Below, one piece after another: positions 1 through 64,000 of a stretch of DNA of 64,000 nt. Numbering within the stretch: the stretch's first letter is position 1; each line of letters starts with the position of its first letter. The DNA is from Marmoricola sp. URHB0036 (GTDB lineage: Bacteria; Actinomycetota; Actinomycetes; Propionibacteriales; Nocardioidaceae), in NCBI RefSeq assembly GCF_000426045.1, contig NZ_AUEP01000011.1, forward strand, positions 124,001-188,000, written 5' to 3'. Under the pieces are notes generated by a model. It did not search any database. It saw only the letters and a program-made list of their open reading frames with translations, and had not been told where the DNA came from. Position numbers and translations under genes: made by a program.

Positions 1-1
1 C

Positions 2-1123
2 GCCACGACGCCGACCGCGCCGTTGGCTGGTGCTGGTGCGCCGCTGGTCGACGAGTTCGCGCCGGCATCCTTCGCGGCCGCCCTGGGTATCTCGCTGGAG
101 GCGGCCAAGCAGCGGATGGCAGATGCCCTGGAGCTCACCTACCGACTCCCCCGCCTCCTCGACCTCGTCCAACGCGGGGTGGTGCCGGTGTGGCGAGCAC
201 GGGCGATCTCCCGGGAGACTCACGACCTCTCACCAGAGGCGGTCGCGTTCGCAGACCGGCTGATCAGCGCCACGCCCTCGAAGATCGGGCTGGTCGACGC
301 CGCCCGGCTCGTCCAGGAGGCACGGCTGTACTTCGACCCCGACCGGGCGGTGGCCGACGAGGAAGAAGAGCTCGCCCGACGCGGAGTGTGGTTGCGCCAT
401 CGCGGCAACCCGGCCACCACCGACGTGGTGATGACCCTCGACACCCCCGACGCATTGTTGTTCGACCAGACCGTCGGACGCATCGCCGGCGAGCTCCGCG
501 AACTCGGCGACACCGAACCGGTCGACGTCCGCCGAGCCCGCGCCGTGGGGATTCTCGCCGACCCCCAGTACGCCCTCGACCTCATGTCCGGCCGCGACGC
601 AGCGCCGGGCCCGGGCAGCGTTCTCGGTGCGGTGAACCTCTATGTGCACCTCGACCCCGACCAACCCGGCGCGGTCAGCATCGAGAAGCTCGGGGCCGCC
701 ACCGACCAGCTCCTCACCGAATGGCTCACCAGGTATGCCGCAGCAGGCGGCAAGGTCATCGTCCGACCCGTCCTCGACCGAAGCTCGACCCAGGCGGTCG
801 ACCAGCACGACCCACCATCAGCGATGCGAGAGCTCTGCACCCTGCGTGACGCCTACTGCGTCTTCCCCGGCTGCATCCGCGACTCCAGGTCGTGCGACCT
901 CGACCACATCACCGCCTACATCCCCATGTCCGACGGCGGCCCACCCGGTCAGACCAACCCGCTGAATCTTGCGCCGTTGTGCCGCACCCATCACCGGATG
1001 AAGACCTTCACCGCCTGGGACTACAAGCGTCGAGACGACGGCACCCACATCTGGACCAGCCCCACCGGCCACCAGTACGAAGTCCCGCGCATCAGCCGCC
1101 GCCCACCCCGAAGAACCAACTGA
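2..1123 (+). CDS. DUF222/HNH endonuclease domain protein, 5' end outside window
   Basis: The reading frame is open to the left edge, so the true start lies outside the window; the first in-frame start seen is a TTG at 23. The first ~250 visible residues are the Ala/Leu/Arg-rich helical DUF222 (13E12 repeat) domain. An HNH nuclease fold follows at about residues 275-335: Cys pairs (CVFPGC, and a second Cys before THH), a DLDH motif and an N...LC.THH motif. All the HNH metal and catalytic residues look intact. The family is present in many copies in Nocardioidaceae and mycobacteria, and its biological role is unclear. The repeats just downstream resemble the repeat-rich surroundings usual for this family. 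Confidence 0.9.
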   Translation, partial: ATTPTAPLAGAGAPLVDEFAPASFAAALGISLEAAKQRMADALELTYRLPRLLDLVQRGVVPVWRARAISRETHDLSPEAVAFADRLISATPSKIGLVDAARLVQEARLYFDPDRAVADEEEELARRGVWLRHRGNPATTDVVMTLDTPDALLFDQTVGRIAGELRELGDTEPVDVRRARAVGILADPQYALDLMSGRDAAPGPGSVLGAVNLYVHLDPDQPGAVSIEKLGAATDQLLTEWLTRYAAAGGKVIVRPVLDRSSTQAVDQHDPPSAMRELCTLRDAYCVFPGCIRDSRSCDLDHITAYIPMSDGGPPGQTNPLNLAPLCRTHHRMKTFTAWDYKRRDDGTHIWTSPTGHQYEVPRISRRPPRRTN

Positions 1124-1195
1124 TCCGTCACCCCGGCCAGCCCCAGCCGGGGTCACACCCATGCCGTCAGACGGAAATCCACCCCACCCCGGCAG

Positions 1196-1330
1196 CCGCA
1201 ACCACAGGACCTGTTGCCGAGCGACGGCACGCCGACTGAGGGCGCCGGGACGCCACCGCAACCACCGCGGACGTCAACCACGTACCCCGTCAACCCGGAG
1301 CCCCGACCAGACCGAGCAGGCCCGGAAGCA
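1196..1330. repeat. 135-bp direct repeat, copy 1
   Basis: This stretch recurs at 1463-1597 with a constant offset of 267 bp and no indels. Identity is near perfect from about 1236 to 1320 and lower in the first 40 bases. It lies in the non-coding tract 1124-1642 between the HNH gene and the sugar permease; besides the two copies and the short palindrome at 1394-1423 I see no gene there. Confidence 0.85.
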
Positions 1331-1393
1331 CCACCAACCGAGCTACGTCCAGGCAGGCGCCCACCCCCGCCGCCGCCACGACGCGAGAACAGA

Positions 1394-1423
1394 GTGGTTT
1401 CGAGACTCTCGCTCCTCAACCAC
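1394..1423. repeat. Short palindromic (REP-like) element
   Basis: GTGGTT at 1394-1399 pairs with AACCAC at 1418-1423, and the inside (TCGAGAC...CTCGCTCCTC) has further pairing. It sits between the two copies of the 135-bp repeat. From memory, similar palindromes built on TCGAGAC and CTCGCTCCTC are dispersed in Nocardioides genomes next to DUF222/HNH genes; this could not be checked here. Confidence 0.5.
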
Positions 1424-1462
1424 CGACCAACAGTGACTGACCCACTCTCCGAAACCCAGCCA

Positions 1463-1597
1463 CCGCAACCACAGGATCTCGAGCCGAGCGACCGTAAGTC
1501 GACCGACGGCGCCGGGACGCCACCGCAACCACCGCGGACGTCGACCACGTACCCCGTCAACCCGGAGCCCCGACCAGACCGAGCAGGTACGGAAGCA
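1463..1597. repeat. 135-bp direct repeat, copy 2
   Basis: Second copy of the repeat at 1196-1330. It ends 45 bp before the stop codon of the minus-strand permease gene, so it may also form part of that transcript's 3' region. No open frame with plausible coding character crosses it. Confidence 0.85.
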
Positions 1598-1642
1598 TCG
1601 CCAACGACACCCACGCCCAGGCGACCGTCCACCCTCAACCAG

Positions 1643-2467
1643 TCACTTGATCCCGGTGGTGGCGATCGAGCGGACGAAGTAGCGCTGGCCGAACAGGAAC
1701 AGCAGCAGCACCGGCAGCTGGCTGAGCAGGGTGCTCGCCATCAGCACCGGCCAGTTGGTGAAGTGCGCGCTCTGGAAGCTGGCCAGGCCGAGCTGGACGG
1801 TCATCGTCTCGGGCGAGGAGGTGACGACCAACGGCCACAGGAAGTCGTTCCACACCTGGAGGAAGGTGAGTACGGCGACCGTGCTCAGCGGTGGCCCCAT
1901 CAGGGGGAGCAGGATGCTGAACAGGATGCGCACCCGACCGGCACCGTCGATGGTCGCGGCCTCCTCGAGCTCGGCCGGGAGGCTGAGGAAGAACTGTCGG
2001 AGCAGGTAGATGCCGAACGGGGTGACCAGGTTGGGAACGATCAGGGCCGGGAGGCTGTCGACCAGCCCGAGCTGCTTGACGATCAGCAGGGTCGGGATCA
2101 TCACCACCTGGAACGGCACCATCAGCGTGGCCAGGATGCCGAGGAACAGCAGTCGGCTGCCGGCGAACGGGATCCGCGCGAAGGCGTAGCCGGCCAGGCT
2201 GCACAGGACCAGGTTGCTGACCACGCAGGTCACCGAGACGATCGTGCTGTTCAGCAGCCAGTGAGCGAGCGGGGAGTCGTTCCAGGCCTGGGCGTAGCTC
2301 TCCCAGTGCAACGAGGAGGGCAGCCCGGGCGGGAAGCGATGGGTCTCGGCCAGCGTGGACAGGCTGGTGACCAGCATCCAGATGAGCGGCACCAGCATCA
2401 CGAGGGCAAGGGGCAGCAGCACCAGGTGCCAGGGCGACGGTGCGCGGAGCCGGAGTGAGCGCGCCAT
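1643..2467 (-). CDS. Carbohydrate ABC transporter permease, MalG type
   Basis: Inner-membrane subunit of a binding-protein-dependent sugar importer (274 residues, usual for MalG/LacG/UgpE-type proteins). Six hydrophobic segments are visible, starting at residue ~15. The EAA loop that contacts the ATPase is present near residue 195 (EEAATIDGAGRVR...P). Its start shares one base with the stop of the upstream permease (TGATG), so the two are translationally coupled. It is the last gene of the lipoprotein-permease-permease operon read from 4673. No ATPase gene is linked; such importers usually share an MsmK/MalK-like ATPase encoded elsewhere. Confidence 0.93.
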   Translation of the reverse strand: MARSLRLRAPSPWHLVLLPLALVMLVPLIWMLVTSLSTLAETHRFPPGLPSSLHWESYAQAWNDSPLAHWLLNSTIVSVTCVVSNLVLCSLAGYAFARIPFAGSRLLFLGILATLMVPFQVVMIPTLLIVKQLGLVDSLPALIVPNLVTPFGIYLLRQFFLSLPAELEEAATIDGAGRVRILFSILLPLMGPPLSTVAVLTFLQVWNDFLWPLVVTSSPETMTVQLGLASFQSAHFTNWPVLMASTLLSQLPVLLLFLFGQRYFVRSIATTGIK

Positions 2468-3396
2468 CAGCCGCTCGGGTCCAGGTCACGATCGCGGCTG
2501 ACGCGGATCTGGATGACGGTGATGACGAGGATCGCGACGAACAGCAGGCACGCGATGGCGGCGGCGTAGCCGGCGTGGAAGTACACGAACGCCTGCTGGT
2601 AGAGGTAGTAGACGACCACCGTGGTCGCGTGCAGCGGACCGCCCTTGGTGGTCACGTAGACCTCGTCGAAGAGCTGCAGCGCGTTGATCGTGAGCCACAC
2701 GAGCATGAAGCCGATGATCGGTCGCATCAGCGGCACCTGGATCAGCCAGAACGCCCGTGTCCGCGTGCAGCCGTCGATCTGGGCGGCTTCGACGAGGTCC
2801 TGGGGGATGGACTGGAGTCCGGCCAGGAAGATCAGCGCGCCGAACCCGACCCACCCCCACGTGGTCATGGCGACCATCGTGTAGAGAGCGGAGTCCGGCG
2901 AGGAGAAGAAGCCGCTCTGCGGGAGCCCCACCTTGTCGAGCAGGGCGTTGACGATGCCGTAGTCGGGGTCGAGCAGCCAGGAGAAGATGACGCCGGTCGC
3001 CACCGTGGAGGTGACGACCGGGACGAAGACCGCCAACCGGTAGAGCGAGATGCCGCGCAGCCGCCGGTTGAGGGCCGCCGCGACGAGCAACGAGCAGACC
3101 AGCGTGATCGGCACGAACAGCACCGTGTAGACCACGGTGTGCCGGATCGACTCTCGGAAGACCGGGTCGTGCATCAGCTCGCGGTAGTTGCTCGTGCCCG
3201 CCCAGGTGGCCGGCGTCTGCAGGTCGCTGTGCTGGAAGGACAGCACCACCGACCACGCCACCGGCACCAGTCCGAACAGGCCGATCAGCAGCACGCTCGG
3301 AGCGACCATGCCCCAGGCCGCGCGTTGGTCGGCGCTCTTCTTCGAGGACGGTTTCGTACGACGCCCCGCGGTGGCGGGGAAGAGGGCAGCGGTCAC
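2467..3396 (-). CDS. Carbohydrate ABC transporter permease, MalF/UgpA type
   Basis: Second membrane subunit of the importer (309 residues). After a polar N-terminus of ~35 residues there are six membrane segments, and the EAA loop is seen as VEAAQIDGCTRTRAFW...P. The GTG start overlaps the stop of the binding-protein gene in a GTGA arrangement. The pairing with the MalG-like gene and a sugar-type lipoprotein places it in the CUT1 group, whose members move oligosaccharides, glycosides or sugar derivatives. The substrate is inferred only from the neighbouring GH4 and tagatose-type genes. Confidence 0.93.
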   Translation of the reverse strand: MTAALFPATAGRRTKPSSKKSADQRAAWGMVAPSVLLIGLFGLVPVAWSVVLSFQHSDLQTPATWAGTSNYRELMHDPVFRESIRHTVVYTVLFVPITLVCSLLVAAALNRRLRGISLYRLAVFVPVVTSTVATGVIFSWLLDPDYGIVNALLDKVGLPQSGFFSSPDSALYTMVAMTTWGWVGFGALIFLAGLQSIPQDLVEAAQIDGCTRTRAFWLIQVPLMRPIIGFMLVWLTINALQLFDEVYVTTKGGPLHATTVVVYYLYQQAFVYFHAGYAAAIACLLFVAILVITVIQIRVSRDRDLDPSG

Positions 3397-4673
3397 TGAC
3401 CGGCCAATACGCTCGCCACCTGGTCGCTTGCGGTGTCCAGAGCCTCCTGCGGCTCGGCTTGTCCCAGCAGCACCGACTGGACCATCTGGCCCACCGCCGT
3501 CGAGACCTCGGAGTACGACGCGATGTTGGGCCGTACGTGCTTGACGTTGTTCAGGTTGTCGACGAACACCTTGTTGGCGGGGTACTTCTCCAGGAACGTC
3601 GAGTACTCCGGGAGCTGGCTCTCCGACTTGCGCAGTGGCAAGTCACCGGTGGCGATCGCGAACTGGAGGTGCACCGGCGCCGAGGTCAGCCAGGTCATGA
3701 ACTTCACGGCGGTCTCGGACCGGCCCTTGGAGTGGTCGAAGGCCATGTAGAGGTCTGGCCCCGAGATGGTCTCGTGGTTGCCGTCGTGGCCGGGCAGCAG
3801 GGTGATGCCGTAGTCGACGTCGGCGTTGATGCTGGACAGGTCCCACGGGCCGGTCCACAGCATCGCGATCTTGCCGCTGTTGAACAGGTTCAGGTAGTTG
3901 CCGTTGCCGTTGTCGAGGTAGACCGACTTGTCGGTGACGGCCATGCCCTTCAGCAGGTCGAGCGCCTCCTTGCCGGCGGCGGAGTCGAACTCAGGCTTGG
4001 TGTTGTCGCTGTTGAGGAGCTCCCCACCGGCCTGCCACAGCAGCGGGAGGTAGCGCCACACGGTGTCCTCGCTGCCGTCGTTGACGTAGGCCCAGCCGTA
4101 GGTCTTCTTGGCGGGATCGGTCAGCTTCTTGGCGGCGTTGCGGAAGTCGTCCCAGCTCCACGACGCGGTCGGCAAGGGTACGCCGGCGGCCTTGAACAGC
4201 GCCTTGTTGTAGACGAGAGAGAGGTTGTCCACCAGGGCGGGTACGCCGAGCACCTTGCCGTTCACCTCGGCCGCCTGCTGCTCGGAGGGGTAGAAGTCGT
4301 CCCAGTTGAAGGCGGGCTTCTTCACGGTGTCGGTGAGGTCGATCAGCTTGGGCTGGCGTGCGAGCGCGGCGGCCGACGAACCGAACTCGTAGGCGACGTC
4401 GGGATAGTTGCCGGCCGTGAAGCCGGCCACGGTCTTCTGCAGCGCATTGTCGTTGCCGCTGTTGTAGACGAGCTTGACCTTCTCGTCGGGGTGGTCGGCG
4501 TTCCACTGCTTGACCTGGGCGGTCATCGCCTTGGCCTCCACGTCGGTGTAGCCGTGCCAGACGGTGATCGTGGTGCCGCCGTCGCTGCCGGAGCTCCCGC
4601 CGCAGCCGGCGAGCGCGGCTCCGAGGGCCAGCAGGCCAGCCAGTCCGGCGGCCGCCTTGGTGGTCAACGCCAT
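3393..4673 (-). CDS. Sugar ABC transporter substrate-binding lipoprotein
   Basis: Extracellular binding protein of family 1 (426 residues). A lipoprotein signal ends in the lipobox LAGC with Cys24 as the lipidated residue, followed by a Gly/Ser linker. The mature part begins ITVWHGYTDVEAKAM, the usual first strand of CUT1 binding proteins, and contains the typical GKIAMLWTGPWDL segment. First gene of the importer operon, divergent from the DeoR-type regulator gene, with the shared control region at 4674-4823. Confidence 0.94.
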   Translation of the reverse strand: MALTTKAAAGLAGLLALGAALAGCGGSSGSDGGTTITVWHGYTDVEAKAMTAQVKQWNADHPDEKVKLVYNSGNDNALQKTVAGFTAGNYPDVAYEFGSSAAALARQPKLIDLTDTVKKPAFNWDDFYPSEQQAAEVNGKVLGVPALVDNLSLVYNKALFKAAGVPLPTASWSWDDFRNAAKKLTDPAKKTYGWAYVNDGSEDTVWRYLPLLWQAGGELLNSDNTKPEFDSAAGKEALDLLKGMAVTDKSVYLDNGNGNYLNLFNSGKIAMLWTGPWDLSSINADVDYGITLLPGHDGNHETISGPDLYMAFDHSKGRSETAVKFMTWLTSAPVHLQFAIATGDLPLRKSESQLPEYSTFLEKYPANKVFVDNLNNVKHVRPNIASYSEVSTAVGQMVQSVLLGQAEPQEALDTASDQVASVLAGQ

Positions 4674-4823
4674 GTCAGGCTCCCTGGTTCATCGAGGCTG
4701 AGGGTCTCGGAGCGAGTCGTGCAGATTCGCTCGCCACAGATGAGCAGACTTGCACGTATTGAGCGTGAGGACAAGAGTCTTGACGCTGGATCGAACGCCT
4801 TCCCTGCGCGTAATGTGCACATC
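4674..4823. promoter_or_regulatory. Divergent promoter region, importer operon and deoR-type gene
   Basis: The 150 bp between the two divergent starts should hold both promoters and probably the regulator's operator. On the plus strand TTGAGC at 4759-4764 is followed 17 bp later by GACGCT at 4782-4787, a weak but well spaced promoter for the regulator. ATTGAGCGTG here resembles ATTGAGTGTG at 6930-6939 in front of the kinase operon. No clear palindrome was found. Confidence 0.35.
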
Positions 4824-5591
4824 ATGCGTCAACAGGACCGTCTCGGAGTCATCCTTGAGCGTTTGAGCACGCACGGCTCCGTCGATGTCGCCGACCTCTC
4901 CGGCCAGCTCTCGGTCTCCCAGGCGTCCGTACGGCGCGACCTCCAGCTGCTCGAGAGCCAGCAGCTGCTCACCCGCACGCACGGCGGCGCTGTCTCCTCG
5001 GGGGTGCTCTACGAGCTGCCGATGCGCTACCGCGGGGGGCAGCGCCACGACGCCAAGCGGGCGATCGCCAAGTACACCGTCGGCCTGCTCGGCAAGGACG
5101 TGACCTCGGTCGGGCTCAACGGCGGCTCGACCACCACCGAGGTCGCCCGCGCGCTCGCAGGGCGCACCGGTCTGCGCGTCGTCACCAATGCCCTGAACAT
5201 CGCAGCCGAGCTCGCCGTACGCACCAACATCGAGCTCGTGGTGTGCGGCGGCAGCGCGCGCAGCGAGTCCTACGAGCTGGTCGGGCCGCTGGCCGAGCTG
5301 ACCCTGAGCAACATCAACCTCGACGTCGCGATCATCGGCGTCGACGGCGTGAGTGCCAGCGCCGGACTCACCACCCATCACGAGGTCGAGGCCCAGACCA
5401 ACCGCTGCCTGGTGCGCGCAGCCGCCCGGGTCATCGTGGTCGCCGACTCGGCCAAGATCGGACGTCGCGGCTTCGCCCGCATCAGCGAGCTCAGCGCCGT
5501 CTCCGACCTGGTCACCGACTCCGACGCCACGGACGCCGACGTGACCGAACTCGAGCGAGCAGGCCTCAGGGTGCACCGAGCCGAGCCCTGA
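4824..5591 (+). CDS. DeoR/GlpR family transcriptional regulator of sugar metabolism
   Basis: 255 residues, the normal size of the family. The N-terminal helix-turn-helix covers residues ~1-55, with the DeoR signature around VSQASVRRDLQLLE. The C-terminal DeoR sensor domain (about 75-230) shows the sugar-phosphate-binding GLNGGSTTTEVA loop and the late VVADSAKIGRRGF motif. Such proteins are usually repressors relieved by a phosphosugar; tagatose 6-phosphate or a bisphosphate would fit this locus. The frame is open far upstream, but only the ATG at 4824 gives a normal N-terminus. The 3' end overlaps the convergent GH4 gene by 26 bp. Confidence 0.93.
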   Translation: MRQQDRLGVILERLSTHGSVDVADLSGQLSVSQASVRRDLQLLESQQLLTRTHGGAVSSGVLYELPMRYRGGQRHDAKRAIAKYTVGLLGKDVTSVGLNGGSTTTEVARALAGRTGLRVVTNALNIAAELAVRTNIELVVCGGSARSESYELVGPLAELTLSNINLDVAIIGVDGVSASAGLTTHHEVEAQTNRCLVRAAARVIVVADSAKIGRRGFARISELSAVSDLVTDSDATDADVTELERAGLRVHRAEP

Positions 5592-6876
5592 GCTCGGTCG
5601 GCAGCAGCGGCTCGTGGGCCGCGACCATCGCGTCCGCAAGGGCCCAGATCGCGTGCACGTCCAGCGTGGCCGACGTGTTCGGGTCGACCATCAGCGCGTG
5701 CCGGATGTGCTCGGGTCGGAGCTCGGTGGCGGCGCGCACGGTGAGGTCGACGACTGAGAGGAAGGTGCGGTTGAGGGCCGCACACTGGGCGGGCAGGGCG
5801 CCGACCGCGACCGGGTGGGCGCCGTCGGCGTCGATGACGCAGGGGGCCTCGATCGGCGCTCCGTGCGGCAGATTGTCGATCAGGCCGTGGTTGACGACAT
5901 TGGCCTGGATCTCGCGGCGGCGCCCGGTGACCATGCTGTGGATCACCTGGGGTGCGTACTCCGCCGCATCCTCCTCGGGCTCGACGTACTCACCCGTCGC
6001 GGCCTCGGCGATCAGTCGCGTCGTCTCCTCGACGTTGGCGGCGCTGATGCCGACGTAGTCACGGATCGGCAGGCGCAGACGCTCGATCTCGGCGTCGTCA
6101 TGGAGGTACCACGGCACGTACTCCGAGGAGTGCTCGCTGGTCTCGGTGGGGTAGTAGCCCAGCCGTCGGTACATGTCGACCCGGACCCGGCGACGCAGGT
6201 CGGGGTCGTCGGCGACCAGCTTGTCGAGGCGGTCGTAGAGGTTCTCGCCGGCGAGCTCCCAGGAGAGGATCCAGGCCTGGTGGTTGACCCCGGCGCTGCG
6301 GAAGTCGATCTCCTCGAACGGGGCGCCGACGAGCTCGCACAGGTCGACCAGGGTCCAGTAGACCGAGTGGCACAGCCCGAGCACCTTCACGCCGGGGTGC
6401 GTCGCGGCGAGGTAGCCGATGTTCATCGCCATCGGGTTGGTGTAGTTGAGCAGCCAGGCGTCGGGACACACCTCGGTGATGTCCCGGGCCAGGGCGTCCA
6501 GGAACGGGAAGGTGCGCAGTCCTCGGAAGACACCGCCGACGCCCAGGGTGTCGGCGATGGTCTGACGGACGCCGAAGCTCTCGGGCACGTCGAAGTCGGT
6601 GAGCGTCGCGGCGTGGCCGCCGATGTTGACGGTGTTGATCACGAAGTCCGCGCCGGCCAGTGCCTCGCGCCGGTCGGCGGTCGCGCGTACGACGGCCTCG
6701 CGGCCGTGGTGGCGCAGCGAGATGTGGGCCAGCTGCTCGGCCAGGGCGAGCCGGTCGCGGTCGATGTCGTGCATCACCAGCTCGAGCCCCGGGAGGTCGT
6801 CGAAGGTGAGCAGGTCGCGCAGCAGCTGTCGGGTGAACTCGGCCGAGCCGGCTCCCATGAAGACGATGGTCGTCAC
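5566..6876 (-). CDS. Glycoside hydrolase family 4 (alpha-galactosidase-like)
   Basis: NAD- and divalent-metal-dependent glycosidase of 436 residues. Visible are the N-terminal Rossmann loop GAGSAEFT (8-15), the LLNYTNPMAMN segment (~142-152), the metal-binding CHS motif (Cys169, His170) and GVNHQAW with His199. The CHSV and GVNH forms are those of the MelA-like alpha-galactosidase branch rather than of the phospho-beta-glucosidases. GTG start. It is divergent from the kinase operon at 6975 and overlaps deoR by 26 bp. Since the sugar enters by an ABC importer unphosphorylated, a non-phosphorylated alpha-galactoside or galactosaminide is the likely substrate. Exact specificity cannot be read from sequence. 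Confidence 0.9.
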   Translation of the reverse strand: MTTIVFMGAGSAEFTRQLLRDLLTFDDLPGLELVMHDIDRDRLALAEQLAHISLRHHGREAVVRATADRREALAGADFVINTVNIGGHAATLTDFDVPESFGVRQTIADTLGVGGVFRGLRTFPFLDALARDITEVCPDAWLLNYTNPMAMNIGYLAATHPGVKVLGLCHSVYWTLVDLCELVGAPFEEIDFRSAGVNHQAWILSWELAGENLYDRLDKLVADDPDLRRRVRVDMYRRLGYYPTETSEHSSEYVPWYLHDDAEIERLRLPIRDYVGISAANVEETTRLIAEAATGEYVEPEEDAAEYAPQVIHSMVTGRRREIQANVVNHGLIDNLPHGAPIEAPCVIDADGAHPVAVGALPAQCAALNRTFLSVVDLTVRAATELRPEHIRHALMVDPNTSATLDVHAIWALADAMVAAHEPLLPTELRARLGAP

Positions 6877-6974
6877 CCGTGGAGCATGTCAGTCGCGCAC
6901 GAAATGAACAAGGTCGATCATCGAATCTGATTGAGTGTGGACTTTTCAGCGCCTAGGCGTGCAGACTGACCACC
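6877..6974. promoter_or_regulatory. Divergent promoter region, GH4 gene and kinase operon
   Basis: On the plus strand TTGAGT (6931-6936) and TAGGCG (6954-6959) are 17 bp apart, giving a transcription start about 9 bp before the GTG at 6975. The region is more AT-rich than its surroundings. ATTGAGTGTG at 6930 is shared with the deoR upstream region, so it may be part of a common control element. Confidence 0.4.
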
Positions 6975-7943
6975 GTGACCGACGTCCTGGTGGTGGGTGA
7001 TGCCAATCCCGACCTGATCCTCAGCGGCGACGTGGTTCCCCGATTCGGTCAGGTGGAGCAGCTCCTGGACGGCGCCGACCTCGTGATCGGCGGGTCCGGC
7101 GGGATCCTCGCGAACGGCTTGGCGCGTCTGGGTCGGTCGACGCGACTCGTGGCCGCCACCGGGTCCGACCTGCTCGGTGACCTGATGCGACAGCTGCTGT
7201 CGGCGGGCGGGGTCGAGACCACGGCGCTGCTGCGCCAGCAGGACCACTCGACCGGCATCACGATCGTGCTCACCAGTCCCGACGATCGCGCGGTGCTGAC
7301 CTATCTGGGCGCCATTCCGCTGCTCTCCCGGGTGGATGTCCAGTCGGCGCTCGACCTGGCGGTGCTCGACGGCGTCCGTCACGTGCACGTCGCGTCGTAC
7401 TACCTGCTCGGTGCGCTCGCGCCCGACCTGCCCGGCCTGCTGGAGGACGCGAGATCCCGCGGCCTGACTACGTCCCTGGACACGAACTTCGACCCCGCGG
7501 AGCGCTGGGACGGGGTGGCCGACCTGCTGCCGCACCTCGACCTGCTGCTGCCCAACCGTCAGGAGGCATTCGGCCTGGCCGGCCGGCTGACCGGCGCCGC
7601 TCCAGCCGATGTCGAAGCGGGCGCTGCAGCACTGGCCGCCGCCGGGCCCGTGGTGGTCGTCAAGGACGGAGCCGCCGGTGCGGTGAGCGTCGACCGGTCG
7701 GGCCACGTCCTTCGCGAGGCGGCGACCGCGGTCGTCACGCTCGATGCCACCGGCGCCGGCGACACCTTCGACGCGGCGTACCTCGACTCGTTCCTACGTG
7801 GTCTCGACCCGCAGGAATGCCTGCGCCGGGCCTGCCTGGCCGGAGCCATCTCCACCTCTGCGCTGGGCGGCACCGGCGGCCAGCCGACCATCGACCAGCT
7901 CTCCTCACCCGGAAGGGACGCCGATGTCCTACGTCAGCTCTGA
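6975..7943 (+). CDS. PfkB-family carbohydrate kinase
   Basis: Ribokinase-like sugar kinase, 322 residues. The N-terminus (VVGDANPDLIL) and GGSGGILANGLARLG are the first PfkB signature. The second signature ATGAGDTFDAAY lies at ~257-268 with catalytic base Asp262. First gene of a four-gene operon. As the importer does not phosphorylate its cargo, this enzyme could add the first phosphate to the imported hexose or hexosamine, for example making galactosamine 6-phosphate. It overlaps the next gene by 20 bp. Confidence 0.88.
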   Translation: MTDVLVVGDANPDLILSGDVVPRFGQVEQLLDGADLVIGGSGGILANGLARLGRSTRLVAATGSDLLGDLMRQLLSAGGVETTALLRQQDHSTGITIVLTSPDDRAVLTYLGAIPLLSRVDVQSALDLAVLDGVRHVHVASYYLLGALAPDLPGLLEDARSRGLTTSLDTNFDPAERWDGVADLLPHLDLLLPNRQEAFGLAGRLTGAAPADVEAGAAALAAAGPVVVVKDGAAGAVSVDRSGHVLREAATAVVTLDATGAGDTFDAAYLDSFLRGLDPQECLRRACLAGAISTSALGGTGGQPTIDQLSSPGRDADVLRQL

Positions 7944-8802
7944 GATCGAGTCGCAACCGTCATCGTGGAGGCGCGCCATCGAGCTGCTGCCCTCGCTAGC
8001 TGCCGCGCTGCCCGAACGGGGGGAGCGGGTCGCGGTGATCGGCTGTGGCACGTCCTGGTTCATGGCCGAGGCGTACGCCGCGCTGCGCGAGAGCGCGGGG
8101 ATGGGGGAGACCGACTTCTACACCGCCAGCGCACTGCCTTCGTCGCGGAAGTACGACCGCGTGCTCGCCATCAGCCGGTCGGGTACGACGACCGAGGTGG
8201 TCGACGCACTCGCCGGCACCTCTGCTCGTCGTACGTCGATCGTCACCGACGCCTCGACCCCGGTCGGGGAGGTCAGCGACGACTGCGTGGTGCTCGACTT
8301 CGCCGACGAGCAGTCCGTCGTGCAGACCGTCTTCGCGACCACCACCCTGATGCTGCTGCGTGCGTCGCTCGGTGAGTCGCTCGACCACGTCATCGCCGAG
8401 GCGGAGCAGGTGCTCAGAGAGACGCCCGACCCGCGGGTGGACGCGGCGTCGCAGTACACCTTCCTCGGTCAGGGCTGGCCCCACGGCATCGCCCGCGAGG
8501 CGGCGCTGAAGATGCGAGAGGCGTCGCGGTCGTGGACCGAGTCCTACCCGCAGATGGAGTACCGCCACGGCCCGATCTCCATCGCCGAGCCCGGTCGTGT
8601 CGTCTGGGTGTTCGGCCAGCCGGTCCACGACCTGCTCGACGACGTCAGGGCCACCGGCGCGACCGTGGTGTGCGACGACCTCGACCCGGTGAGCGACCTG
8701 CTGCGCGTGCAGCTGCTCGCCGTCCGGCTCGCCGAGGCTGCCGGGCTCGACCCCGACCGGCCACGGAACCTGACTCGCTCGGTGGTGCTCGGCGCGCCAT
8801 GA
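7924..8802 (+). CDS. SIS-domain sugar isomerase/deaminase (AgaS/GlmS isomerase-like)
   Basis: 292 residues with two SIS folds. The phosphosugar-binding loops are seen as GCGTSWFMA and ISRSGTTTEV in the first half, and the second half has EAALKMREAS and the YRHGP motif shared by GlmS-type and AgaS-type enzymes. AgaS-like members convert galactosamine 6-phosphate to tagatose 6-phosphate plus ammonia. That fits the next two genes, but other phosphosugar isomerisations are possible. The ATG at 7924, inside the end of the kinase gene, gives the right N-terminus; longer starts would add a shadow of the kinase frame. Confidence 0.85.
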   Translation: MSYVSSEIESQPSSWRRAIELLPSLAAALPERGERVAVIGCGTSWFMAEAYAALRESAGMGETDFYTASALPSSRKYDRVLAISRSGTTTEVVDALAGTSARRTSIVTDASTPVGEVSDDCVVLDFADEQSVVQTVFATTTLMLLRASLGESLDHVIAEAEQVLRETPDPRVDAASQYTFLGQGWPHGIAREAALKMREASRSWTESYPQMEYRHGPISIAEPGRVVWVFGQPVHDLLDDVRATGATVVCDDLDPVSDLLRVQLLAVRLAEAAGLDPDRPRNLTRSVVLGAP

Positions 8803-8809
8803 TGCCCGG

Positions 8810-9727
8810 ATGATCGTCTGCGTGGCGCCCAGCCCGGCGTGGGACGTCACCTACGGCGTCGAACGCTTCCGGGAGCACGCCACCAACCGGGCCCACACCG
8901 TGTCAGCGCGCGCCGGCGGCAAGGCGGTCAACGTGGCGCGGATCCTGCACGCCTTCGGTGAGGACGTCGTGGTCGTCGCACCGGTCGGCGGCCCGACCGG
9001 CGAGCTGTTCGCGGCCGACCTCGCCGAGAGCGGCATCGCTCTCGACGCCGTCGACACCGCGACCGAGCTGCGTCGTACGGTCACCATCGTCAGCGACGAG
9101 GCCGGCGACGCCACGATCGTCAACGAGGGCTGCACCTTGACCGAGTGGCCGTCCTTCCTGGCCCGTGTTGAGGAGCAGCTGTCGGAGGCTTCGGTCGTGG
9201 TCGCCGCTGGATCGCTGCCGTCGGCTGTTCCGGTCGACGCCTACGGCGAGCTCGCCCGCGTGGGCGCCCGACACGGCGTGCCGGTCGTGGTCGACACGAG
9301 CGGCCCCGCGCTCGCGGCCGCGCTGCGCGGCAGCCCGTCGTTGATCAAGCCGAACCTGGCCGAGCTGCCGGACATCACCGATGTCACCGACCCCCGGGAG
9401 GCAGCCCGGCGGTTGTCGGCCGAGTCGGGCACCGCCGTCGCGGTGACCCTGGGTGCCGACGGGATCGTCCTCGCGGCCGACGGAGAGCTGTGGCACGGGT
9501 CGGTGTCCCGCGCGCTGCACGGCAACCCGACGGGTGCCGGTGATGCGGCGCTGGCCGCGTTCACGCGCGGGATCGGAACGGGTACGCCGTGGCCGGACGT
9601 CCTGCACGACGCGGTCGCCCTGTCCGGAGCGGCCGTGCTGGCGCCGTACGCCGGCGAGTTCGACCCCGCGCACCACCAGGAGCTGTCGGAGCAGGTAGTC
9701 GTCGAGCGAGTGGGTGCCCGCGCATGA
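8810..9727 (+). CDS. 1-phosphofructokinase/tagatose-6-phosphate kinase family
   Basis: PfkB-type phosphosugar kinase of the FruK/LacC/PfkB branch (305 residues). It begins with the branch-typical IVCVAPSPAWDVTY and has AGGKAVNVARIL (~41-52), and PTGAGDAALAAF with catalytic Asp245. Members phosphorylate fructose 1-phosphate, fructose 6-phosphate or tagatose 6-phosphate. With the SIS protein before it and a class II aldolase after it, tagatose 6-phosphate to tagatose 1,6-bisphosphate is the best guess. It overlaps the aldolase gene by four bases (ATGA). Confidence 0.88.
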   Translation: MIVCVAPSPAWDVTYGVERFREHATNRAHTVSARAGGKAVNVARILHAFGEDVVVVAPVGGPTGELFAADLAESGIALDAVDTATELRRTVTIVSDEAGDATIVNEGCTLTEWPSFLARVEEQLSEASVVVAAGSLPSAVPVDAYGELARVGARHGVPVVVDTSGPALAAALRGSPSLIKPNLAELPDITDVTDPREAARRLSAESGTAVAVTLGADGIVLAADGELWHGSVSRALHGNPTGAGDAALAAFTRGIGTGTPWPDVLHDAVALSGAAVLAPYAGEFDPAHHQELSEQVVVERVGARA

Positions 9728-10542
9728 CGGCGGCGAGCACCGGAGATCTCGTCGCCTCGGGGGAGGGCGTGGTGGCGTTCAACGTGATCACCCTCGAGCA
9801 CGCCGAGGGCATCCTGCTCGGTGCTGTGCGTGCTGGTCGACCCGTCGTGCTCCAGGTCAGCGAGAACGCGATCCGCTACCACTCCGGCGGGGCTCCGTTG
9901 CTGAGTGCCTGCGCCGCGTTGGTGGCCACGCACGACGCCACCGCGTCGATGCACCTCGACCACGTCGTCGACCAGGCCTTGCTCGACCTCGCGGTGCCCG
10001 TGCTCGGCGTCAGCTCGGTGATGTACGACGGCAGTGAGCTGCCCTACGCCGAGAACGTCGAGCGGACCCAGCAGCTGACCCGGATGCTGCACGACCGCGG
10101 GCTGTGGGTCGAGGCCGAGCTCGGCGCGATCGGCGGCAAGGGCGGCGCACATGCTCCCGGCGTACGCACCGACCCGGGTGAGGCCGCCGACTTCGTGGCC
10201 GCGACCGGCGTCGACGCCCTGGCCGTGGCCGTCGGCAGCACCCACGCGATGACCGAGCAGACCGCCACGCTGGACTGCGACCTGATCACCCGCCTCGCGG
10301 CCGCCGTACCGGTCCCGCTCGTGCTGCACGGCTCGTCGGGCGTGCCCGTCGCCCAGCTGAAGGAAGCTCGCGCGGCCGGCATCCGCAAGGTCAATGTCGG
10401 CACCGCCCTCAACGTCGCCTTCACCACCGAGGTCCGGGCGTCACTGGACGCCGATACAAAGCTCACCGACCCGCGGAAGTACCTGTCGCGGGCCCGCGAC
10501 GCCGTGGCCGACGTGGTCGAGGAGCTGCTGACCGCGCTCTAG
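9724..10542 (+). CDS. Class II fructose/tagatose-bisphosphate aldolase
   Basis: 272-residue zinc-dependent aldolase of the FbaA/KbaY/GatY family. Visible zinc and substrate residues include MHLDHV, EAELGAIGGKGG, GSTHAM and LHGSSGVP, followed by the phosphate loop near VNVGTALNVAFT. It would split tagatose (or fructose) 1,6-bisphosphate to dihydroxyacetone phosphate and glyceraldehyde 3-phosphate, the last step of the local pathway. The ATG at 9724, overlapping the kinase stop, is the right start; an upstream open frame is a shadow. Its stop TAG lies in the CTAG that also ends the convergent VOC gene. Confidence 0.9.
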   Translation: MTAASTGDLVASGEGVVAFNVITLEHAEGILLGAVRAGRPVVLQVSENAIRYHSGGAPLLSACAALVATHDATASMHLDHVVDQALLDLAVPVLGVSSVMYDGSELPYAENVERTQQLTRMLHDRGLWVEAELGAIGGKGGAHAPGVRTDPGEAADFVAATGVDALAVAVGSTHAMTEQTATLDCDLITRLAAAVPVPLVLHGSSGVPVAQLKEARAAGIRKVNVGTALNVAFTTEVRASLDADTKLTDPRKYLSRARDAVADVVEELLTAL

Positions 10543-10898
10543 TCGGTGCAGAGGCAGAACGGGTGACCGGCCGGGTCGAGGTAGACCCGGAAGGTCTTGC
10601 CCGGCTGGTGCTCCGGCTTGGTGGCGCCGAGCTCGAGCACGGCCGGCTCGGCCGAGTCGAAGTCCTGCACCATCACGTCGAGGTGCATCTGCTGGGGCAC
10701 TTCCTGGCCCGGCCAGACCGGTGCCTTGAAGTCCTTCACCGGCTGGAAGCAGATGCACTGGTTGCCGTCCGGTGACCGGATCTCGCCCCACTCGTCGGAG
10801 GCGTCGACCTTCCAGCCGAGGAGGTCGCCGTAGAACGTGGCGAGGACGCGCGGGTCGGGGCAGTCCATGACAAAGCTGGGAAACGCTGCGATAGCCAT
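10539..10898 (-). CDS. VOC-family (glyoxalase-like) protein
   Basis: 119 residues, one vicinal-oxygen-chelate domain with the two usual beta-alpha-beta-beta-beta units: FVMDCPDPRVLATFYGDLLGW at the start, and a second half ending in YLDPAGHPFCLCTD. Proteins of this size with this ending are commonly annotated as glyoxalase/bleomycin-resistance-like, and the substrate is unknown. It is convergent with the aldolase and shares a CTAG end with it. Confidence 0.88.
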   Translation of the reverse strand: MAIAAFPSFVMDCPDPRVLATFYGDLLGWKVDASDEWGEIRSPDGNQCICFQPVKDFKAPVWPGQEVPQQMHLDVMVQDFDSAEPAVLELGATKPEHQPGKTFRVYLDPAGHPFCLCTD

Positions 10899-10951
10899 GC
10901 GTGCACGCTAGCCGCGGGCACTGACAAAGGGTCGACGAGCCGACCACCGAC

Positions 10952-11242
10952 TCACCGGGTCTCCACCTCGATGGACCGCCAGCGCCGGTAGAGGCTCATC
11001 AGGTCGTCCCTCTGGCGCGGGTCCAGGTCCTCGGTGCGCAGACTCCCGGTGACGCGGATCGTCGCCTGGATCTGTTGGAGGTGCTCGAGGCAGTGCGGAC
11101 ACTCGCCGAGGTGCTCCTCGAAGCGCTCGTGGTCCTCCACCCCCAGGGCGTCGTCGAGGTAGGCCGTCACGAGCGAGACGGCCTCGCGGCACGTCATGTC
11201 GTGCGCGGCGGACCGGAAGAGCCACAGCCAACGGACGTTCAC
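10952..11242 (-). CDS. Zinc-finger (zf-HC2) anti-sigma factor
   Basis: 96 residues. The zinc-binding anti-sigma motif is clear: HLGECPHC preceded by His in DHERFEEH. Members bind the cognate ECF sigma factor and release it on a redox or other signal. The GTG start overlaps the sigma-factor stop by four bases (GTGA) and has the ribosome site AAGGAG 9 bases upstream; an internal ATG at 11197 is the alternative. There is no membrane segment, so it is a soluble (RsrA-like) type. Confidence 0.85.
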   Translation of the reverse strand: MNVRWLWLFRSAAHDMTCREAVSLVTAYLDDALGVEDHERFEEHLGECPHCLEHLQQIQATIRVTGSLRTEDLDPRQRDDLMSLYRRWRSIEVETR

Positions 11243-11898
11243 AGCGCGATCTCCTTCTCGAGTGCGGCCCGGATCGTGGTGCGTGCGCGGTGCAGGAGCA
11301 CGCGTTGGTTCCCCTCGGTGATGTCGAGGAGCTCGCAGACCTCCGCACCGCTGAGCCCTTCGACGTCTCGGAGGCTGACGACAGCCCGTTGTCCCGGCGG
11401 CAGCTCGGCGATCACCTCGTGCACGCGCTCGGCCAGCACGGGCGCCGCGACCCGGTCGACGACCTCGTCGGCCCAGTGGGCCGGTGGTGTCACCCACCAG
11501 CCGTCCCGGCTGAACCTGCCGTCGCGGTGCTCGAGCTCGTCGTCGCCGACCGGCAGATGGGTCCGCTCGCGTACGCCGGCACTGATGGCCCGGTTGAGCA
11601 CGATGCGGAACAACCAGGTGCGCAGCGAGGCACGCTGCTCGAAGGTCTCGATCCCGCGGAGGAGCCCGAGCCACGCTTCCTGGACGACCTCCTCGGCGAC
11701 CGCCCTGCTGCGCACCCTCGTCAGGGCCAGCCGGATCATCGCGGCGTGGTGGACCTGCACCAGCTCGACGAAGGCCGCCTCGTCGCTCGCGCGCAGCCGG
11801 TCCACGAGCTCGTGCTCGTCGTCCCGATGCCCCGGCCCGTCGTCCTGCGGATCCCGGTACGCCGGAGCCCCTTCACGGCGTACCACCTCGTGCTCCAT
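11239..11898 (-). CDS. ECF RNA polymerase sigma factor
   Basis: 219 residues with region 2 (about 30-105, including AEEVVQEAWLGLLRGIETF and TWLFRIVLNRA) and region 4 (about 150-215, LPPGQRAVVSLRDVEGLSGAEVCELLDI...). A ~40-residue linker lies between. It is co-transcribed with the anti-sigma gene immediately downstream, so activity is probably controlled by that partner. ATG at 11898 chosen because the sequence before it has no family likeness. It is divergent from a short leader frame and a GNAT gene. Confidence 0.92.
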   Translation of the reverse strand: MEHEVVRREGAPAYRDPQDDGPGHRDDEHELVDRLRASDEAAFVELVQVHHAAMIRLALTRVRSRAVAEEVVQEAWLGLLRGIETFEQRASLRTWLFRIVLNRAISAGVRERTHLPVGDDELEHRDGRFSRDGWWVTPPAHWADEVVDRVAAPVLAERVHEVIAELPPGQRAVVSLRDVEGLSGAEVCELLDITEGNQRVLLHRARTTIRAALEKEIAL

Positions 11899-11983
11899 GT
11901 CTATTGGTCTCTCGAGAAGCCCAGACGTAACGCTCTTTCTCCAGTGATGACTCACTAGGACGAAATCCGATCGAAGGAGACCC

Positions 11984-12043
11984 ATGTCCGCCCTGCCCGC
12001 CATCGACCTCCCGCGCGTCGAGCTCGACGTGGAGTCGGCATGA
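11984..12043 (+). CDS. 19-residue leader ORF coupled to GNAT gene
   Basis: ATG at 11984 opens a 19-codon frame (MSALPAIDLPRVELDVESA) with a very strong ribosome site GAAGGAGA 4 bases upstream. It stops at 12041-12043 inside the ATGA that starts the GNAT gene. The GNAT gene itself has no good ribosome site, so translation of the leader probably feeds its start. The peptide has no run of one amino acid that would suggest attenuation. It could also be a degenerate N-terminus of another gene. Confidence 0.5.
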   Translation: MSALPAIDLPRVELDVESA

Positions 12044-12660
12044 GCGCGTGCGACGCCTCGCTCGAGACAGAGGCGCCGGTGCTGGCCACGGCGGACGACG
12101 CCTCCGTAGTCACCCGCATCCTGGTCGACGCGTTCCGGGACGACCCCATGTGGGGTCCCTGGGCATTTCCCGATCCGGCGACCCGACGGGCGAGTCGCGA
12201 GGCCGTCTTCCGGATCGTGGTCGAGGGTGCGCTGGCGCATCCCCACGTGTGGCTCTCGGCCGATCGTTGTGCGGCGGCGCTGTGGATCCCACCGGGCGGC
12301 AGGGAGCTGTCTCCGGAGCAGGAGGAGCGAATCGACGCGGTCCTGCGCGCGGCGCTGGGTGACGGAGCCGCAGCGGTCCTCCGTGCTTTCGAGCGCTTCG
12401 AGGAGGTCCGGCCGAGCGAGCCGCACCAGTACCTGACCCTGCTCGGCACCCGACCCGACCACTGGGGCAAGGGCGTCGGGGGGCGCCTGTTGCGAGCGAA
12501 CCTGCGCGAGCTGGATGCCGAGGGGACGCCGGCGTACCTCGAGGCGAGCGACGAGCTCGTGTCGTACTACGAGCGCTTCGGGTTCCGGGGGAGCAGCCGG
12601 TTCGTGGTGGACGACGGGCCGACTGTCAACGCCATGTGGCGCGATCCCGAGCCGGTCTGA
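12040..12660 (+). CDS. GNAT-family N-acetyltransferase
   Basis: 206 residues. The acetyl-CoA loop is GKGVGGRLL (~148-156), followed by LEASDELVSYYERFGFR, the usual end of the fold. The acceptor-binding N-terminal half has AFRDDPMWGPW, seen in the putrescine/toxin-type acetyltransferases of actinobacteria. Substrate unknown. It starts within the stop of the leader frame and is followed after three bases by another GNAT gene. Confidence 0.85.
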   Translation: MSACDASLETEAPVLATADDASVVTRILVDAFRDDPMWGPWAFPDPATRRASREAVFRIVVEGALAHPHVWLSADRCAAALWIPPGGRELSPEQEERIDAVLRAALGDGAAAVLRAFERFEEVRPSEPHQYLTLLGTRPDHWGKGVGGRLLRANLRELDAEGTPAYLEASDELVSYYERFGFRGSSRFVVDDGPTVNAMWRDPEPV

Positions 12661-12663
12661 CTC

Positions 12664-13131
12664 ATGGACATCATCATCGAGGAGCTGAAGGGGTCACACC
12701 GTGACATCGCGTGGTCGTTCCGCGAGGCGGAGGACTCCGATCACCTCCTGAACAGCTACATCGACCTCGGCCGGGTCTGGGTCTCGGTCACCGCGGCCGG
12801 TGAGACCGTCGGACACCTCCAGGCCGTCCCTCGCGACGGCCGGGTCTGGGAGGTCACCAATACGGCCGTGCTCGAGAGCCGGCGTGGGCGTGGTGTCGGG
12901 CGCGCCCTGCTGGCGCGAGCCGTGGACGAGGCGCGCGCAGCAGGGATGAACCGGGTCGTGTTGGCCACCGCGACGGCAGACATCGGCAACCTGCGCTTCT
13001 ACCAGCGCTGCGGCTTCCGGATGACGCACATCGTCCAGGACGTCTTCGGACCTGCGCAGGGCTACCCGGCGGGTCTGGAGGTCGACGGCATCCCCCTGCG
13101 TGACCAGGTCTGGTTCGAGCTCGCATGTTGA
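12664..13131 (+). CDS. GNAT-family N-acetyltransferase
   Basis: 155 residues. Motif A is RRGRGVGRALLARAV (~78-92), and the late NLRFYQRCGFRM segment is the standard GNAT beta6-alpha4 region. The remaining C-terminus (YPAGLEVDGIPLRDQVWFEL) is the pattern of small-molecule acetyltransferases annotated only as GNAT. It is translationally linked to both neighbours, and no substrate can be assigned. Confidence 0.88.
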   Translation: MDIIIEELKGSHRDIAWSFREAEDSDHLLNSYIDLGRVWVSVTAAGETVGHLQAVPRDGRVWEVTNTAVLESRRGRGVGRALLARAVDEARAAGMNRVVLATATADIGNLRFYQRCGFRMTHIVQDVFGPAQGYPAGLEVDGIPLRDQVWFELAC

Positions 13132-13943
13132 GCGACCTCGAGCTGTACGCGCGGGGCATCCGGACGGCGGTGGCCTGCTGGTCGTCGTACGCCCGGACGA
13201 TCGCCGGCGGCGCAGTGCACCACCTCCCCGGCGTCGAGGTCGCGGTCTTCACCGAGGGTCCAGAGCGCGGCGTCTTCAACAACGCGGTGCTCGGTCACGG
13301 ACTCTCTGCCCCGCACCGGCGTGCGGCCGTGGACGCGATGAGGTCCACGTACCGCGACGCCGGCGTCATGGCGTACGCCGCCTGGGTGCACGAGACCGAC
13401 ACCGCGATGCTCGAGGAGCTGACCAGCGTGGGGTTCGTCCACCAGGAGACGACCTGGGCCATGGGCCTGCAGCTCGACGGCACTGCTCGTGCCACCGACT
13501 CCCGCGTCGGACTCGGCGGCTGGGAGGAGTACCTGCGCGTGCTCGAGCTCCCCCCAGGACTGCTCACAGGAGCCGATCCGCACGACTTCCACGTGGTGGT
13601 CGGTCGTCTGGAGGCCGAGCCCGTCGCGACCGGCATGGGCTTCGACCACGACGACGACTGCGGCATCTACAACGTCGGCACCCTCGAGCACGCGCGCAGG
13701 CGAGGCCTGGGCTCGGCCGTGGTCGGGGCGTTGCTGGACGGAGCTGCGTCACGCAGCTGCACCACCGCGACCCTGCAGTCCACGGAGATGGCACGCCGCG
13801 TGTACGCCGGCCGCGGGTTCCGCGACGTCGGACGCATCCTGGAGCTCGGGCCGCCGAGTCGTGAGTCGACTCCTGAGACCGGTGTGACGACGTTGTCCAC
13901 AGGACGCAGATCGGTGGTTTCCGTCTCGCAATTCCGGGGGTAG
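13125..13943 (+). CDS. GNAT-like acetyltransferase, two-domain
   Basis: 272 residues; the start overlaps the previous gene by 7 bp. The C-terminal half has a GNAT core (YNVGTLEHARRRGLGSAVVGALL and ...ARRVYAGRGFRDVGRI), and the N-terminal half looks like a weak second GNAT unit without a clear acetyl-CoA loop. It ends with a ~30-residue polar tail. The TadA gene begins 10 bp after its stop, but a functional link to the pilus locus is not evident. Confidence 0.8.
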   Translation: MLSDLELYARGIRTAVACWSSYARTIAGGAVHHLPGVEVAVFTEGPERGVFNNAVLGHGLSAPHRRAAVDAMRSTYRDAGVMAYAAWVHETDTAMLEELTSVGFVHQETTWAMGLQLDGTARATDSRVGLGGWEEYLRVLELPPGLLTGADPHDFHVVVGRLEAEPVATGMGFDHDDDCGIYNVGTLEHARRRGLGSAVVGALLDGAASRSCTTATLQSTEMARRVYAGRGFRDVGRILELGPPSRESTPETGVTTLSTGRRSVVSVSQFRG

Positions 13944-13953
13944 AGATTGCTCC

Positions 13954-15210
13954 ATGTCGGTGGATGTCTCGGGGACTCCGTCGGTCGATCTCGTCGGCGA
14001 GCTCGACCAGCAGGTGCGTTCCGTCGTACGCCGCGAAGGGGTCGACCCGCAGCTCGACGTGACCCGGGTCCGCCGCATCGCGGAGGACGTCGTGCGAGCC
14101 CACGACGAGCGCAGCCTGACCGGCGTCGTCACACCCGTGCCCGATCCGGTGGCCGTGATCGGGGAGCTGGTCGCGCGCGTCTCGGGATTCGGGGCGCTGC
14201 AGACGTTCCTCGACGACCCCGAGGTCGAGGAGATCTGGATCAACGACCCGAGCCGGGTGTTCGTCGCACGCAACGGCCGGCACGAGCTGACCAACGTGAT
14301 TCTGAGCAAGTCCGAGGTGCAGGAGCTCGTCGAGCGGATGCTCAAGTCGAGCGGCCGGCGCATCGACCTGTCGCAGCCGTTCGTGGATGCCATGCTGCCG
14401 GCCGGTCACCGGCTGCATGTCGTGCTCGAGGGCATCAGTCGGGAGTTCGCGGCGGTCAACATCCGCAAGTTCGTGCTGAAGGCGGCCCGGCTCACCGATC
14501 TGGTGCGGCTGGGGTCGCTGCCGACCGGCGCGGCACGGTTCCTGGAGGCCGCGGTGCTCGCGGGCCAGAACATCGTGATCGCCGGCGGGACCCAGACCGG
14601 CAAGACCACCTTCCTGAACTGCCTGGCTGCGGCCATCCCGGGCGGCGACCGCATCGTGTCGGCCGAGGAGGTCTTCGAGCTGCGGTTCAACCATCCCGAC
14701 TGGGTGGCGATGCAGACGCGACAGGCCGGGCTCGAGGGCACCGGCGAGGTGTCCTTGCGCGACCTGGTGCGCGAGACGTTGCGGATGCGACCGACCCGGA
14801 TCATCGTCGGAGAGGTCAGGGCGGCCGAGTGCCTCGACCTGCTGCTGGCACTGAATGCCGGGCTGCCGGGGCTCGCGACCCTGCACGCCAACAGTGCTCG
14901 AGAAGCGCTGGTGAAGCTGTGCACGCTGCCGCTGCTGGCCGGGGAGAACATCTCGGCTCGGTTCGTCGTACCCACGGTGGCGAGCTCGGTCGACCTCGTC
15001 GTACACCTCGGCATCGACCACGCAGGCGTACGACGGGTCAACGAGATCGTCGCGGTCCCGGGTCGGGTCGAGAACGACATCGTCGAGACCGAGCCGGTGT
15101 TTCTCCGCAAGGGCGGCGAGCTCGTGCCCACCGGCGGCATGCCCACGCGGCTGGAGTCGTTCGAGCGGGCCGGCATCGACGTGCACCGCATCCTGCGTGA
15201 GGCGGGCTGA
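13954..15210 (+). CDS. tadA: Tad pilus secretion ATPase TadA/CpaF
   Basis: 418-residue type II/IV secretion hexameric ATPase that powers pilus assembly at the inner face of the membrane. Walker A is GGTQTGKTTF (~210-219), the Asp/His boxes and Walker B region follow (MRPTRIIVGEVRAAE), then the ATLHANS His box. The N-terminal CpaF-type domain is present. First recognisable gene of a seven-gene Tad operon. No TadZ/CpaE gene precedes it; the upstream genes are acetyltransferases. Its stop shares a base with the tadB start. Confidence 0.95.
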   Translation: MSVDVSGTPSVDLVGELDQQVRSVVRREGVDPQLDVTRVRRIAEDVVRAHDERSLTGVVTPVPDPVAVIGELVARVSGFGALQTFLDDPEVEEIWINDPSRVFVARNGRHELTNVILSKSEVQELVERMLKSSGRRIDLSQPFVDAMLPAGHRLHVVLEGISREFAAVNIRKFVLKAARLTDLVRLGSLPTGAARFLEAAVLAGQNIVIAGGTQTGKTTFLNCLAAAIPGGDRIVSAEEVFELRFNHPDWVAMQTRQAGLEGTGEVSLRDLVRETLRMRPTRIIVGEVRAAECLDLLLALNAGLPGLATLHANSAREALVKLCTLPLLAGENISARFVVPTVASSVDLVVHLGIDHAGVRRVNEIVAVPGRVENDIVETEPVFLRKGGELVPTGGMPTRLESFERAGIDVHRILREAG

Positions 15211-16058
15211 TGGGTCCGGTGCTCGGGTTGCTGTTCGGCGTCGGGCTGGTGCTGATCTGCTCGTCGTTCCGCGAGCCGGCGCCACGACCCGCACCACGGC
15301 CCTCCCGGCTTCGGCCACTGCTGGCGAGTGCCGGTCTGGGTGAGGTCAGCGTCGCCGGCTTCCTCGTCGTCTGTGCGGTGTGCGGGTTCACGGCGACCGC
15401 GGTGGTGCTGGTCGCGTCGCGGACGGTGCCGGTCGCGCTGGTGTTCGGCGCGATGGGCGCCTACCTGCCGGTGGCGGTGCTGAACGGCCGGGCCCGGCGT
15501 CGCCAGCGCGAGTTCGCCGAGGTCTGGCCCGAGGCGGTCGACAACCTCGCGAGCGCCGTACGGGCCGGCATGTCCCTGCCGGAGGCGCTGTCGGCGTTGT
15601 CGGAGCGCGGGCCCGAGCCACTGCGAGCGCCGTTCGCCGGCTTCGCGCTGGACTACCAGGTGAGCGGACGGTTCGGCGACGCCCTCGACCGGCTCAAGGA
15701 TCGGCTGGCCGACCCGGTGGGGGACCGGGTGGTGGAGAGCCTGCGGGTGGCGCGCGAGGTCGGCGGTGGTGACCTCGGGCGCCTGCTCCGCAGCCTGTCG
15801 GGCTTCCTGCGCGACGACGCCCGCACGCGCGCCGAGCTCCAGTCACGTCAGGCCTGGACCGTCAACGGTGCCCGGCTCGCCGTCGCGGCGCCCTGGCTGG
15901 TGCTGCTGATGATGTGCTTCCAGCCCGAGGTGATCCAGCGCTACTCCACCGGCGCCGGGGTCGTGGTGCTCGTCGGTGGAGCGGTGGCGTGCGCGTTCGC
16001 CTATCGCATGATGGTCCGCATCGGCCGCCTCCCGACCGAGCGGAGGATCCTCTCGTGA
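15210..16058 (+). CDS. tadB: Tad pilus inner-membrane protein TadB (T2SS F family)
   Basis: 282 residues with two membrane segments near the N-terminus (LGLLFGVGLVLICSSF and VAGFLVVCAVCGF...) and two at the C-terminus. The T2SSF domain lies between them, including the conserved EVWPEAVDNLASAVRAGMSLPEAL segment. It forms the membrane platform with TadC. It starts ATG in TGATG after tadA and overlaps tadC by four bases (GTGA). Confidence 0.93.
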   Translation: MGPVLGLLFGVGLVLICSSFREPAPRPAPRPSRLRPLLASAGLGEVSVAGFLVVCAVCGFTATAVVLVASRTVPVALVFGAMGAYLPVAVLNGRARRRQREFAEVWPEAVDNLASAVRAGMSLPEALSALSERGPEPLRAPFAGFALDYQVSGRFGDALDRLKDRLADPVGDRVVESLRVAREVGGGDLGRLLRSLSGFLRDDARTRAELQSRQAWTVNGARLAVAAPWLVLLMMCFQPEVIQRYSTGAGVVVLVGGAVACAFAYRMMVRIGRLPTERRILS

Positions 16059-16981
16059 GCCCGCTCGTCGGTGCCCTGCTCGGTGCGGCGCTCGGTCTCG
16101 GTGGCTGGCTGGTGGTGACGGCGGTGCTCGACGCCCGTCGTACGCCGATCGCAGTACGGGTGCTGCCCTATGTCCGCGACCTGCCGCGACCGGACACACT
16201 GCCGGCGCCGGTGTCCTCGTCCAGCGCCTTCGCCGGTGTCTTCGGCCCGTGGCTGTCCGGAGCCGGTCAGGTCGTCGAACGAGTGCTCGGCGGATCGGCG
16301 TCGGTCCGCCGACGGCTGCAGCGCGCCGGCCTGGAGACGGACGTCGCGCAGTTCCGGGTCGAGCAGGTCGTGTGGGGACTGGTCGCCTTCGCGATCGTCG
16401 CCGTCCCGTCCGGCCTGATCGCCGCGTCGTCGCCCGAGCGTTCGGTGCCGCTGCTGATCTTCTGCGCGATCGCGTTCGTGCTCGGCGTACTCCTCAGGGA
16501 GAACCGGCTGACTGCCCAGGTCACGCACCGCGAACGACTCATTCTCCAGGAGTTCCCGACCGTCGCCGAGCTGCTCGCGCTGGCCGTGGCGGCGGGGGAG
16601 AGCCCGGTGGCCGCGCTCGACCGGGTCGTACGACGCACGCAGGGCGAGCTCTCCGCCGAGCTGGCCATCGTGCTCGCCCAGGTCCGCACCGGTACGCCGA
16701 TCGCCCGTGCCTTCGACGAGCTGGCTGCCCGCTCCGGACTGGCCGTGGTCTCCCGGTTCGCCGAGGGGATCGCCATCGCCGTCGAGCGAGGCACTCCGCT
16801 GGCCGACGTACTCCATGCCCAGACCGGTGACGTGCGCGAGGCCGGTCGGCGCGCGCTGATCGAGTCCGGCGCTCGGCGGGAGGTCCTGATGATGGTGCCC
16901 GTCGTCTTCCTGGTGCTCCCTGTCGTTGTCGTCTTTGCGTTCTGGCCCGGGCTGGTCGGCCTGCGGCTGGTCGTGCCGTAG
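16055..16981 (+). CDS. tadC: Tad pilus inner-membrane protein TadC (T2SS F family)
   Basis: 308 residues; second platform protein. An N-terminal membrane segment (GALLGAALGLGGWLVV), a middle pair, and a final hydrophobic hairpin (VLMMVPVVFLVLPVVVVFAFWPGL) flank the T2SSF domain with EFPTVAELLALAVAAGESPVAAL. The GTG at 16055 within the tadB stop is the proper start. The stop TAG is in the first unit of a 14-bp tandem repeat. Confidence 0.92.
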   Translation: MSPLVGALLGAALGLGGWLVVTAVLDARRTPIAVRVLPYVRDLPRPDTLPAPVSSSSAFAGVFGPWLSGAGQVVERVLGGSASVRRRLQRAGLETDVAQFRVEQVVWGLVAFAIVAVPSGLIAASSPERSVPLLIFCAIAFVLGVLLRENRLTAQVTHRERLILQEFPTVAELLALAVAAGESPVAALDRVVRRTQGELSAELAIVLAQVRTGTPIARAFDELAARSGLAVVSRFAEGIAIAVERGTPLADVLHAQTGDVREAGRRALIESGARREVLMMVPVVFLVLPVVVVFAFWPGLVGLRLVVP

Positions 16982-17015
16982 CTGTCACCCCGTAGCTGTC
17001 ACCCCGTAGCTGTCA
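16976..17015. repeat. 14-bp tandem repeat between tadC and pilin gene
   Basis: The unit CCGTAGCTGTCACC occurs twice and is followed by a third partial unit (CCGTAGCTGTCA). The tadC stop codon is the TAG of the first unit. The next two TAGs fall in the other reading frames because 14 is not a multiple of three. The array ends just before the pilin ribosome site. Confidence 0.9.
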
Positions 17016-17030
17016 TGAGGAGGAATGAAG

Positions 17031-17195
17031 ATGAGACACCTGATCCGCCGCCGGCTCCGCGGCGAGCACGGTGACGTGCCCGGCTGGGTGCTGATCACAG
17101 TGATGACCGCCGGCCTGGTCGCCGGCCTCTGGGCCATCGCCGGGTCGCAGCTCGGCTCGATGCTGCGTGAAGCGTTGGCCTCGGTCTCCGGCTGA
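17031..17195 (+). CDS. Small Flp/Tad pilin-like membrane protein
   Basis: 54 residues, with ribosome site GAGGAGGA ending 6 bases before the ATG. Layout matches an Flp-type prepilin: basic leader MRHLIRRRLRGEHG, then a hydrophobic helix (about 17-38), then a short polar end. Position between tadC and tadE is where actinobacterial operons carry the pilin or a DUF4244 protein. The usual Glu at position +5 after the leader Gly is absent (the sequence there is DVPGW), so processing by a standard prepilin peptidase is uncertain. Confidence 0.7.
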   Translation: MRHLIRRRLRGEHGDVPGWVLITVMTAGLVAGLWAIAGSQLGSMLREALASVSG

Positions 17196-17577
17196 CCGGC
17201 GCCGCGGCGAGCACGGCGCGGCGGTCGTCGACTTCGTGCTCGTCAGTCTGGTGCTGGTGCCGCTCGTGCTCGGCCTGATCCAGGTCGGGCTGGTGCTGCA
17301 CGTCCGCAACACCTTGGCGGCCGCGGCGACCGAAGGGGCTCGCTACGGCGCGAACATCGACCGCACGCCGGCCGACGGTGCGGCACGCACCCGCTCGCAG
17401 ATCGACGACGCCATCGCGGCGCGGTTCGCCGACGACGTCTCGGCCCGCCGCGAGGTTGTGGACGGAGTGCCCACCGTCGCGGTGACCGTGCGTGCCTCGG
17501 TCCCCGCGCTCGGGCTGTGGGGTCCGGCGGTCGGCTTGTCCGTGACCGGCCACGGCGTGCAGGAGACGGCGCCGTGA
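17167..17577 (+). CDS. TadE-like minor pilin
   Basis: 136 residues. The short basic leader ends GEHG and is followed by AAVVDFVLVSLVLVPLVLGL, the TadE-type hydrophobic helix with Asp in place of the usual Glu. The helix ends in HVRNTLAAAATEGARYGA, the TadE helix end that is most conserved. The rest is an exported domain. GTG start, overlapping the pilin gene by 29 bp. Confidence 0.88.
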   Translation: MKRWPRSPADRRRGEHGAAVVDFVLVSLVLVPLVLGLIQVGLVLHVRNTLAAAATEGARYGANIDRTPADGAARTRSQIDDAIAARFADDVSARREVVDGVPTVAVTVRASVPALGLWGPAVGLSVTGHGVQETAP

Positions 17578-18014
17578 GGCGGAGACGTGACGAGTCGGGC
17601 ACCGCGATCGTGGAGTTCGTCTGGTTGGCGATCCTGCTGATCGTGCCGTTGCTCTACATCGTGCTCGCGGCGTTCGACACCCAGCGCGCGGCGTACGCCG
17701 CCTCGGCGGCCGCCCGTTCCGCTGGTCGTGCCTTCGTGACCGCCCCCGACCAGGCGACCGGCTACCAGCGCGCCCGGGAGGCGGTCCGGCTCGCCTACCG
17801 CGACCAGCGGCTCGAGACCGTGCCCGAGGTGCGGATCACCTGTCGTCCCGACCCGCGCCACTGCCTCACGCCGGGTTCCGTGGTGCGGGCCGAGGTGCAC
17901 TCCGCCGTGTCGCTGCCCCTGATGCCGGCCGCGCTCGGCTCCAACACCCCGACCATCCGGGTCGACTCCGAGCACGAGGCGCCGTACGGCACCTTCCGCG
18001 AGGCCCGCCCGTGA
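17574..18014 (+). CDS. TadE/TadF-like minor pilin
   Basis: 146 residues. Basic leader RRRRDESG, then TAIVEFVWLAILLIVPLLYI, a TadE/F-type segment with the canonical Glu, then the helix AFDTQRAAYAASAAARSAGRA. The periplasmic/extracellular part contains one Cys pair (CRPDPRHC). The GTG start overlaps the previous gene by four bases. Confidence 0.86.
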   Translation: MRRRRDESGTAIVEFVWLAILLIVPLLYIVLAAFDTQRAAYAASAAARSAGRAFVTAPDQATGYQRAREAVRLAYRDQRLETVPEVRITCRPDPRHCLTPGSVVRAEVHSAVSLPLMPAALGSNTPTIRVDSEHEAPYGTFREARP

Positions 18015-18454
18015 GCCGTCCCCGAATGCGGCAGAGCGAGAACGGCTCGGTGACGCCGCTGATCATCGGCTTCGCGGTCGTGGTGGCGATGATGGTCGGC
18101 GTGGTCGTGGATGCCTCGGCGGCCTACCTGCGCCGGCAGGGACTCAACTCGGCCGCCGACGCTGCTGCACTTGCCGCGACCGACGGGATCCAGGGCGAGG
18201 AGGTCTACACCCACGGCCTCGGCAAGCGGGCCGAGATCGACCCGGTGGCGGCCCGTCGCTACGTGGAGGACTACGTCGCGAGCAGCGGTATCCGCCGCCG
18301 CTTCCCGGGTCTCGACTACTCCGTGCAGACCACCACCAACACCGTCGTGGTGCGGATCGTCGCGCCGATGGACCTCCCGCTGCACGTGCCGGGCGTCGGC
18401 ACTGACGTGGCCGTGAGCGGTACGGCGGCCTCGGTGGTGGTCGTGTCCGACTAG
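18011..18454 (+). CDS. TadG-like pilus assembly protein (N-terminal type)
   Basis: 147 residues. After SENGSV a single membrane segment (TPLIIGFAVVVAMMVGVVVDASAAYL) leads into RRQGLNSAADAAALAATDG, the hallmark of the TadG N-terminal domain. Short version without the von Willebrand domain found in larger TadG proteins. Last gene of the Tad operon; the next gene begins 84 bp later with its own ribosome site. No prepilin peptidase or TadZ is found in the window. Confidence 0.85.
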   Translation: MSRPRMRQSENGSVTPLIIGFAVVVAMMVGVVVDASAAYLRRQGLNSAADAAALAATDGIQGEEVYTHGLGKRAEIDPVAARRYVEDYVASSGIRRRFPGLDYSVQTTTNTVVVRIVAPMDLPLHVPGVGTDVAVSGTAASVVVVSD

Positions 18455-18537
18455 ACCTCACCCAGATCGGATGAGGCGGCGCCTCGCGCGGCCGCCGATG
18501 GTGGGGGCGTCAGTTCGGCTCCAGAGAGGGGATCGAC

Positions 18538-18993
18538 GTGTCCGAGTTCGGTCGACCAAGCGGCAGCATGAGCCAACCCAACCTCGCCAACGAGTACCAG
18601 ACCCAGTCCGGGACCTCCGGCTGGACCGGTTGGGTGGTGTTCGCCGGAATCATGATGGTGATGCTCGGGGTCTTCCACGCCATCCAGGGGCTCGTGGCCC
18701 TCTTCCAGGACGACTACTTCCTGGTGGGCAAGTCGGGCCTCACCCTGCACATCGACTACACCGCGTGGGGCTGGATCCAGCTCATCTCCGGCGTCATCGT
18801 GTTCGCAGCCGGGCTGGCGGTCTTCGTCGGCCAGGTGTGGGCGCGGAGCGTCGGAGTGCTGGTCGCCATGCTGAGCGCCATCGTCAACGTCGGGTTCCTC
18901 GCGGCGTACCCGATCTGGTCCACGATCATGATCGGGCTCGACGTGCTGGTGATCTGGGCGCTGATCGTCCACGGAGGCGAGCTGCGGGAGTAG
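18538..18993 (+). CDS. Four-helix membrane protein (DUF7144-like)
   Basis: 151 residues. A ~28-residue polar N-terminus is followed by four hydrophobic segments (VVFAGIMMVMLGVFHAIQGL, AWGWIQLISGVIVFAAGLAVF, VGVLVAMLSAIVNVGFLAAY, TIMIGLDVLVIWALIV). The pattern FHAIQGL...YTAWGWIQLISG is that of a widespread actinobacterial family, function unknown. GTG start with AGAGAGGGG upstream. It is followed directly by the DUF2252 gene. Confidence 0.8.
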   Translation: MSEFGRPSGSMSQPNLANEYQTQSGTSGWTGWVVFAGIMMVMLGVFHAIQGLVALFQDDYFLVGKSGLTLHIDYTAWGWIQLISGVIVFAAGLAVFVGQVWARSVGVLVAMLSAIVNVGFLAAYPIWSTIMIGLDVLVIWALIVHGGELRE

Positions 18994-18998
18994 GGGTC

Positions 18999-20462
18999 GT
19001 GGCGAGCGGCGTGGCGAGCGAAGTCCCTCCCCTGGAGGGGCCTCAGCCGCGCGCGTGGCCGCACGTCGACGAGGGCGTGGGCAACCGCGAGGCGCAGGTA
19101 CGACGAGGCAAGGTCGCGCGCTCGATCGCCCCTCGGGTCAGTCAGGGGGCGTGGCAGCCGGGTATCGGTCGAGCCGACCCGGTGACGATCCTGATGGACC
19201 AGGCGAGCGCTCGGGTGCCCGAGCTGGTCCCGCTGCGCAACGCCCGGATGCTGGCCTCGCCGTTCGCGTTCTACCGCGGGGCGGCCGCGATCATGGCGGC
19301 CGACCTGGCGCACACGCCGCGCTCCGGGATCAGCGTCCAGCTGTGCGGCGACGCCCACCTCTCCAACATCGGGGGGTACGCCGCCCCTGACCGCGAGCTG
19401 GTCTTCGACCTCAACGACTTCGACGAGACCCTGCCCGGACCGTGGGAATGGGACGTCAAGCGACTGATGGCCAGCCTCGCCATCGCCTGTCGGGAGAGGA
19501 GCTTCGGGGATCGTGACCGGGCCGCCGTCGTGCGGTCCGCCGCGGCGGCCTACCGCGACGCGATGCGCGAGTTCGCGACCATGGGCAGCCTGGCGGTCTG
19601 GTACTCGCGGATGACAGTCACCGACGTGCGCGCGGGCTGGGGTGGCCAGCTCGACAAGAAGACGAGGCGCGCCTTCGACCGCAACGTCGAGAAGTCGATG
19701 ACGAAGGACAGCGCGCGGGCCGCGGCCAAGCTGACCCGGGACGAGGGCGGTTCGCCCCGGATCGCGAGCGACCCACCGCTGGTGGTGCCGATCGCCGAGC
19801 TGCTGGGTCCCCACGACGCCCATGCCTTCGAGGAGATCGTCGAGCAGACGCTGCGCAGCTATCGCGCCAGCCTGTCGGCCGGGAGACGCAGCCTGCTGGA
19901 GCGCTATCGCTTCGTCGACGCCGCCCGCAAGGTCGTGGGCGTCGGCAGCGTCGGCACCCGGGCCTGGGTGGTGCTCATGCTCGGCATCGTCGACGACGAG
20001 CCGCTGATGCTCCAGCTCAAGGAGGCGAGCCCCTCGGTGCTCTCGGGGTACGCCGGCCGGAGTCGCTACGAGAACCAGGGGCAGCGGGTCGTGGTCGGCC
20101 AGCAGCTGCTCCAGGCGGCGTCCGACATCTTCCTGGGCTGGACCCGGATCGCCGGTGTCGACGGTGTGGCCCGTGACTTCTACATCCGGCAGCTCTGGGA
20201 CTGGAAGCTGTCGATCGACGTGAGCCGGCAGAGCCCGTCCACGATGCGCATCTACGCCCAGGTGTGCGGGTGGATCCTGGCGCGTGCGCACGCCCGGTCG
20301 GGGGACCGGGTGGCCATCGCGTCGTACCTGGGCCGGGGTGATGTCTTCGACGTGGCCATGGCCGACTTCGCCGAGGCCTATGCCGACCAGAACGAGCGCG
20401 ACTTCAACCGCTTCGTCAACGGTGCCCGGGAGCACCGCTTCGAGGTCAGCCCGGAGGTCTGA
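18999..20462 (+). CDS. DUF2252 family protein (kinase-like fold)
   Basis: About 487 residues. Family signatures include MASPFAFYRGAA-type (here LASPFAFYRGAAAIMAADLA), CGDAHLSNIGGY and FDLNDFDET, which resemble the active site of aminoglycoside-phosphotransferase-like proteins, and a late QLWDWKLSIDV. Biochemical role unknown. The start is uncertain: GTG at 18999 is the first in frame after the preceding gene, with another GTG at 19011. Confidence 0.88.
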   Translation: MASGVASEVPPLEGPQPRAWPHVDEGVGNREAQVRRGKVARSIAPRVSQGAWQPGIGRADPVTILMDQASARVPELVPLRNARMLASPFAFYRGAAAIMAADLAHTPRSGISVQLCGDAHLSNIGGYAAPDRELVFDLNDFDETLPGPWEWDVKRLMASLAIACRERSFGDRDRAAVVRSAAAAYRDAMREFATMGSLAVWYSRMTVTDVRAGWGGQLDKKTRRAFDRNVEKSMTKDSARAAAKLTRDEGGSPRIASDPPLVVPIAELLGPHDAHAFEEIVEQTLRSYRASLSAGRRSLLERYRFVDAARKVVGVGSVGTRAWVVLMLGIVDDEPLMLQLKEASPSVLSGYAGRSRYENQGQRVVVGQQLLQAASDIFLGWTRIAGVDGVARDFYIRQLWDWKLSIDVSRQSPSTMRIYAQVCGWILARAHARSGDRVAIASYLGRGDVFDVAMADFAEAYADQNERDFNRFVNGAREHRFEVSPEV

Positions 20463-20475
20463 CCCGGGGACGGGC

Positions 20476-21963
20476 TCAGATGCTGATGCGGCCGGTCCAG
20501 AGTCCGACCACCCCGGCGACGCCGCCCGCGACGATGATGACCAGCAGGCCGATCTCTGTGGGGCTGAACAGCCGTTTGCCGTGCTCGCTGCGGGCCTTGA
20601 CGTAGAGCAGCGCCGCTGGGGCGAGCAGCACGGTGGCGAGCAGCAGGAACTTCATGCCGGCGGCGTCGAACAGGAAGAGCGTGTAGGCGGTCGCGGCCCC
20701 GGCGACGATCGTCTCCTTGCGCCGCGCCCCGGCCGGGACACCCTCGTAGGTCTCGCCGGTCAGGCCGAGCTTGAGGGCGTAGGCGGCGGCCAGGAAGTAC
20801 GGCAGCAGCGCCAGGCTCGTGGACAGGTCCAGCATGAAGTTGAGCGCGTCGTCGACGAACATCGTGAGCGCGAGCAGTGCCTGTACGCCCAGCGAGGTGA
20901 TCACCAGGGCGGTGATCGGGGTGCCGTGCTCGTTCTCCTGGCCGAGGAAGGACGGCATGTCGTCGGCCCGCGCCGGGATGTACATGACCTCGGCCGCCAT
21001 CAGCGTCCACGCCAGATAGGCGCCGAGCACGGAGACGATGACCGCGACGCTGATGAACACCTCGCCCCAGTCGCCGACCACGGACTGGAAGACCCCGACC
21101 ATCGAGGGCTGCCGTGTCTTGGCCAGCTCGGGCTGCGGCACCACCGAGTAGCTGGAGAGGGTGACCAGCGCGAAGATCGAGAGCACGCTCAGGAAGCCGA
21201 GCACGGTGGCCTTGCCGACGTCCTCGCGCTTCTTGGCGTAGCGGGAGTAGACGCTGGCGCCCTCGATGCCGATGAACACGAAGGTGGTGATCAGCATCGT
21301 GTTGCGGACCTGCTCGTTGAGGTCGCCGAGCTCGCCGTACGACGACGCCGTCCAGTTGTCGGCGAACACCCCAGCATCGAAGGACACGAACAGCACCACG
21401 ATGAACACCAGGATCGGCAGGATCTTGAAGATCGTGACGATGCGGTTGATGACGGCAGCGTCTCGTACGCCGCGCGCGATCAGGGTGTGGAACAGCCAGA
21501 CGCCGACCGTCGAGACCGCCACCGCGAGGAAGGTGGCGCCGTCGCCGAAGCTGTCGAAGAAGGCGCCAAGGGTGGCGCCGATGAACACCCAGTAGAAGGT
21601 GTTGCCGGCCACCGTGCTGGCCCAGAAGCCGATCGCGGAGTTGAAGCCGGCGTAGTCGCCGAACCCGGCCTTGGCGTAGATGAAGACACCGGAGTCGAGC
21701 TCGGGCTTGCGGATGGCGAGGTTCTGGAACACGAAGGCGAGCATCAGCATCCCGGTGCCGGCCACGGCCCAGGCGATCAGCGAGCCGAGGATCCCGGTGG
21801 CGACCCCGAACCGGGCCGGGAGCGAGAACACACCGGCCCCCACCATGCTGCCGACCACCATGGCGGTCAGGGTGGGCACGGACATCTTCGCGACGATGCC
21901 GGGCGCCGACTCGGCGGCCTGGACGGCCGGGACGGCGCTCGTAGGAGTGCTCGGCGTAGTCAT
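20476..21963 (-). CDS. Basic amino acid/polyamine antiporter, APC family (ArcD-like)
   Basis: 495 residues with 12 or 13 hydrophobic segments. The first carries the APC binding motif GSMVGAGVFSLPARFG, followed by the family pattern in ...FIGIEGASVYSRYAKKREDVGKAT and ...YIPARADDMPSFLGQENEHGTP, typical of arginine/ornithine antiporters. It should exchange basic amino acids across the inner membrane, but no arginine deiminase genes are nearby. ATG at 21963 chosen; a GTG nine bases upstream is possible. Confidence 0.88.
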   Translation of the reverse strand: MTTPSTPTSAVPAVQAAESAPGIVAKMSVPTLTAMVVGSMVGAGVFSLPARFGVATGILGSLIAWAVAGTGMLMLAFVFQNLAIRKPELDSGVFIYAKAGFGDYAGFNSAIGFWASTVAGNTFYWVFIGATLGAFFDSFGDGATFLAVAVSTVGVWLFHTLIARGVRDAAVINRIVTIFKILPILVFIVVLFVSFDAGVFADNWTASSYGELGDLNEQVRNTMLITTFVFIGIEGASVYSRYAKKREDVGKATVLGFLSVLSIFALVTLSSYSVVPQPELAKTRQPSMVGVFQSVVGDWGEVFISVAVIVSVLGAYLAWTLMAAEVMYIPARADDMPSFLGQENEHGTPITALVITSLGVQALLALTMFVDDALNFMLDLSTSLALLPYFLAAAYALKLGLTGETYEGVPAGARRKETIVAGAATAYTLFLFDAAGMKFLLLATVLLAPAALLYVKARSEHGKRLFSPTEIGLLVIIVAGGVAGVVGLWTGRISI

Positions 21964-22039
21964 CGTGCCCACGACCGTAGGGTCAGGGCTCGCCGGGCTC
22001 CTTCACCCGAATGGGGTGGTCGGGTTCGGGCAACACTGT

Positions 22040-22055
22040 TCGAACACCTGTGCGA
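22040..22055. promoter_or_regulatory. LexA-like SOS box
   Basis: TCGAACACCTGTGCGA matches the actinobacterial LexA palindrome TCGAAC-N4-GTTCGA at 11 of the 12 fixed positions, with one change in the right arm. It ends 10 bases before the ATG of the small gene at 22066, a position suited to repression, and is 77 bp from the start of the divergent antiporter gene. Confidence 0.6.
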
Positions 22056-22065
22056 CCATCGATCC

Positions 22066-22338
22066 ATGCGCGGTGGCTACGGGACGGGGGAGCACGGCAC
22101 TCTCGCCGAGCGGGTCGCCGGCACGACAACCCACCAGCGGCGTCCACCGACACCGCCCAGCCCCGCCCGGCACTGCTTCGTCGACAGCGAGCCGAGCCTG
22201 CTCGTCGAGTGGCGTCGGGGCAACCGTGGCTGGGAGGGTCGCGTGCTCACCCTGCTCTGGGTCGACGCCGTGGGCTGGGTGACCATGGAGCGCTGGCTCC
22301 CGGCCACCGAGATCACCCCGCGTCCGTTCCCGGTGTAG
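22066..22338 (+). CDS. Small conserved-looking protein behind a LexA-like box
   Basis: 90 residues, not assigned to a family. The first 35 residues are polar and Pro-rich. The second half is compact: HCFVDSEPSLLVEWRRGNRGWEGRV, then VDAVGWVTMERWLPATEIT, with four Trp residues, suggesting a small beta-rich domain. There is no signal or membrane segment. The LexA-like site immediately upstream suggests DNA-damage control. Short partners of this kind are known near mutagenic polymerase genes in actinobacteria, but none is here. The 3' end overlaps the convergent PIG-L gene by 26 bp. Confidence 0.65.
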   Translation: MRGGYGTGEHGTLAERVAGTTTHQRRPPTPPSPARHCFVDSEPSLLVEWRRGNRGWEGRVLTLLWVDAVGWVTMERWLPATEITPRPFPV

Positions 22339-23047
22339 CGGCGACGAAGAACTCCGTCGCCCACCAGCGGCGGAACAGCTCGGTGCCGAGCATCTCCTCG
22401 AGGACTGCCGTTTGGGACGCGTGCGCCCGCAGCACCTGGTACTTGAGGTCGAGCAGGCCCTCGTCGCAGTGCAGCTCGAGGGCCAGCTCGGAAGCCTGCG
22501 TCACCGGCGCCACCTCCTCGTCGATCAGGATGCCGAGCTGCCGGTGGAGGTCTTCCCACTCGGCCTGGAACTCGGGGGTCGTCGTCGCGTACCAGAGGGC
22601 GCCCGAGCGGCCGGTGCGGCGCCAGGCCTCGGTGACCCAGGCCGAGACGGTCTGGTGGTCAGGGTGGCCGGTCATGCCGTCGGGCCCGAAGGTGACGATG
22701 ACGGCGGGGCGGGTGCGCTCGATCAGCGCGACGACCTGGGCGACCCCGGCCTCGAACGGTACGTCGGTCAGGGAGCCGTCGGCGTGGCCGAGCCACTGGT
22801 GGTCGTCGACGCCGATGAGCCCGAGGCTCTCGAGGAGCTCCTGCGCCCGGATCCCGGCCAGCTTCTCCGGTGGCCAGGTGTCGGGGTCGGGGGTGCCGTG
22901 CTCGCCACGGGTGGCGGTCGCGACGGCGACCCGGCCGCTGGCCCGGCGTACGGACGCCATCAGGGCGGACGACAGGTAGGCCTCGTCGTCGGGGTGGGCC
23001 CAGACGCCGAGCAGCGAGTCGATGTCGGTGATCGTCGTGGTCTCCAT
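22313..23047 (-). CDS. PIG-L family (LmbE-like) deacetylase
   Basis: 244-residue zinc-dependent N-acetylglucosaminyl-type deacetylase. The metal motif AHPDDE is at ~16-21, and the distal GHPDHQ supplies the third His. In actinobacteria this family includes MshB and Mca of mycothiol metabolism and many deacetylases of unknown substrate; size and motifs do not separate them. ATG at 23047 has GGAG at good spacing, and a GTG 15 bases upstream is less likely. It is divergent from the MaoC gene across an unusual repeat-rich promoter. Confidence 0.88.
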   Translation of the reverse strand: METTTITDIDSLLGVWAHPDDEAYLSSALMASVRRASGRVAVATATRGEHGTPDPDTWPPEKLAGIRAQELLESLGLIGVDDHQWLGHADGSLTDVPFEAGVAQVVALIERTRPAVIVTFGPDGMTGHPDHQTVSAWVTEAWRRTGRSGALWYATTTPEFQAEWEDLHRQLGILIDEEVAPVTQASELALELHCDEGLLDLKYQVLRAHASQTAVLEEMLGTELFRRWWATEFFVAATPGTDAG

Positions 23048-23084
23048 CAGGTGCTCCGTCACGATTCTCACCCCACCCCGACCG

Positions 23085-23102
23085 GCTTCCCCAGTCCTTC
23101 CC
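23085..23102 (-). promoter_or_regulatory. SARP-type heptamer direct repeats before PIG-L gene
   Basis: Read on the minus strand, GGGAAGG (23102-23096) and GGGAAGC (23091-23085) start 11 bp apart, and a further GGGAACG starts 10 bp earlier (23112). A TGGGGT at 23075-23070 is 9 bp after the last repeat, the same spacing as at the two sister promoters. The -10 itself is poor. Confidence 0.5.
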
Positions 23103-23123
23103 ACCCGTTCCCCCGACCGAGGG

Positions 23124-23141
23124 AGGAAGGTCGTGGGAAGC
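23124..23141 (+). promoter_or_regulatory. SARP-type heptamer direct repeats before MaoC gene
   Basis: AGGAAGG (23124-23130) and GGGAAGC (23135-23141) start 11 bp apart, one helical turn, the spacing SARP regulators require. A possible -10 CAGACT at 23151-23156 follows after 9 bp, and the MaoC start is 8 bp beyond it. Together with the minus-strand set it forms an imperfect 69-bp palindrome (23079-23147) with perfect 13-bp outer arms. Confidence 0.55.
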
Positions 23142-23164
23142 CGGTCGCGGCAGACTCCGGGAGC

Positions 23165-23596
23165 ATGAGCACACATGTGGGCGCGGTTGCGCGCCGTACC
23201 AGGAAGATCACCCAGCGCGACATCGAGCTGTTCACCGAGATCAGCGGTGACCGCAACCCGATCCACTACGACGAGGACCTGGCCGCGCAGTCACGCTTCG
23301 GCAAGGTCGTCGTCCAGGGCGGGGTCACCTCGGGCCTGCTAAACGCCGTGGTGGCCGAGGAGCTCCCCGGACCCGGCAGCGTCTTCCTCGAGGTCTCGTG
23401 GAAGTTCCGGGCGCCGGTCAGCCCGGGCGAGGAGATCACTGCCGAAGTGACGGCCACCAGCGTCCGCGAGGACAAGCCGATCACCACCCTCGACTGCAGG
23501 ATCACCAACCAGGACGGCGTCGTGGTGCTGGACGGGACCGCGGTGGTCTGGCGTGACCCGGTGGTGGCCGAATCCGTCGAATCGGACCCTTCCTGA
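23165..23596 (+). CDS. MaoC-like (R)-specific enoyl-CoA hydratase
   Basis: 143 residues, single hot-dog domain. The catalytic pattern is visible: FTEISGDRNPIHYDEDLAAQSRFG contains the Asp/His hydratase pair, and VVQGGVTSGLLNAVVAEELPGPG is the next conserved helix. It would hydrate a trans-2-enoyl-CoA or act on a similar thioester. Short spacing to a predicted -10 suggests a very short or absent leader. It may belong to the SARP-controlled group with PIG-L and OsmC. Confidence 0.88.
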   Translation: MSTHVGAVARRTRKITQRDIELFTEISGDRNPIHYDEDLAAQSRFGKVVVQGGVTSGLLNAVVAEELPGPGSVFLEVSWKFRAPVSPGEEITAEVTATSVREDKPITTLDCRITNQDGVVVLDGTAVVWRDPVVAESVESDPS

Positions 23597-23599
23597 CCG

Positions 23600-23628
23600 C
23601 GGAATCCGCAGGGAAGGCCGCGGGAAGG
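23600..23628 (+). promoter_or_regulatory. SARP-type heptamer direct repeats before OsmC gene
   Basis: CGGAATC (23600), GGGAAGG (23611) and GGGAAGG (23622) are phased by exactly 11 bp. The last ends 9 bp before TAGCGT (23638-23643), a good actinobacterial -10. The layout, repeats in place of a -35 and one turn apart, is that of SARP-activated promoters. Confidence 0.6.
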
Positions 23629-23697
23629 CTCGGTTTCTAGCGTCCTCCGTGACACATCAACAGGTCGGAGCATCCGGCCGTCACAGGAGGAACACCC

Positions 23698-24270
23698 ATG
23701 AGCGTCACCACCGAGAACCCCAGCATCAACGGCGTCGACGTCGCCACCCTGTTCGCGACCCTCGACGCGGTCAAGGGCCAGCACGAGATCGCGAAGTTCC
23801 AGTTCCGCGCCACCACCCAGTGGGTCAGCGGGACGCACAGCCGGTCGACGTACTCCGGCTTTTTCGGCGCGATGCAGGAGATGCAGCACGCCACCGAGAC
23901 CGAGGTCGTCTCCGACCACCCGGCCGTGCTCGTCGGGACCGACATCGGCCCGACCCCGGTCGAGTACCTGCTGCACGCGATCTCCGCCTGCCTCACCTCG
24001 GGCATCGCGAACATCGCGTCGGCGCGAGGCGTCAAGCTGAACAGCGTCTCCTCGACCGTCGAGGGCGACATCAACCTGCTCGGCATCCTCGGGCTGGGCG
24101 ACAGCTCGGTGCGCAACGGCTACGAGCAGATCAAGGTCACCTTCCACATCGACGCCGACGCGGACGACGAGACGGTGCGTGGCCTGGTCGAGCAGTCGCG
24201 CAAGCGCTCTGCCGTGTACGACGCCCTCACCAACCCCACGTCGGTCGTCATCGACGTGGTCACGTCCTGA
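23698..24270 (+). CDS. OsmC family protein
   Basis: 190 residues. The OsmC/Ohr fold is recognised by VGTDIGPTPVEYLLHAISACLTSGIANIA, containing one Cys (in SACLTSG), and the late VRGLVEQSRKRSAVYDALTNPTSV segment, which carries no Cys. Ohr-type peroxidases need two Cys, so this one has lost the second and belongs to the wider OsmC group of uncertain activity. Ribosome site AGGAGG is 9 bp upstream. First gene of a run with two flavoproteins and the SARP regulator. Confidence 0.88.
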   Translation: MSVTTENPSINGVDVATLFATLDAVKGQHEIAKFQFRATTQWVSGTHSRSTYSGFFGAMQEMQHATETEVVSDHPAVLVGTDIGPTPVEYLLHAISACLTSGIANIASARGVKLNSVSSTVEGDINLLGILGLGDSSVRNGYEQIKVTFHIDADADDETVRGLVEQSRKRSAVYDALTNPTSVVIDVVTS

Positions 24271-24303
24271 ACCCTCCCCATCGGATCGAACAGGACGACT
24301 CCC

Positions 24304-25569
24304 ATGACCACCGTCGACACCGTCGTCATCGGCGCGGGCCACGCCGGCCTGGCCGTCAGCAGGCTGCTCAGCGCCGCCGGCCGCGACCACGTCGTCCTCG
24401 ACCGGGGACGCGTGGGCGAGCGCTGGCGCACCGAACGCTGGGACTCCCTCCACCTGCTGACGCCGAGCTGGATGACGCGGCTGCCGGGCTGGAGCTACGA
24501 GGGGCCTGACCCCGACGGGTACCTCTCGGCCGGCGCGTTCGTCGACCACCTCGAGGCGTACGCCGCCTCGTTCGGCGCCCCCGTCGAGGGCGGTACGACG
24601 GTGGAGCAGGTCCGCGTCTCGGGTGGCGGCGGCAGCAGGTACGCCGTCGCGACGGACCGTGGGACCTGGCAGGCGGACAACGTCGTCATCGCGACCGGAC
24701 CCCACGGGATCCCCCGGATCCCCGCTGGTCTGGCTCGCGACGACGTGTTCACCTCCAGCGAGTACCGCAACCCCGGCCAGCTCCCCGACGGCGGCGTGCT
24801 CGTCGTCGGGGCCTCGTCCTCAGGCGTGCAGATCGCCGACGAGCTCACCCGCGCCGGACGCAAGGTCGTGCTCGCCGTCGGTCGGCACACCCGGATGCCG
24901 CGCCGATATCGCGGCGTGGACATCTTCTGGTGGCTGGAGACCACCGGACGGCTGGCCCGCAACATCGACGACATGCGCGACCCCGTCGCCGCCCGGCAGG
25001 AGCCCTCGCTCCAGCTGATGGGAGGCGCCTGCACACAGCGGTCGGCGCCCGACATCGACCTCGGGCTGCTCCAGGCGCGCGGAGTGCGGCTGGCCGGACG
25101 CCTCACGAGGGTGTCGGGTCGGATGGCCGAGTTCGGCGACGACCTCGTCGACAACGTGGCCGACGCCGATCAGGCGATGCACCGCTTGCTGGGGCGGGTC
25201 GACGCCTTCGTCGAGCGCTCCGGGCTCACCCGCGAGGTGTGGCCCGGGGTCTGGCCGACTCCTGTGCGCATCGATCCACAGCCGAGGCGGCTCGACCTGC
25301 GGGCCGAGGGCATCGGCTCCGTCGTCGTCGCCGCCGGCTTCCGGCCGCACCACCCCTGGCTGCGGCTGCCCGTCACGGGACCGGACGGCAGCATCCGCCA
25401 GCACCGCGGCGTCACCGCTGCCCCGGGCGTCTACACCGTGGGCCAGCGCTTCCAGCACCGACGCGACTCCCACCTGATCGACGGCGCCCGGCACGACGCA
25501 CGCGACGTCGTCCGGCACCTGCTCGGCGAAGGGGCTGACTGCCGGTCGATCGAGGAGTCCCTGACATGA
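24304..25569 (+). CDS. Flavin-containing monooxygenase-like protein
   Basis: 421 residues. The FAD loop is GAGHAGLAVSRLL (12-24), an NADPH loop VVGASSSGVQIADEL lies at ~168-182, and the intervening VIATGPHGIPRIPAG is typical of class B monooxygenases that oxidise ketones, amines or sulfides. The strict FMO fingerprint (FxGxxxHxxxY/F) is only partly visible around FTSSEYRNP. Substrate unknown. It follows osmC by 33 bp. Confidence 0.87.
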   Translation: MTTVDTVVIGAGHAGLAVSRLLSAAGRDHVVLDRGRVGERWRTERWDSLHLLTPSWMTRLPGWSYEGPDPDGYLSAGAFVDHLEAYAASFGAPVEGGTTVEQVRVSGGGGSRYAVATDRGTWQADNVVIATGPHGIPRIPAGLARDDVFTSSEYRNPGQLPDGGVLVVGASSSGVQIADELTRAGRKVVLAVGRHTRMPRRYRGVDIFWWLETTGRLARNIDDMRDPVAARQEPSLQLMGGACTQRSAPDIDLGLLQARGVRLAGRLTRVSGRMAEFGDDLVDNVADADQAMHRLLGRVDAFVERSGLTREVWPGVWPTPVRIDPQPRRLDLRAEGIGSVVVAAGFRPHHPWLRLPVTGPDGSIRQHRGVTAAPGVYTVGQRFQHRRDSHLIDGARHDARDVVRHLLGEGADCRSIEESLT

Positions 25570-25630
25570 GTTCACCCCACGCTGTTCTCCCCCGCTTCGC
25601 TCCCCCGAACAACACCGCGGGGACCCCGAA

Positions 25631-26842
25631 GTGAGGACCTTTGACGTCGTCGTCGTCGGCGGACGAGTAGCGGGAGCATCGACTGCCCTCCTGCTCGCCC
25701 GGGCCGGCGTCAAGGTCGCCGTCGTGGAGCGCGCTGGCCGAGGCGTCGACACGGTGTCCACGCACGGACTGATGCGGGCCGGAGTCCTCCAGCTCTCGCG
25801 CTGGGAGCTGCTCGATCGTCTCGTGGCCGCCGGCACCCCGCCCATCACCCGCACCGTCTTCCACTACAGCGACGGCGACCACGTGCAGGTCTCGATCCGC
25901 CCCAGCCCCGGGGTGGACGCGCTCTACGCGCCGCGACGCACGGTGCTCGACCGGATCCTGGTCGAGGCCGCCGAGGAGTCCGGCGCCGTGGTGCTGCACG
26001 ACACCGCAGTCACCGCGCTCCTGCAGTCACCGGACGGCCGGGTTCGTGGCGTCGTCGCCCAGGACGATCGCGGCGTGCGCTTCGAGCTCGAGGCAGCGCT
26101 CACCGTCGGTGCCGACGGGATCCGGTCGCTGGTCGCCCAGCAGACGGGAGCGCCCACCATCCACCAGGGGAGTACGGCGAGCGCGGTGCTCTACCGCTAC
26201 ATCCGCGGACTCGACGCGGACGGCTACGAATGGGCCTACGGCGACGGCGCCGGCGCCGGACTGCTGCCCACCAACGACCAGGCCACCTGTGTCTTCGTCG
26301 GGACGACTCCCGAGCGGATGCGCCGACTGCGGCGGTCGGGCCGGGAGCAGGCCTTCGCCACCCTGCTCACGGCTGCGGCCCCGGCGCTCGTCGACCGCGT
26401 GCTCGACACGGTCGACTGGAGCCCGATGAAGGGATGGGCCGGCATCCCCGGACACCTCCGTCAGTCGTGGGGCCCGGGCTGGGCCCTGGTCGGCGACGCC
26501 GGCTACTACAAGGACCCGATCACCACGCACGGGATGTCGGACGGGCTGCGCGACGCCGAGCTGCTCGCCGACTCGGTCCTCGAGGTGCTCGCCGGCACCC
26601 CGGAGCCGATCGCCCTGGCGGCGTACCAGGAGGTCCGCGACCGGCTGTCGATGCGGCTGTTCGCCGCCACCGAGGAGGTGGCGCGCTACGACTGGGACTG
26701 CCTGCGCGCCCGGGCGCTGCTGCGCACCGTGAGCTCGGCGATGAGCGACGAGGTGGACCACCTCCAGGCATTGCCCGATCGGCGAGTCGGGCCCGGTATC
26801 GCCGCTTTCATCCCCACTGACAACGTCGACCGGGCTGGCTAG
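25631..26842 (+). CDS. FAD-dependent oxidoreductase/monooxygenase (PHBH fold)
   Basis: 403 residues. The FAD loop GGRVAGASTALLLARAG (10-26) and the second flavin motif with WALVGDAGYYKDPITTHGMSDGLRDAELLA mark the p-hydroxybenzoate hydroxylase fold, in a branch shared with geranylgeranyl-reductase-like proteins. The GDAG...K.P..THG form points to the latter type. Substrate unknown. GTG start, 61 bp after the FMO gene. It is followed after 30 bp by the SARP regulator, which may control it. Confidence 0.87.
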   Translation: MRTFDVVVVGGRVAGASTALLLARAGVKVAVVERAGRGVDTVSTHGLMRAGVLQLSRWELLDRLVAAGTPPITRTVFHYSDGDHVQVSIRPSPGVDALYAPRRTVLDRILVEAAEESGAVVLHDTAVTALLQSPDGRVRGVVAQDDRGVRFELEAALTVGADGIRSLVAQQTGAPTIHQGSTASAVLYRYIRGLDADGYEWAYGDGAGAGLLPTNDQATCVFVGTTPERMRRLRRSGREQAFATLLTAAAPALVDRVLDTVDWSPMKGWAGIPGHLRQSWGPGWALVGDAGYYKDPITTHGMSDGLRDAELLADSVLEVLAGTPEPIALAAYQEVRDRLSMRLFAATEEVARYDWDCLRARALLRTVSSAMSDEVDHLQALPDRRVGPGIAAFIPTDNVDRAG

Positions 26843-26872
26843 CGTGGGGACGGTTGGAAAGGACGGCTCGCC

Positions 26873-29800
26873 GTGACCATCGAACTGCGGCTGCTCGGGG
26901 GCTTCGAGGCCACCGTGGACGGGGTCCCGGTCGCGCCCGAGCAGTGGACCCGCCGACAGGCCGCGTCGCTGGTCAAGGTGCTGGCCCTGGCGCCTGGGCG
27001 TCGGTTGCACCGTGAGCAGGTCATCGAGGCCCTCTGGCCCCGGGCCAGCATCGAGGCGGCCGGCCCACGTCTGCACAAGGCGGCCCACTACGCGCGCCGT
27101 GCCCTCGGTGGCGACGGGTCGGCGGTGCTGCTGCGCAACGACATGGTGGCACTGCTGCCCGACGGCGACGTGCGCATCGACGTCGACGATTTCCGGCAGC
27201 GGGCGGCGCACGCCATCGAGGTGGGTACGCCGGAGGCAGCCAACCTCGTGCTCGCCGAGTACGACGGAGAGCTGCTCCCCGACGAGCTCTACGAGTCCTG
27301 GGCCGAGGATGCCCGCGACGTCGTACGGATGACGCGTGTGGAGCTGCTGCGCCAGGCAGAGCGGTGGGACGACGTGCTCGCCGAGGACGCGACCGACGAG
27401 GCGGCCCACCTCGCCCTGATCAACGGGTACGCCGACCGCGGCGACGTGCGAGCAGCGCTGCGCCAGTTCGAGCGGCTCGACCACGCCTTGCTCCGCGAGC
27501 TCGGCACGACCCCCAGCCCCGAGGCCGAACGGTTGCGGGCGCGGCTGCACGCCGTGTCCGGCCGCACCGAGCACGCGAGCCAGGGCGTCCGGCTCGTCGG
27601 CCGCCGCACCGTCGGCGACCAGATCCGCGAGGCGATGGCACGCGCCGACCAGGGCCGGGGGAGCACCCTGTTGTTCTCCGGCCTCCCCGGGGTCGGCAAG
27701 ACCGCCGTGATGGGACTGGCCGAGGCGCTCGCCCGCCAGCGCGACTGGCGCACCGGCCGCGGCACGGCGTCGGCCGTCGAAGGACCGTGGCCCTACGCGC
27801 CCGTGCTGGAGGCGTTCGGGGAGCTGTGCCGCAAGCATCCGGCGTTGTTGGACGGGCTCGACGACCGGTTCCGGCTCGAGATCGAGCGGGCCCTCTCCGG
27901 GCGGGACGTCAGCTGGACCGGCGAGTCCAGCCACCAGCGCCTGTTCGTCGCCGTGGCTGAGCTGATGCGACTGGCCGCGACCGGCCACGGGCTGCTGATC
28001 GTCGTCGACGACCTCCAGGACGCCGACGAGGCGTCGCTGCGACTGCTGCACTACCTGTCGCGGTGCGCCGTGACCGAGCCGGTGATCATCGCGGTGGCGC
28101 ACCGACCCCGGGTCAGCGACACGGCGCAGCAGGTGGCCGAGAGCCTGGTACGTCGAGGCGCGGGCACGCGCATCGAGCTGGGGCCGCTCGACCACGCGGC
28201 CACCGGGCGGCTGCTCGCCGACCGCTTCCCGGACCTGTCGCCCGGGCAGGTCGAGGAGATCTCCCAGCTCAGTGGCGGGCTGCCGTTCTCGGCGCTGGAG
28301 CTGGCCGGCAACCCCGCTCCCGGCGGCGCCGTGCCCCTGCCGCCCCTGCCGGCGCCGACGGCCGAGACCTTCCAGCGGACGGCCCTGCTCGGCTCGGTGT
28401 TCACCACCGACGAGCTGATCGCCCTCTCGGGGGCCGACGAGGACACCTGCTACGAGCAGCTCGAGGCGGCGCTCTCGGCCGGTGTGGTCGAGCCGTCCGA
28501 CGCCGGCTACCGGTTCCGGCACGCGCTGGTGCGGGAGCGGTTCATCAAGGCGATCCCGGCCAACCGCAAGGCCGAGGCGTGGCGTGAGGTCGCCGAGAGG
28601 ATCAGCCGGCTCGGCGGTCCTCCTGCGCGGATGGCGCACCTGTTCGTCGCGGCCGGACTGCCGTCACGCGCGGTGCCGTACGCCCTGCGGGCCATGGAGA
28701 CCGCGGGGGCGCTCGGCGCCTACCGCGACGGGCTGAGCATGATCGACGCCGTCCGTGAGCACGCCGGCCCCGAGGAGCTGCCCCGTCTGCTCGCCCGTCG
28801 AGGAGACCTGCTCAACGCCCTCGGCGACCCGAGTGCCGTGGGTGCCTACCAGGAGGCGGTCGCGGTGACGACCGGCACCGAGCACCGCTTGGTGCGCGCG
28901 CGGCTGGCCCGCGCCGCCGCCTTCGCGGGCGAGCTCGACATCTCCCGCGAGGCGCTGGCGGGGCTCGAGGTGGAGGGCGACGCGGCCGACGGTCCGATCC
29001 TGCTGTCCCGTGGCAACCTCGCCTACTTCAGCGGCGACCTCGACACCGCGTGGGAGATCGCCAACCAGGGTCGGGCCTTCCTGAACTCCCCGGACGACCC
29101 GTGGCAGTTCATGGACCTGATCTCGTTGCAGGGGCTGGTGCTGCACAACCGGGGCGAGTGGTTCGAGCGGTTCCGCATGGAGCTCCGTCGTACTCGCGGC
29201 AAGCAGCGTCTCGCGACCGCGCTCTTCGACGCCCACCTCTGCGTGGCGGAGTACCTCCTCTACGGACCGGTGCCCTACCAGGAGGTGATCGACGAGTCCG
29301 AGGACCTGCTGCGGCACGCCGACCGGGCCGGGGCGCTGCGCGGCGTCGCCTTCGCACGGGCGCTGATGGGCGAGGCAGCGCTGCTGATGGGCGACCTCGA
29401 CCGGGCCGAGCGCGAGCTGGTCGAGGCCGTCGACCTGCACCGCGACGTGGACGCACCGGCGGGTGAGGCGCACAGCCTGCAGCGCCTGGCCGAGGTCCGC
29501 CTCGAGCAGGGCGACAAGGAGGAGGCCAGGCGGCTGCTCGAACGTGCCCTGCCGATCGCGCGCTGGTCGGTGGTCGCCATGCACCTGCTGCAGCGCATCT
29601 ACGGGACCATGATCCTCGCGGCTCCCGACGCCCAGTCCGCCCGCGCGCTGGTCGACCAGGCCGAGGCGACGCTGGGGGAGACCGATGCGTGCAGCTTCTG
29701 CGTGGTGATGCTGGCCGTCCCGTCGGCCATCGCGTGCGCGCAGGTCGGTGACCTCGAGGCCGCGCGTCACTACGCCGAGGTGGCCGAGACGTCCGCCGAG

Positions 29801-29992
29801 CGCTGGCCCGGCACTGCCTGGGCCGCAGCGGCGAAGGAGGCGCGGGCACACATCGCGCGAGCCGAGGACGACCCGGCCGAGTCCGAGCGCCTGCTGTCCG
29901 CGGCCGCGGCCGGCTTCCGGGCCGCGGGACAGCCGAGCGACGCCGCCCGCTGTGGCAGGCAGCTCGACGAGCTGCACGCCGTCACGGGCTAG
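26873..29992 (+). CDS. SARP/AfsR-type regulator with BTAD, AAA ATPase and TPR-like regions
   Basis: 1039 residues, GTG start with AAAGGA upstream. Residues 1-95 form an OmpR-like winged helix of the SARP type (ELRLLGGFEATVDGVPV...), ~100-230 the helical bacterial transcriptional activation domain, then an NTPase domain with Walker A GLPGVGKT (~269-276) and Walker B LLIVVDDLQ (~373). A long helical-repeat region fills ~560-1039. Unlike LuxR ATPases there is no C-terminal helix-turn-helix. SARPs bind heptamer repeats spaced 11 bp, and such repeats precede several nearby genes (see 23085, 23124, 23600, 30231), so a local regulon is likely. Confidence 0.92.
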   Translation: MTIELRLLGGFEATVDGVPVAPEQWTRRQAASLVKVLALAPGRRLHREQVIEALWPRASIEAAGPRLHKAAHYARRALGGDGSAVLLRNDMVALLPDGDVRIDVDDFRQRAAHAIEVGTPEAANLVLAEYDGELLPDELYESWAEDARDVVRMTRVELLRQAERWDDVLAEDATDEAAHLALINGYADRGDVRAALRQFERLDHALLRELGTTPSPEAERLRARLHAVSGRTEHASQGVRLVGRRTVGDQIREAMARADQGRGSTLLFSGLPGVGKTAVMGLAEALARQRDWRTGRGTASAVEGPWPYAPVLEAFGELCRKHPALLDGLDDRFRLEIERALSGRDVSWTGESSHQRLFVAVAELMRLAATGHGLLIVVDDLQDADEASLRLLHYLSRCAVTEPVIIAVAHRPRVSDTAQQVAESLVRRGAGTRIELGPLDHAATGRLLADRFPDLSPGQVEEISQLSGGLPFSALELAGNPAPGGAVPLPPLPAPTAETFQRTALLGSVFTTDELIALSGADEDTCYEQLEAALSAGVVEPSDAGYRFRHALVRERFIKAIPANRKAEAWREVAERISRLGGPPARMAHLFVAAGLPSRAVPYALRAMETAGALGAYRDGLSMIDAVREHAGPEELPRLLARRGDLLNALGDPSAVGAYQEAVAVTTGTEHRLVRARLARAAAFAGELDISREALAGLEVEGDAADGPILLSRGNLAYFSGDLDTAWEIANQGRAFLNSPDDPWQFMDLISLQGLVLHNRGEWFERFRMELRRTRGKQRLATALFDAHLCVAEYLLYGPVPYQEVIDESEDLLRHADRAGALRGVAFARALMGEAALLMGDLDRAERELVEAVDLHRDVDAPAGEAHSLQRLAEVRLEQGDKEEARRLLERALPIARWSVVAMHLLQRIYGTMILAAPDAQSARALVDQAEATLGETDACSFCVVMLAVPSAIACAQVGDLEAARHYAEVAETSAERWPGTAWAAAAKEARAHIARAEDDPAESERLLSAAAAGFRAAGQPSDAARCGRQLDELHAVTG

Positions 29993-30180
29993 GCGACCGA
30001 CGGGCGGATACGACGGGTGGCGTACCGCGCCAGCCGCTGGGAGAGGCTGGCTCGCTGCAGGGCGAGGTCGTAGGACTCCACCGGGCTGAGGCGCCGGCGC
30101 GAGCCGTCGGGCCGCAGGTCGCGGTTCAGGTCGTCCAGCCGGGTCTGGGCGATGGCGAAGGTGAGCATCGGGTGGTACAT
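29989..30180 (-). CDS. Small basic protein of unknown function
   Basis: 63 residues with ribosome site AGGAGA 6 bases before the ATG at 30180. Arg-rich and probably helical (TRLDDLNRDLRPDGSRRRLSPVESYDLALQRASLSQRLARYATRR); no family recognised. Its promoter carries three or four 11-bp-phased heptamers like those near osmC and maoC. It ends in the same CTAG as the SARP gene. A role as a small target or partner of the SARP system is a guess from position. Confidence 0.65.
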   Translation of the reverse strand: MYHPMLTFAIAQTRLDDLNRDLRPDGSRRRLSPVESYDLALQRASLSQRLARYATRRIRPSVA

Positions 30181-30230
30181 GACTGTCTCCTGGTGGTGGT
30201 GGTTCCGTGGGGTCAACGCTGCTCCTGGCG

Positions 30231-30259
30231 CCTTCCGAAGGACTTCCCGGCGACTTACC
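30231..30259 (-). promoter_or_regulatory. SARP-type heptamer direct repeats before small gene
   Basis: On the minus strand GGTAAGT (30259), GGGAAGT (30248) and CGGAAGG (30237) start exactly 11 bp apart, and a degenerate fourth unit TGAGAGT lies at 30270. CAGCGT at 30221-30216 follows after 9 bp as the -10, nearly the same as TAGCGT at the osmC promoter. Confidence 0.6.
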
Positions 30260-30267
30260 GGTGACTC

Positions 30268-30885
30268 TCAGCGGTGGGGAGGCGAGGAAGGTTCCGGGAA
30301 GGGAGCCGCTGCTGCCACGAGGTCGCGGCGGTAGGCGATCACCGGAATCGGGTCGTATCCGTCGAAGCCGTAGTGCTGGGCGAGGTCCACGTCGTACGCC
30401 GGAGCCCGGACGTAGCCGAGCCCGTCGTACAGCGCGATGGCCGAGCGCATGAACCCAGCCGTGTGGAAGGCGAAGACGGGGGAGCGGTCGGCGCGCGCGA
30501 GCCGCTCGCACGCGGCGATGAGTGCCCGGGCGACGCCGCGTCCCCGAGCGGCCGGGTGTGCCGCCAGGGCACGTCCGCTCGCCCACCCGGAGGGAAAGCC
30601 GAAACCGAGTGTCCCCGCGTCGGGGTAGAAGGCGGCGGAACCGACGATCCTGCCGTCGGCCTCGGCGACGAGCAGGGGTCCGTGGGCCGCGTGCCGGTCC
30701 AGGTCGAGCAGGTCTGCGAGGTAGTGGCGGAACACCGGTGCAGGCACGTGCGGTGCGTAGGGCAGGTAGGCCGCCAGCAACAGGAAGCGGACCGCGGCGT
30801 GGTCGCGAGGTCGCGCGCGGCGTACTCGAAGGGCCGTGGCGGTCGTCGTGGTGGAGATCGAGTGCTGAGGGGGCAGGGATGGCAT
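30268..30885 (-). CDS. GNAT-family N-acetyltransferase
   Basis: 205 residues. Motif A is AAHPAARGRGVARALIAACERLA, followed by FAFHTAGFMRSAIALYDGLGYVR, the normal end of a GNAT fold. The Pro/Ser-rich tail ends FPEPSSPPHR. ATG at 30885 has a GAGGA site; an upstream ATG would add 14 unlikely residues. Substrate unknown. It lies downstream of the LuxR regulator gene, separated by a hairpin. Confidence 0.85.
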   Translation of the reverse strand: MPSLPPQHSISTTTTATALRVRRARPRDHAAVRFLLLAAYLPYAPHVPAPVFRHYLADLLDLDRHAAHGPLLVAEADGRIVGSAAFYPDAGTLGFGFPSGWASGRALAAHPAARGRGVARALIAACERLARADRSPVFAFHTAGFMRSAIALYDGLGYVRAPAYDVDLAQHYGFDGYDPIPVIAYRRDLVAAAAPFPEPSSPPHR

Positions 30886-30905
30886 GACGGTGGTCCTCGC
30901 TGGTG

Positions 30906-30932
30906 GCGGCGTGTCAGGGAGTGGCACGCCGC
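30906..30932 (-). terminator. Candidate terminator after LuxR regulator gene
   Basis: GCGGCGTG (30906-30913) pairs with CACGCCGC (30925-30932) around an 11-base loop, starting 15 bp after the regulator's stop. There is no T-run, as is common in actinobacteria, so it could be a terminator or simply an intergenic hairpin. Confidence 0.4.
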
Positions 30933-30947
30933 GCGCAGCGAGGGCGT

Positions 30948-33569
30948 TCAGACGGTGGGCTCGCTGAGGCCGAGGGAGCCGATCCGCGCACTCGCCTCGC
31001 GACGGGTGCGGGTGCCGAGCTTCTGGAGGATGGCCGAGACGTGGTGGTCGACCGTGCGGGTCGAGATCACCAGCCGGCCGGCGATCTCGGCGTTGGACAG
31101 CCCCGTACCGACCAGCTGCAGGATCTCCACCTGGCGATCGGTCAGGCCGGCCGGGTTGCCGCGCGTGCTCGGAGTGGGTCGGCTGGGCAACCGGGAGACG
31201 CCGAGACCGCGCAAGCGGTGCCTCGCGAGGGTGCTCGCGGGCTCGGCTCCCAGCGAGTCGAGGATCCGGATCGCCTCCATGGTCGGATCCACCTCGCCGG
31301 ACTCCATCAGCTCGAGCGCCTGCTCGTAGGGGTCACCGAAGTCGGCCCAGAACTCCGCGGCGGCGCGCCAGTCCCCGGAGCTGCCGGCGGCGTACCCCTC
31401 GGGCCCGGTGGTGGGCACCGGCACCTCGTGACCCAGCCGGTGCAGGTAGCGGAGCAGCTCTGCTCGCTGGACCGCGCATCCCGGCCGGTCGGTGCGCGCG
31501 AGCAGCAGCTGGGGGTACGGCGCCGCCTCGGTGCCCCGACCGGTCAGCCAGGCCCACTCGATCCACGCCATCCCGGTGGTCACCAGCCACTCGAGCACGT
31601 CGGCCCGGTCGGCGTGCTCGCGCGACTGGGTGAGCAGCCGCGGGGCATCGGGGTGACCCTGTCGCACCCTGAGCCGAGCGAGGATGGGCACCGTCTCGCG
31701 GCCGATCATCGCCGGGTCGCCCCGGTCCTCGAGCAGCGAGGTGAACCCGGCCACGGCCTCGTTCCACTCGCCGTACATCGCGAGCAGGCGGTGCCGCCGG
31801 GCATCGATCATGTAGTGGTGCACCGGGAAGTCCCGGTCACGGCTGTAGTCGCTCGCGGCGTCGAGATACTGCCCGACCTTGGGGTAGTCGCCCAGTCGCC
31901 ACAGTCCCTCGACGAGGTTGTAGTAGCTGCGCATCACGAACTCGTGGTTGCCGACCCGCCGCGCGATCTCGAGGCTGGCCACCAGCTCGCCCTCGCCGCT
32001 CGGATCGCCGAGCTGCAGGTGGGCGGAGCCGATGTAGTTGCGCGACAGGGCCACGAGGTCCTCGGCGCCGGAACGTTCGGCCATCGCCAGCGCCGCCTCC
32101 AGGTGAGGGAGCCCGGCCTCCTCCTCGTCGACCAGCACGAGCAGCCCGCCGAGGTTCACCTCGGCCAGGGCCACGTCGCTGCTCTCCTCGGCGCTCACCG
32201 CGAGCGCGCGTTCGGCGGAGACCCGGGCATCGGCGGTGCGTTCGGTCAGCCACTGCTGCCGGGACAGCGTGACCAGGGGCCGGACCAGGCGGGGCCGGTC
32301 GCCGGCGGACTCGTACTCGCGAACCGCGGCGGCGGCCTCACCGGCGGCGGCGTCGAGGCGGTTGGTGTTGCTCAACGACCAGGCGTAGCCCTCCCGGAGG
32401 CGGCCGCGGCTGGTGGCGTCGAGCAAGGCACCCCGCGCCAGCACCTGCTCGTAGGCGACGGCGGCCTGCTGATGGGCGCCGACACGCGTTGCCTGCCGGG
32501 CCGCGGTCGTGCCGTGCTCGACCACTGCGCGGTCGTCACCGGCACCGACCGCATGGTGCAGCATCCGGAACGGGTCTGCTCCGCTGCGGCCCTGCTCATC
32601 GACGAGCAGCTGCAGCATCACCCGGTTCAGCTCGATCCGCTCGATGCTGGTCAGCGATCCCTCCACCGCGCGTCGGGCCAGCTCGTGCCGGAACGAGACC
32701 AGCGTCCCGCGCACCTCCAGCACTCCGGCGCGCTCGGCCTCGCCGACCGGTTCCAGGTCGTCGACCAGCTCCCGCAGGGTGGCCAGGCCGAGTCCCGCAG
32801 GCACCACCGACAGCTGCCGTACGACGGCCTGCGACTCGGGCCCCAAGGAGGCGAACCTGGCGAGCACCGCATCCACCACGGTGGGCGGCACGGCTGGGCC
32901 GGAGAAGGCCAGCAGCTCGCTGACGAAGAACGGGTTGCCCCCGGTCAGGCGGAACAGCTCGTCGGCGTCGAAGCCGTGCTGCCCGGCCAGCTCGGCCACG
33001 GCCGCCGGGGAAAGCCGCTCGAGCCGCAGGCGCAACGCCTCCACGCTGGCCAACCCCCCGAGCACGGACCGCAGGGGGTGGTCGAGATCGAGCTCGTCCT
33101 CCCGATAGCTGACCACCAGCACGGCCGGCAGCTCGTGCATCCGCCGTCCGAGGAAGCGGAGCGCGTCGAGGGTGGCCCCGTCGGCCCAGTGCGCGTCCTC
33201 GACGACCAGCACGGTCGGGCCCGGTTCCCGAGCCAGCTCCCGGGCGGCCGCCGCGAAGACCTCTCCCGGGTCGTCCGGCGGTGCCGAGAGGGCGTCGTAC
33301 AGCGGACCGGGTACGGACTGGACCGCCTCACGCAGGGGGCTCAACGGCCGTGGTGTCAGCAGGTCCTCGCAGGCACCGGTGAGCACCCGAACCGTGGGGG
33401 CCGCCCCGGCGAGGAAGGCACGCAGCAGGCTGGTCTTGCCGATCCCGGCCTCGCCGAGCACCAGCACGGTGGAACCCCGGCCGGCCGCGGCTCGGCCGAC
33501 CGCAGCCTCCAGGAGCTGCAGCTGCACCTGCCGCTCCAGCAGACCCGCCACCGGCACATCGTCTCGCAC
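30948..33569 (-). CDS. LuxR-family regulator with AAA ATPase domain (LAL type)
   Basis: About 873 residues. Walker A GEAGIGKTS at 39-47, a Walker B-like VLVVEDAHWAD further on, a helical-repeat middle, and a C-terminal LuxR helix-turn-helix (LTDRQVEILQLVGTGLSNAEIAGRLVISTRTVDHHVSAIL). LAL proteins are ATP-dependent transcription activators, often of catabolic or secondary metabolic genes. The GTG at 33569 is the likely start. The open frame continues upstream, but would run through the divergent sigma-factor gene. Confidence 0.88.
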   Translation of the reverse strand: MRDDVPVAGLLERQVQLQLLEAAVGRAAAGRGSTVLVLGEAGIGKTSLLRAFLAGAAPTVRVLTGACEDLLTPRPLSPLREAVQSVPGPLYDALSAPPDDPGEVFAAAARELAREPGPTVLVVEDAHWADGATLDALRFLGRRMHELPAVLVVSYREDELDLDHPLRSVLGGLASVEALRLRLERLSPAAVAELAGQHGFDADELFRLTGGNPFFVSELLAFSGPAVPPTVVDAVLARFASLGPESQAVVRQLSVVPAGLGLATLRELVDDLEPVGEAERAGVLEVRGTLVSFRHELARRAVEGSLTSIERIELNRVMLQLLVDEQGRSGADPFRMLHHAVGAGDDRAVVEHGTTAARQATRVGAHQQAAVAYEQVLARGALLDATSRGRLREGYAWSLSNTNRLDAAAGEAAAAVREYESAGDRPRLVRPLVTLSRQQWLTERTADARVSAERALAVSAEESSDVALAEVNLGGLLVLVDEEEAGLPHLEAALAMAERSGAEDLVALSRNYIGSAHLQLGDPSGEGELVASLEIARRVGNHEFVMRSYYNLVEGLWRLGDYPKVGQYLDAASDYSRDRDFPVHHYMIDARRHRLLAMYGEWNEAVAGFTSLLEDRGDPAMIGRETVPILARLRVRQGHPDAPRLLTQSREHADRADVLEWLVTTGMAWIEWAWLTGRGTEAAPYPQLLLARTDRPGCAVQRAELLRYLHRLGHEVPVPTTGPEGYAAGSSGDWRAAAEFWADFGDPYEQALELMESGEVDPTMEAIRILDSLGAEPASTLARHRLRGLGVSRLPSRPTPSTRGNPAGLTDRQVEILQLVGTGLSNAEIAGRLVISTRTVDHHVSAILQKLGTRTRREASARIGSLGLSEPTV

Positions 33570-33572
33570 CGG

Positions 33573-33632
33573 ATGGGCAGTTGGGAGGACGCGAATGGGC
33601 AGTCGTTGCCGATGAGGGCGGGGCCGCCCCGC
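33573..33632. promoter_or_regulatory. Divergent control region with 22-bp-spaced repeats and palindrome
   Basis: ATGGGCAGT occurs at 33573-33581 and 33595-33603, 22 bp apart (two helical turns). GCGGGGC (33618-33624) and GCCCCGC (33626-33632) form a palindrome with one central base. All lie in the 79 bp between the LuxR regulator and the ECF sigma gene, so they could be binding sites for either product. Confidence 0.45.
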
Positions 33633-33648
33633 GCACACGCTGACGGAC

Positions 33649-34218
33649 ATGGAAACCGAGACGCTCCTCCATCCCGCATCGTGCCGGCCCGACGGGTGCG
33701 CCGGTCTGTGCACCGAGGCCGGTCTGCGCGCCGCCGACGCGGCGTACCGCCACCGGCTGATCGCCCGCGCCCGCCGCGTCCTCGGGGACCCCGCGCTGGC
33801 CGAAGAGGCCGCCCAGGAAGCGCTGGTCCGGGCCTGGCGGTCCTGCGCGACCTTCGACCCGGCCGGCGCGCCGGTCCGCGCGTGGCTGCTGACGATCGTG
33901 CACCACGTCGCCGTCGACATGGCCCGGGCACGCGCCCGTCGCCCCCCGGTGTCCGGTGCCTCGCCCGACCACGAGCCGACTCATCGCGTGGCCGCCACCC
34001 ACGAGGACACCGTCGTGCTGCGCCACGAGCTGCTCGACGCCCTGTCCGGGATCGGCCCGGCCCATCGCCACGTGGTGGTGGAGACCGTGCTCCGCGACCG
34101 CTCGCACGCCGACGTGGCGGCCGAGCTCGGCATCCCTGCCGGTACGGTGAGGAGCCGTCTGCACTACGCGCTGCGCGAGCTGAGGGCCCTGATCGAGGCG
34201 CGCGCCTGCCCCGCCTGA
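33649..34218 (+). CDS. ECF sigma factor with Cys-rich N-terminus
   Basis: 189 residues. Region 2 (about 35-100) has AEEAAQEALVRAWRSCATFDP and WLLTIVHHVAVDMARAR. Region 4 (about 125-180) has GPAHRHVVVETVLRDRSHADVAAELGIPAGTVRSRLHYALRELRAL. The N-terminal extension carries His8, Cys12, Cys17 and Cys21 (HPASCRPDGCAGLC), which could bind a metal or sense redox. No anti-sigma gene is adjacent. It is divergent from the LAL regulator and may be controlled by it. Confidence 0.88.
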   Translation: METETLLHPASCRPDGCAGLCTEAGLRAADAAYRHRLIARARRVLGDPALAEEAAQEALVRAWRSCATFDPAGAPVRAWLLTIVHHVAVDMARARARRPPVSGASPDHEPTHRVAATHEDTVVLRHELLDALSGIGPAHRHVVVETVLRDRSHADVAAELGIPAGTVRSRLHYALRELRALIEARACPA

Positions 34219-34252
34219 CGGCTCCCGCGTCGCTCCGGACCCGGCGGCCACG

Positions 34253-34258
34253 TAGCCT
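34253..34258 (+). promoter_or_regulatory. -10 element of prfB, probably leaderless
   Basis: TAGCCT fits the actinobacterial TANNNT -10. It ends 8 bp before the GTG at 34267, so transcription should begin at or next to the start codon. No ribosome site is present, which agrees with a leaderless mRNA. Confidence 0.45.
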
Positions 34259-34266
34259 CTGTGCTT

Positions 34267-35385
34267 GTGGCAACCACCGACTTCGACTCCGAGATCAAGC
34301 AGCTCCAGGCGACCATGAAGACCATCGGGTCCGTGCTGGACCTCGACAGCATGCGCAAGGAGATCGCCGACCTCGGCGAGCAGGTGGCCGCCCCGGACCT
34401 GTGGGACGACCAGACCAACGCCCAGCGGGTCACCGGGCGGCTCTCGGCCCTTCAGCACGACCTCGAGCGCTTCGAGAGCCTGCAGAGCCGGCTCGACGAC
34501 CTCAGCGTCATGGTGGAGCTGGCCGCTGAGGAGGACGACGCCGACGCGGCGGCCGAGACCGAGACCGAGCTCAAGCGGCTGATCAAGTCGGTGGAGCAGC
34601 TGGAGGTGCGCACCCTCCTGTCCGGGGAGTACGACGCCCGCGAGGCGATCGTCAGCATCCGGTCGGGAGCCGGTGGCGTCGACGCGGCTGACTTCGCCGA
34701 GATGCTGATGCGGATGTACACCCGCTGGGCCGAGCGCAACAAGTACCCCGTCGAGGTCTTCGACACCTCCTACGCCGAGGAGGCCGGCCTGAAGTCCGCG
34801 ACCTTCGCCATCCACGCGCCCTACGCCTACGGCACCCTGAGCGTCGAGGCCGGGACCCACCGGCTCGTGCGGATCAGCCCGTTCGACAACCAGGGTCGTC
34901 GCCAGACCAGCTTCGCTGCGGTCGAGGTGGTGCCGGTGCTCGAGCAGACCGACGAGATCGACATCCCTGAGGAGGACGTCCGTGTCGACGTCTACCGCTC
35001 GAGCGGTCCCGGTGGTCAGTCGGTCAACACCACCGACTCCGCCGTACGCCTCACCCACCTGCCGACCGGCACCGTGGTGTCCTGCCAGAACGAGAAGTCG
35101 CAGCTGCAGAACAAGGCCAGCGCGATGGTGATCCTCAAGGCCAAGCTGCTCGCGCTGAAGAAGGCCGAGGAGAAGGCCCAGCTCGACGCCCTGCGCGGCG
35201 ACGTCCAGGCCAGCTGGGGCGACCAGATGCGCAACTACGTGCTGAACCCCTACCAGATGGTCAAGGACCTCCGCACCGAGTACGAGGTCGGCAACCCCCA
35301 GGCCGTCTTCGACGGCGAGATCGACGGCTTCCTCGAGGCCGGCATCCGGTGGCGCGTCGGCGCCGAGATCGCCGCCGCCAACTAG
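34267..35385 (+). CDS. prfB: Peptide chain release factor 2
   Basis: 372-residue RF2, which recognises UGA and UAA stop codons. The codon-recognition tripeptide SPF is at 204-206 and the catalytic GGQ at 249-251. Frame is continuous: the programmed frameshift found in many other bacterial prfB genes is absent here. GTG at 34267 is chosen over the GTG at 34261 because it lies 8 bp from the -10. In actinobacteria prfB normally precedes ftsE; here ~7.5 kb separates them. It ends in a CTAG shared with the convergent VOC gene. Confidence 0.96.
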
Positions 35386-36212
35386 GCACCGAGGAACTGG
35401 CTGGCCGTGAACACCGCCCCTTGCGGGTCGCGGATGGTCGCCTGCTGCGTCCAGTCGTTGTCCTCACGGCCGAGCACCGTCGCGCCGAGCGACTCGGCCA
35501 GGGCGGCCGACTCGTCGCGGTCGGCCACGGTGAAGGTCACGTGCCAGTGCGGACCCAGCTCGCCAGCCGGGGCGACCCCACCGATGACGTCGGCGAAGCC
35601 GGGCGGCGCCGTGGCCTGTCGCTCGTGGATGCCCGGGTCGCTGGTAGCGGCGAGATGGTCGCCGTAGCCCGGCACCTGGATCATCGTCGCGAACCCGAGG
35701 TCGGCGAACACCCAGCCGAAGACCTGTTCGTAGAAGCGCCGCACCGCTGAGAGGTCGTCGGTGTGCAGGTCGCTGAAGTTCCAGGCACCCGGCACGTTGG
35801 CGAGCTGTACGCCGAGCCGCGACCGGGCCTGCCAAAGGCTCAGCTCCACCCCGGACGGGTCGAGCACGTTCACCCACCGACCCGCCTGCCCGGCATCGGC
35901 AGGCTGGGCAAGGAGGCGCCCACCGGCTCGCTCCACCGCAACCGCCGTCGCATCGATGTCGTCGACGGCGACGTAGGTGCGCCAGATCGCCTGACCGTCG
36001 TCGGGCGAGGGCTCCGCGGGACCGGTGAGCCCGGCCACGTCCTGGCCGTCGAGCCGGGCGATGACGTAGCTGAAGGGGGTGTCTGGCGGGGTTGCTGTCT
36101 CGAACGTCCAGCCCAACAGCGCGCCGTAGAACTCCTGGGCGGCGCCGAGGTCGCCCGCCTCCAGGTCGATCCACGACGTGCTGCCGTGCGGGTAGGTGCG
36201 TGCTGCGCTCAT
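35382..36212 (-). CDS. Two-domain VOC (glyoxalase-like) protein
   Basis: 276 residues with two VOC domains. The first starts [30 protein letters not shown], the second [26 protein letters not shown], each with the paired motif repeated. The late [12 protein letters not shown] and [12 protein letters not shown] segments are typical of actinobacterial hydroxylases/transferases annotated as VOC; the substrate is unknown. It sits between prfB and the MHS transporter, transcribed opposite to both. Confidence 0.88.
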
Positions 36213-36291
36213 GAGCCCACGCTAGGACCGGCCACCGACAGGGCCACCGGGAGCGAGGCGCGGGGTTTCCAGATGGTTGAAGTGGGTAGGA

Positions 36292-36311
36292 GATGTGATC
36301 GGAGTCACATC
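36292..36311. promoter_or_regulatory. CRP/GlxR-type binding site
   Basis: GATGTGA (36292-36298) and TCACATC (36305-36311) form a perfect inverted repeat around TCGGAG. The core TGTGA-N6-TCACA is the consensus for cAMP-receptor-type regulators such as CRP and GlxR. It ends 24 bp before the transporter's ATG; the divergent VOC gene starts 79 bp away. Confidence 0.7.
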
Positions 36312-36335
36312 GCCTGACATCGGCAGGAGACCGAG

Positions 36336-37685
36336 ATGACACTCAACCCGCAGTCGCTGGACGCCTCCACAGAGGTGCAAGGCACCGGCGAGCAGAAGGG
36401 CCTCATCCGCAGGGCCGCGCTCGCGAGCACGGTCGGGACCACCATCGAGTGGTACGACTTCTTCCTCTACAACACCGCCGCTGCGCTCGTCTTTCCGGCG
36501 CTGTTCTTTCCCGAGTCCTCGACGTACGCCGGACGGCTGGAGTCCTTCGCGACCTATGCCATCGGCTTCGCCGCCCGTCCGGTCGGGGCGTTCATCTTCG
36601 GCCACTGGGGTGACCGGATCGGCCGCAAGGCCACGCTGATCGTCACCCTGCTCATGATGGGTATCGCCACCACGCTCGTCGGTGTGCTGCCCGGCGCCGA
36701 CTCGATCGGCAAGGCGGCTCCGCTGCTGCTCGTGGTGCTGCGCCTGGTGCAGGGCATCGCGGTCGGTGGTGAGTGGAGCGGCTCGGTGCTGCTCTCGATG
36801 GAGTGGGGCGACCAGAGGCGACGCGGGTTCATGGCCAGCCTCCCGCAGCTCGGGGTGGCCTTCGGGCTGATCCTCGGCACCGGCTTCCTCTACATCATGA
36901 GCTGGCTGCTGACCGACGACCAGTTCACGTCATGGGGCTGGCGGATCCCGTTCCTGTTCAGCATCGTGCTGGTCGGGATCGGCCTCTACATCCGGCTCCG
37001 CATCCTGGAGACCCCGATGTTCGCCCAGCGGCTGAAGGAGAACAAGATCAGTCGGCTGCCCTCGATCGAGGTGATCAAGGACCACTGGAAGCCGATCCTG
37101 CTCAGCGCGTTCGCACGCATGTCGGAGCAGGCGCCGTTCTACGTGATCACCACCTTCACCCTGACCTATCTCACCGAGGAGCAGGGCTACACGAAGACGT
37201 TCGCCCTGGCCGGCATCCTCTCCGCTGCGGCGGTCGAGCTGGTGGCGGTGCCGTTGTTCGGGCACCTGTCCGACACCGTCGGTCGCAAGAAGGTCTACCT
37301 CACCGGGGCAGCGTTGACCGGTGTCTACGGGTTCGTGCTGTTCGCCGCCCTCGACAGCGGGGTGGCCGTGCTGGCCTTCCTGGCCATGTTCGTCGCGCTC
37401 ATCCCGCACGCGATGCAGTACGGCCCCCAGGCCTCGTTGATCGCGGAGTCGTTCCCGACCTCGCTGCGGTACGCCGGGGCAGGACTGGGCTACCAGCTCG
37501 CCTCGGTCATCGCAGGTGGTCCGGCACCACTCGTCGCGACGTACCTGCTCGAGCACACCGGGTCGGTCTACTCGATCGCCTGGGCGGTGCTCGGCTGCGC
37601 GGTGATCACGATCGTCGCGGTGGCGCTGATGGACGACCGCAGCCGTTCGGACATCAACCTCGACGAGACCTACGCCAAGGTCTGA
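36336..37685 (+). CDS. MFS transporter, metabolite:H+ symporter (MHS) family
   Basis: 449 residues, 12 membrane segments. The start ALASTVGTTIEWYDFFLYNTAAALVFPALFF is diagnostic of the MHS group (ShiA, KgtP, ProP). The loop 2-3 motif GDRIGRKATL and its second-half counterpart GHLSDTVGRKKVYL are intact. Substrates of the group include dicarboxylates, shikimate and betaines; none can be chosen. Ribosome site CAGGAGA. The CRP-type site upstream suggests carbon control. Confidence 0.92.
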   Translation: MTLNPQSLDASTEVQGTGEQKGLIRRAALASTVGTTIEWYDFFLYNTAAALVFPALFFPESSTYAGRLESFATYAIGFAARPVGAFIFGHWGDRIGRKATLIVTLLMMGIATTLVGVLPGADSIGKAAPLLLVVLRLVQGIAVGGEWSGSVLLSMEWGDQRRRGFMASLPQLGVAFGLILGTGFLYIMSWLLTDDQFTSWGWRIPFLFSIVLVGIGLYIRLRILETPMFAQRLKENKISRLPSIEVIKDHWKPILLSAFARMSEQAPFYVITTFTLTYLTEEQGYTKTFALAGILSAAAVELVAVPLFGHLSDTVGRKKVYLTGAALTGVYGFVLFAALDSGVAVLAFLAMFVALIPHAMQYGPQASLIAESFPTSLRYAGAGLGYQLASVIAGGPAPLVATYLLEHTGSVYSIAWAVLGCAVITIVAVALMDDRSRSDINLDETYAKV

Positions 37686-37690
37686 GCGTG

Positions 37691-37731
37691 GGCGGTCGGT
37701 CGCCGGGTCGTGCGACTAGCGGCCGACCGCC
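37691..37731. terminator. Candidate bidirectional terminator
   Basis: GGCGGTCGG (37691-37699) pairs with CCGACCGCC (37723-37731) between the convergent MHS transporter and Rho_N-like genes. The right arm lies in the last codons of the latter. Inner bases can also pair. No T-run. Confidence 0.5.
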
Positions 37732-38042
37732 TTCTCCAGCTCCGCCTTGGTCATCGACGAGCGTCCCTTGACGTTCTTCCTCTTCGCCTCTTCGTAGAGC
37801 TGGTCCCTGGTGCGTCCGCCCGAACCGGAGTGCGAGCGGAGACCACCGCGACGACTGGAGGAGATGTCCTGCGTCGAGGTCTTGCTCTTCTGCTCGGCCT
37901 CGCCAGACCGCGCCCGCTCCTTGTTCACGGTGCGTGCGGCGATCTCCTCGGCGGTGTCCTCGCTGCGGCCCTGGTCCTCGAGTCCCTCCTTGATGTGCTC
38001 GTACTGGCGCTCGCGCTTCTTGCTCCATGCCTGCTGCGGCAT
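37716..38042 (-). CDS. Small protein with Rho N-terminal-like domain
   Basis: 108 residues, very polar (Lys/Arg/Glu). The first half (SKKRERQYEHIKEGLEDQGRSEDTAEEIAARTVNKERA) matches proteins annotated as plasmid stabilisation-like, and the C-terminus (TRDQLYEEAKRKNVKGRSSMTKAELEKAV) is a Rho_N/SAP-like helix-loop-helix that usually binds nucleic acids. Ribosome site GAAGGAGG. Many actinobacterial genomes carry such a gene, probably for a stress or nucleic-acid-associated role. There is no plasmid context. Confidence 0.82.
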   Translation of the reverse strand: MPQQAWSKKRERQYEHIKEGLEDQGRSEDTAEEIAARTVNKERARSGEAEQKSKTSTQDISSSRRGGLRSHSGSGGRTRDQLYEEAKRKNVKGRSSMTKAELEKAVGR

Positions 38043-38102
38043 CGCTGCCTCCTTCGAATCGGGGACCCTTCCGTCGTACCCGATTCAGCGCCGGTCAGGC
38101 CA

Positions 38103-39134
38103 CTACCGGGTGGGGTCGTGTGAGACCCGGACCAGGAGCTTGCCGAAGTTGGCACCGGTGAGGAGGCCGCGGAAGGCCTCGGGAGCCGCGTCGAGCCCCT
38201 CGACGACGTCCTCGCGGTAGCGCACCGAGCCGTCGGCCACCCAGCCCGACATGTCGCGGACGAAGTCGCGGGTGTGGGACTTCACGAACTCGCCCTGGAT
38301 GAAGCCACGCACCAGCAGGCTCTTGGTGAGCACCAGGCGCATGAAGCCGGGCAGCCGGTCTCGGCCCTCGGGCGCCGCCGAGGCGTTGTAGTCCGCCACC
38401 AGGCCGCACACCGGCATCCGGGCATAGAGGTTCACGTGCCGCAGGACCTCGCGGGTCACCGGACCGCCGACGTTCTCGAAGTAGACGTCGACGCCGTCGG
38501 GCACGGCGGCGGCCAGGTCGTCGGCGAACGTGGGGGAGCGGTGGTCGAGGGCGACGTCGAAGCCGAAGTCCTCGAGCAGCGCCTGGCGCTTCTTCTCGCC
38601 GCCGGCGATCCCGACGGCACGAGCACCCTTGACCTTCGCGATCTGGCCGACCGCCGATCCCACCGGTCCCGTCGCGGCCGCCACCACGACGGTCTCGCCG
38701 GGTTGTGGCTTGCCGATCTCGAGCAGTCCGGCGTACGCCGTGAACCCGGGCATGCCGAGCACCCCGAGAGCCGTCGAGATCGGTGCGCTCGACGGGTCGA
38801 GCTTGCGGACGTGAGCGGCACCGGCGACGGCGTGGGTCTGCCAGCCGGAGTAGGAGAGCACCACGTCGCCCACGTCGTACGACGGGTCGCGGGACTCCTC
38901 GACGACGCAGACTGTGCCGCCGACGATCACCTCGCCGACCCCGACCGGGTCGGCGTACGACGCAGCGTCGCTCAGCCGGCCGCGCATGTAGGGGTCGAGG
39001 GAGAGGTAGACGACGCGCAGCAACAGCTGGCCGTCCTCGAGATCGGGGAGCTCGTGCTCCTCGAAGGCGAAGGTGTCGTCGGTGGGCTCACCCTCGGGTC
39101 GACGGGCAAGCCGTACCTGGCGTGACGTGGACAT
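38103..39134 (-). CDS. NADP-dependent MDR oxidoreductase (alkenal/quinone reductase-like)
   Basis: 343 residues of the zinc-free medium-chain reductase group (leukotriene B4 12-hydroxydehydrogenase/CurA-like). Visible are DPYMRGRLS near residue 48, the NADP loop AATGPVGSAVGQIAKVKGA and YFENVGGPV. It would reduce an activated double bond using NADPH. Its ribosome site GAGGAG lies in the arm of a strong nested hairpin (39139-39193), so translation may depend on RNA folding. Confidence 0.92.
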   Translation of the reverse strand: MSTSRQVRLARRPEGEPTDDTFAFEEHELPDLEDGQLLLRVVYLSLDPYMRGRLSDAASYADPVGVGEVIVGGTVCVVEESRDPSYDVGDVVLSYSGWQTHAVAGAAHVRKLDPSSAPISTALGVLGMPGFTAYAGLLEIGKPQPGETVVVAAATGPVGSAVGQIAKVKGARAVGIAGGEKKRQALLEDFGFDVALDHRSPTFADDLAAAVPDGVDVYFENVGGPVTREVLRHVNLYARMPVCGLVADYNASAAPEGRDRLPGFMRLVLTKSLLVRGFIQGEFVKSHTRDFVRDMSGWVADGSVRYREDVVEGLDAAPEAFRGLLTGANFGKLLVRVSHDPTR

Positions 39135-39138
39135 GAGA

Positions 39139-39193
39139 ACTCCTCGGGGAGTGCGAGCTGGGGGAGTCCCCCAGCATGCCCTCCCCGAGGAGT
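39139..39193 (-). terminator. Nested hairpin: protease terminator that includes the MDR ribosome site
   Basis: Outer arms ACTCCTCGGGGAG (39139-39151) and CTCCCCGAGGAGT (39181-39193) are perfectly complementary over 13 bp. Inside, GCTGGGGG (39157-39164) and CCCCCAGC (39168-39175) form a second stem with loop AGT. It begins 8 bp after the protease stop in the direction of transcription. The 3' arm read on the minus strand contains GAGGAG, the ribosome site of the MDR gene, whose ATG is 4 bp further on. Confidence 0.75.
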
Positions 39194-39200
39194 GAGCCGA

Positions 39201-42038
39201 TCAGTACCCCAGCACGGCCTTCTCGGCGTTGATCATCCCGTAGCCGTCGACGGCGGTCCAGCCGTGGCCGAGCTTGTTGCTGAGCATGCCGGTGATCCGC
39301 TTGCCGTTGGCCAGCTCGGCGACGTAGGTCAGGCCGCGCGGGTCGGCCGTGCCCTGCGGCAGGAACACCGCACCACCGAGCTCGTCGGCGGAGTTGCCCT
39401 CGTTGGATCCGCCGTAGCCGGAGATCGCGAGGTCACGGTCGACGCCGAACCGCAGGCTCTGGCCGCTCTTCAGCCCGGAGGCGAAGTTGAGCGTCAGGTG
39501 GCGGTACTGGCCGGCAACCGACTGGCCACCACCAGGCACCGAGTAGACCGGCTTGACCGATCCCTTCGCGAGCCCGCCGGAGACCGACCCGATCGTGAAC
39601 GGGAAGCCCTGGCCGCCGTACGGCGGGGTGCCGGTGTAGGCCCGCTTGTCGAAGACGATCCCGTCGGACTTGCCGGGTGTCCGCGTGCCGAGCGCCGTGG
39701 GGCTGGCCGTCTCGCCCTTGAACGTGAGCGCCTTCACCGGGGAGCTGCCGGAGTAGGTCACCGTGAAGAAGTTCGGGTCGTTCAGCGAGCCCGGGTCGGT
39801 GTCGAGCATCTCGCGCCCGCCGGACCCGAACGCCGTGATCTTCAACCCGCTGGCTCCGCCGGCGGCGGACATCGGGTCGAGGTCGTGGGCGAACGTCGCC
39901 GCCTCCAGACGCGACCGCAGCGCGGTCGGACTCAGCGACGTGGGGCCACCGGCCTTCTGCAGCACCAGGGCAGCGATCGCCGCAGCGTGCGGTGCCGCGG
40001 CGCTGGTCCCGCCGAAGTTGAGGAAGTTGTCCGGGTCGCGCGGGTCCTCGTTGGCGCCGAAGAAGGTGGAGTTCGCACGGTCGGTGCTGGCCACCTGGGG
40101 CGCCGTACGGATCGAGACGCTGCTGTAGCGCTTGCCCGACGAGTCGAAGTAGACCGGCATCTTGCCGCCGGGGGAGGTGTACGGCTCCGGCAGGTAGGAG
40201 CGGAACGGGTCGTACGCCGCCACCGCGGTCGCGCCCTTGGCGAGCACGTGTCCGTAGAAGGACGGTGAGAGCGGGTTGTTGTACTCCACCTGGTAGGCGT
40301 CGCCCTGCCACAGGTTGCGCAGCATGGTGGCGCCGACCGGGCCGGTGCCGGAACGCGAGATCACCATCTGGATGTCACCCGGTCCGCCGAGCCCGGCGAT
40401 CTCCTGGGGGCGGCCGCTGAGCGGGTTGTTGTCCGCCACGGCACCGAGGTAGCTGCCGTCGGCGTCGAAGAGGAGCACGTTGAAGTCGGTGCTCACCTTG
40501 GACGGCGAGAGGACCTGGCGGACGGCCACGGTGAACGGACCGGTGTCGCCGTCGAAGCCCGAGACGGTGATCTTGTAGGCGCCGGCCTTCTTGATGGTCG
40601 TGACGTAGGCCTCGGGCGAGGTGCCGGTGTCGATCTCGCCGCTGCTGTTGCCGTCAGGGTCGGTCACCTCGAGCACCAGGTCGGTGGTGCCGGACGGGAC
40701 CCCGTCGGCACGGAAGTCGAGCTGCTTCCCCACCTGCGCAGAGGTCGCGTTGTAGGTGAACGTCTGCGAGGAGGTGGGCGTGGTCAGGTTGCCACTGGCC
40801 GTGTACAGCGGGCTGCCGTAGGTCGCTCCGTCGAGATCGTAGGGGTCGTTCCACTGGAGGTTGAACTGGCCGCCCTCCTCGCTGTCACCCAACCGGATGG
40901 TCTGGGCCACGTCGGTGCCGGAGCCGGGGTTCATGTCCTGGAGACCGCCGTCGTAGAGCGCGGGGTCGACCTGGCTGAAGTCGAGGTTGGTGCCCTTGAG
41001 GCCCTGCTTGGCCGGGATCAGCTTGACCGGCGAGTTCCAGGACTGGTCCTCGCCATCGTTGCCGGCTGCGGTGAAGTAGTGCACGCCCTTGGCGGTCACG
41101 TCGTCGATCGCGTCGTTGACCATGCCGTCGGAGAACATCGGCTCGTCGCCGTACGCCACGTCGTCGACGATCACGTCGGCCCCGCACTTGCCCTTCTTGT
41201 CGCCGAGCCTGCGGATGTTGTCGGCGAAGCCGGTCTCGCTGTTCCAGGCCGTCGCGAAGCACAGCTTCGCGGCCGGGGCGATGTCGTGGATGATCTCGAG
41301 CATCGCGCGGCCCTCGTCGTGCACGCCGGTGCCGTCGTCGTCGGCGTCCTCGAGGACCACCACCGGTGAGGGGTAGGCGGAGTTGCCCTTGCCGGGCAGG
41401 TCGCCGGACTTGATGTTCTGGGCTGCGTGGATCTTGAGCTTGTCGCCGGCGATGGTGTACTTGGCGAGGTCGTAGGAGTCGGACAGGACGCCGATCGTGA
41501 TGCCCTTGCCGGTGATGTTCTTGCCGAGGACCTTGTCGACGCGCTGCTGGACGACGCCCTGCGTGGTCACCGCGCCGATGCGCGTGATGGGCCGGACCGA
41601 CTGGGCCACGGTGCCGGTGCCCTTGAGCGCTGCCACGTCGTTCACCGCGTCGAGCGGCACGTAGCCCTCGATGGTGCCGGTGTCGCTGTCGACTCCTTCG
41701 ACGACGAGACCCTGGGACTGGACCTGCTTGCGGAACGAGGCACGGTCGACGCCGGCCTGCGGGGTGACCTGGACGAGCACGCGGCCCTGGTCGTCACGGA
41801 CCGCGGTCGCGTCGGGCTTGATGTGCACTCCCCGGGGCGCGGCGAAGGACTTGGCTCGGGGTGCCTGCGACTGGGCCGCCAACCGACCGAGTCCGCCGCC
41901 GAGTGCGCGGTTGCCCGCGTCCTTGGTGGTGGGGGACGGCGGTGGTGCCGCCGTGGTCGATGCTCCCGGCAGGACGGCGGCACTCCCGGCCACCACCACT
42001 GCTCCCGCGATCCCTGCTGCCCAGCGTCGTCTCGTCAT
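39201..42038 (-). CDS. Secreted subtilisin-like serine peptidase (S8)
   Basis: 945 residues. A signal peptide (MTRRRWAAGIAGAVVVAGSAAVLPG...A) is followed by a ~140-residue propeptide-like region, then the S8 domain. The Asp site is GVLSDSYD, a His candidate lies in TGVHDEGRAMLEIIHDIAPAA, and the Ser site is GGTSAAAPHAAAIAALVL at about 675-690. A large insertion with a possible beta-sandwich separates His and Ser. The C-terminus has no sorting signal, so it is probably released. ATG at 42038 has a GGGAA site; an earlier ATG at 42071 is unlikely. Confidence 0.9.
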   Translation of the reverse strand: MTRRRWAAGIAGAVVVAGSAAVLPGASTTAAPPPSPTTKDAGNRALGGGLGRLAAQSQAPRAKSFAAPRGVHIKPDATAVRDDQGRVLVQVTPQAGVDRASFRKQVQSQGLVVEGVDSDTGTIEGYVPLDAVNDVAALKGTGTVAQSVRPITRIGAVTTQGVVQQRVDKVLGKNITGKGITIGVLSDSYDLAKYTIAGDKLKIHAAQNIKSGDLPGKGNSAYPSPVVVLEDADDDGTGVHDEGRAMLEIIHDIAPAAKLCFATAWNSETGFADNIRRLGDKKGKCGADVIVDDVAYGDEPMFSDGMVNDAIDDVTAKGVHYFTAAGNDGEDQSWNSPVKLIPAKQGLKGTNLDFSQVDPALYDGGLQDMNPGSGTDVAQTIRLGDSEEGGQFNLQWNDPYDLDGATYGSPLYTASGNLTTPTSSQTFTYNATSAQVGKQLDFRADGVPSGTTDLVLEVTDPDGNSSGEIDTGTSPEAYVTTIKKAGAYKITVSGFDGDTGPFTVAVRQVLSPSKVSTDFNVLLFDADGSYLGAVADNNPLSGRPQEIAGLGGPGDIQMVISRSGTGPVGATMLRNLWQGDAYQVEYNNPLSPSFYGHVLAKGATAVAAYDPFRSYLPEPYTSPGGKMPVYFDSSGKRYSSVSIRTAPQVASTDRANSTFFGANEDPRDPDNFLNFGGTSAAAPHAAAIAALVLQKAGGPTSLSPTALRSRLEAATFAHDLDPMSAAGGASGLKITAFGSGGREMLDTDPGSLNDPNFFTVTYSGSSPVKALTFKGETASPTALGTRTPGKSDGIVFDKRAYTGTPPYGGQGFPFTIGSVSGGLAKGSVKPVYSVPGGGQSVAGQYRHLTLNFASGLKSGQSLRFGVDRDLAISGYGGSNEGNSADELGGAVFLPQGTADPRGLTYVAELANGKRITGMLSNKLGHGWTAVDGYGMINAEKAVLGY

Positions 42039-42244
42039 GCCGAGGTTCCCTTCCCCACAACGATCCGGCACCCAGCGGCACCGGTCCGGGGAAGGTTATG
42101 CCCGGCAACCGAGATCGGACCAGCGTCAGATTTCCGGCAATTCGGCATAAAAGGGAAATACAGCATTTGATTGCGATAACGGTTCGGTCAACTGTCCTAG
42201 TCCGGCATGGTCCGTCATGGTCTGTCCGGCTCGTGGGGGTTGAC

Positions 42245-42856
42245 TCAGCGACCGGTGTTGAGCGCGTTGACCACCTCGACACACCACCGGTCGGCCCGGT
42301 CGCGGACGGCGGCAACGCCGTCGGTCGGGTCGGCCACCTCACAGGTGAGCCAGGTCTGGCCGAACAGGCCGGCGTGCCGGACGCGGGTCGACCCGTCCGG
42401 CTCCCGACAGGTCTGGGTCACGCTCGGCTCGCCGTAGGACGGAGTGTCGGTGACCCGGCACCGCTTGGTCGCCCGGCTGGACGCGATCGCCGTACGCGCG
42501 AAGGCAGCGTCGACGGGTCGGGCGAACAGCCAGGCCCGGGCCGAGGCGCCCTCGTCGGTGCCCCAGGAGCAACCGATCTCGTGGACCACCTGCTTGCCGA
42601 CTCCCGGCAGGTCGACGTCGTCGCCGTTGCGGTACGACGAGGAGGAGTCCGCCTTGCCACCCAGCGCCGTACGCACCGCCGCCTTGGGAAGCAGCGTGCA
42701 GAACTCGATCCGCGGCACCTGGATGGCGCTGCTGTTCAGGTCGGCCAGGGGAGTCGGTGCTGCCTTCGGTGCGGTCGTCTCGCCCTGGGAGCAACCCGTC
42801 GCGAGCAGGAAGGTCGCGGCCACGCAGGCAAGGCGACGGGCCGACGTTTCCAGCAT
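42245..42856 (-). CDS. DUF3558-like lipoprotein
   Basis: 203 residues. The signal peptide ends in the lipobox LATGC, with the lipid Cys at residue 22. The mature protein has four further Cys (FCTLL, IGCSWG, KRCRV, QTCRE and later TCEV, WCVEV), placed as in DUF3558 lipoproteins of actinobacteria. Function unknown. ATG at 42856 gives the correct leader. The 206 bp between this gene's stop and the protease start include an AT-rich patch. Confidence 0.78.
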   Translation of the reverse strand: MLETSARRLACVAATFLLATGCSQGETTAPKAAPTPLADLNSSAIQVPRIEFCTLLPKAAVRTALGGKADSSSSYRNGDDVDLPGVGKQVVHEIGCSWGTDEGASARAWLFARPVDAAFARTAIASSRATKRCRVTDTPSYGEPSVTQTCREPDGSTRVRHAGLFGQTWLTCEVADPTDGVAAVRDRADRWCVEVVNALNTGR

Positions 42857-42954
42857 GCGCTCAACCGTAGGGCCGCTCACCTATGCTCGCTAGCGGCCGG
42901 ACGCGAACGCGTTTCGCGAGCCTTCCCACATCCCCCACACCGGCCAGGCCACAC

Positions 42955-43644
42955 GTGATCAGATTCGAGAACGTCACCTCGACCTATCCCGGCCACACCA
43001 AGCCGGCGCTGGTCGACGTGTCCGCTGACATCGCCGAGGGCGAGTTCGTCTTCCTCGTCGGCGAGTCCGGCTCCGGGAAGTCGACCTTCCTGCGGCTGGT
43101 GCTGCGCGAGACCCGGACCACCCAGGGACACGTGTTCGTCGCCGACAAGGACCTCAACCGCCTGCGCAGCTGGAAGGTGCCGGCCTTGCGGCGCCAGATC
43201 GGCACCGTCTTCCAGGACTTCAGGTTGTTGCCCAACAAGACCGTGGCGCAGAACGTCGCCTTCGCACTCCAGGTGATCGGCAAGCCGCGCGCCCACATCA
43301 ACCAGGTCGTCCCCGAGACCCTCGAGCTGGTCGGCCTCGACGGCAAGGGCCAGCGCATGCCCGACGAGCTCTCCGGTGGCGAGCAGCAGCGGGTGGCGAT
43401 CGCACGCGCGTTCGTGAACCGGCCGCAGATCCTGATCGCGGACGAGCCCACCGGCAACCTCGACCCCAACACCAGCGTCGGGATCATGAAGCTGCTCGAC
43501 CGCATCAACCGCACCGGCACCACCGTCGTGATGGCCACCCACGACGCCAGCATCGTCGACCAGATGCGCAAGCGAGTCATCGAGCTCGAGGACGGCCGCG
43601 TGGTCCGCGACCAGGCGCGCGGCGTCTACGGCTACCAGCACTAA
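42955..43644 (+). CDS. ftsE: Cell division ATP-binding protein FtsE
   Basis: 229 residues. Walker [10 protein letters not shown] (36-44), the ABC signature [14 protein letters not shown], and Walker [10 protein letters not shown] are intact. With FtsX it forms the type VII ABC complex that transmits ATP hydrolysis to peptidoglycan hydrolases at the septum. GTG start at 42955; an upstream in-frame ATG would add 24 residues not seen in FtsE. Followed by ftsX after 18 bp. Confidence 0.95.
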
Positions 43645-43662
43645 GAGGAGCTCCTTCCCCCC

Positions 43663-44580
43663 ATGCAGCTGAGATACGTCTTCTCCGAGACCGGCACCGG
43701 ACTGCGACGCAACGTGTCGATGTCCATCGCCCTGATCGTGACGATCTTCGTCTCGCTCACCCTCGTGGGCATGGGTCTGCTGCTGAACGCGCAGGCCGAC
43801 AAGGCCGAGAAGTTCTGGGGGAGCAAGCTCCAGATCACGGTCTTCATGTGCAACCAGAACAGCAAGGCGTCGAACTGCACCGGTGACGTGACGCCCGCGC
43901 AGAAGGCGGCGATCCGGGGAATCATCGACAAGAACGCCGAGGTGGCGTCGTACTACCACCAGAGCAAGGACCAGGCGTTCAACACCTGGAAGCGCGTCTA
44001 CATCGACAAGGACAAGTCCGAGCAGGAGATCTACTCCACGGTGACCGCCGCGGACATGCAGGAGTCCTACTGGGTCAAGCTCAAGGACCCCAACAAGTAC
44101 CGCGGTGTCGAGACCGCACTGTCCAACACCCAGGGCGTCGCGGCCGTCCGTGACCTGCGCCAGGTGCTCAAGCCGATCTACTTCTGGATCACGGTGATGA
44201 AGTGGGGCGCCATCTCGATCGCGGCGTTCCTGCTGGTGGCGGCGATCCTCCAGGTCGGCAACACGATCCGGCTGGCTGCCTTCGCCCGCCGCAAGGAGAT
44301 CGGCATCATGCGGCTGGTCGGGGCCTCCAACCTCTACATCTCGCTGCCGTTCCTGATGGAGACCCTCGTCGCCGCCCTGGTGGGCATCGTCCTGTCCTCA
44401 CTGGCCGTGCTGTCGTTCATGCAGTTCGTGATCTACGGCAAGCTCAGGCCGAGCTCCAACATCGTGGAGTGGGTCGACTGGCAGGACGCCTTCGTCGCGA
44501 TCGGCGGCATCGCCGTCATCGGTGTGCTGCTGACGTTGGTCCCGACACTCGTGATGACGCGCAAATACCTCAAAGTGTGA
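43663..44580 (+). CDS. ftsX: Cell division membrane protein FtsX
   Basis: 305 residues, the normal actinobacterial length. One membrane segment near the N-terminus (VSMSIALIVTIFVSLTLVGMGLLL), an extracellular domain with a disulfide-type Cys pair (FMCNQNSKASNC), then three C-terminal segments with the conserved FARRKEIGIMRLVGASN loop. Ribosome site AAGAGGAG. It partners FtsE and probably activates the M23 protein encoded next. Confidence 0.95.
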   Translation: MQLRYVFSETGTGLRRNVSMSIALIVTIFVSLTLVGMGLLLNAQADKAEKFWGSKLQITVFMCNQNSKASNCTGDVTPAQKAAIRGIIDKNAEVASYYHQSKDQAFNTWKRVYIDKDKSEQEIYSTVTAADMQESYWVKLKDPNKYRGVETALSNTQGVAAVRDLRQVLKPIYFWITVMKWGAISIAAFLLVAAILQVGNTIRLAAFARRKEIGIMRLVGASNLYISLPFLMETLVAALVGIVLSSLAVLSFMQFVIYGKLRPSSNIVEWVDWQDAFVAIGGIAVIGVLLTLVPTLVMTRKYLKV

Positions 44581-44635
44581 CGTCGGTCGGTTACGGTCAA
44601 GCGGTTCACTTCCCCATAAATGAACGGCTTCCTCG

Positions 44636-45916
44636 GTGCGATCCTTCCCCAGAGCACTGCATCAATTCCAACGGGCAAGTCCGGCCCGGTTCCGGATGGT
44701 CGCGGCCTGCGTCGCGCTCGCTCTCGCTGCCGTCACCGTGGCGACGCCACTCGCGGTCGCTGACGACAAGCTGAAGAAGAAGCAACGCCAGGCCCACAGC
44801 CAGGTGCGCAGCGCCATGGGCGACCTGGACGAGTCGAGCAAGGAGCTGGTGGCCGCCGCGAAGCGGCTCAGCAGCGCCCGCTCGGCGCTCGCCTCCGCGC
44901 AGCGCCGGCTGGCCGTTGCCCAGAAGGCAGCCGACGCGGCAGCCCGGGTCGACGCCCAGATGCAGGCCAAGCTCCAGACGGCCGAGCACCAGCTGGCCGT
45001 GGCCCGCGAGGCCCTCGACACGGCGCGCCAGCGGGTGGTCGACCAGCGCGCGGCGATCGGCCGGCTCGCAGCCAGCAACTACGCCAACGGCGACCCCGCA
45101 CTGATGGGTCTCTCGGTGATGCTGACCTCGCAGGACCCGGCCGAGGTGACCACGCAGATGAACACCGTGACGTCGCTGATGTCGCGGCAGACCACGCTCC
45201 TCGACTCGCTCAGGACGGCGCGGGCCCAGCTCGCGGCCCAGGAGACGAAGGTCGAGCAGATGCGAGCGGCGGTCGCCGTACAGCGCAAGGCCGCGGCCGA
45301 GAACCTCGTCCGCAAGGAAGGACTCGAGCAGTCGGCGGCCCAGGCCCGGGCGTCGGTCGCCACCTTGGTTGTGCGGGCCCGTGCCGCCGAGGCCGCGGCC
45401 ACCCGGGCCCATCGTGCCGACCAGCGCCAGCTGCGGGCCGCGAAGCAGCAGGAGAACCGGATCCGCCAGCTGATCATCGAGCGGTCCCGCCGACAGCACG
45501 GCGGTTACAGCGGCAACACCGGCGGCTTCCTGTACCGACCGGTGCCGGGGTACGTCACCTCGCCGTACGGCTGGCGCGAGCACCCGATCTACCACTACTG
45601 GGGCCTGCACGACGGCACCGACTTCCATGCTCCGTGCGGGACGCCCCTGCGGGCCGCCGGTTCCGGTCACGTCATCTCCGAGGTCTGGTCCGACGTCTAC
45701 GGTCACCGGCTCTACCTCGACCTCGGCCGCGTCAACGGCAAGAACATGACGGTCGTCTACAACCACGCGTCGTCCTACCGCGTCGGCACCGGCGCCCACG
45801 TACGCCGCGGCGAGACCCTCGGTTCCGCGGGCACCACCGGCTGGTCCACCGGCTGCCACCTGCACTTCACCGTGCTGCTCGACGGCAACCCGGTCGACCC
45901 GATGCACTACATGTGA
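44636..45916 (+). CDS. Secreted coiled-coil M23 peptidoglycan endopeptidase
   Basis: 426 residues, GTG start. A signal peptide (VAACVALALAAVTVATPLAVA) is followed by a long coiled coil (about 45-270, Ala/Gln/Arg-rich heptads). The LytM domain at the C-terminus has zinc motifs HDGTDFHAPCG and TGCHLHFTV, so the enzyme looks catalytically competent. Position right after ftsEX is like EnvC or RipC-type proteins that FtsX recruits and activates during division. Confidence 0.93.
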   Translation: MRSFPRALHQFQRASPARFRMVAACVALALAAVTVATPLAVADDKLKKKQRQAHSQVRSAMGDLDESSKELVAAAKRLSSARSALASAQRRLAVAQKAADAAARVDAQMQAKLQTAEHQLAVAREALDTARQRVVDQRAAIGRLAASNYANGDPALMGLSVMLTSQDPAEVTTQMNTVTSLMSRQTTLLDSLRTARAQLAAQETKVEQMRAAVAVQRKAAAENLVRKEGLEQSAAQARASVATLVVRARAAEAAATRAHRADQRQLRAAKQQENRIRQLIIERSRRQHGGYSGNTGGFLYRPVPGYVTSPYGWREHPIYHYWGLHDGTDFHAPCGTPLRAAGSGHVISEVWSDVYGHRLYLDLGRVNGKNMTVVYNHASSYRVGTGAHVRRGETLGSAGTTGWSTGCHLHFTVLLDGNPVDPMHYM

Positions 45917-45958
45917 CCACCGAACAAAGCCGTTGTCGCCCCTGAGAGGATGGCCGGC

Positions 45959-46435
45959 ATGCCGAAGGAGCAGGGGCGCAAGCTGGTCGCGCAGAACCGC
46001 AAGGCGCGGTACGACTACCACATCGACGACACCGTCGAAGCCGGACTGGTGCTCGTCGGCACCGAGGTGAAGTCGTTGCGCGCCGGTCGCGCGACCCTGG
46101 TTGACGGGTTCGCCGAGATCACCAACGGCGAGGCGTTCCTCCATGGTGTGCACATCCCGGAGTACACCCAGGGCACCTGGACCAACCACGAGCCGCGGCG
46201 GGTGCGGAAGATGCTGCTCAACCGCCACGAGATCGACAAGCTGGAGAGCCGGGTCAACGAGCGCGGCTACACGCTGATCCCGATCTCGCTCTACTTCAAG
46301 GACGGCCGGGCCAAGGTCGAGCTCGCCCTGGCGCGCGGCAAGAAGACCTACGACAAGCGTCACGCCCTCGCGGCCAAGCAGGCCAACCGCGAGAAGCAGC
46401 AGGCCCTGGGCCGCCAGCTCAAGGGCATGGATTGA
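45959..46435 (+). CDS. smpB: SsrA-binding protein SmpB
   Basis: 158 residues. SmpB escorts tmRNA to stalled ribosomes. The OB-fold signatures [22 protein letters not shown] and the C-terminal basic tail ([25 protein letters not shown]) are complete. ATG at 45959 is preferred because GAGAGG is 9 bases upstream; the ATG at 45950 directly abuts that site. The partner tmRNA gene lies 6 kb downstream. It overlaps the next gene by four bases (TTGA). Confidence 0.95.
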
Positions 46436-47340
46436 GCCCAGTCGACGCCGAGCCGGTCGAGGAGACGCGCGCCTTCTGGCAGGACCTCGGCCTCCCCGGC
46501 CTGTTCGACGTGCACGTGCACTTCCTGCCACCCAACATCCAGAAGCGCGTCTGGGAGCAGTTCGACCTGGCCGGCCCGAAGATCGGTCGCGAGTGGCCGA
46601 TCCGCTACCGCGGCCGTGACGAGGAGCGCGTCGAACAGCTCCGTTCCTTCGGCGTACGACGGTTCAGCGCCCTGCCCTACGCCCACCGTCCGGGAGTGGC
46701 CACCTTCCTCAACGACTGGGCCCGGGACTTCGCCGCCGGGGTGCCCGAGTGCCTCTGGTCCGCGACCTTCTACCCCGAACCCGATGCGGCCGCCTACGTG
46801 CGGGCGCTGATCGACGACGGCGTCGAGGTGTTCAAGCTGCACGCCCAGGTGGGGGAGTTCCGCCTCGACGACCCGCTGCTCGACGACGCGTTCGGCGCGA
46901 TCGAGGACGCCGGCACGCCGGTCGTCATCCACGTCGGCTCCGGACCGGTCGGCAACGAGTTCACCGGGCCGCAGCACCTCGAGCGGTTGCTTGACCGGCA
47001 TCCACGTCTGACGGCCGTCGTCGCCCACATGGGCGCCCCGGAGTACGCCGAGTTCCTCGAGCTGGTCGAGACCCACGGGAACACCCGGCTGGACACGACG
47101 ATGGTGTTCACGAGGTTCTTCGACTCCGAGGCGCCGTACCCCGACGAGCTGCTGCCGCGGCTGGCCGACCTCGGCGACCGGGTGCTGTTCGGGAGCGACT
47201 TCCCGACCCTCCCGTACCCCTACCTCGAACAGCTCGACGGCCTCGCCCGCGTCAGCGAGCGGCATCCCGGGCTGGGGGCCGACTGGCTGCGCAGGGTGTG
47301 CTGGCACAACGGGGTCGAGCTGTTCGGGCGTCCCGACTGA
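46432..47340 (+). CDS. Amidohydrolase family 2 protein
   Basis: 302 residues, TTG start in the smpB stop. TIM-barrel metal hydrolase: DVHVHF at ~26-31 gives the first two His, VVIHVG and VVAHMG supply further ligands, and [12 protein letters not shown] holds the terminal Asp. The group includes decarboxylases and lactonases acting on aromatic or carbonyl acids. Substrate unknown. It may use the smpB transcript. Confidence 0.9.
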
Positions 47341-47343
47341 TTC

Positions 47344-48105
47344 TCAGCACCACTCACGGACGCCGTGCGGTGTCAGGTCGAGGTCGCGCAGCACGACGGG
47401 GAGCCTGGACCCGAAGTGGTCGCAGGTCCACCGGAAGTCGACGCGGCGGTACTCGATCGACAGCACCCGCCGGCCGTAGTGCGAGGTGTAGGAGCTGCAC
47501 TCGCGGTAGCGGCCGCACTCCTCGGCGATGGCGAAGTCGTAGCCGACGGTGCGGCCGTTGAACTCCGCGAAGTTCTTCTGCCCGGCCGAGAGCCCGGCGT
47601 TGTGCGCGGCCCGGACGAGCAACCGTGCGTAGGCAACGGCCTGGCGACGCTTGAGCAGGTGATGGCTGCGGGTGAACGAGTCGAGGTTGTCGAACTCGAC
47701 GGCGGCGTACCCGTGCGCGGCGCAACCACGGACCCAGGTGCGCATGATCCCGGCCAGCCGGTGCCGCTTGTGCGCCGTCCGGATGTCCAGCAGCCACTCG
47801 CCCCAGGCGCTGTCTATGGCGCGGTGCCCGTGCCGCTTCAGGATGAGGCCCGGACGCTTGTTCCAGAAGCGGCGCTCGTCGGTCTGGGTCTGGAAGCCGT
47901 TGACGTAACAGACGTTGTAGCGACCCGCCACCGGACGCGCCTTCCGGTCGCGTACGACGATCCCGACGTTCGCCGGCACCGACCGGGCACCGCCGAGCTG
48001 GTAGTCGAGGTCGGTCCCGACCGGCAGCGGTGCGCGCGCCGACGCCGGCGCGGCGAGCGCGATCAGGACCAGCGGGAGCAGGACGAAAGGGAGGAGTCGG
48101 TACAC
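47344..48105 (-). CDS. GH114-like secreted endo-alpha-1,4-polygalactosaminidase
   Basis: 253 residues. GTG start gives a signal peptide (YRLLPFVLLPLVLIALAAPASA). The mature protein shows the TM1410/GH114 pattern: FDYQLGG-like start (LDYQLGGARSVPANVGIVVRD), YNVCYVNGFQTQ, AWGEWLLDI, the acidic FDNLDSF, and a terminal FAEFNGR...DFAIAEECGRYREC. Family members cleave alpha-1,4-galactosaminoglycans such as fungal galactosaminogalactan. Here Cys pairs suggest disulfides. A functional link to the galactosamine-type operon at 1643-10542 is possible. Confidence 0.8.
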   Translation of the reverse strand: MYRLLPFVLLPLVLIALAAPASARAPLPVGTDLDYQLGGARSVPANVGIVVRDRKARPVAGRYNVCYVNGFQTQTDERRFWNKRPGLILKRHGHRAIDSAWGEWLLDIRTAHKRHRLAGIMRTWVRGCAAHGYAAVEFDNLDSFTRSHHLLKRRQAVAYARLLVRAAHNAGLSAGQKNFAEFNGRTVGYDFAIAEECGRYRECSSYTSHYGRRVLSIEYRRVDFRWTCDHFGSRLPVVLRDLDLTPHGVREWC

Positions 48106-48142
48106 CGGGCCAGAGTAGGCCCAGGACCGGGTCGTCAGGCCG

Positions 48143-48148
48143 TAGATT
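48143..48148 (+). promoter_or_regulatory. -10 element, leaderless flavoprotein gene
   Basis: TAGATT fits TANNNT and ends 7 bp before the GTG at 48156, with no ribosome site, so the mRNA probably starts at the start codon. Confidence 0.45.
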
Positions 48149-48155
48149 CGCACCC

Positions 48156-49298
48156 GTGCGGGTACTGGTGCTGGGTGCAGGTTTCGGTGGGCTCGAGCTG
48201 TCGACACGGCTCTCCGAGCAGCTCGGTGACGACGTCGAGGTGGTGCTGATCGACCGGGCCGACGGCTTCGTCTTCGGGTTCTCCAAGCTGGACGTGATGT
48301 TCGGGCGTACGACGGGCGAGGCGGTGCAGCACTCCTACCGTGACCTGCTCAAGCCGGGCGTGACCTTCGTGCAGAGCACGATCCGCTCGATCGACCCCGA
48401 GGCCCGTCGGGTCGAGACCGACGCCGGCTCCTTCGACGGGGACGTCCTGGTGGTCGCCCTCGGAGCGGACCTCCATCCCGACGCCACTCCCGGCCTGCTC
48501 GAGGCCGGGCACGAGTTCTACACGGTGCCCGGTGCCTTCTCGGGACGCGAGGTACTGGAGCGCTTCGACGGCGGCCAGGTCGTCGTCGGCGTGACCTCGA
48601 CACCGTTCAAGTGCCCGCCTGCGCCCAGCGAGACCGCCCTGCTGGTGCACGACCTGCTCACCCGCCGTGGCCTGCGGGACCGCAGCCAGATCTCGCTGGT
48701 GATGCCGCTCGGCCGTCCGATCCCGCCGTCACCCGAGGCCTCGGCGGCGCTGCTCGAGGCGTTCGCCGAGCGTGGCATCGACTGGCACCCCGAGAGGATC
48801 GTGCGCTCGCTCGACCCCGGTCGCCGCGTGGCGGTTCTCGCGGACGGGGACGAGATGCCGTTCGACCTGTTCCTCGGCGTCCCGGTGCACCGGGCGCCGC
48901 AGGTCGTGCAGGACTCCGGCCTTTGTGTCGACGGCTGGATCCCGGTCGACGAGCTGACGCTCGAGACGGCGTACGCCGATGTCTACGCCGTCGGCGACGT
49001 GACCAGCATCGGCACCCCCAAGGCCGGGGTGTACGCCGAGCGCCAGGCCGCCGTCGTGGCGGAGCGGATCATCGCCCGGCACCGGGAGACCACCGCGTCG
49101 TCGACGTACGACGGACAGGGCACCTGCTACCTCGAGTTCGGCAACGACCGGGTGGCCCGAGTCGAGGTCACCTTCCGCAACGGCCAGGCACCCGTCGGCG
49201 AGTTCCAGGCGCCGAGCGACCGGCTGGTGGAGGACAAGGCCGACTTCGGCTCGAGCCGGGTCAGGCGCTGGTTCGGCCGGGAGTGGAGCAACTACTGA
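48156..49298 (+). CDS. FAD-dependent NADH dehydrogenase/sulfide:quinone reductase-like protein
   Basis: 380 residues. FAD loop VLGAGFGGLELSTRL at 5-19, a second FAD segment with TAYADVYAVGDVTSIGTPKAGVYAERQA near 305-335, and a FKCPPAPSETALLVHDLL segment with one Cys. That Cys (CPPAP) aligns with one of the catalytic Cys of sulfide:quinone reductases, but the other redox Cys are not evident, so an NDH-2-like or other quinone reductase role is as likely. It carries no membrane segment beyond a basic, aromatic tail (RRWFGREWSNY). Confidence 0.87.
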   Translation: MRVLVLGAGFGGLELSTRLSEQLGDDVEVVLIDRADGFVFGFSKLDVMFGRTTGEAVQHSYRDLLKPGVTFVQSTIRSIDPEARRVETDAGSFDGDVLVVALGADLHPDATPGLLEAGHEFYTVPGAFSGREVLERFDGGQVVVGVTSTPFKCPPAPSETALLVHDLLTRRGLRDRSQISLVMPLGRPIPPSPEASAALLEAFAERGIDWHPERIVRSLDPGRRVAVLADGDEMPFDLFLGVPVHRAPQVVQDSGLCVDGWIPVDELTLETAYADVYAVGDVTSIGTPKAGVYAERQAAVVAERIIARHRETTASSTYDGQGTCYLEFGNDRVARVEVTFRNGQAPVGEFQAPSDRLVEDKADFGSSRVRRWFGREWSNY

Positions 49299-49356
49299 CT
49301 GGTGCGGTGTCCGATTCCCGCCAGAACAGGCGCCGTCCGTGCGTCAGGCTTGGCTC

Positions 49357-49884
49357 ATGACCACCACCAAGACCCGGCTCCAGGTCCACGCGATCGACCC
49401 CACCCGCCTCGACGTCGTACGACGCAACGGGACCGACGGACACGGCAATCCCGTCCACGCCTTCCCGGCCTCCGGCCAGGGCGAACCGCTGCGTTGTTGC
49501 CTGCGGATGGCCCGCCCGGGCGAGTCGATCGCGCTGATCTCGTTCGCCCCGTTCGACCACCCGTCGGTGTGGACCGAGGTCGGCCCGGTCTACGTGCACG
49601 CCGACCGGTGCGAAGGCCACGTCGGGGGACTGCCCGACGAGCTCCGCACCGGTCCGCGCCTGCTGCGCACCTACCGCGACGACGACACCATGAACTACGA
49701 CCACAACACCCTGGTCGGCGAGGACGAGGACATCGAGCCGGTGCTCGAGAGGCTGCTGGCATTGCCGGACGTGGCCACCGTGCACGTCCGGACCGTGCTG
49801 CCCCAGTGCTTCCTGTTCGCGGTGACGGGCGGAGTGCCGGTCAGACCTGCTCGCGCGCCTTTCGGGGGAGCAGCCAGCCGATGA
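49357..49884 (+). CDS. DUF1203 family protein
   Basis: 175 residues. Patterns CCLRMARPGESIALISFAPF, VGPVYVHADRCEG and MNYDHNTLVGEDEDIEPVLERLLALPDVATVHVRTVLPQCFLFAV are the core of DUF1203. It is a widely distributed small protein of unknown function, with several Cys/His that could bind metal. ATG at 49357 chosen; an earlier ATG would add 6 residues. Its last 44 bp overlap the convergent MFS gene. Confidence 0.85.
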   Translation: MTTTKTRLQVHAIDPTRLDVVRRNGTDGHGNPVHAFPASGQGEPLRCCLRMARPGESIALISFAPFDHPSVWTEVGPVYVHADRCEGHVGGLPDELRTGPRLLRTYRDDDTMNYDHNTLVGEDEDIEPVLERLLALPDVATVHVRTVLPQCFLFAVTGGVPVRPARAPFGGAASR

Positions 49885-51337
49885 CCCACGCGACGGCGAC
49901 CAGCCCGATCACCAGCAGCAGGGTGTCCTCGGCCGCCACCAGATGACGTCCACTGGTCATGGCAGCGACGGGGCCGCCGTCCTCGAGGGCCAGCTTGTCG
50001 AAGAACAGGGTCCCGAGGGCAGCGACGCCGAGCGAGGCGCCGAGCTGCTGGAGCGACTCGAGCAGCCCGGTGGCCGACCCGACCTCGTGGTCGTCGACCT
50101 CGCCCATGATGATGCTGAACAGGGGCACGAAGATCATCCCCATGCCCGTGCCGAACAGGAACAGCCCGGGCGCCAGCGTGAGCAGGCCGACGTCGCCGTC
50201 AGCGGCGCGCAGCGACACGTAGAGCACGGCTGAACCGAGGGCCATGATCGTCAGGCCGACGTGCAGGATCGGCCGGCCGACCGCGGTCGCTGCCCAGGCG
50301 CCGACACCGGAGCCGACGAAGGCGCCGACCGCCATCGCAGCGAGGTAGAGGGCCGCGTGCATCGGACCGAAGCCCAGGCCGATCTGCAGGAACAGACCGG
50401 TGGTCAGGGAGAAGCCGACGATGCTGCCGAAGAACACCAGCGTGAAGACGATGCCGGAGACGTAGGACCGCTTGCGCAGCACGCTGACCTCGACCAGCGG
50501 CGACCGGCCGTCACGCAGCCGCGCCCGCTGGTGCACCACGAAGACACCCAGCATCGGCACGGCCGCAGCGAGAAGCACGAACATCCAGACCGGCCAGCCC
50601 TGCGTGCGCCCGTCCACCAACGGGAAGACCAGCAGGAAGCTCACCGTCGCCAGCAGCAGGGTGCCGATGCCGTCGAGGCGCAGGCCCGCGTGGGCCCCCT
50701 CGTTGTCGGGCAGCACCCGGCTGCCGAACACGATCGCAAAGACGCCGACCGGCAGGTTGATCAGGAACAGCGCGCGCCAGTCGCTGCCGAACAGGTCGGC
50801 CTTCATGAGCAGCCCGGCCACGACCGGGCCGAGCACCGTCGACAGGCCGATCACCGGACCCAGCGCGGCGAACGCCTTGCCGATCTGCTCGGCCGGGAAG
50901 ACGTCCCTGATCAGACCGAAGCACTGGGGCACCATCAGCGCGGCGGCGAGTCCCTGGACGGCCCGAGCGGCGACGAGCACGTCTCCGGACCACGCGAAGG
51001 AGCAGAACGCAGAAGCGGTCACGAAGCCGACCAGGCCGATCATCAGCATCCGCTTGCGTCCGAACATGTCACCGAGCCGGGCTCCGCACATCAGCCCGAT
51101 CGCCAGCGCGAGGGTGTACGCCGCGGCGACCCACTCGAGGGCCGACGTACTCATCGAGAAGTCGGCCTGGATCGAGGGTGCCGCGACGTTGACGATCGTC
51201 GAGTCGAGGATGTTGAGGATCAGGGCGGAGAGGATCACCGAGAACCCGGCCCACATCAGCGGTGGGGCAGGGGTCTCCGTGCTCGCAGAAGACGTCGTGG
51301 TCGAGGTTGCTGCCGGGGGTTCGAGGACTGTTGTCAT
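49841..51337 (-). CDS. MFS drug exporter, DHA2 (14-segment) family
   Basis: 498 residues with 14 hydrophobic segments. Motif C-like (FAALGPVIGLSTVLGPVVAGLL) and the loop LGDMFGRKRMLMIG mark proton-driven drug antiporters of the EmrB/QacA type, and LDSTIVNVAAPSIQAD is the family's first helix. It is divergent from the WYL regulator, with the 25-bp palindrome between them, so it is likely the regulated target. Confidence 0.92.
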   Translation of the reverse strand: MTTVLEPPAATSTTTSSASTETPAPPLMWAGFSVILSALILNILDSTIVNVAAPSIQADFSMSTSALEWVAAAYTLALAIGLMCGARLGDMFGRKRMLMIGLVGFVTASAFCSFAWSGDVLVAARAVQGLAAALMVPQCFGLIRDVFPAEQIGKAFAALGPVIGLSTVLGPVVAGLLMKADLFGSDWRALFLINLPVGVFAIVFGSRVLPDNEGAHAGLRLDGIGTLLLATVSFLLVFPLVDGRTQGWPVWMFVLLAAAVPMLGVFVVHQRARLRDGRSPLVEVSVLRKRSYVSGIVFTLVFFGSIVGFSLTTGLFLQIGLGFGPMHAALYLAAMAVGAFVGSGVGAWAATAVGRPILHVGLTIMALGSAVLYVSLRAADGDVGLLTLAPGLFLFGTGMGMIFVPLFSIIMGEVDDHEVGSATGLLESLQQLGASLGVAALGTLFFDKLALEDGGPVAAMTSGRHLVAAEDTLLLVIGLVAVAWVIGWLLPRKAREQV

Positions 51338-51356
51338 GACGCTGACGCTAGGGGTG

Positions 51357-51381
51357 CATCAGGAACGTTCCGTTCCTGATG
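51357..51381. promoter_or_regulatory. Perfect 25-bp palindromic operator
   Basis: CATCAGGAACG (51357-51367), spacer TTC, CGTTCCTGATG (51371-51381): 11-bp perfect arms. It lies 19 bp upstream of both the exporter ATG and the regulator ATG, so one bound dimer could control both. The obvious ligand is the WYL regulator. Confidence 0.8.
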
Positions 51382-51400
51382 ATCAACTAATCTCGAGTCC

Positions 51401-52366
51401 ATGTCAGAGACCTCCGGACGGCTGCTGAGGCTGCTGTCCCTGCTGCAGACACCGCGCGAGTGGCCCGGCCCCGAGCTGGCGCGCCGGCTCGAGGTCACCG
51501 AGCGCACGGTGCGCAACGACGTCGAACGACTCCGCCAGCTCGGCTACCCCGTGCTGGCCTCGCGAGGGTCGGTCGGCGGCTACCGCCTCTCCGCCGGAGC
51601 GGCCATGCCGCCGCTGCTGCTCGACGACGACGAGGCCGTCGCGGTCGCGGTCGCGCTGAGCACCGCGAGCGGTGGGTCGGTCGACGGAATGGAGGAGACA
51701 GCGCTGCGGGCGTTGACCAAGCTGCTCCAGGTGCTGCCGAAACGGCTCAGCGGACGCGTCGACGCGCTGCAGGCCCACACCGTCCGGGTGGCCGGTCGAC
51801 GCCGCACTCCCGACGTCGAGGGCAAGCTCCTGGCCCAGCTCGCCGCCACGGCGCGCGACCGCGAGGTCGTGCGGTTCGCCTACTCCGACTACAGCGGCTC
51901 GGCCACCGAGCGCCGGGTCGAGCCCTACCGCCTCGTCAACTGGGGGATGCGCTGGTACCTCGTCGCCTTCGACCTCGAGCGTGACGACTGGCGTACCTTC
52001 CGGTGCGACCGGATGAGCCAGACCCGGTCGGTCGGTCACCGGTTCCGGTTGCGCGAGCTGCCGGCCGAGGACGTCGCGGCGTACGTCGCCAGCAAGACCC
52101 GCCAGGTGCAGATGAAGGTCACCGGTCGCGTGGTCGTCCACGCCCCGGCCTCCTTCGTCGAGGAGCGGATGGGCCCCTGGACGCAGGGCTCGATCGAGTC
52201 GCTCGGCGAGGACCGTTGCCGGGTCCAGATCGGTGCCCGCACCCCCGCCGACATCGCCTTCTGGCTCGGCGCCCTCGACGCCGACTTCGAGGTGGAGGAC
52301 TCACCCGATCTGGCTGCCGCCGTACGCCGGATCAGCGAGCGCTACGCCCGCGCAGCGGGGGAATGA
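51401..52366 (+). CDS. WYL-domain transcriptional regulator (YafY-like)
   Basis: 321 residues. N-terminal DeoR-type helix-turn-helix (LLSLLQTPREWPGPELARRLEVTERTVRNDVERLRQLGYPV; about 8-50), WYL domain around 140-225 with the WYL-like segment (LVNWGMRWYLVAFDLERDDWRTFRCDRM), and a C-terminal WCX-type end. Such proteins respond to small ligands or nucleic acids; here a drug-type ligand and control of the divergent exporter are the simplest reading. Confidence 0.92.
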   Translation: MSETSGRLLRLLSLLQTPREWPGPELARRLEVTERTVRNDVERLRQLGYPVLASRGSVGGYRLSAGAAMPPLLLDDDEAVAVAVALSTASGGSVDGMEETALRALTKLLQVLPKRLSGRVDALQAHTVRVAGRRRTPDVEGKLLAQLAATARDREVVRFAYSDYSGSATERRVEPYRLVNWGMRWYLVAFDLERDDWRTFRCDRMSQTRSVGHRFRLRELPAEDVAAYVASKTRQVQMKVTGRVVVHAPASFVEERMGPWTQGSIESLGEDRCRVQIGARTPADIAFWLGALDADFEVEDSPDLAAAVRRISERYARAAGE

Positions 52367-52419
52367 AGGTGAGACTTCGTTCGTTCCCCGATAGACTGAC
52401 ACGTCGTACAACTCAAGAG

Positions 52420-52788
52420 GGGCTGATTGGTTTCGACTGGGGACGTTGGTCCCAGGAGAAGCGGGTCGAGAAGCCAGCGTCATCTCGTAAACGTTCGCTG
52501 GAAACCACAAGTGCCGACTCACATCGCACTGACTTCGCTCTCGCTGCCTGAGCAGTGATCGAAGGGTCAGACCGGGCATCTGTCTCCGTCCCGGATCCTG
52601 ATCTCATCTAGGGGACTTGCTGGTCGACTCCTGTCAGGAGGGTCGACCGGGACTACATCCTGACTGGGCCTGTCGGCAACCTGTTCGTGGGAGTGCCGAG
52701 GCCGAGAAACGCGACATCACGAACTGCACCCGGAGAAGACCTGGTACGGCGCCACAGGACGCGGGTTCGATTCCCGCCAGCTCCACCA
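52420..52788 (+). ncRNA. ssrA: tmRNA
   Basis: One-piece tmRNA of 369 nt. The 5' end GGGGCTGATTGGTTTCGAC pairs by its first 7 bases with CAGCTCC near the 3' end, followed by an encoded ACCA. The T-arm GGTTCGATTCCCGCC is present at 52764-52777. The tag frame is 52513-52551: resume codon GCC, peptide ADSHRTDFALAA, then TGA. It differs slightly from the mycobacterial tag ADSHQRDYALAA. Its partner SmpB is encoded 6 kb upstream. No duplicated 3' end, so no sign of an integrated element at this common phage attachment site. Confidence 0.95.
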
Positions 52789-52831
52789 CTCGTGGGGTCT
52801 TCGCGAATACGCGTGACTCTCGCGAAAGACC

Positions 52832-52859
52832 GGCCGCTCGGTGCACTCATCGAGCGGCC
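52832..52859 (+). terminator. Terminator downstream of ssrA
   Basis: GGCCGCTCG (52832-52840), loop of 10, CGAGCGGCC (52851-52859): 9-bp perfect stem followed by TTCGCG. It begins 44 bp after the tmRNA 3' end and 27 bp before the convergent membrane-protein stop. An earlier imperfect hairpin (TCTTCGCGA/TCGCGAAAGA) precedes it. Confidence 0.7.
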
Positions 52860-52886
52860 TTCGCGTCTCCGGGCCTACGCGTCCGA

Positions 52887-53603
52887 CTAGGCGGCCTGGG
52901 AGACGGGCGGCGCGAACTGGTCGTTGCGCATCCTCAGGAGGCCGAGCGAGGCACCCGCGAATCCGATGGCGGCGACGTAGAGCCCGATTCCGGCCAGGAC
53001 GTGCGTGGGCATGAACGGGTGTGTGAACCCGCCGAACGCAAGAGCGAGGCCGAACCAGACGGGAACCGCTCCGCTGCGTGCGAGTCCGATGCCCAGCAGC
53101 AGCAGGCCGATCACGATCCCGATGATGAAGAGCAGTGACGAGACCCCAGCGGTCGGCACCTTCTGCATCTCGCCGTCCAGCTCGATCATCGCCGGCACGT
53201 CGAGGTGCTTCTGGACGGTGAGCAGCGCCAAGCCTGTGTCTCCGGGACCGTTGCTGCACCCCAGCGCGAGGCCGGGGACCGTCAGTGCGATGCCGACTGC
53301 GGTGAGTCTGGGTGACCGCGCACGGCTCACTGCGGCCACGGCGATGACTGCCGGCACGAGGAATGCGAAGAACAGCAGCTGCACCCAGCTCATCGCGTTG
53401 AGCGTGCTCTCCTGCCGGGTCGCCGCAGCGAGCATCTCCTTGAACGTCCCCGACCCGGGCATGTCGGTCAGGAGGTAGATCGTGCCCATCGCCAGCATCG
53501 GCAGCGGTGCCACCACCGCGAGGGCCTTCCGGTAGAAACCACGGTCGTCCCAGCGCTTGGTGCTCGTCTCACCGGCGGTGCCGGCCTCTGTCGTAGCGGT
53601 CAC
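52887..53603 (-). CDS. Polytopic membrane protein of unknown function
   Basis: 238 residues, seven or so hydrophobic segments after a 30-residue polar start (for example ALAVVAPLPMLAMGTIYLL, VQLLFFAFLVPAVIAVAAVS, SLLFIIGIVIGLLLLGIGLA). No family was recognised. GTG at 53603 has AAGGAGA at good spacing and gives the shortest reasonable protein; the upstream frame is out of character. It is divergent from the sensor kinase gene and might be part of the regulated set. Confidence 0.78.
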   Translation of the reverse strand: MTATTEAGTAGETSTKRWDDRGFYRKALAVVAPLPMLAMGTIYLLTDMPGSGTFKEMLAAATRQESTLNAMSWVQLLFFAFLVPAVIAVAAVSRARSPRLTAVGIALTVPGLALGCSNGPGDTGLALLTVQKHLDVPAMIELDGEMQKVPTAGVSSLLFIIGIVIGLLLLGIGLARSGAVPVWFGLALAFGGFTHPFMPTHVLAGIGLYVAAIGFAGASLGLLRMRNDQFAPPVSQAA

Positions 53604-53724
53604 GACGATCTCCTTCGAGGGTGATGTCGCCGCGTTGTACGGCGACCCGCCGACTGTGCGCGCCGACCCCCACCGGTCAGCAGGTGGCCGAGCCCGCTCC
53701 CGGCCAGGAATCTCTCCCGAGACA

Positions 53725-53744
53725 CGTAGGTGCGTGCCCCTACG
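53725..53744. promoter_or_regulatory. Inverted repeat between membrane protein and kinase genes
   Basis: CGTAGG (53725-53730) and CCTACG (53739-53744) with 8 bases between them, about 33 bp before the kinase start. Dyads of this size are usual for NarL/LuxR-type response regulators, so autoregulation by the downstream regulator is possible. Confidence 0.4.
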
Positions 53745-53776
53745 AATCCAGGGGGTTCCAGGCGGATCATGGAGGG

Positions 53777-55732
53777 GTGCAGGCACACCGCGTTGTTGCG
53801 AATACCGCTCTGGGCGTCGTTCTCGCCGGGGGAGCGCTGAGCCTGGTCGCCGGCATCGCCTCGCCGCTGACTGCGCGTGAGCTGCTGAACGGCTTCGTGG
53901 TCAGCAACACGCTTCTCGGGCTCTCGTTCGCCCTGGCGGGATATCCCATCGCGCGTGCACGGCCGGACAACCTGGTCGGTTGGTTGCTCCTGGCCGCGGG
54001 TATCTCCTATCTGTTCAGTGGCGCGGGGTACGCCCTCCTGGCCTGGCACGACACTCCTGGCGAGACTTCTCCGGGCTGGCGCATCCTGGCCGACCTGACG
54101 AGCACGGCCTGGCCGCTGGCGGTCGCCTGCTTCATCCCCCTGATGCTGCTGTTCTTTCCTGACGGGAGGTTGCTCAGCACCCGGTGGCGCATCACGGTGC
54201 CGGTGTGCCTGCTGGGGGCCCTCCTCTTCGAGGTCGGAGTTGCCCTCGGTACGACGGACACCACCTCGGACCTCGGGGTACACGGGTACCTGAGGTGGCC
54301 GTGGGTCGACCACCGACCTGTGCTCTTCCTGGTGGCTGGCGTCCTGGTCTACGGCGTGCTGATGGCTGCCCTGGTCTCGTTGGTGTTGCACTACCGGCGC
54401 GGCGACGACCTGCGCCGGCGGCAGGTTCTCTGGTTGTTGCTCGCGGCCGTGGTCATGGTCACCGCCTTCGTGGTGAGCGACCTGGGTCATTTCGACGGCT
54501 GGTTCTTCATCTTCGTGATCGCGCTGCTGCCGATCTCGGTAGCGGTGGCGATCCTGCGCCATCAGCTGCTCGACGTCCGTCTGGTCGCCTCACGCTCAGT
54601 CCTCTACCTGGGCATGACCGGGCTGGTGGCGGCGGCGTACGTCGGCATCGTCGCCGGGACGGATCGCACGCTGTCGGCGAGGACACCGCTCGGCCCGCCC
54701 GTGCTGGCTACCATGGCGATCGCGGTGGCGTTCAACCCGGTCCGCAAGTTCCTGCAACGCTTGACCGATCAAGCCTTCTACGGCACTCGGCGAGATCCGG
54801 TCCGGACAGTCCTGGCCCTCGGTTCGCGCTTGGGCCAGACCGGCCTGGACGGCGTGCTCGAGGGTCTCTGCACGTCGCTGCGCTTTCCGTGGGCAGTCAT
54901 CGAGGTCGAGGGGTCCGTGGCCGCTGCCTTCGGCGAGAGGGACGGGCCTGCTCATCTGATGACCCTGCCGATCGCCGGGGCGGATGCTCGACTGACACTG
55001 GGCCTGCGGCGTGGTGAGCAGACCCTGGGCCACAAGGACGCAGAGGTCCTGGCTCTCGTGACGGGTTCGCTGGCGGTGGCGGTGCAGTCGACGCGCTATG
55101 CCGAAGAGCTGGTCACCGCCCGGAACGCATTGGTGACGGCCCGCGAGGAGGAGCGCCGCCGGCTGGGCCAAGACCTGCACGACGGCATCGGCCCCGTTCT
55201 CACGGGAGTCACCCTCAAGGCGGACGCCGCTCGCCGGGTCGTTGCCACGGACCGAGAAGCCGCTGCGGTCCTGCTCGGAGAACTGCGAGTCCAGGCGAGC
55301 ATGGCGGTCGAGGAGGTGCGCCGACTCGCCCAGCAGCTGCGCCCCCCAGCGCTCGACTCCCTGGGGCTCGTGGGTGCGCTCGAGCAGCACGCCACGAGCC
55401 TGGCGCCCCTGGAGGTCCGGGTGGACGGCTCGCTGCCCTCACTCCCTGCCGCCGTGGAGGTTGCGGCCTACCGGATCGCACTCGAGGCGCTCACCAACGT
55501 CGTCCGACACTCGTCGGCAACGTCCGCGGTCATCGCACTGAACGGGTGCGACGAGCACCTCCGCCTCGTCGTCACCGACAACGGGCGCGCCGTCAACGGT
55601 GCCTGGCGCACCGGGACAGGGCTCAGCTCGATGAAGGAGCGTGCGCTGGAGCTGGGCGGCACGATGGAGGCCGGCCCCGGCAGCGCCGGTGGCCGGGTCG
55701 AGGTACTGCTGCCGTGTGGCGGCAGGCCATGA
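53777..55732 (+). CDS. Membrane-bound histidine kinase, NarL/DesK-type
   Basis: 651 residues. About 8 hydrophobic segments in residues 1-300 (7TM-like sensor), a GAF-like region (about 330-450), then HisKA_3 with EEERRRLGQDLHDGIGP: phospho-accepting His468. HATPase_c at the end has ALTNVVRHS and VTDNGRAV...GTGLSSMKERALELGG. GTG at 53777 is the most plausible start; the site just upstream is tightly spaced. It overlaps the response-regulator gene by four bases, so they form one two-component system. The stimulus is unknown. Confidence 0.9.
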   Translation: MQAHRVVANTALGVVLAGGALSLVAGIASPLTARELLNGFVVSNTLLGLSFALAGYPIARARPDNLVGWLLLAAGISYLFSGAGYALLAWHDTPGETSPGWRILADLTSTAWPLAVACFIPLMLLFFPDGRLLSTRWRITVPVCLLGALLFEVGVALGTTDTTSDLGVHGYLRWPWVDHRPVLFLVAGVLVYGVLMAALVSLVLHYRRGDDLRRRQVLWLLLAAVVMVTAFVVSDLGHFDGWFFIFVIALLPISVAVAILRHQLLDVRLVASRSVLYLGMTGLVAAAYVGIVAGTDRTLSARTPLGPPVLATMAIAVAFNPVRKFLQRLTDQAFYGTRRDPVRTVLALGSRLGQTGLDGVLEGLCTSLRFPWAVIEVEGSVAAAFGERDGPAHLMTLPIAGADARLTLGLRRGEQTLGHKDAEVLALVTGSLAVAVQSTRYAEELVTARNALVTAREEERRRLGQDLHDGIGPVLTGVTLKADAARRVVATDREAAAVLLGELRVQASMAVEEVRRLAQQLRPPALDSLGLVGALEQHATSLAPLEVRVDGSLPSLPAAVEVAAYRIALEALTNVVRHSSATSAVIALNGCDEHLRLVVTDNGRAVNGAWRTGTGLSSMKERALELGGTMEAGPGSAGGRVEVLLPCGGRP

Positions 55733-56361
55733 CGATCCGGGTCGCCGTGGCCGACGACCACGCCCTGGTCCGCGAGGGGCTGCGCTCGCTGCTGGCCACG
55801 GTCGACGGCCTCGAGCTCGTGGCCGCCGTACCCAACGCGACGGAGGCCGTCAGGACGGCGATCGCCGAGAAGCCGGACGTGCTGGTCCTCGACATCAACA
55901 TGCCCGACGGGTCGGGAATCGAGGTGGCCCGCAAGCTGCAGCGGGTCGCCCCGCGAGTGGCCATCCTCATGCTCACGATGTACGACGACGACGACTCCGT
56001 GTTCGCAGCGATGCGGGCCGGCGCGATGGGCTACGTGTTGAAGGGGGCCGATCCCGAGGACGTCGTACGCGCGATCCAGGCCGTGGCCTCCGGGAACGCG
56101 ATCCTCGGCCCGGGCGTCGCGGCCCGCGCCATCTCCTACCTCTCCGCCCCCAACCGAGAGCCTCCGTTTCCCACCCTGACCCCGCGGGAACGGGAGGTAC
56201 TCGACCTGATCGCATCCGGGCTCGGCAACGCGGCGATTGCCAGTCGACTCGTCGTCGCACCCAGCACGATCGGCAATCACGTCACGAACATCTTCGGCAA
56301 GCTCCAGGTGGCGTCGCGTTCCGAGGCCATCGTCAAGGCCCGGGACGCGGGGATGGGCTGA
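55729..56361 (+). CDS. NarL/FixJ-family response regulator
   Basis: 210 residues. Receiver domain 1-120 with Asp9/Asp10, phosphorylatable Asp55 (VLVLDINMPDG) and Lys in YVLKGA. The LuxR helix-turn-helix is at ~145-205 (LTPREREVLDLIASGLGNAAIASRLVVAPSTIGNHVTNIFGKLQV). Cognate to the kinase before it. Followed after 26 bp by the SDR gene, which may be its target or a chance neighbour. Confidence 0.94.
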   Translation: MTIRVAVADDHALVREGLRSLLATVDGLELVAAVPNATEAVRTAIAEKPDVLVLDINMPDGSGIEVARKLQRVAPRVAILMLTMYDDDDSVFAAMRAGAMGYVLKGADPEDVVRAIQAVASGNAILGPGVAARAISYLSAPNREPPFPTLTPREREVLDLIASGLGNAAIASRLVVAPSTIGNHVTNIFGKLQVASRSEAIVKARDAGMG

Positions 56362-56387
56362 GAGGATCACCAGAGAGGACATCGACG

Positions 56388-57152
56388 ATGACGGAGTCAG
56401 GACGTTTCCGGGGTGTGACGGCCCTGGTGACCGGTGCCGGGCAGGGTATTGGCCGGGCCTGTGTCGAACGGCTCGCGGACGAGGGCGCCAGGGTGGCCGT
56501 CAGCGACATCGACCTGGAGCTGGCCCGCTCGGTCGCGGACGACCTTCCCGAGTCGTCAGGCCACCTGGCGCTGCACATGGATGTGACGGACCGTGCCAGC
56601 GTGGATGGCGCGGTCGCCACGGCAGCGGCCGAGCTCGGCGGGCTGGACGTGGTGGTCAATGTCGCCGGGGGCGATCTCCCGCACGGCGTCTTCGAGGAGA
56701 TCGGCGACGAGATCTGGTCAGCGCTGCTGGAGCTCAACCTGGTGGGCGTGGCACGCGTGTGCCGGGCCGCGATCCCGTTTCTGAGGCAGAGCTCTCGGGG
56801 TCCGGCAATCGTGACCGTCAGCTCGATCAACGGTCAGACCGCGTTGGGGAGCGAGCCGTACTCGGCGGCGAAGGCCGGTCTGACGGCGCTGACCGCAAAC
56901 CTTGCGAGGTCCCTGGGTGCGGACGGTGTGCGGGTCAACGCGGTCGCCCCCGGCACCATCAGGACACGGGTCTGGGAAGGCCAGCCGGGTGGTGCCGACC
57001 GGATGTTGCCGCTGTACCCCCTGGGCCGGGTCGGTGAGCCGAGTGACGTGGCGGCCGCGGTCGCGTTCCTTGCCTCGGTCGACGCGGCGTGGATCACCGG
57101 TCACGTCCTGCCGGTGGATGGCGGTCTGCTGTTGGCCCGCCCCTCCGTCTAG
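56388..57152 (+). CDS. Short-chain dehydrogenase/reductase
   Basis: 254 residues. The cofactor loop TGAGQGIG at 15-22, NVAGG, and the catalytic set with Ser at about 145, Tyr158 and Lys162 (YSAAK) are complete. Asp after the second strand (SDID) suggests NAD rather than NADP. Such enzymes oxidise alcohols or reduce ketones, and a role in the aromatic or glycoside pathway downstream is possible. ATG at 56388 has AGAGAGGA upstream. Confidence 0.92.
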   Translation: MTESGRFRGVTALVTGAGQGIGRACVERLADEGARVAVSDIDLELARSVADDLPESSGHLALHMDVTDRASVDGAVATAAAELGGLDVVVNVAGGDLPHGVFEEIGDEIWSALLELNLVGVARVCRAAIPFLRQSSRGPAIVTVSSINGQTALGSEPYSAAKAGLTALTANLARSLGADGVRVNAVAPGTIRTRVWEGQPGGADRMLPLYPLGRVGEPSDVAAAVAFLASVDAAWITGHVLPVDGGLLLARPSV

Positions 57153-57450
57153 CCGAGGACGACAGCGCCCGGCATGTCCCCTTCGCGCGCTCCACGACGG
57201 CCCGCGCGATCTTCCGGGCAGCAGAGGTGTCGGTCGGACCGCTCGGGTGCAGCCGCATGGCGAGGTCGCCCGAGACGACGAGCAGGAGCGCCTCGGCCAG
57301 CTCCGCGGCTCCGCGTCGTCCGGCCACCGGCTCGGCCGGCGCGGTGAGTCGGGTGCGGAGGTCGTCGGTGTCGCGCTGGATGGCTGCGGCCAGGACGGGT
57401 GCCGGATCGGCGTACTCGGCTGGTGGCCGCCGTGGTCGCGGCCCTGGGAG
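57153..57450 (-). pseudogene. Possible remnant of a TetR C-terminal domain
   Basis: On the minus strand one frame reads AEYADPAPVLAAAIQRDTDD and then AAELAEALLLVVSGDLAMRL and KIARAVVERAKG, a pattern like the ligand-binding half of TetR regulators. No helix-turn-helix precedes it and no good start is seen; the frame runs into the 3' end of the SDR gene. The 349 bp between the SDR and hydroxylase genes hold nothing else recognisable. It may be only chance coding-like composition. Confidence 0.3.
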
Positions 57451-57501
57451 CTGCCTGCGGGCGTGCCGGCAGCACGCCCGGAGCCAGGCACGCGGCGTTG
57501 T

Positions 57502-58632
57502 TCAGGCGGGCTGGCTGAGCATCTGGGCCATCCGGCCCATCAACGCGGGTACGTCGCCCTGCTCGCCGTCGAGCAGCCACTGGCCGAGCTGGTTGGAGGC
57601 CTCGACCACGGAGCGGGCCCGGTCGTAGCGGCGCTCGATGAGCTCCTCCCACAGCTGGTCGGTCACGTGCTCGTGGCTCAGCAGCAGCTCACTGAGGACC
57701 GCGGCGTCCTCCAGGGCCTGCGCCGCACCCTGGGCGAGCGTGGGCGGGCAGGCGTGTACTGCGTCGCCGATGAGCACGATGCGACCGCGGTTCCACGGGG
57801 CCTCGAGGACGTGGGTCTCGAACCACGTGTAGTTGACGCGCTCCGGGTCGACCAGGGACTCGCGGATGTCGTCCCAGGGTCCGTGGTAGCTCGCCGCCAG
57901 ATCCCTCATCACGTCCAGGGACTCCTGGGGCGAGAGGCCGGAGCGGTCCTGGGCCGTTTCCACGAGGTAGGCGTAGAGCGTGTCCTCGCCGGTGGGGCAG
58001 TAGCCGGCGATGTAGCAACGACCGCCGTAGACGAGGTCGGTCCGGGTGACGCTCGCGGGCCGTGGGGCGAAGACCCGCCAGATGCCCATCCCGGTGCTGC
58101 GCGTCTCCAGCTCGATGCCGAGCTGCTGACGGGTGGCCGAGTGGACGCCGTCAGCGCCGATGACGAGGTCGTAGCGGGCCGAGGTGCCGTCCTCGAAGCT
58201 GGCGGTGACACCGTCGTCGTCCTGGGCGAAGCCGGTGCACGACGTACCGAAGCGGACCTTGGCGCCCACGTCTGCGGCTCGCGTCACGAGGATGCGCGCC
58301 AGCTCTGGTCGGTACATCCCGACGGTGGCCGGCAAGTCGGGTCCACCCGTCCTGGCATCGGGGATCTCGGCCACCAGGGTGCCGGCCGGGTCCGGGGCGC
58401 GCAGACCGAGGCTGTCGAAGGAGTACCCGGCGGCCTCGACCTCGGGCCAGACTCCCAGCTGGCGGAACACGCGAAGTGCGTTGCCCTGGAGCGTGATGCC
58501 CGAACCGACCGCACCGACATCCGGCTTGACGTCGATCAGGTCCACCGAGACGCCCGCCTCGGCGAGCAGGATCGCGGCGGCTGTGCCGGCGGCCCCCGCA
58601 CCTACGACAAGGACGGATTGAACTGATGGCAT
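57502..58632 (-). CDS. FAD-dependent aromatic monooxygenase (salicylate/3-hydroxybenzoate hydroxylase-like)
   Basis: 376 residues. FAD loop GAGAAGTAAAILLAEAG at ~11-27, the DG motif with IGADGVHSATRQ, and the GDAVHACPPTLAQGAAQALEDA motif are the three signatures of class A flavin hydroxylases. It would hydroxylate an aromatic ring using NAD(P)H and O2. Ribosome site AAGGAG. It is divergent from the deglycosidase operon across 214 bp, so it could process the aglycone released there. Confidence 0.9.
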   Translation of the reverse strand: MPSVQSVLVVGAGAAGTAAAILLAEAGVSVDLIDVKPDVGAVGSGITLQGNALRVFRQLGVWPEVEAAGYSFDSLGLRAPDPAGTLVAEIPDARTGGPDLPATVGMYRPELARILVTRAADVGAKVRFGTSCTGFAQDDDGVTASFEDGTSARYDLVIGADGVHSATRQQLGIELETRSTGMGIWRVFAPRPASVTRTDLVYGGRCYIAGYCPTGEDTLYAYLVETAQDRSGLSPQESLDVMRDLAASYHGPWDDIRESLVDPERVNYTWFETHVLEAPWNRGRIVLIGDAVHACPPTLAQGAAQALEDAAVLSELLLSHEHVTDQLWEELIERRYDRARSVVEASNQLGQWLLDGEQGDVPALMGRMAQMLSQPA

Positions 58633-58834
58633 CGGAGTACTCCTTCGTACGTGGTCAACAAGCAGAAATGTCCGCGAGCAGGAGTACGACGGGAAGAGCG
58701 ACCTGACGATGCGCGGCATCATCCGGTCTGATTGGCGAAACCCGTTCACCCGCATCGACGCGCGACCGGGGCTCATCAGCCTTCGCGATGAAGGGCATCC
58801 ACGGCTTGGTCTGGGCGGACCTGCTCCGCCTTCC

Positions 58835-58840
58835 TAGCCT
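58835..58840 (+). promoter_or_regulatory. -10 element of the deglycosidase operon, probably leaderless
   Basis: TAGCCT (same hexamer as before prfB) ends 6 bp before the ATG at 58847. No ribosome site is visible. Just upstream GGCGGA and TCCGCC (58815-58830) form a short dyad that could be an operator. Confidence 0.45.
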
Positions 58841-58846
58841 CGTCCC

Positions 58847-59239
58847 ATGATCTCCGACCGTCTGATCGAGCCAGACTCGCTCGTCATCGAGGGGCGTCGC
58901 GCAGCAGTCGACGTACGCATCCCCTGGTACCGAGCCATCCCGGCTTCCTGCATCGCCGACGTGGTCCTGCGCATCGACGGCGCTACGGCGAGCGCCGACT
59001 CGGTGCTCTGCAAGCTCAACGGCACCGAGCGCAGTCTGGAGGAGTTCCCGACCATGACCGACGAGTCGTGGTTCACCACAGACGCCCTGACGGTCTCGGG
59101 TGACTTCGACCTCCCGGACGCAGGGGAGCACGACGTGTTCGTCGAGCTGAAGGTCTACATCCCCTACATCGTCACCGCCCACGGCGTCCTCATGATCGAC
59201 GAGGCCTCCGAGGCCAGGATGGCAGGAGCCAGCCAGTGA
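58847..59239 (+). CDS. C-glycoside deglycosidase beta subunit (CGDB/DUF6379-like)
   Basis: 130 residues, a compact all-beta protein: LIEPDSLVIEGRRAAVDVRIPWYRAIPASCIADVVLRIDG, then SWFTTDALTVSG, and ending VELKVYIPYIVTAHGVLMI. This pattern is that of the small subunit of C-glycoside deglycosidases (CarC, DfgB, DgpB-type), which with a TIM-barrel alpha subunit splits the sugar-aromatic C-C bond of 3-oxo-C-glycosides. The overlap with the next gene (GTGA), an alpha-subunit-like protein, is strong support. Assigned from memory of the family, without a search. Confidence 0.75.
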   Translation: MISDRLIEPDSLVIEGRRAAVDVRIPWYRAIPASCIADVVLRIDGATASADSVLCKLNGTERSLEEFPTMTDESWFTTDALTVSGDFDLPDAGEHDVFVELKVYIPYIVTAHGVLMIDEASEARMAGASQ

Positions 59240-60360
59240 CCGAGCTGATCAGCGGTGCCGCCACCCCCGGCCACCCGATCCAGGGGGTGACCCTCTACAG
59301 CTTCACCCGGGCCTTCCACGGTCGTCGCTACGACCTCGAAGGTCTGATCCGCAAGGTCGCGGCCGACGGTCTGGGCCCGGGTCTGGAGATCATCGGATTC
59401 TCCAGCTTCCGCGGGTTCCCTGATCTCGACGACGAGTTCGTCGACTGGTTCCGCGCCCTGGTCGAGGAGACCGGACTCGTGCTCACCTCGTGCGCTGTGA
59501 ACACCGACGTCGGCATCCGCCGCGACCGGCTGCTCACCGACGACGAGCTGATCGCCTACATGGAGCGCCAGATCACCACGGCCGCCCGCCTCGGATTCCC
59601 CCTCGCCCGCGTGCAGATCTCGCTCTCGCCGGACGCGATGGAGCGGCTGCTGCCGTTGGCCGAGCGTCTCGACATCGTGCTGGCCATCGAGATCCATGCC
59701 CACCACCACCCGCACCACCCGCAGGTGGTCTCTCTTCGGGAGCGCTACGAGACGCTCGGCTCGCCACTGCTCGGCTTCGTCGCCGACTGGGGTACGACGA
59801 CGTCCGGGCTGGCGCCCTCGATGGTGGAGGCCTACCGGCGTCGCGGAGCGTCTGCCGAGCTGCTCGAGGCGGCCGACCAGCTGTGGAAGCAGTACTACGC
59901 CGAGGGCCCGCCGCCGACCGAGCCCGCGCACGGCGAACGATTCGGTGCGTTCATCGGACTCGCCGCGCAGCACGGGTCCCCGGAGCTGGGCATCGACCTG
60001 GCCATCAACGCGACCGGACTCTTCGGGCCGGCACCGGTCGAGTCGTGGCTGGAGATCCTGCCCTGGGTGCGCCACGTGCACGGCAAGTTCTTCGGCATCG
60101 ACGAGCGGGGCGAGGAGCCCTCAGTGCCGGTGCGCGCGCTGGTCGCGCAGCTCGTCGAGGAGGGGTACGACGGAGCCATCTCGAGCGAGTACGAGGGCTG
60201 GCACTGGAACTACTGGGACGACGCCTTCGACATCGTGACGGCCGAGCAGGCCGTGCAGCGGGATGCAGCGGTCAACGCCGGGTCGGCCATGGTCCTCGAT
60301 GCCGACCAAGCGCGTGAGCAGCTTCGAGCCCACCTCGCCTCACTGCGTGTGCCCGGCTGA
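59236..60360 (+). CDS. C-glycoside deglycosidase alpha subunit (TIM barrel, metal-dependent)
   Basis: 374 residues, xylose isomerase-like sugar phosphate isomerase fold. Probable metal ligands are Glu152 and Asp184 (FVADWGTT), His280 or His282 (HVHGKF), and Glu318 (SEYEGWHW). His154 in EIHAHHH is placed as the catalytic base of known deglycosidases. N-terminus has VTLYSFTRAFHGRRYDLEGLIRKVAADG. Bound to the beta subunit it would cleave the C-glycosidic bond of a 3-keto substrate by a beta-elimination-type reaction. GTG start overlaps the beta gene by four bases. Confidence 0.78.
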   Translation: MTELISGAATPGHPIQGVTLYSFTRAFHGRRYDLEGLIRKVAADGLGPGLEIIGFSSFRGFPDLDDEFVDWFRALVEETGLVLTSCAVNTDVGIRRDRLLTDDELIAYMERQITTAARLGFPLARVQISLSPDAMERLLPLAERLDIVLAIEIHAHHHPHHPQVVSLRERYETLGSPLLGFVADWGTTTSGLAPSMVEAYRRRGASAELLEAADQLWKQYYAEGPPPTEPAHGERFGAFIGLAAQHGSPELGIDLAINATGLFGPAPVESWLEILPWVRHVHGKFFGIDERGEEPSVPVRALVAQLVEEGYDGAISSEYEGWHWNYWDDAFDIVTAEQAVQRDAAVNAGSAMVLDADQAREQLRAHLASLRVPG

Positions 60361-60381
60361 CCGACACGTATCGTCCTGAGC

Positions 60382-61014
60382 ATGTCCAGCAACCCGCTCG
60401 TCCGGGAGCCGCAACAGGAGCGGAGCAGAGTCTCCTTCGACCGCGCTGTCGACGCCGCCGTCGAGCTGCTGGCCGAGCGCGGCAGTGCATCGTTCACCGT
60501 GCTCGACGTCTCGAGGGCCTCGGGCGTCTCGACGGGCTCCATCTACGGGCGGGTGGCCAGCAAGGACGACCTGCTCCGGGTGGCGCACGCACGCGAGATG
60601 CAGCGGCTCACCATCGAGACAGCACAGGCCTTCGCGGCTGCGCCGACGGGCGGCCCGCTCGTCGAGGTCGTCGAGTTCTCGGTCCGGGCGATGGCCGACC
60701 TGCTGGACCGCAACGCGAAGGTGCTCAAGCCGTTCATGCGGCTGGCCGACCGCGACCAGGTCATCGCCTCGAACGGCCAGGACGCGTTCGAGGAGCTGAC
60801 GACGCGTTTCGAGGCCGCGCTGCGCAGCGCTGACGGCGTGCGCCGAGGGGCGAGGGGGCGGCGCGCGGCAGCATGGTCGTGCACGGTCGCCTACAGCGTC
60901 CTTGCTCGCCAGCTCGCGCTGGGCAGTGACCCCGGTGCGGCCGCCGACTACAGCCTCGGCAAGGTCATCAAGGAGCTCTCCGTGATGATCACCGCCTACA
61001 TGGCGAACGCGTGA
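60382..61014 (+). CDS. TetR-family transcriptional regulator
   Basis: 210 residues. N-terminal helix-turn-helix at ~17-65 (AVDAAVELLAERGSASFTVLDVSRASGVSTGSIYGRVASKDDLL), followed by an all-helical ligand domain. It lies inside the deglycosidase operon, 21 bp after the alpha subunit, and is a natural candidate for the local regulator, possibly responding to an aromatic glycoside or aglycone. The palindrome at 61056-61075 after it is a likely operator. Confidence 0.9.
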   Translation: MSSNPLVREPQQERSRVSFDRAVDAAVELLAERGSASFTVLDVSRASGVSTGSIYGRVASKDDLLRVAHAREMQRLTIETAQAFAAAPTGGPLVEVVEFSVRAMADLLDRNAKVLKPFMRLADRDQVIASNGQDAFEELTTRFEAALRSADGVRRGARGRRAAAWSCTVAYSVLARQLALGSDPGAAADYSLGKVIKELSVMITAYMANA

Positions 61015-61055
61015 GCTGAGACGCGCATCACGTCGACCGATGGCGGTCATCGCGA

Positions 61056-61075
61056 ATCAGAACTGCCATTCTGAT
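61056..61075. promoter_or_regulatory. Probable TetR operator
   Basis: ATCAGAA (61056-61062), spacer CTGCCA, TTCTGAT (61069-61075): perfect 7-bp arms. It lies between the TetR stop and the start of the redoxin gene (24 bp from the ATG at 61099), where a repressor could block the downstream three-gene part. Confidence 0.6.
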
Positions 61076-61098
61076 CCGGTCACGAGCAGACTGACGCC

Positions 61099-61995
61099 AT
61101 GTCTGAACGCACCCGTCTCGGCGTCGGCGACGCCGCCCCGGTCATCGATCTCACCGACACCGACGGGCAGCGGGTGGGGGTCGACCCGGCAGTGAGCAAC
61201 GCGACCGTGCTCGTCTTCACCTCCAACGGGTGCCCCTACGCCCTGGCCTGGCACGACCGCATCCAGGACGTCGTCCGCGACTACGCCGAGCAGGGAGTCA
61301 GCGTCGTGCAGGTCATCTGCAACGACGACCAGCTGCAGCCGCTCGACTCCGCGGAGAACATGGACGCCCGGGTGCAGCGCGGTGAGGTCGCCGGCGTGTT
61401 CCTGCGCGACGGGGACCAGTCCACCACGCGACTGTTCGGTGCCACCGCGACACCGGAGACCTTCGTGATCGACCGGCAGGGCGTCGTCCGCTACCACGGC
61501 GCCCCGGACCGGGACTACGACGACCCCGGGCTGCGCGCCGAATGGCTGCGCGAGGGCATCGAGGCGGTCCTGGAGTCCCGCAACCCCGCCCAGGCGTCGA
61601 CCCCGCCGGCCGGATGCTCGGTGAAGTGGCGGGTGGAGCTGCTGTGGTGGGCCGGGTGTCCCAGCCACGACAGGGCCGAGGAGCTGATCCGCGAACAGCT
61701 GGCCGACATGCACCGTGAGGACGTGCGCGTAGAACGCATCGAGGTCACGTCTGCAGCCCAGGCTGCGGCGTACGACTTCCCGGGCTCGCCGACGATCCGC
61801 ATCGGTGGCACCGACCTCTTCCCGCAACCCGGAGCGACGCCTGCTCTGGCCTGCCGGGCCTACACCCGCGAGGACGGGCAGATCAGTCCGCTGCCGTCGC
61901 GAGCCGAGCTGGACGGTCGCATGCGGGAGGCGCTGGTCCGACCCTGGGAGCTGCCCAACTGGGTCGACTTCCGCAAGCAGGCTGCGACGAGCTGA
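61099..61995 (+). CDS. Redoxin fused to a second thioredoxin-fold domain
   Basis: 298 residues. Residues 1-155 form an AhpC/TSA/TlpA-like redoxin domain with TSNGCPYALAWHDRI: the first Cys is present, but the partner Cys of a CxxC is replaced. After a linker with PPAGCSV, residues ~172-290 form another thioredoxin fold with WWAGCPSHDRAEELI and DFPGSPTIRIGGTDLFP, like the alkylmercury-lyase-type C-terminal proteins. It may remove H2O2 made by the neighbouring oxidase, or serve as a redox partner. The fusion is unusual. Confidence 0.75.
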   Translation: MSERTRLGVGDAAPVIDLTDTDGQRVGVDPAVSNATVLVFTSNGCPYALAWHDRIQDVVRDYAEQGVSVVQVICNDDQLQPLDSAENMDARVQRGEVAGVFLRDGDQSTTRLFGATATPETFVIDRQGVVRYHGAPDRDYDDPGLRAEWLREGIEAVLESRNPAQASTPPAGCSVKWRVELLWWAGCPSHDRAEELIREQLADMHREDVRVERIEVTSAAQAAAYDFPGSPTIRIGGTDLFPQPGATPALACRAYTREDGQISPLPSRAELDGRMREALVRPWELPNWVDFRKQAATS

Positions 61996-63521
61996 TGTCC
62001 CGCGAGTTCCCCGCACAGGTCGACGTGGCGATCGTCGGCAGCGGTCCCACCGGAGCGACGTACGCGCGGATCCTCAGTGAGCTGCGCCCGGACCTCACCG
62101 TGGCCACCTTCGAGGTCGGCCCATTGGTGACCGACCCACCAGGTGCCCACGTCAAGAGCATCGTCGACCGGGACGCGCGCGCCGTCGCGCAGCACCTGTC
62201 CGAAGGGCCGGCCGATCCGGAGGACGACGGTCGCCTCAGGCGCGCCGGCACCTTCCTGCTGCCGAGCGGCTACCAGCTGGACGGCGAGGACGGCATCCCT
62301 TCGGTCGCCATGTCCAGCAACGTCGGCGGCATGGGTGCGCACTGGACCTGCGCCTGCCCTCGCCCGGGTGACAGCGAGCGGGTGCCCTTCCTGCCGGGCT
62401 TCGACGAACTGCTCGACGAGGCCGCTCGCCTGCTGGGAGTGTCCACCGACGCGTTCGACGACGCTCCCTTCGCCCACGAGGTACGCCGGCGGCTGGCCGC
62501 GGAGTTCGACGACGACCGTCCGGCCGAGCGCCGGGTGCAGTCGATGCCCCTGGCGGTGCGCGTGAGTCAGGACGGGACGGTCACGTGGTCGGGGTCCGAT
62601 GTCGTCTTCGGTGACGCCGCCCGCGACAACCCCCGCTTCACGCTGATCCCTGACGCACTCGTCCGGCGCGTGGTCATCGAGGGCGGCCGGACCACTGGCG
62701 TCGTCGTCGTCGACCGGACCGACCACTCCGAGCACGACGTCGCGGCATCGGAGGTCGTCGTGGCGGCCGACGCGCTGCGCACGCCCCAACTGCTGTGGGC
62801 ATCGGGCATCCGTCTGCCCGCCCTCGGGCGCCACCTGAACGACCAGAGCCAGCTCATCCACGCCGTACGTCTGCGAGACGTCGAGTCCACAGCGGAGAGC
62901 CAGGTCGACCCTCGAGGCCGCACGGCCGTGGTCCAGCAGAGCGGAGTGAGCTGGGTGCCGTACACCGACGCCGAGCCGTTCCACGGTCAGGTGATGCAGC
63001 TCGACGCCTCACCGGTCCCTCTCGCTCCGGGGGACGTGCCCGAACCCGGTTCCATCGTCGGGCTCGGCTGGTTCTGCGCCAAGGACATCAGCGCCGAGGA
63101 CCGCGTCACCTTCGACGACACCGCGACCGATGCCTACGGGATGCCGGCAATGCAGGTCCACTACACCCTCACCGACGTCGACCACGAGCTGCTCGAGGCC
63201 GCCCAGGCGTCCATCAAGCGCGCGGCGGCGGCACTCGGCGAGCCCCTCGACGCCGAGCCGAGGACGCTGGCCGGGGGAGCGTCGCTGCACTACCAGGGAA
63301 CGGTCCGGATGGGACCTGCGGACGACTCCACGAGCGTCTGCGACGTGTCCAGCCGGGTCTGGGGGGTCGACGGGCTACGCGTCGCCGGCAACGGCGTCAT
63401 CCCCACGCCCATGGCCTGCAACCCGACGCTCACGTCGGTCGCTCTCGCTGTCGCGGGAGCGCGGCACATCGCCGACACCCTGGCGACAGCACAGCGGACT
63501 CACGAGGAGGCACGAGGATGA
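61995..63521 (+). CDS. GMC-family FAD oxidoreductase, pyranose oxidase/C-glycoside 3-oxidase-like
   Basis: 508 residues. FAD loop VAIVGSGPTGATYARIL, the covalent-FAD-region-like VGGMGAHWTCAC, and the C-terminal active site with His432 (SLHYQGTVRMG) and Asn476 (GVIPTPMACNPTLTS) match pyranose 2-oxidases and the CarA-type C-glycoside 3-oxidases. It would oxidise C3 of a sugar moiety, the step required before deglycosylation. Start shares one base with the previous stop. Stop overlaps the Gfo gene by four bases. Oxidase or dehydrogenase mode cannot be told from sequence. Confidence 0.82.
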   Translation: MSREFPAQVDVAIVGSGPTGATYARILSELRPDLTVATFEVGPLVTDPPGAHVKSIVDRDARAVAQHLSEGPADPEDDGRLRRAGTFLLPSGYQLDGEDGIPSVAMSSNVGGMGAHWTCACPRPGDSERVPFLPGFDELLDEAARLLGVSTDAFDDAPFAHEVRRRLAAEFDDDRPAERRVQSMPLAVRVSQDGTVTWSGSDVVFGDAARDNPRFTLIPDALVRRVVIEGGRTTGVVVVDRTDHSEHDVAASEVVVAADALRTPQLLWASGIRLPALGRHLNDQSQLIHAVRLRDVESTAESQVDPRGRTAVVQQSGVSWVPYTDAEPFHGQVMQLDASPVPLAPGDVPEPGSIVGLGWFCAKDISAEDRVTFDDTATDAYGMPAMQVHYTLTDVDHELLEAAQASIKRAAAALGEPLDAEPRTLAGGASLHYQGTVRMGPADDSTSVCDVSSRVWGVDGLRVAGNGVIPTPMACNPTLTSVALAVAGARHIADTLATAQRTHEEARG

Positions 63522-64000
63522 CCGAGCTGCGGGTGGCCATGATCGGCCATGCGTTCATGGGAGCCGCGCACAGTCAGGCGTGGCGCACGGCACCACGGTT
63601 CTTCGACCTGCCGTCGACGCCCGTGCTGAGGGTGCTCTGCGGTCGCGACGCGGCCCGAGCGGCAGAAGCCGCCGAGCGACTGGGCTGGGAGCAGAGCTCG
63701 GACGACTGGCGCTCCGTCATCGCTCGCGACGACGTCGACGTGGTGGACATCTGCACACCGGGTGACAGCCACGGAGAGATCGCCGTCGCGGCCCTGGCAG
63801 CAGGCAAGCACGTCATCTGTGAGAAGCCGCTGGCCAACACGGTCGTCGAGGCCGAGCAGATGTCAGCGGCTGCCGAACAGGCGGCGGCTCACGGCGTACG
63901 GGCGATGGTCGGGTTCACCTACCGCCGCGTCCCAGCTGTCGCCCTGGCCCGTCAGCTGGTCGCGGAGGGCCGCATCGGCGAGGTCCGTCACGTCCGTGCC
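63518..64000 (+). CDS. Gfo/Idh/MocA-family oxidoreductase, 3' end outside window
   Basis: 161 codons are visible. The Rossmann loop is MIGHAFMGAAHSQAW, followed by DVDVVDICTPGDSHGEIAVAALAAGKHVICEKPLA, the sugar-oxidoreductase core with the EKP motif holding the conserved Lys. Members oxidise or reduce hydroxyl groups of sugars and cyclitols, often 3-keto sugars. It would suit handling of the keto-sugar left after C-glycoside cleavage. The ATG overlaps the GMC stop. Confidence 0.9.
   Translation, partial: MTELRVAMIGHAFMGAAHSQAWRTAPRFFDLPSTPVLRVLCGRDAARAAEAAERLGWEQSSDDWRSVIARDDVDVVDICTPGDSHGEIAVAALAAGKHVICEKPLANTVVEAEQMSAAAEQAAAHGVRAMVGFTYRRVPAVALARQLVAEGRIGEVRHVRA

Follow-up and report, generated by a model that had tools for sequence, protein, structure and literature searches.

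A predicted aerobic C-glycoside catabolic locus with deglycosidase and ring-cleavage genes in Marmoricola sp. URHB0036

Introduction

The combination of an oxidase with a C-glycoside deglycosidase (CGD) is already known from CarABC and PurABC. According to the available portions of the reports, some of the closest known systems, MtCarA, CarA/CarBC, and PurA/PurBC, resemble the locus studied here in joining a GMC oxidase to a CGD pair (PMC8563793, PMC10807413, PMC12724307). The C-glycosides for which these systems were described include carminic acid and puerarin. The published soil systems explain removal of the sugar from C-glycosides, but the same portions do not describe the later fate of the sugar fragment or, for MtCarA, CarA/CarBC, and PurA/PurBC, the breakdown of the aglycone. 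Of six compounds tested, AgCGD2 accepted only compound 2, a C8-glycoside (PMC8563793). The gut genus Catenibacillus is reported, in a source available in part, to carry out both C-deglycosylation and flavonoid degradation. In the literature that we searched, we found no report that links a C-glycoside cluster from soil bacteria with ring cleavage of the aglycone. Here, we analyze a 64,000-nucleotide stretch of Marmoricola sp. URHB0036 DNA (the window), together with its continuation to the contig end, for which a pathway of C3 oxidation, C-C bond cleavage, and aglycone hydroxylation had been proposed (the original prediction).

Results

The CGD core in the window occupies positions 58847–60360 and consists of a beta-subunit gene (beta1, 58847–59239) followed by an alpha-subunit gene (alpha1, 59236–60360), which share 4 bases and are both on the plus strand. 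All genes named in the original prediction were found at or near the positions given there, but the cluster is far larger than was described. It extends ≈22 kb past the window edge, up to the contig end, and this outer part contains a hydratase candidate, two further CGD pairs, a second oxidase, transporters, and ring-cleavage genes, so that the whole locus has three CGD pairs. A circular plasmid was rejected, because no overlap between the contig ends was found and an ABC gene cut at the contig end has no visible continuation at the contig start.

The small beta1 protein, proposed earlier as a CGDB family member, passed the cut-off of the Pfam CGDB model (PF19906; 53.2 vs 27.6 bits; E = 3.2e-14). 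Its single-chain structure was predicted with a pLDDT of 91.4, and each of its 17 Foldseek matches with E ≤ 0.001 was a CGD beta subunit or a fused CGD chain. Alpha1 is a xylose-isomerase-like TIM barrel that carries the AP_endonuc_2 fold, which it shares with sugar isomerases, epimerases, and inosose dehydratases; alpha1 might accordingly be an enzyme of that kind, lying beside a small neighbor by coincidence. This reading is hardly credible given the remaining evidence. In a phmmer search of PDB sequences, the eight matches at E ≤ 0.01 were all CGD chains, led by AgCGD2 (7dnm_A, 1.5e-58). Alpha1 also grouped with the AgCGD2 alpha subunit in a tree, and its single-chain model (pLDDT 90.6) had CGD chains as its top 16 Foldseek matches. 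Whereas other TIM barrels nearby in the cluster do match NCBIfam models of the hydroxypyruvate isomerase/inosose type, alpha1 had no NCBIfam match at E ≤ 0.001. Alpha1 residues E152, H154, D184, H282, K284, E318, and E320 correspond to E147, H149, D179, H269, K271, E305, and E307 of AgCGD2, and the published metal ligands (Glu/Asp/His/Lys/Glu), base His, and partner Glu are all kept (7/7). Neither a failure of the small protein to match CGDB nor a placement of the TIM barrel among isomerase or inosose enzymes was found, and we conclude that the two genes encode a predicted CGD beta/alpha pair. When alpha1 was aligned to the AgCGD2 loops that bear on C6/C8 preference, the alignment near Met249 was ambiguous. 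In alpha3, the third CGD alpha subunit of the locus, Gln replaces one metal-ligand His.

The GMC enzyme (GMC1; 61995–63521, plus strand) had MtCarA as its best PDB match (7dve, 1.8e-190), followed by PsG3Ox (7qf8, 1.6e-187). His432 and Asn476, which had been singled out from the start, align with H440 and N484 of PsG3Ox and form the catalytic pair. The clade IV signature that we used comprises the flavinylation motif (G/A)AHW, K55, R94, Q297, and the loop LDASPVPL(A/G)(D/E)DD. GMC1 holds most of this C-glycoside 3-oxidase signature: its motif is GAHW, its K54, R83, and Q286 fit the three single positions, and its loop reads LDASPVPLA, followed by PGD where the consensus has (D/E)DD. On this strong homology, GMC1 is a predicted C-glycoside 3-oxidase of the clade IV type. 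Membership in this clade suggests a C-glycosyl flavone or xanthone as the substrate, as far as the available part of PMC10807413 goes. Our analysis found no evidence for aloin-like compounds, which had been among the substrates first suggested.

A different proposal is that the natural substrates are mainly O-glycosides, which would undergo C3 oxidation and then elimination, with the CGD acting as a general 3-keto-glycoside lyase. Fraxin, an O-glycoside, is accepted by clade IV oxidases, and PurA, a similar oxidase, oxidizes some O-glycosides, from which the aglycone is then lost spontaneously (available part of PMC12724307). The 3-keto O-glycosides made by PurA needed no CGD in that account, yet the Marmoricola locus keeps three CGD pairs. 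We therefore regard mainly O-glycosidic substrates as distinctly improbable and continue with C-glycosides.

Between alpha1 and GMC1 are genes for a TetR-family regulator (60382–61014, plus strand; TetR_N, 39.8 bits) and for a protein with a redoxin domain (54.7 bits) and a C-terminal DF (seleno)protein-like domain (61099–61995, plus strand), the final base of which doubles as the first base of the GMC1 start codon. The redoxin protein scored 69.3 bits against NF049942, slightly below the cut-off of 70. PxxxTxxC, which we take to be the peroxiredoxin motif, served as the yardstick, and by eye its proline is missing, which led us to reject a canonical peroxiredoxin. That this protein removes peroxide is a guess.

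The window ends at position 64000 inside the gene for a Gfo/Idh/MocA oxidoreductase (Gfo1; 63518–64693, plus strand). The top PDB match of Gfo1 was the uncharacterized 4h3v (5.4e-186), followed by 6a3f (4.8e-94), which we take to be levoglucosan dehydrogenase. Levoglucosan dehydrogenase proper was rejected as the identity of Gfo1, because its score against NF052479, the model for that enzyme, was 396.7 bits, under the equivalog cut-off of 650. Instead, Gfo1 is a possible 3-keto-glucose reductase; it could act in either direction, but reduction of 3-keto-glucose seems more likely than oxidation of the C-glycoside substrate. TIM_A, encoded just past the window edge (64690–65700), is a probable 2-hydroxy-3-keto-glucal hydratase by its match to AtHYD (8ro4; 131 bits, 5.3e-37), although it is closer to 2zds (574 bits), which has no stated function.

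Neighborhoods were counted for the best 80 of 102 confirmed alpha1 relatives. In this best 80, the beta gene was directly upstream and the seven catalytic residues were kept without exception (80/80 for each), and a GMC1 relative lay within 3 kb of the alpha relative in 76. Relatives of GMC1, TIM_Hyi, Gfo1, and TIM_A were present in 79, 76, 72, and 67 of the 80 loci, respectively. The conserved neighborhood of alpha1 is more than chance. By the same count (best 80 of 102), a TetR relative occurred once and a redoxin relative never, and relatives at a level of at least 50% were found for FMO in one locus, FAH in one, the cyclase in two, and EDO in none.

The divergent aromatic hydroxylase placed upstream by the original prediction is present (FMO, FAD_binding_3; 57502–58632, minus strand; PRK06847, 430 bits, cut-off 372). 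Its longest open reading frame begins at 58776, but the family match begins only at residue 49, and the likely start is 58632. Genes for an extradiol dioxygenase (EDO; 82868–83806), an FAH hydrolase, and a cyclase (PF04199) lie past the window edge and together span 82868–85808. EDO matched 3b59 (1.9e-74) and by eye has the ligand-like residues H144, H204, and E255. FMO relatives in other genomes (52–76% identity) are near FAH and cyclase genes and mostly near an EDO relative as well, and relatives of all four genes occurred together in all nine family relatives inspected. Because hydroxylase relatives belong to this ring-cleavage set in 9/9 family relatives, the predicted hydroxylation of the aglycone gains indirect support. 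An alpha/beta hydrolase that is part of the set in relatives is encoded here on the same contig but at a distance of 173 kb, as an intact 457-amino acid reading frame.

The oxidase and CGD could nevertheless act as proposed while the hydroxylase and ring-cleavage genes serve an unrelated aromatic compound and adjoin the core by chance. Among the 294 family genomes, EDO (at least 80% identity) and the cyclase (at least 72%) are found in the same 14, of which 12 are without CGDB. Since the set is thus found mostly in family genomes lacking CGDB, the aglycone step rests on location. Moreover, the other of the two family genomes with CGDB has the set and the CGD genes on separate contigs. On the other hand, FMO is divergent from and directly next to the CGD beta gene, with EDO, FAH, and the cyclase at the other side, which places the CGD core inside the set. 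FMO, FAH, and cyclase relatives are also near the C-glycoside core in two Pseudoclavibacter and two Microbacterium loci, and two sphingomonad plasmids combine CGD, hydratase-like, Gfo, GMC, EDO, and FAH genes. Finally, the set is present in 2/2 CGDB genomes compared to 14/294 in the family, which gives a probability of ≈0.002 by hand calculation if genomes are treated as independent, which they are not. On balance, chance adjacency appears rather unlikely, and we retain the assignment of these genes to the aglycone.

CGDB is present in just 2 of 294 genomes of the family, and for this reason the CGD core was probably imported from outside it. It is flanked here by the two parts of a ring-cleavage set whose genes stand together in relatives. 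Contamination or a misjoin as the source of the core was rejected, because the FMO flank and the EDO-FAH-cyclase flank both have 60–86% relatives in the same family. The GC content of the core is 0.688, compared to 0.701 in window positions 1–57500. Tetranucleotide distances of 4-kb blocks at 60–76 kb (0.158–0.168) fall inside the flank range (0.138–0.208), and those of the last three blocks (76–86.4 kb; 0.201–0.210) are at its upper end and include the highest value of the 22 blocks. An empty insertion site was sought by means of the upstream histidine kinase, but the best relative of this kinase across 23 further genomes from the genus was 43% identical, and the site was not located.

Discussion

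These results make it very probable that the genes in the window form the left portion of a locus for aerobic C-glycoside catabolism. GMC1 would use O2 to oxidize the C-linked glucose at C3, producing H2O2. The metal-dependent alpha/beta CGD, with His154 as the base, would then abstract the hydrogen at C2 from the 3-keto sugar and cleave the C-C bond, releasing the aglycone and 1,5-anhydro-D-erythro-hex-1-en-3-ulose (2-hydroxy-3-keto-glucal), as strong homology and the full catalytic residue set suggest. Homology and conserved linkage point to TIM_A as the hydratase that would form 3-keto-glucose, which Gfo1 may, with less certainty, reduce to glucose. By gene order in relatives, FMO would hydroxylate the aglycone, and EDO, FAH, and the cyclase would open the ring.

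Quite possibly, although we propose this more tentatively, a single locus serves near-complete aerobic C-glycoside breakdown, from uptake and oxidation at C3, through C-C cleavage by several CGDs, to sugar hydration and reduction and to aglycone hydroxylation and meta-cleavage. In this view, a CGD core gained by horizontal transfer would have become lodged in a ring-cleavage operon native to the lineage, and the sphingomonad plasmids would have acquired a similar combination separately. The bond concerned is the very stable sugar-phenolic C-C bond, which the locus appears to cut, recovering the sugar and probably opening the ring; the bond-cutting part is known, and the less familiar feature is that it is combined with ring-opening genes. 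If correct, this interpretation provides a set of genes with which the entire route can be tested, including hydratase and reductase candidates, three CGD pairs in a single strain that may differ in specificity, and a catabolic pathway built by joining an imported core to a native gene set.

Compared to known systems, the locus resembles AgCGD2 of Arthrobacter globiformis (7DNM/7DNN; PMC8563793) in the beta/alpha pair, fold, and seven catalytic residues, although the alpha subunits are only 36% identical; the cluster that contains the AgCGD2 gene also has 70% alpha1 and 60% GMC1 relatives. The MtCarA gene (7DVE) adjoins a 67% alpha1 relative. The PsG3Ox cluster of Pseudarthrobacter siccitolerans 4J27 (PMC10646112, available in part) shares the core LysR, ABC transporter, and TIM_Hyi, as well as relatives of GMC1 (60%), beta1 (46%), alpha1 (70%), SnoaL (66%), Gfo1 (62%), and TIM_A (83%). 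Its gene order differs, and relatives of the TetR, redoxin, FMO, and EDO-FAH-cyclase genes are absent from the 21 kb examined. Alpha3 has as its best PDB match the Deinococcus aerius C-glucosyl deglycosidase (8QVC/8UMC; 2.5e-99), from which it departs by the Gln at a metal-ligand position. The levoglucosan LgdA/B1/B2/C and Agrobacterium tumefaciens GlycDH/AtOGE/AtHYD pathways follow the same logic of oxidation, elimination, hydration, and reduction in the available parts of PMC7676230 and PMC10628242. TIM_A is related to AtHYD and Gfo1 to the levoglucosan dehydrogenase model, but in the Marmoricola locus the first two steps would fall to a flavin oxidase and a CGD. Compared by description (PMC11069340, available in part), the fde (Herbaspirillum) and ifc (Variovorax) A-ring pathways use an FAD hydroxylase and then a glyoxalase-type dioxygenase, as here; ifc uses cupin IfcD proteins, whereas the Marmoricola locus has FAH and the PF04199 cyclase.

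Results

The small protein beta1 (58847-59239) and the overlapping alpha1 (59236-60360), which the original prediction took for the subunits of a C-glycoside deglycosidase (CGD), matched known CGDs in sequence and predicted structure. Beta1 matched the CGDB profile with 53.2 bits (Pfam cut-off 27.6), and all eight matches of alpha1 to PDB sequences at E ≤ 0.01 are to CGDs, either alpha chains or fused forms, the best being AgCGD2 alpha (1.5e-58). Locus L011 of Arthrobacter globiformis NBRC 12137 contains the AgCGD2 gene; its reading frame there agrees with the residue numbers in the excerpted text of PMC8563793 at every position tried (14 in alpha, 4 in beta). Alpha1 residues E152, H154, D184, H282, K284, E318, and E320 correspond to AgCGD2 E147, H149, D179, H269, K271, E305, and E307, and all are kept. 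AlphaFold models of alpha1 (pLDDT 90.6, pTM 0.90, 14 sequences) and beta1 (pLDDT 91.4, pTM 0.85, 13 sequences) retrieved CGD structures as the top 16 matches and as 17/17 matches at E ≤ 0.001, respectively. Four helices within residues 194-262 of the alpha1 model may represent the published CGD lid domain. Moreover, alpha1 is set apart from hydroxypyruvate isomerase and inosose enzymes: in a tree of 28 hand-chosen TIM-barrel rows, for which the program warned of long branches, 16 CGD alpha rows and TIM_E, a further barrel of the cluster, split from hydratase-like, Hyi-like, and IolE-like rows with support of 100/99. We judge that the locus was interpreted correctly and that the finding is real. 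L011 also contains two ORFs (L011:1-1110, interrupted by the locus start, and L011:1082-2623) in which CGD beta and alpha are seemingly fused, resembling the Microbacterium testaceum CGD 8qrz.

All genes named in the original prediction are present, and the cluster runs past the window edge; the contig was read to its end (window numbering throughout; L005 and L006 denote its continuation). The Gfo/Idh/MocA oxidoreductase Gfo1 (up to 64693) is followed by the barrel TIM_A (64690-65700), a second GMC protein, GMC2 (65891-67414), a SnoaL_4/NTF2-like protein (67411-68265, L005:5411-6265, start codon not fixed), and three TIM barrels (68262-71034), one hydroxypyruvate-isomerase-like (TIM_Hyi, 68262-69065, L005:6262-7065) and two inosose-dehydratase-like. 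A minus-strand LysR gene (71828-72760) and a 359-aa ORF (72772-73851, L005:10772-11851) precede CGD beta2 (73848-74246) and alpha2 (ending at 75253). Beyond these lie an ABC solute-binding protein (SBP) with two permeases (75418-78661), a minus-strand MFS transporter (78681-80231), CGD alpha3 (ending at 81304, L006:2114-3304), beta3 (81313-81696), TIM_E (81704-82717, L006:3704-4717), an extradiol dioxygenase (EDO, 82868-83806), an FAA hydrolase (FAH, 83819-84790), a PF04199 cyclase (84792-85808), and an ABC ATPase interrupted by the contig end. Each of the three CGDB matches in the genome lies within this cluster. The 359-aa ORF directly 5' of beta2 had no Pfam match at E ≤ 0.001.

In alpha3, metal ligand His269 (AgCGD2 numbering) is replaced by Gln; the same replacement occurs in 4 further sequences, actinobacterial and sphingomonad, among the 16 CGD alpha rows compared. 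TIM_E, which adjoins beta3, resembles CGD alpha and keeps the five metal ligands; it has Gln for base His149 and Gly for Glu307 in the same numbering, and its sequence suggests that it may catalyse a different reaction. A 54% relative of the SnoaL_4/NTF2-like protein adjoins CGD genes on Novosphingobium plasmid pNL2, and this protein perhaps performs a pathway step not yet assigned.

The putative C-glycoside 3-oxidase GMC1 (61995-63521) is closest in the PDB to MtCarA (7DVE, 1.8e-190) and PsG3Ox (7QF8, 1.6e-187). Its H432 and N476, noted in the original prediction, indeed align with PsG3Ox H440 and N484, whose alanine changes are inactive according to excerpts of PMC10646112. GMC1 also matches the clade IV signature as excerpted from PMC10807413 (K54, R83, Q286, GAHW, and a substrate loop starting LDASPVPLA), differing from it in the last loop positions, PGD; an extant member, PsPOx, is described there as having activity towards homoorientin, isovitexin, mangiferin, and fraxin. 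The second protein, GMC2, is less closely related (7QF8 at 8.5e-119), and the LDASPVPL string is absent from it. A redoxin gene adjoins GMC1, whereas pNL2 carries a catalase gene (L109:31333-33507) ≈7-12 kb from a GMC gene and two CGD pairs, a position that would fit a need for H2O2 removal.

Excerpts of PMC8563793 and PMC7676230 give 1,5-anhydro-D-erythro-hex-1-en-3-ulose as a common product of CGD and LgdB1, respectively, and those of PMC10628242 report preliminary evidence for subsequent steps by a hydratase (AtHYD) and a Gfo reductase. Gfo1 best matches 4h3v, then 6a3f (4.8e-94). Because TIM_A is closer to 2zds (1.3e-171), a protein with no stated function, than to AtHYD (8ro4, 5.3e-37), and because Gfo1 scores 397 bits against the levoglucosan dehydrogenase model, below the cut-off of 650, we regard them as a putative hydratase and a putative reductase, judged by sequence.

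A single scan across named genomes yielded 102 confirmed alpha1 relatives, of which the best 80 (62-71% identical, labelled mostly Microbacterium, Arthrobacter, and related genera) were kept. Gene presence was scored as the best tblastn match over 40% of the query at E ≤ 1e-10, up to 10 kb each side; contig ends interrupt some loci, so counts are lower bounds. Relatives of beta1 occur in 80/80 loci, GMC1 in at least 79, TIM_Hyi in at least 76, Gfo1 in at least 72, and TIM_A in at least 67. Transporter genes are similarly frequent (permease2, at least 72; SBP, at least 70; permease1, at least 69), followed by SnoaL (at least 53), LysR (at least 51), and the other barrels TIM_C and TIM_D (at least 20 each). 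The divergent FAD aromatic hydroxylase (FMO, 57502-58632, minus strand) has relatives in at least 12 loci (1 at ≥50% identity), EDO in at least 6 (best 26%), FAH in at least 3 (1 at ≥50%), the cyclase in at least 2, and TetR in at least 1; the 359-aa ORF has a relative in at least 2/80. No redoxin relative was found in the 80 loci within these partly contig-limited 10-kb flanks. Among these loci, L021 corresponds to the published cluster of P. siccitolerans. Among the layouts listed, TIM_Hyi relatives often lie directly upstream of the oxidase gene. Two alpha1 relatives (L042 and L048) come from contigs that bear the names Planococcus and Stenotrophomonas; their identity to the window protein (66-67%) is like that of the actinobacterial relatives, and these contigs are possibly mislabelled or contaminating.

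Of the ring-cleavage set, EDO matches 3b59 at 1.9e-74, and by eye its H144, H204, and E255 occupy positions resembling those of extradiol iron ligands. EDO relatives occur in 42/294 family genomes at E ≤ 1e-60 and in 14/294 at ≥80% identity; the same 14 have cyclase relatives at ≥72%. In all 9 inspected of the 13 other genomes having the set, the genes run LysR, divergent FMO, EDO, FAH, and the cyclase is no more than ≈4 kb away; in 3/3 relatives checked by Pfam, FAH and cyclase are separated by an alpha/beta hydrolase. In the Marmoricola genome FMO, EDO, and the cyclase are single matches at the limits used, and the hydrolase lies on the same contig, 173 kb away. FMO is left of the CGD core and oriented away from it, with EDO-FAH-cyclase to the right; therefore, the C-glycoside core sits inside a gene set that is contiguous in relatives. 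This set is not specific to C-glycosides, because 12 of the 14 genomes bearing it lack CGDB and because the other CGDB-positive genome has the set and its CGD genes on separate contigs.

CGDB was found in 1/58 relatives, this genome itself, and in 2/294 family genomes, own genome counted. In the tree, alpha1 lies closest to its counterpart from Thermocatellispora tengchongensis (73%). Given this distribution and relatedness, the core was likely acquired from outside the family. Composition neither proves nor excludes acquisition: the core has no distinctive GC content, and its tetranucleotide content is mostly ordinary but reaches the upper end of the range from 76 kb onward.

Discussion

Relatives of FMO, FAH, and the cyclase also lie near C-glycoside cores in Pseudoclavibacter (L058/L099) and Microbacterium (L062/L098). 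Two sphingomonad plasmids, chosen from the overlap of both search lists (15 of 23 and 20 of 425 records listed) and thus not a rate, carry CGD alpha and beta and, within ≈11 kb of them, an EDO relative (42-43%), together with hydratase-like, Gfo, GMC, MFS, and FAH genes. In the stretch from Sphingobium sp. TomTYG65, these are joined by a 34% FMO relative and a gene annotated as a cyclase; in that from Croceicoccus marinus, neither FMO nor cyclase relatives were found. On Corynebacterium occultum plasmid pCOCCU (L112:7446-11659), genes for an aromatic hydroxylase, an FAH hydrolase, and a cupin adjoin an EDO relative of 64% identity, an arrangement that recalls the isoflavone ifc set. In the literature searched, we found no description of a composite that unites three CGD pairs and salvage enzymes with ring cleavage. 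The combination of oxidase and CGD is itself a known system, of which this composite is a variant.
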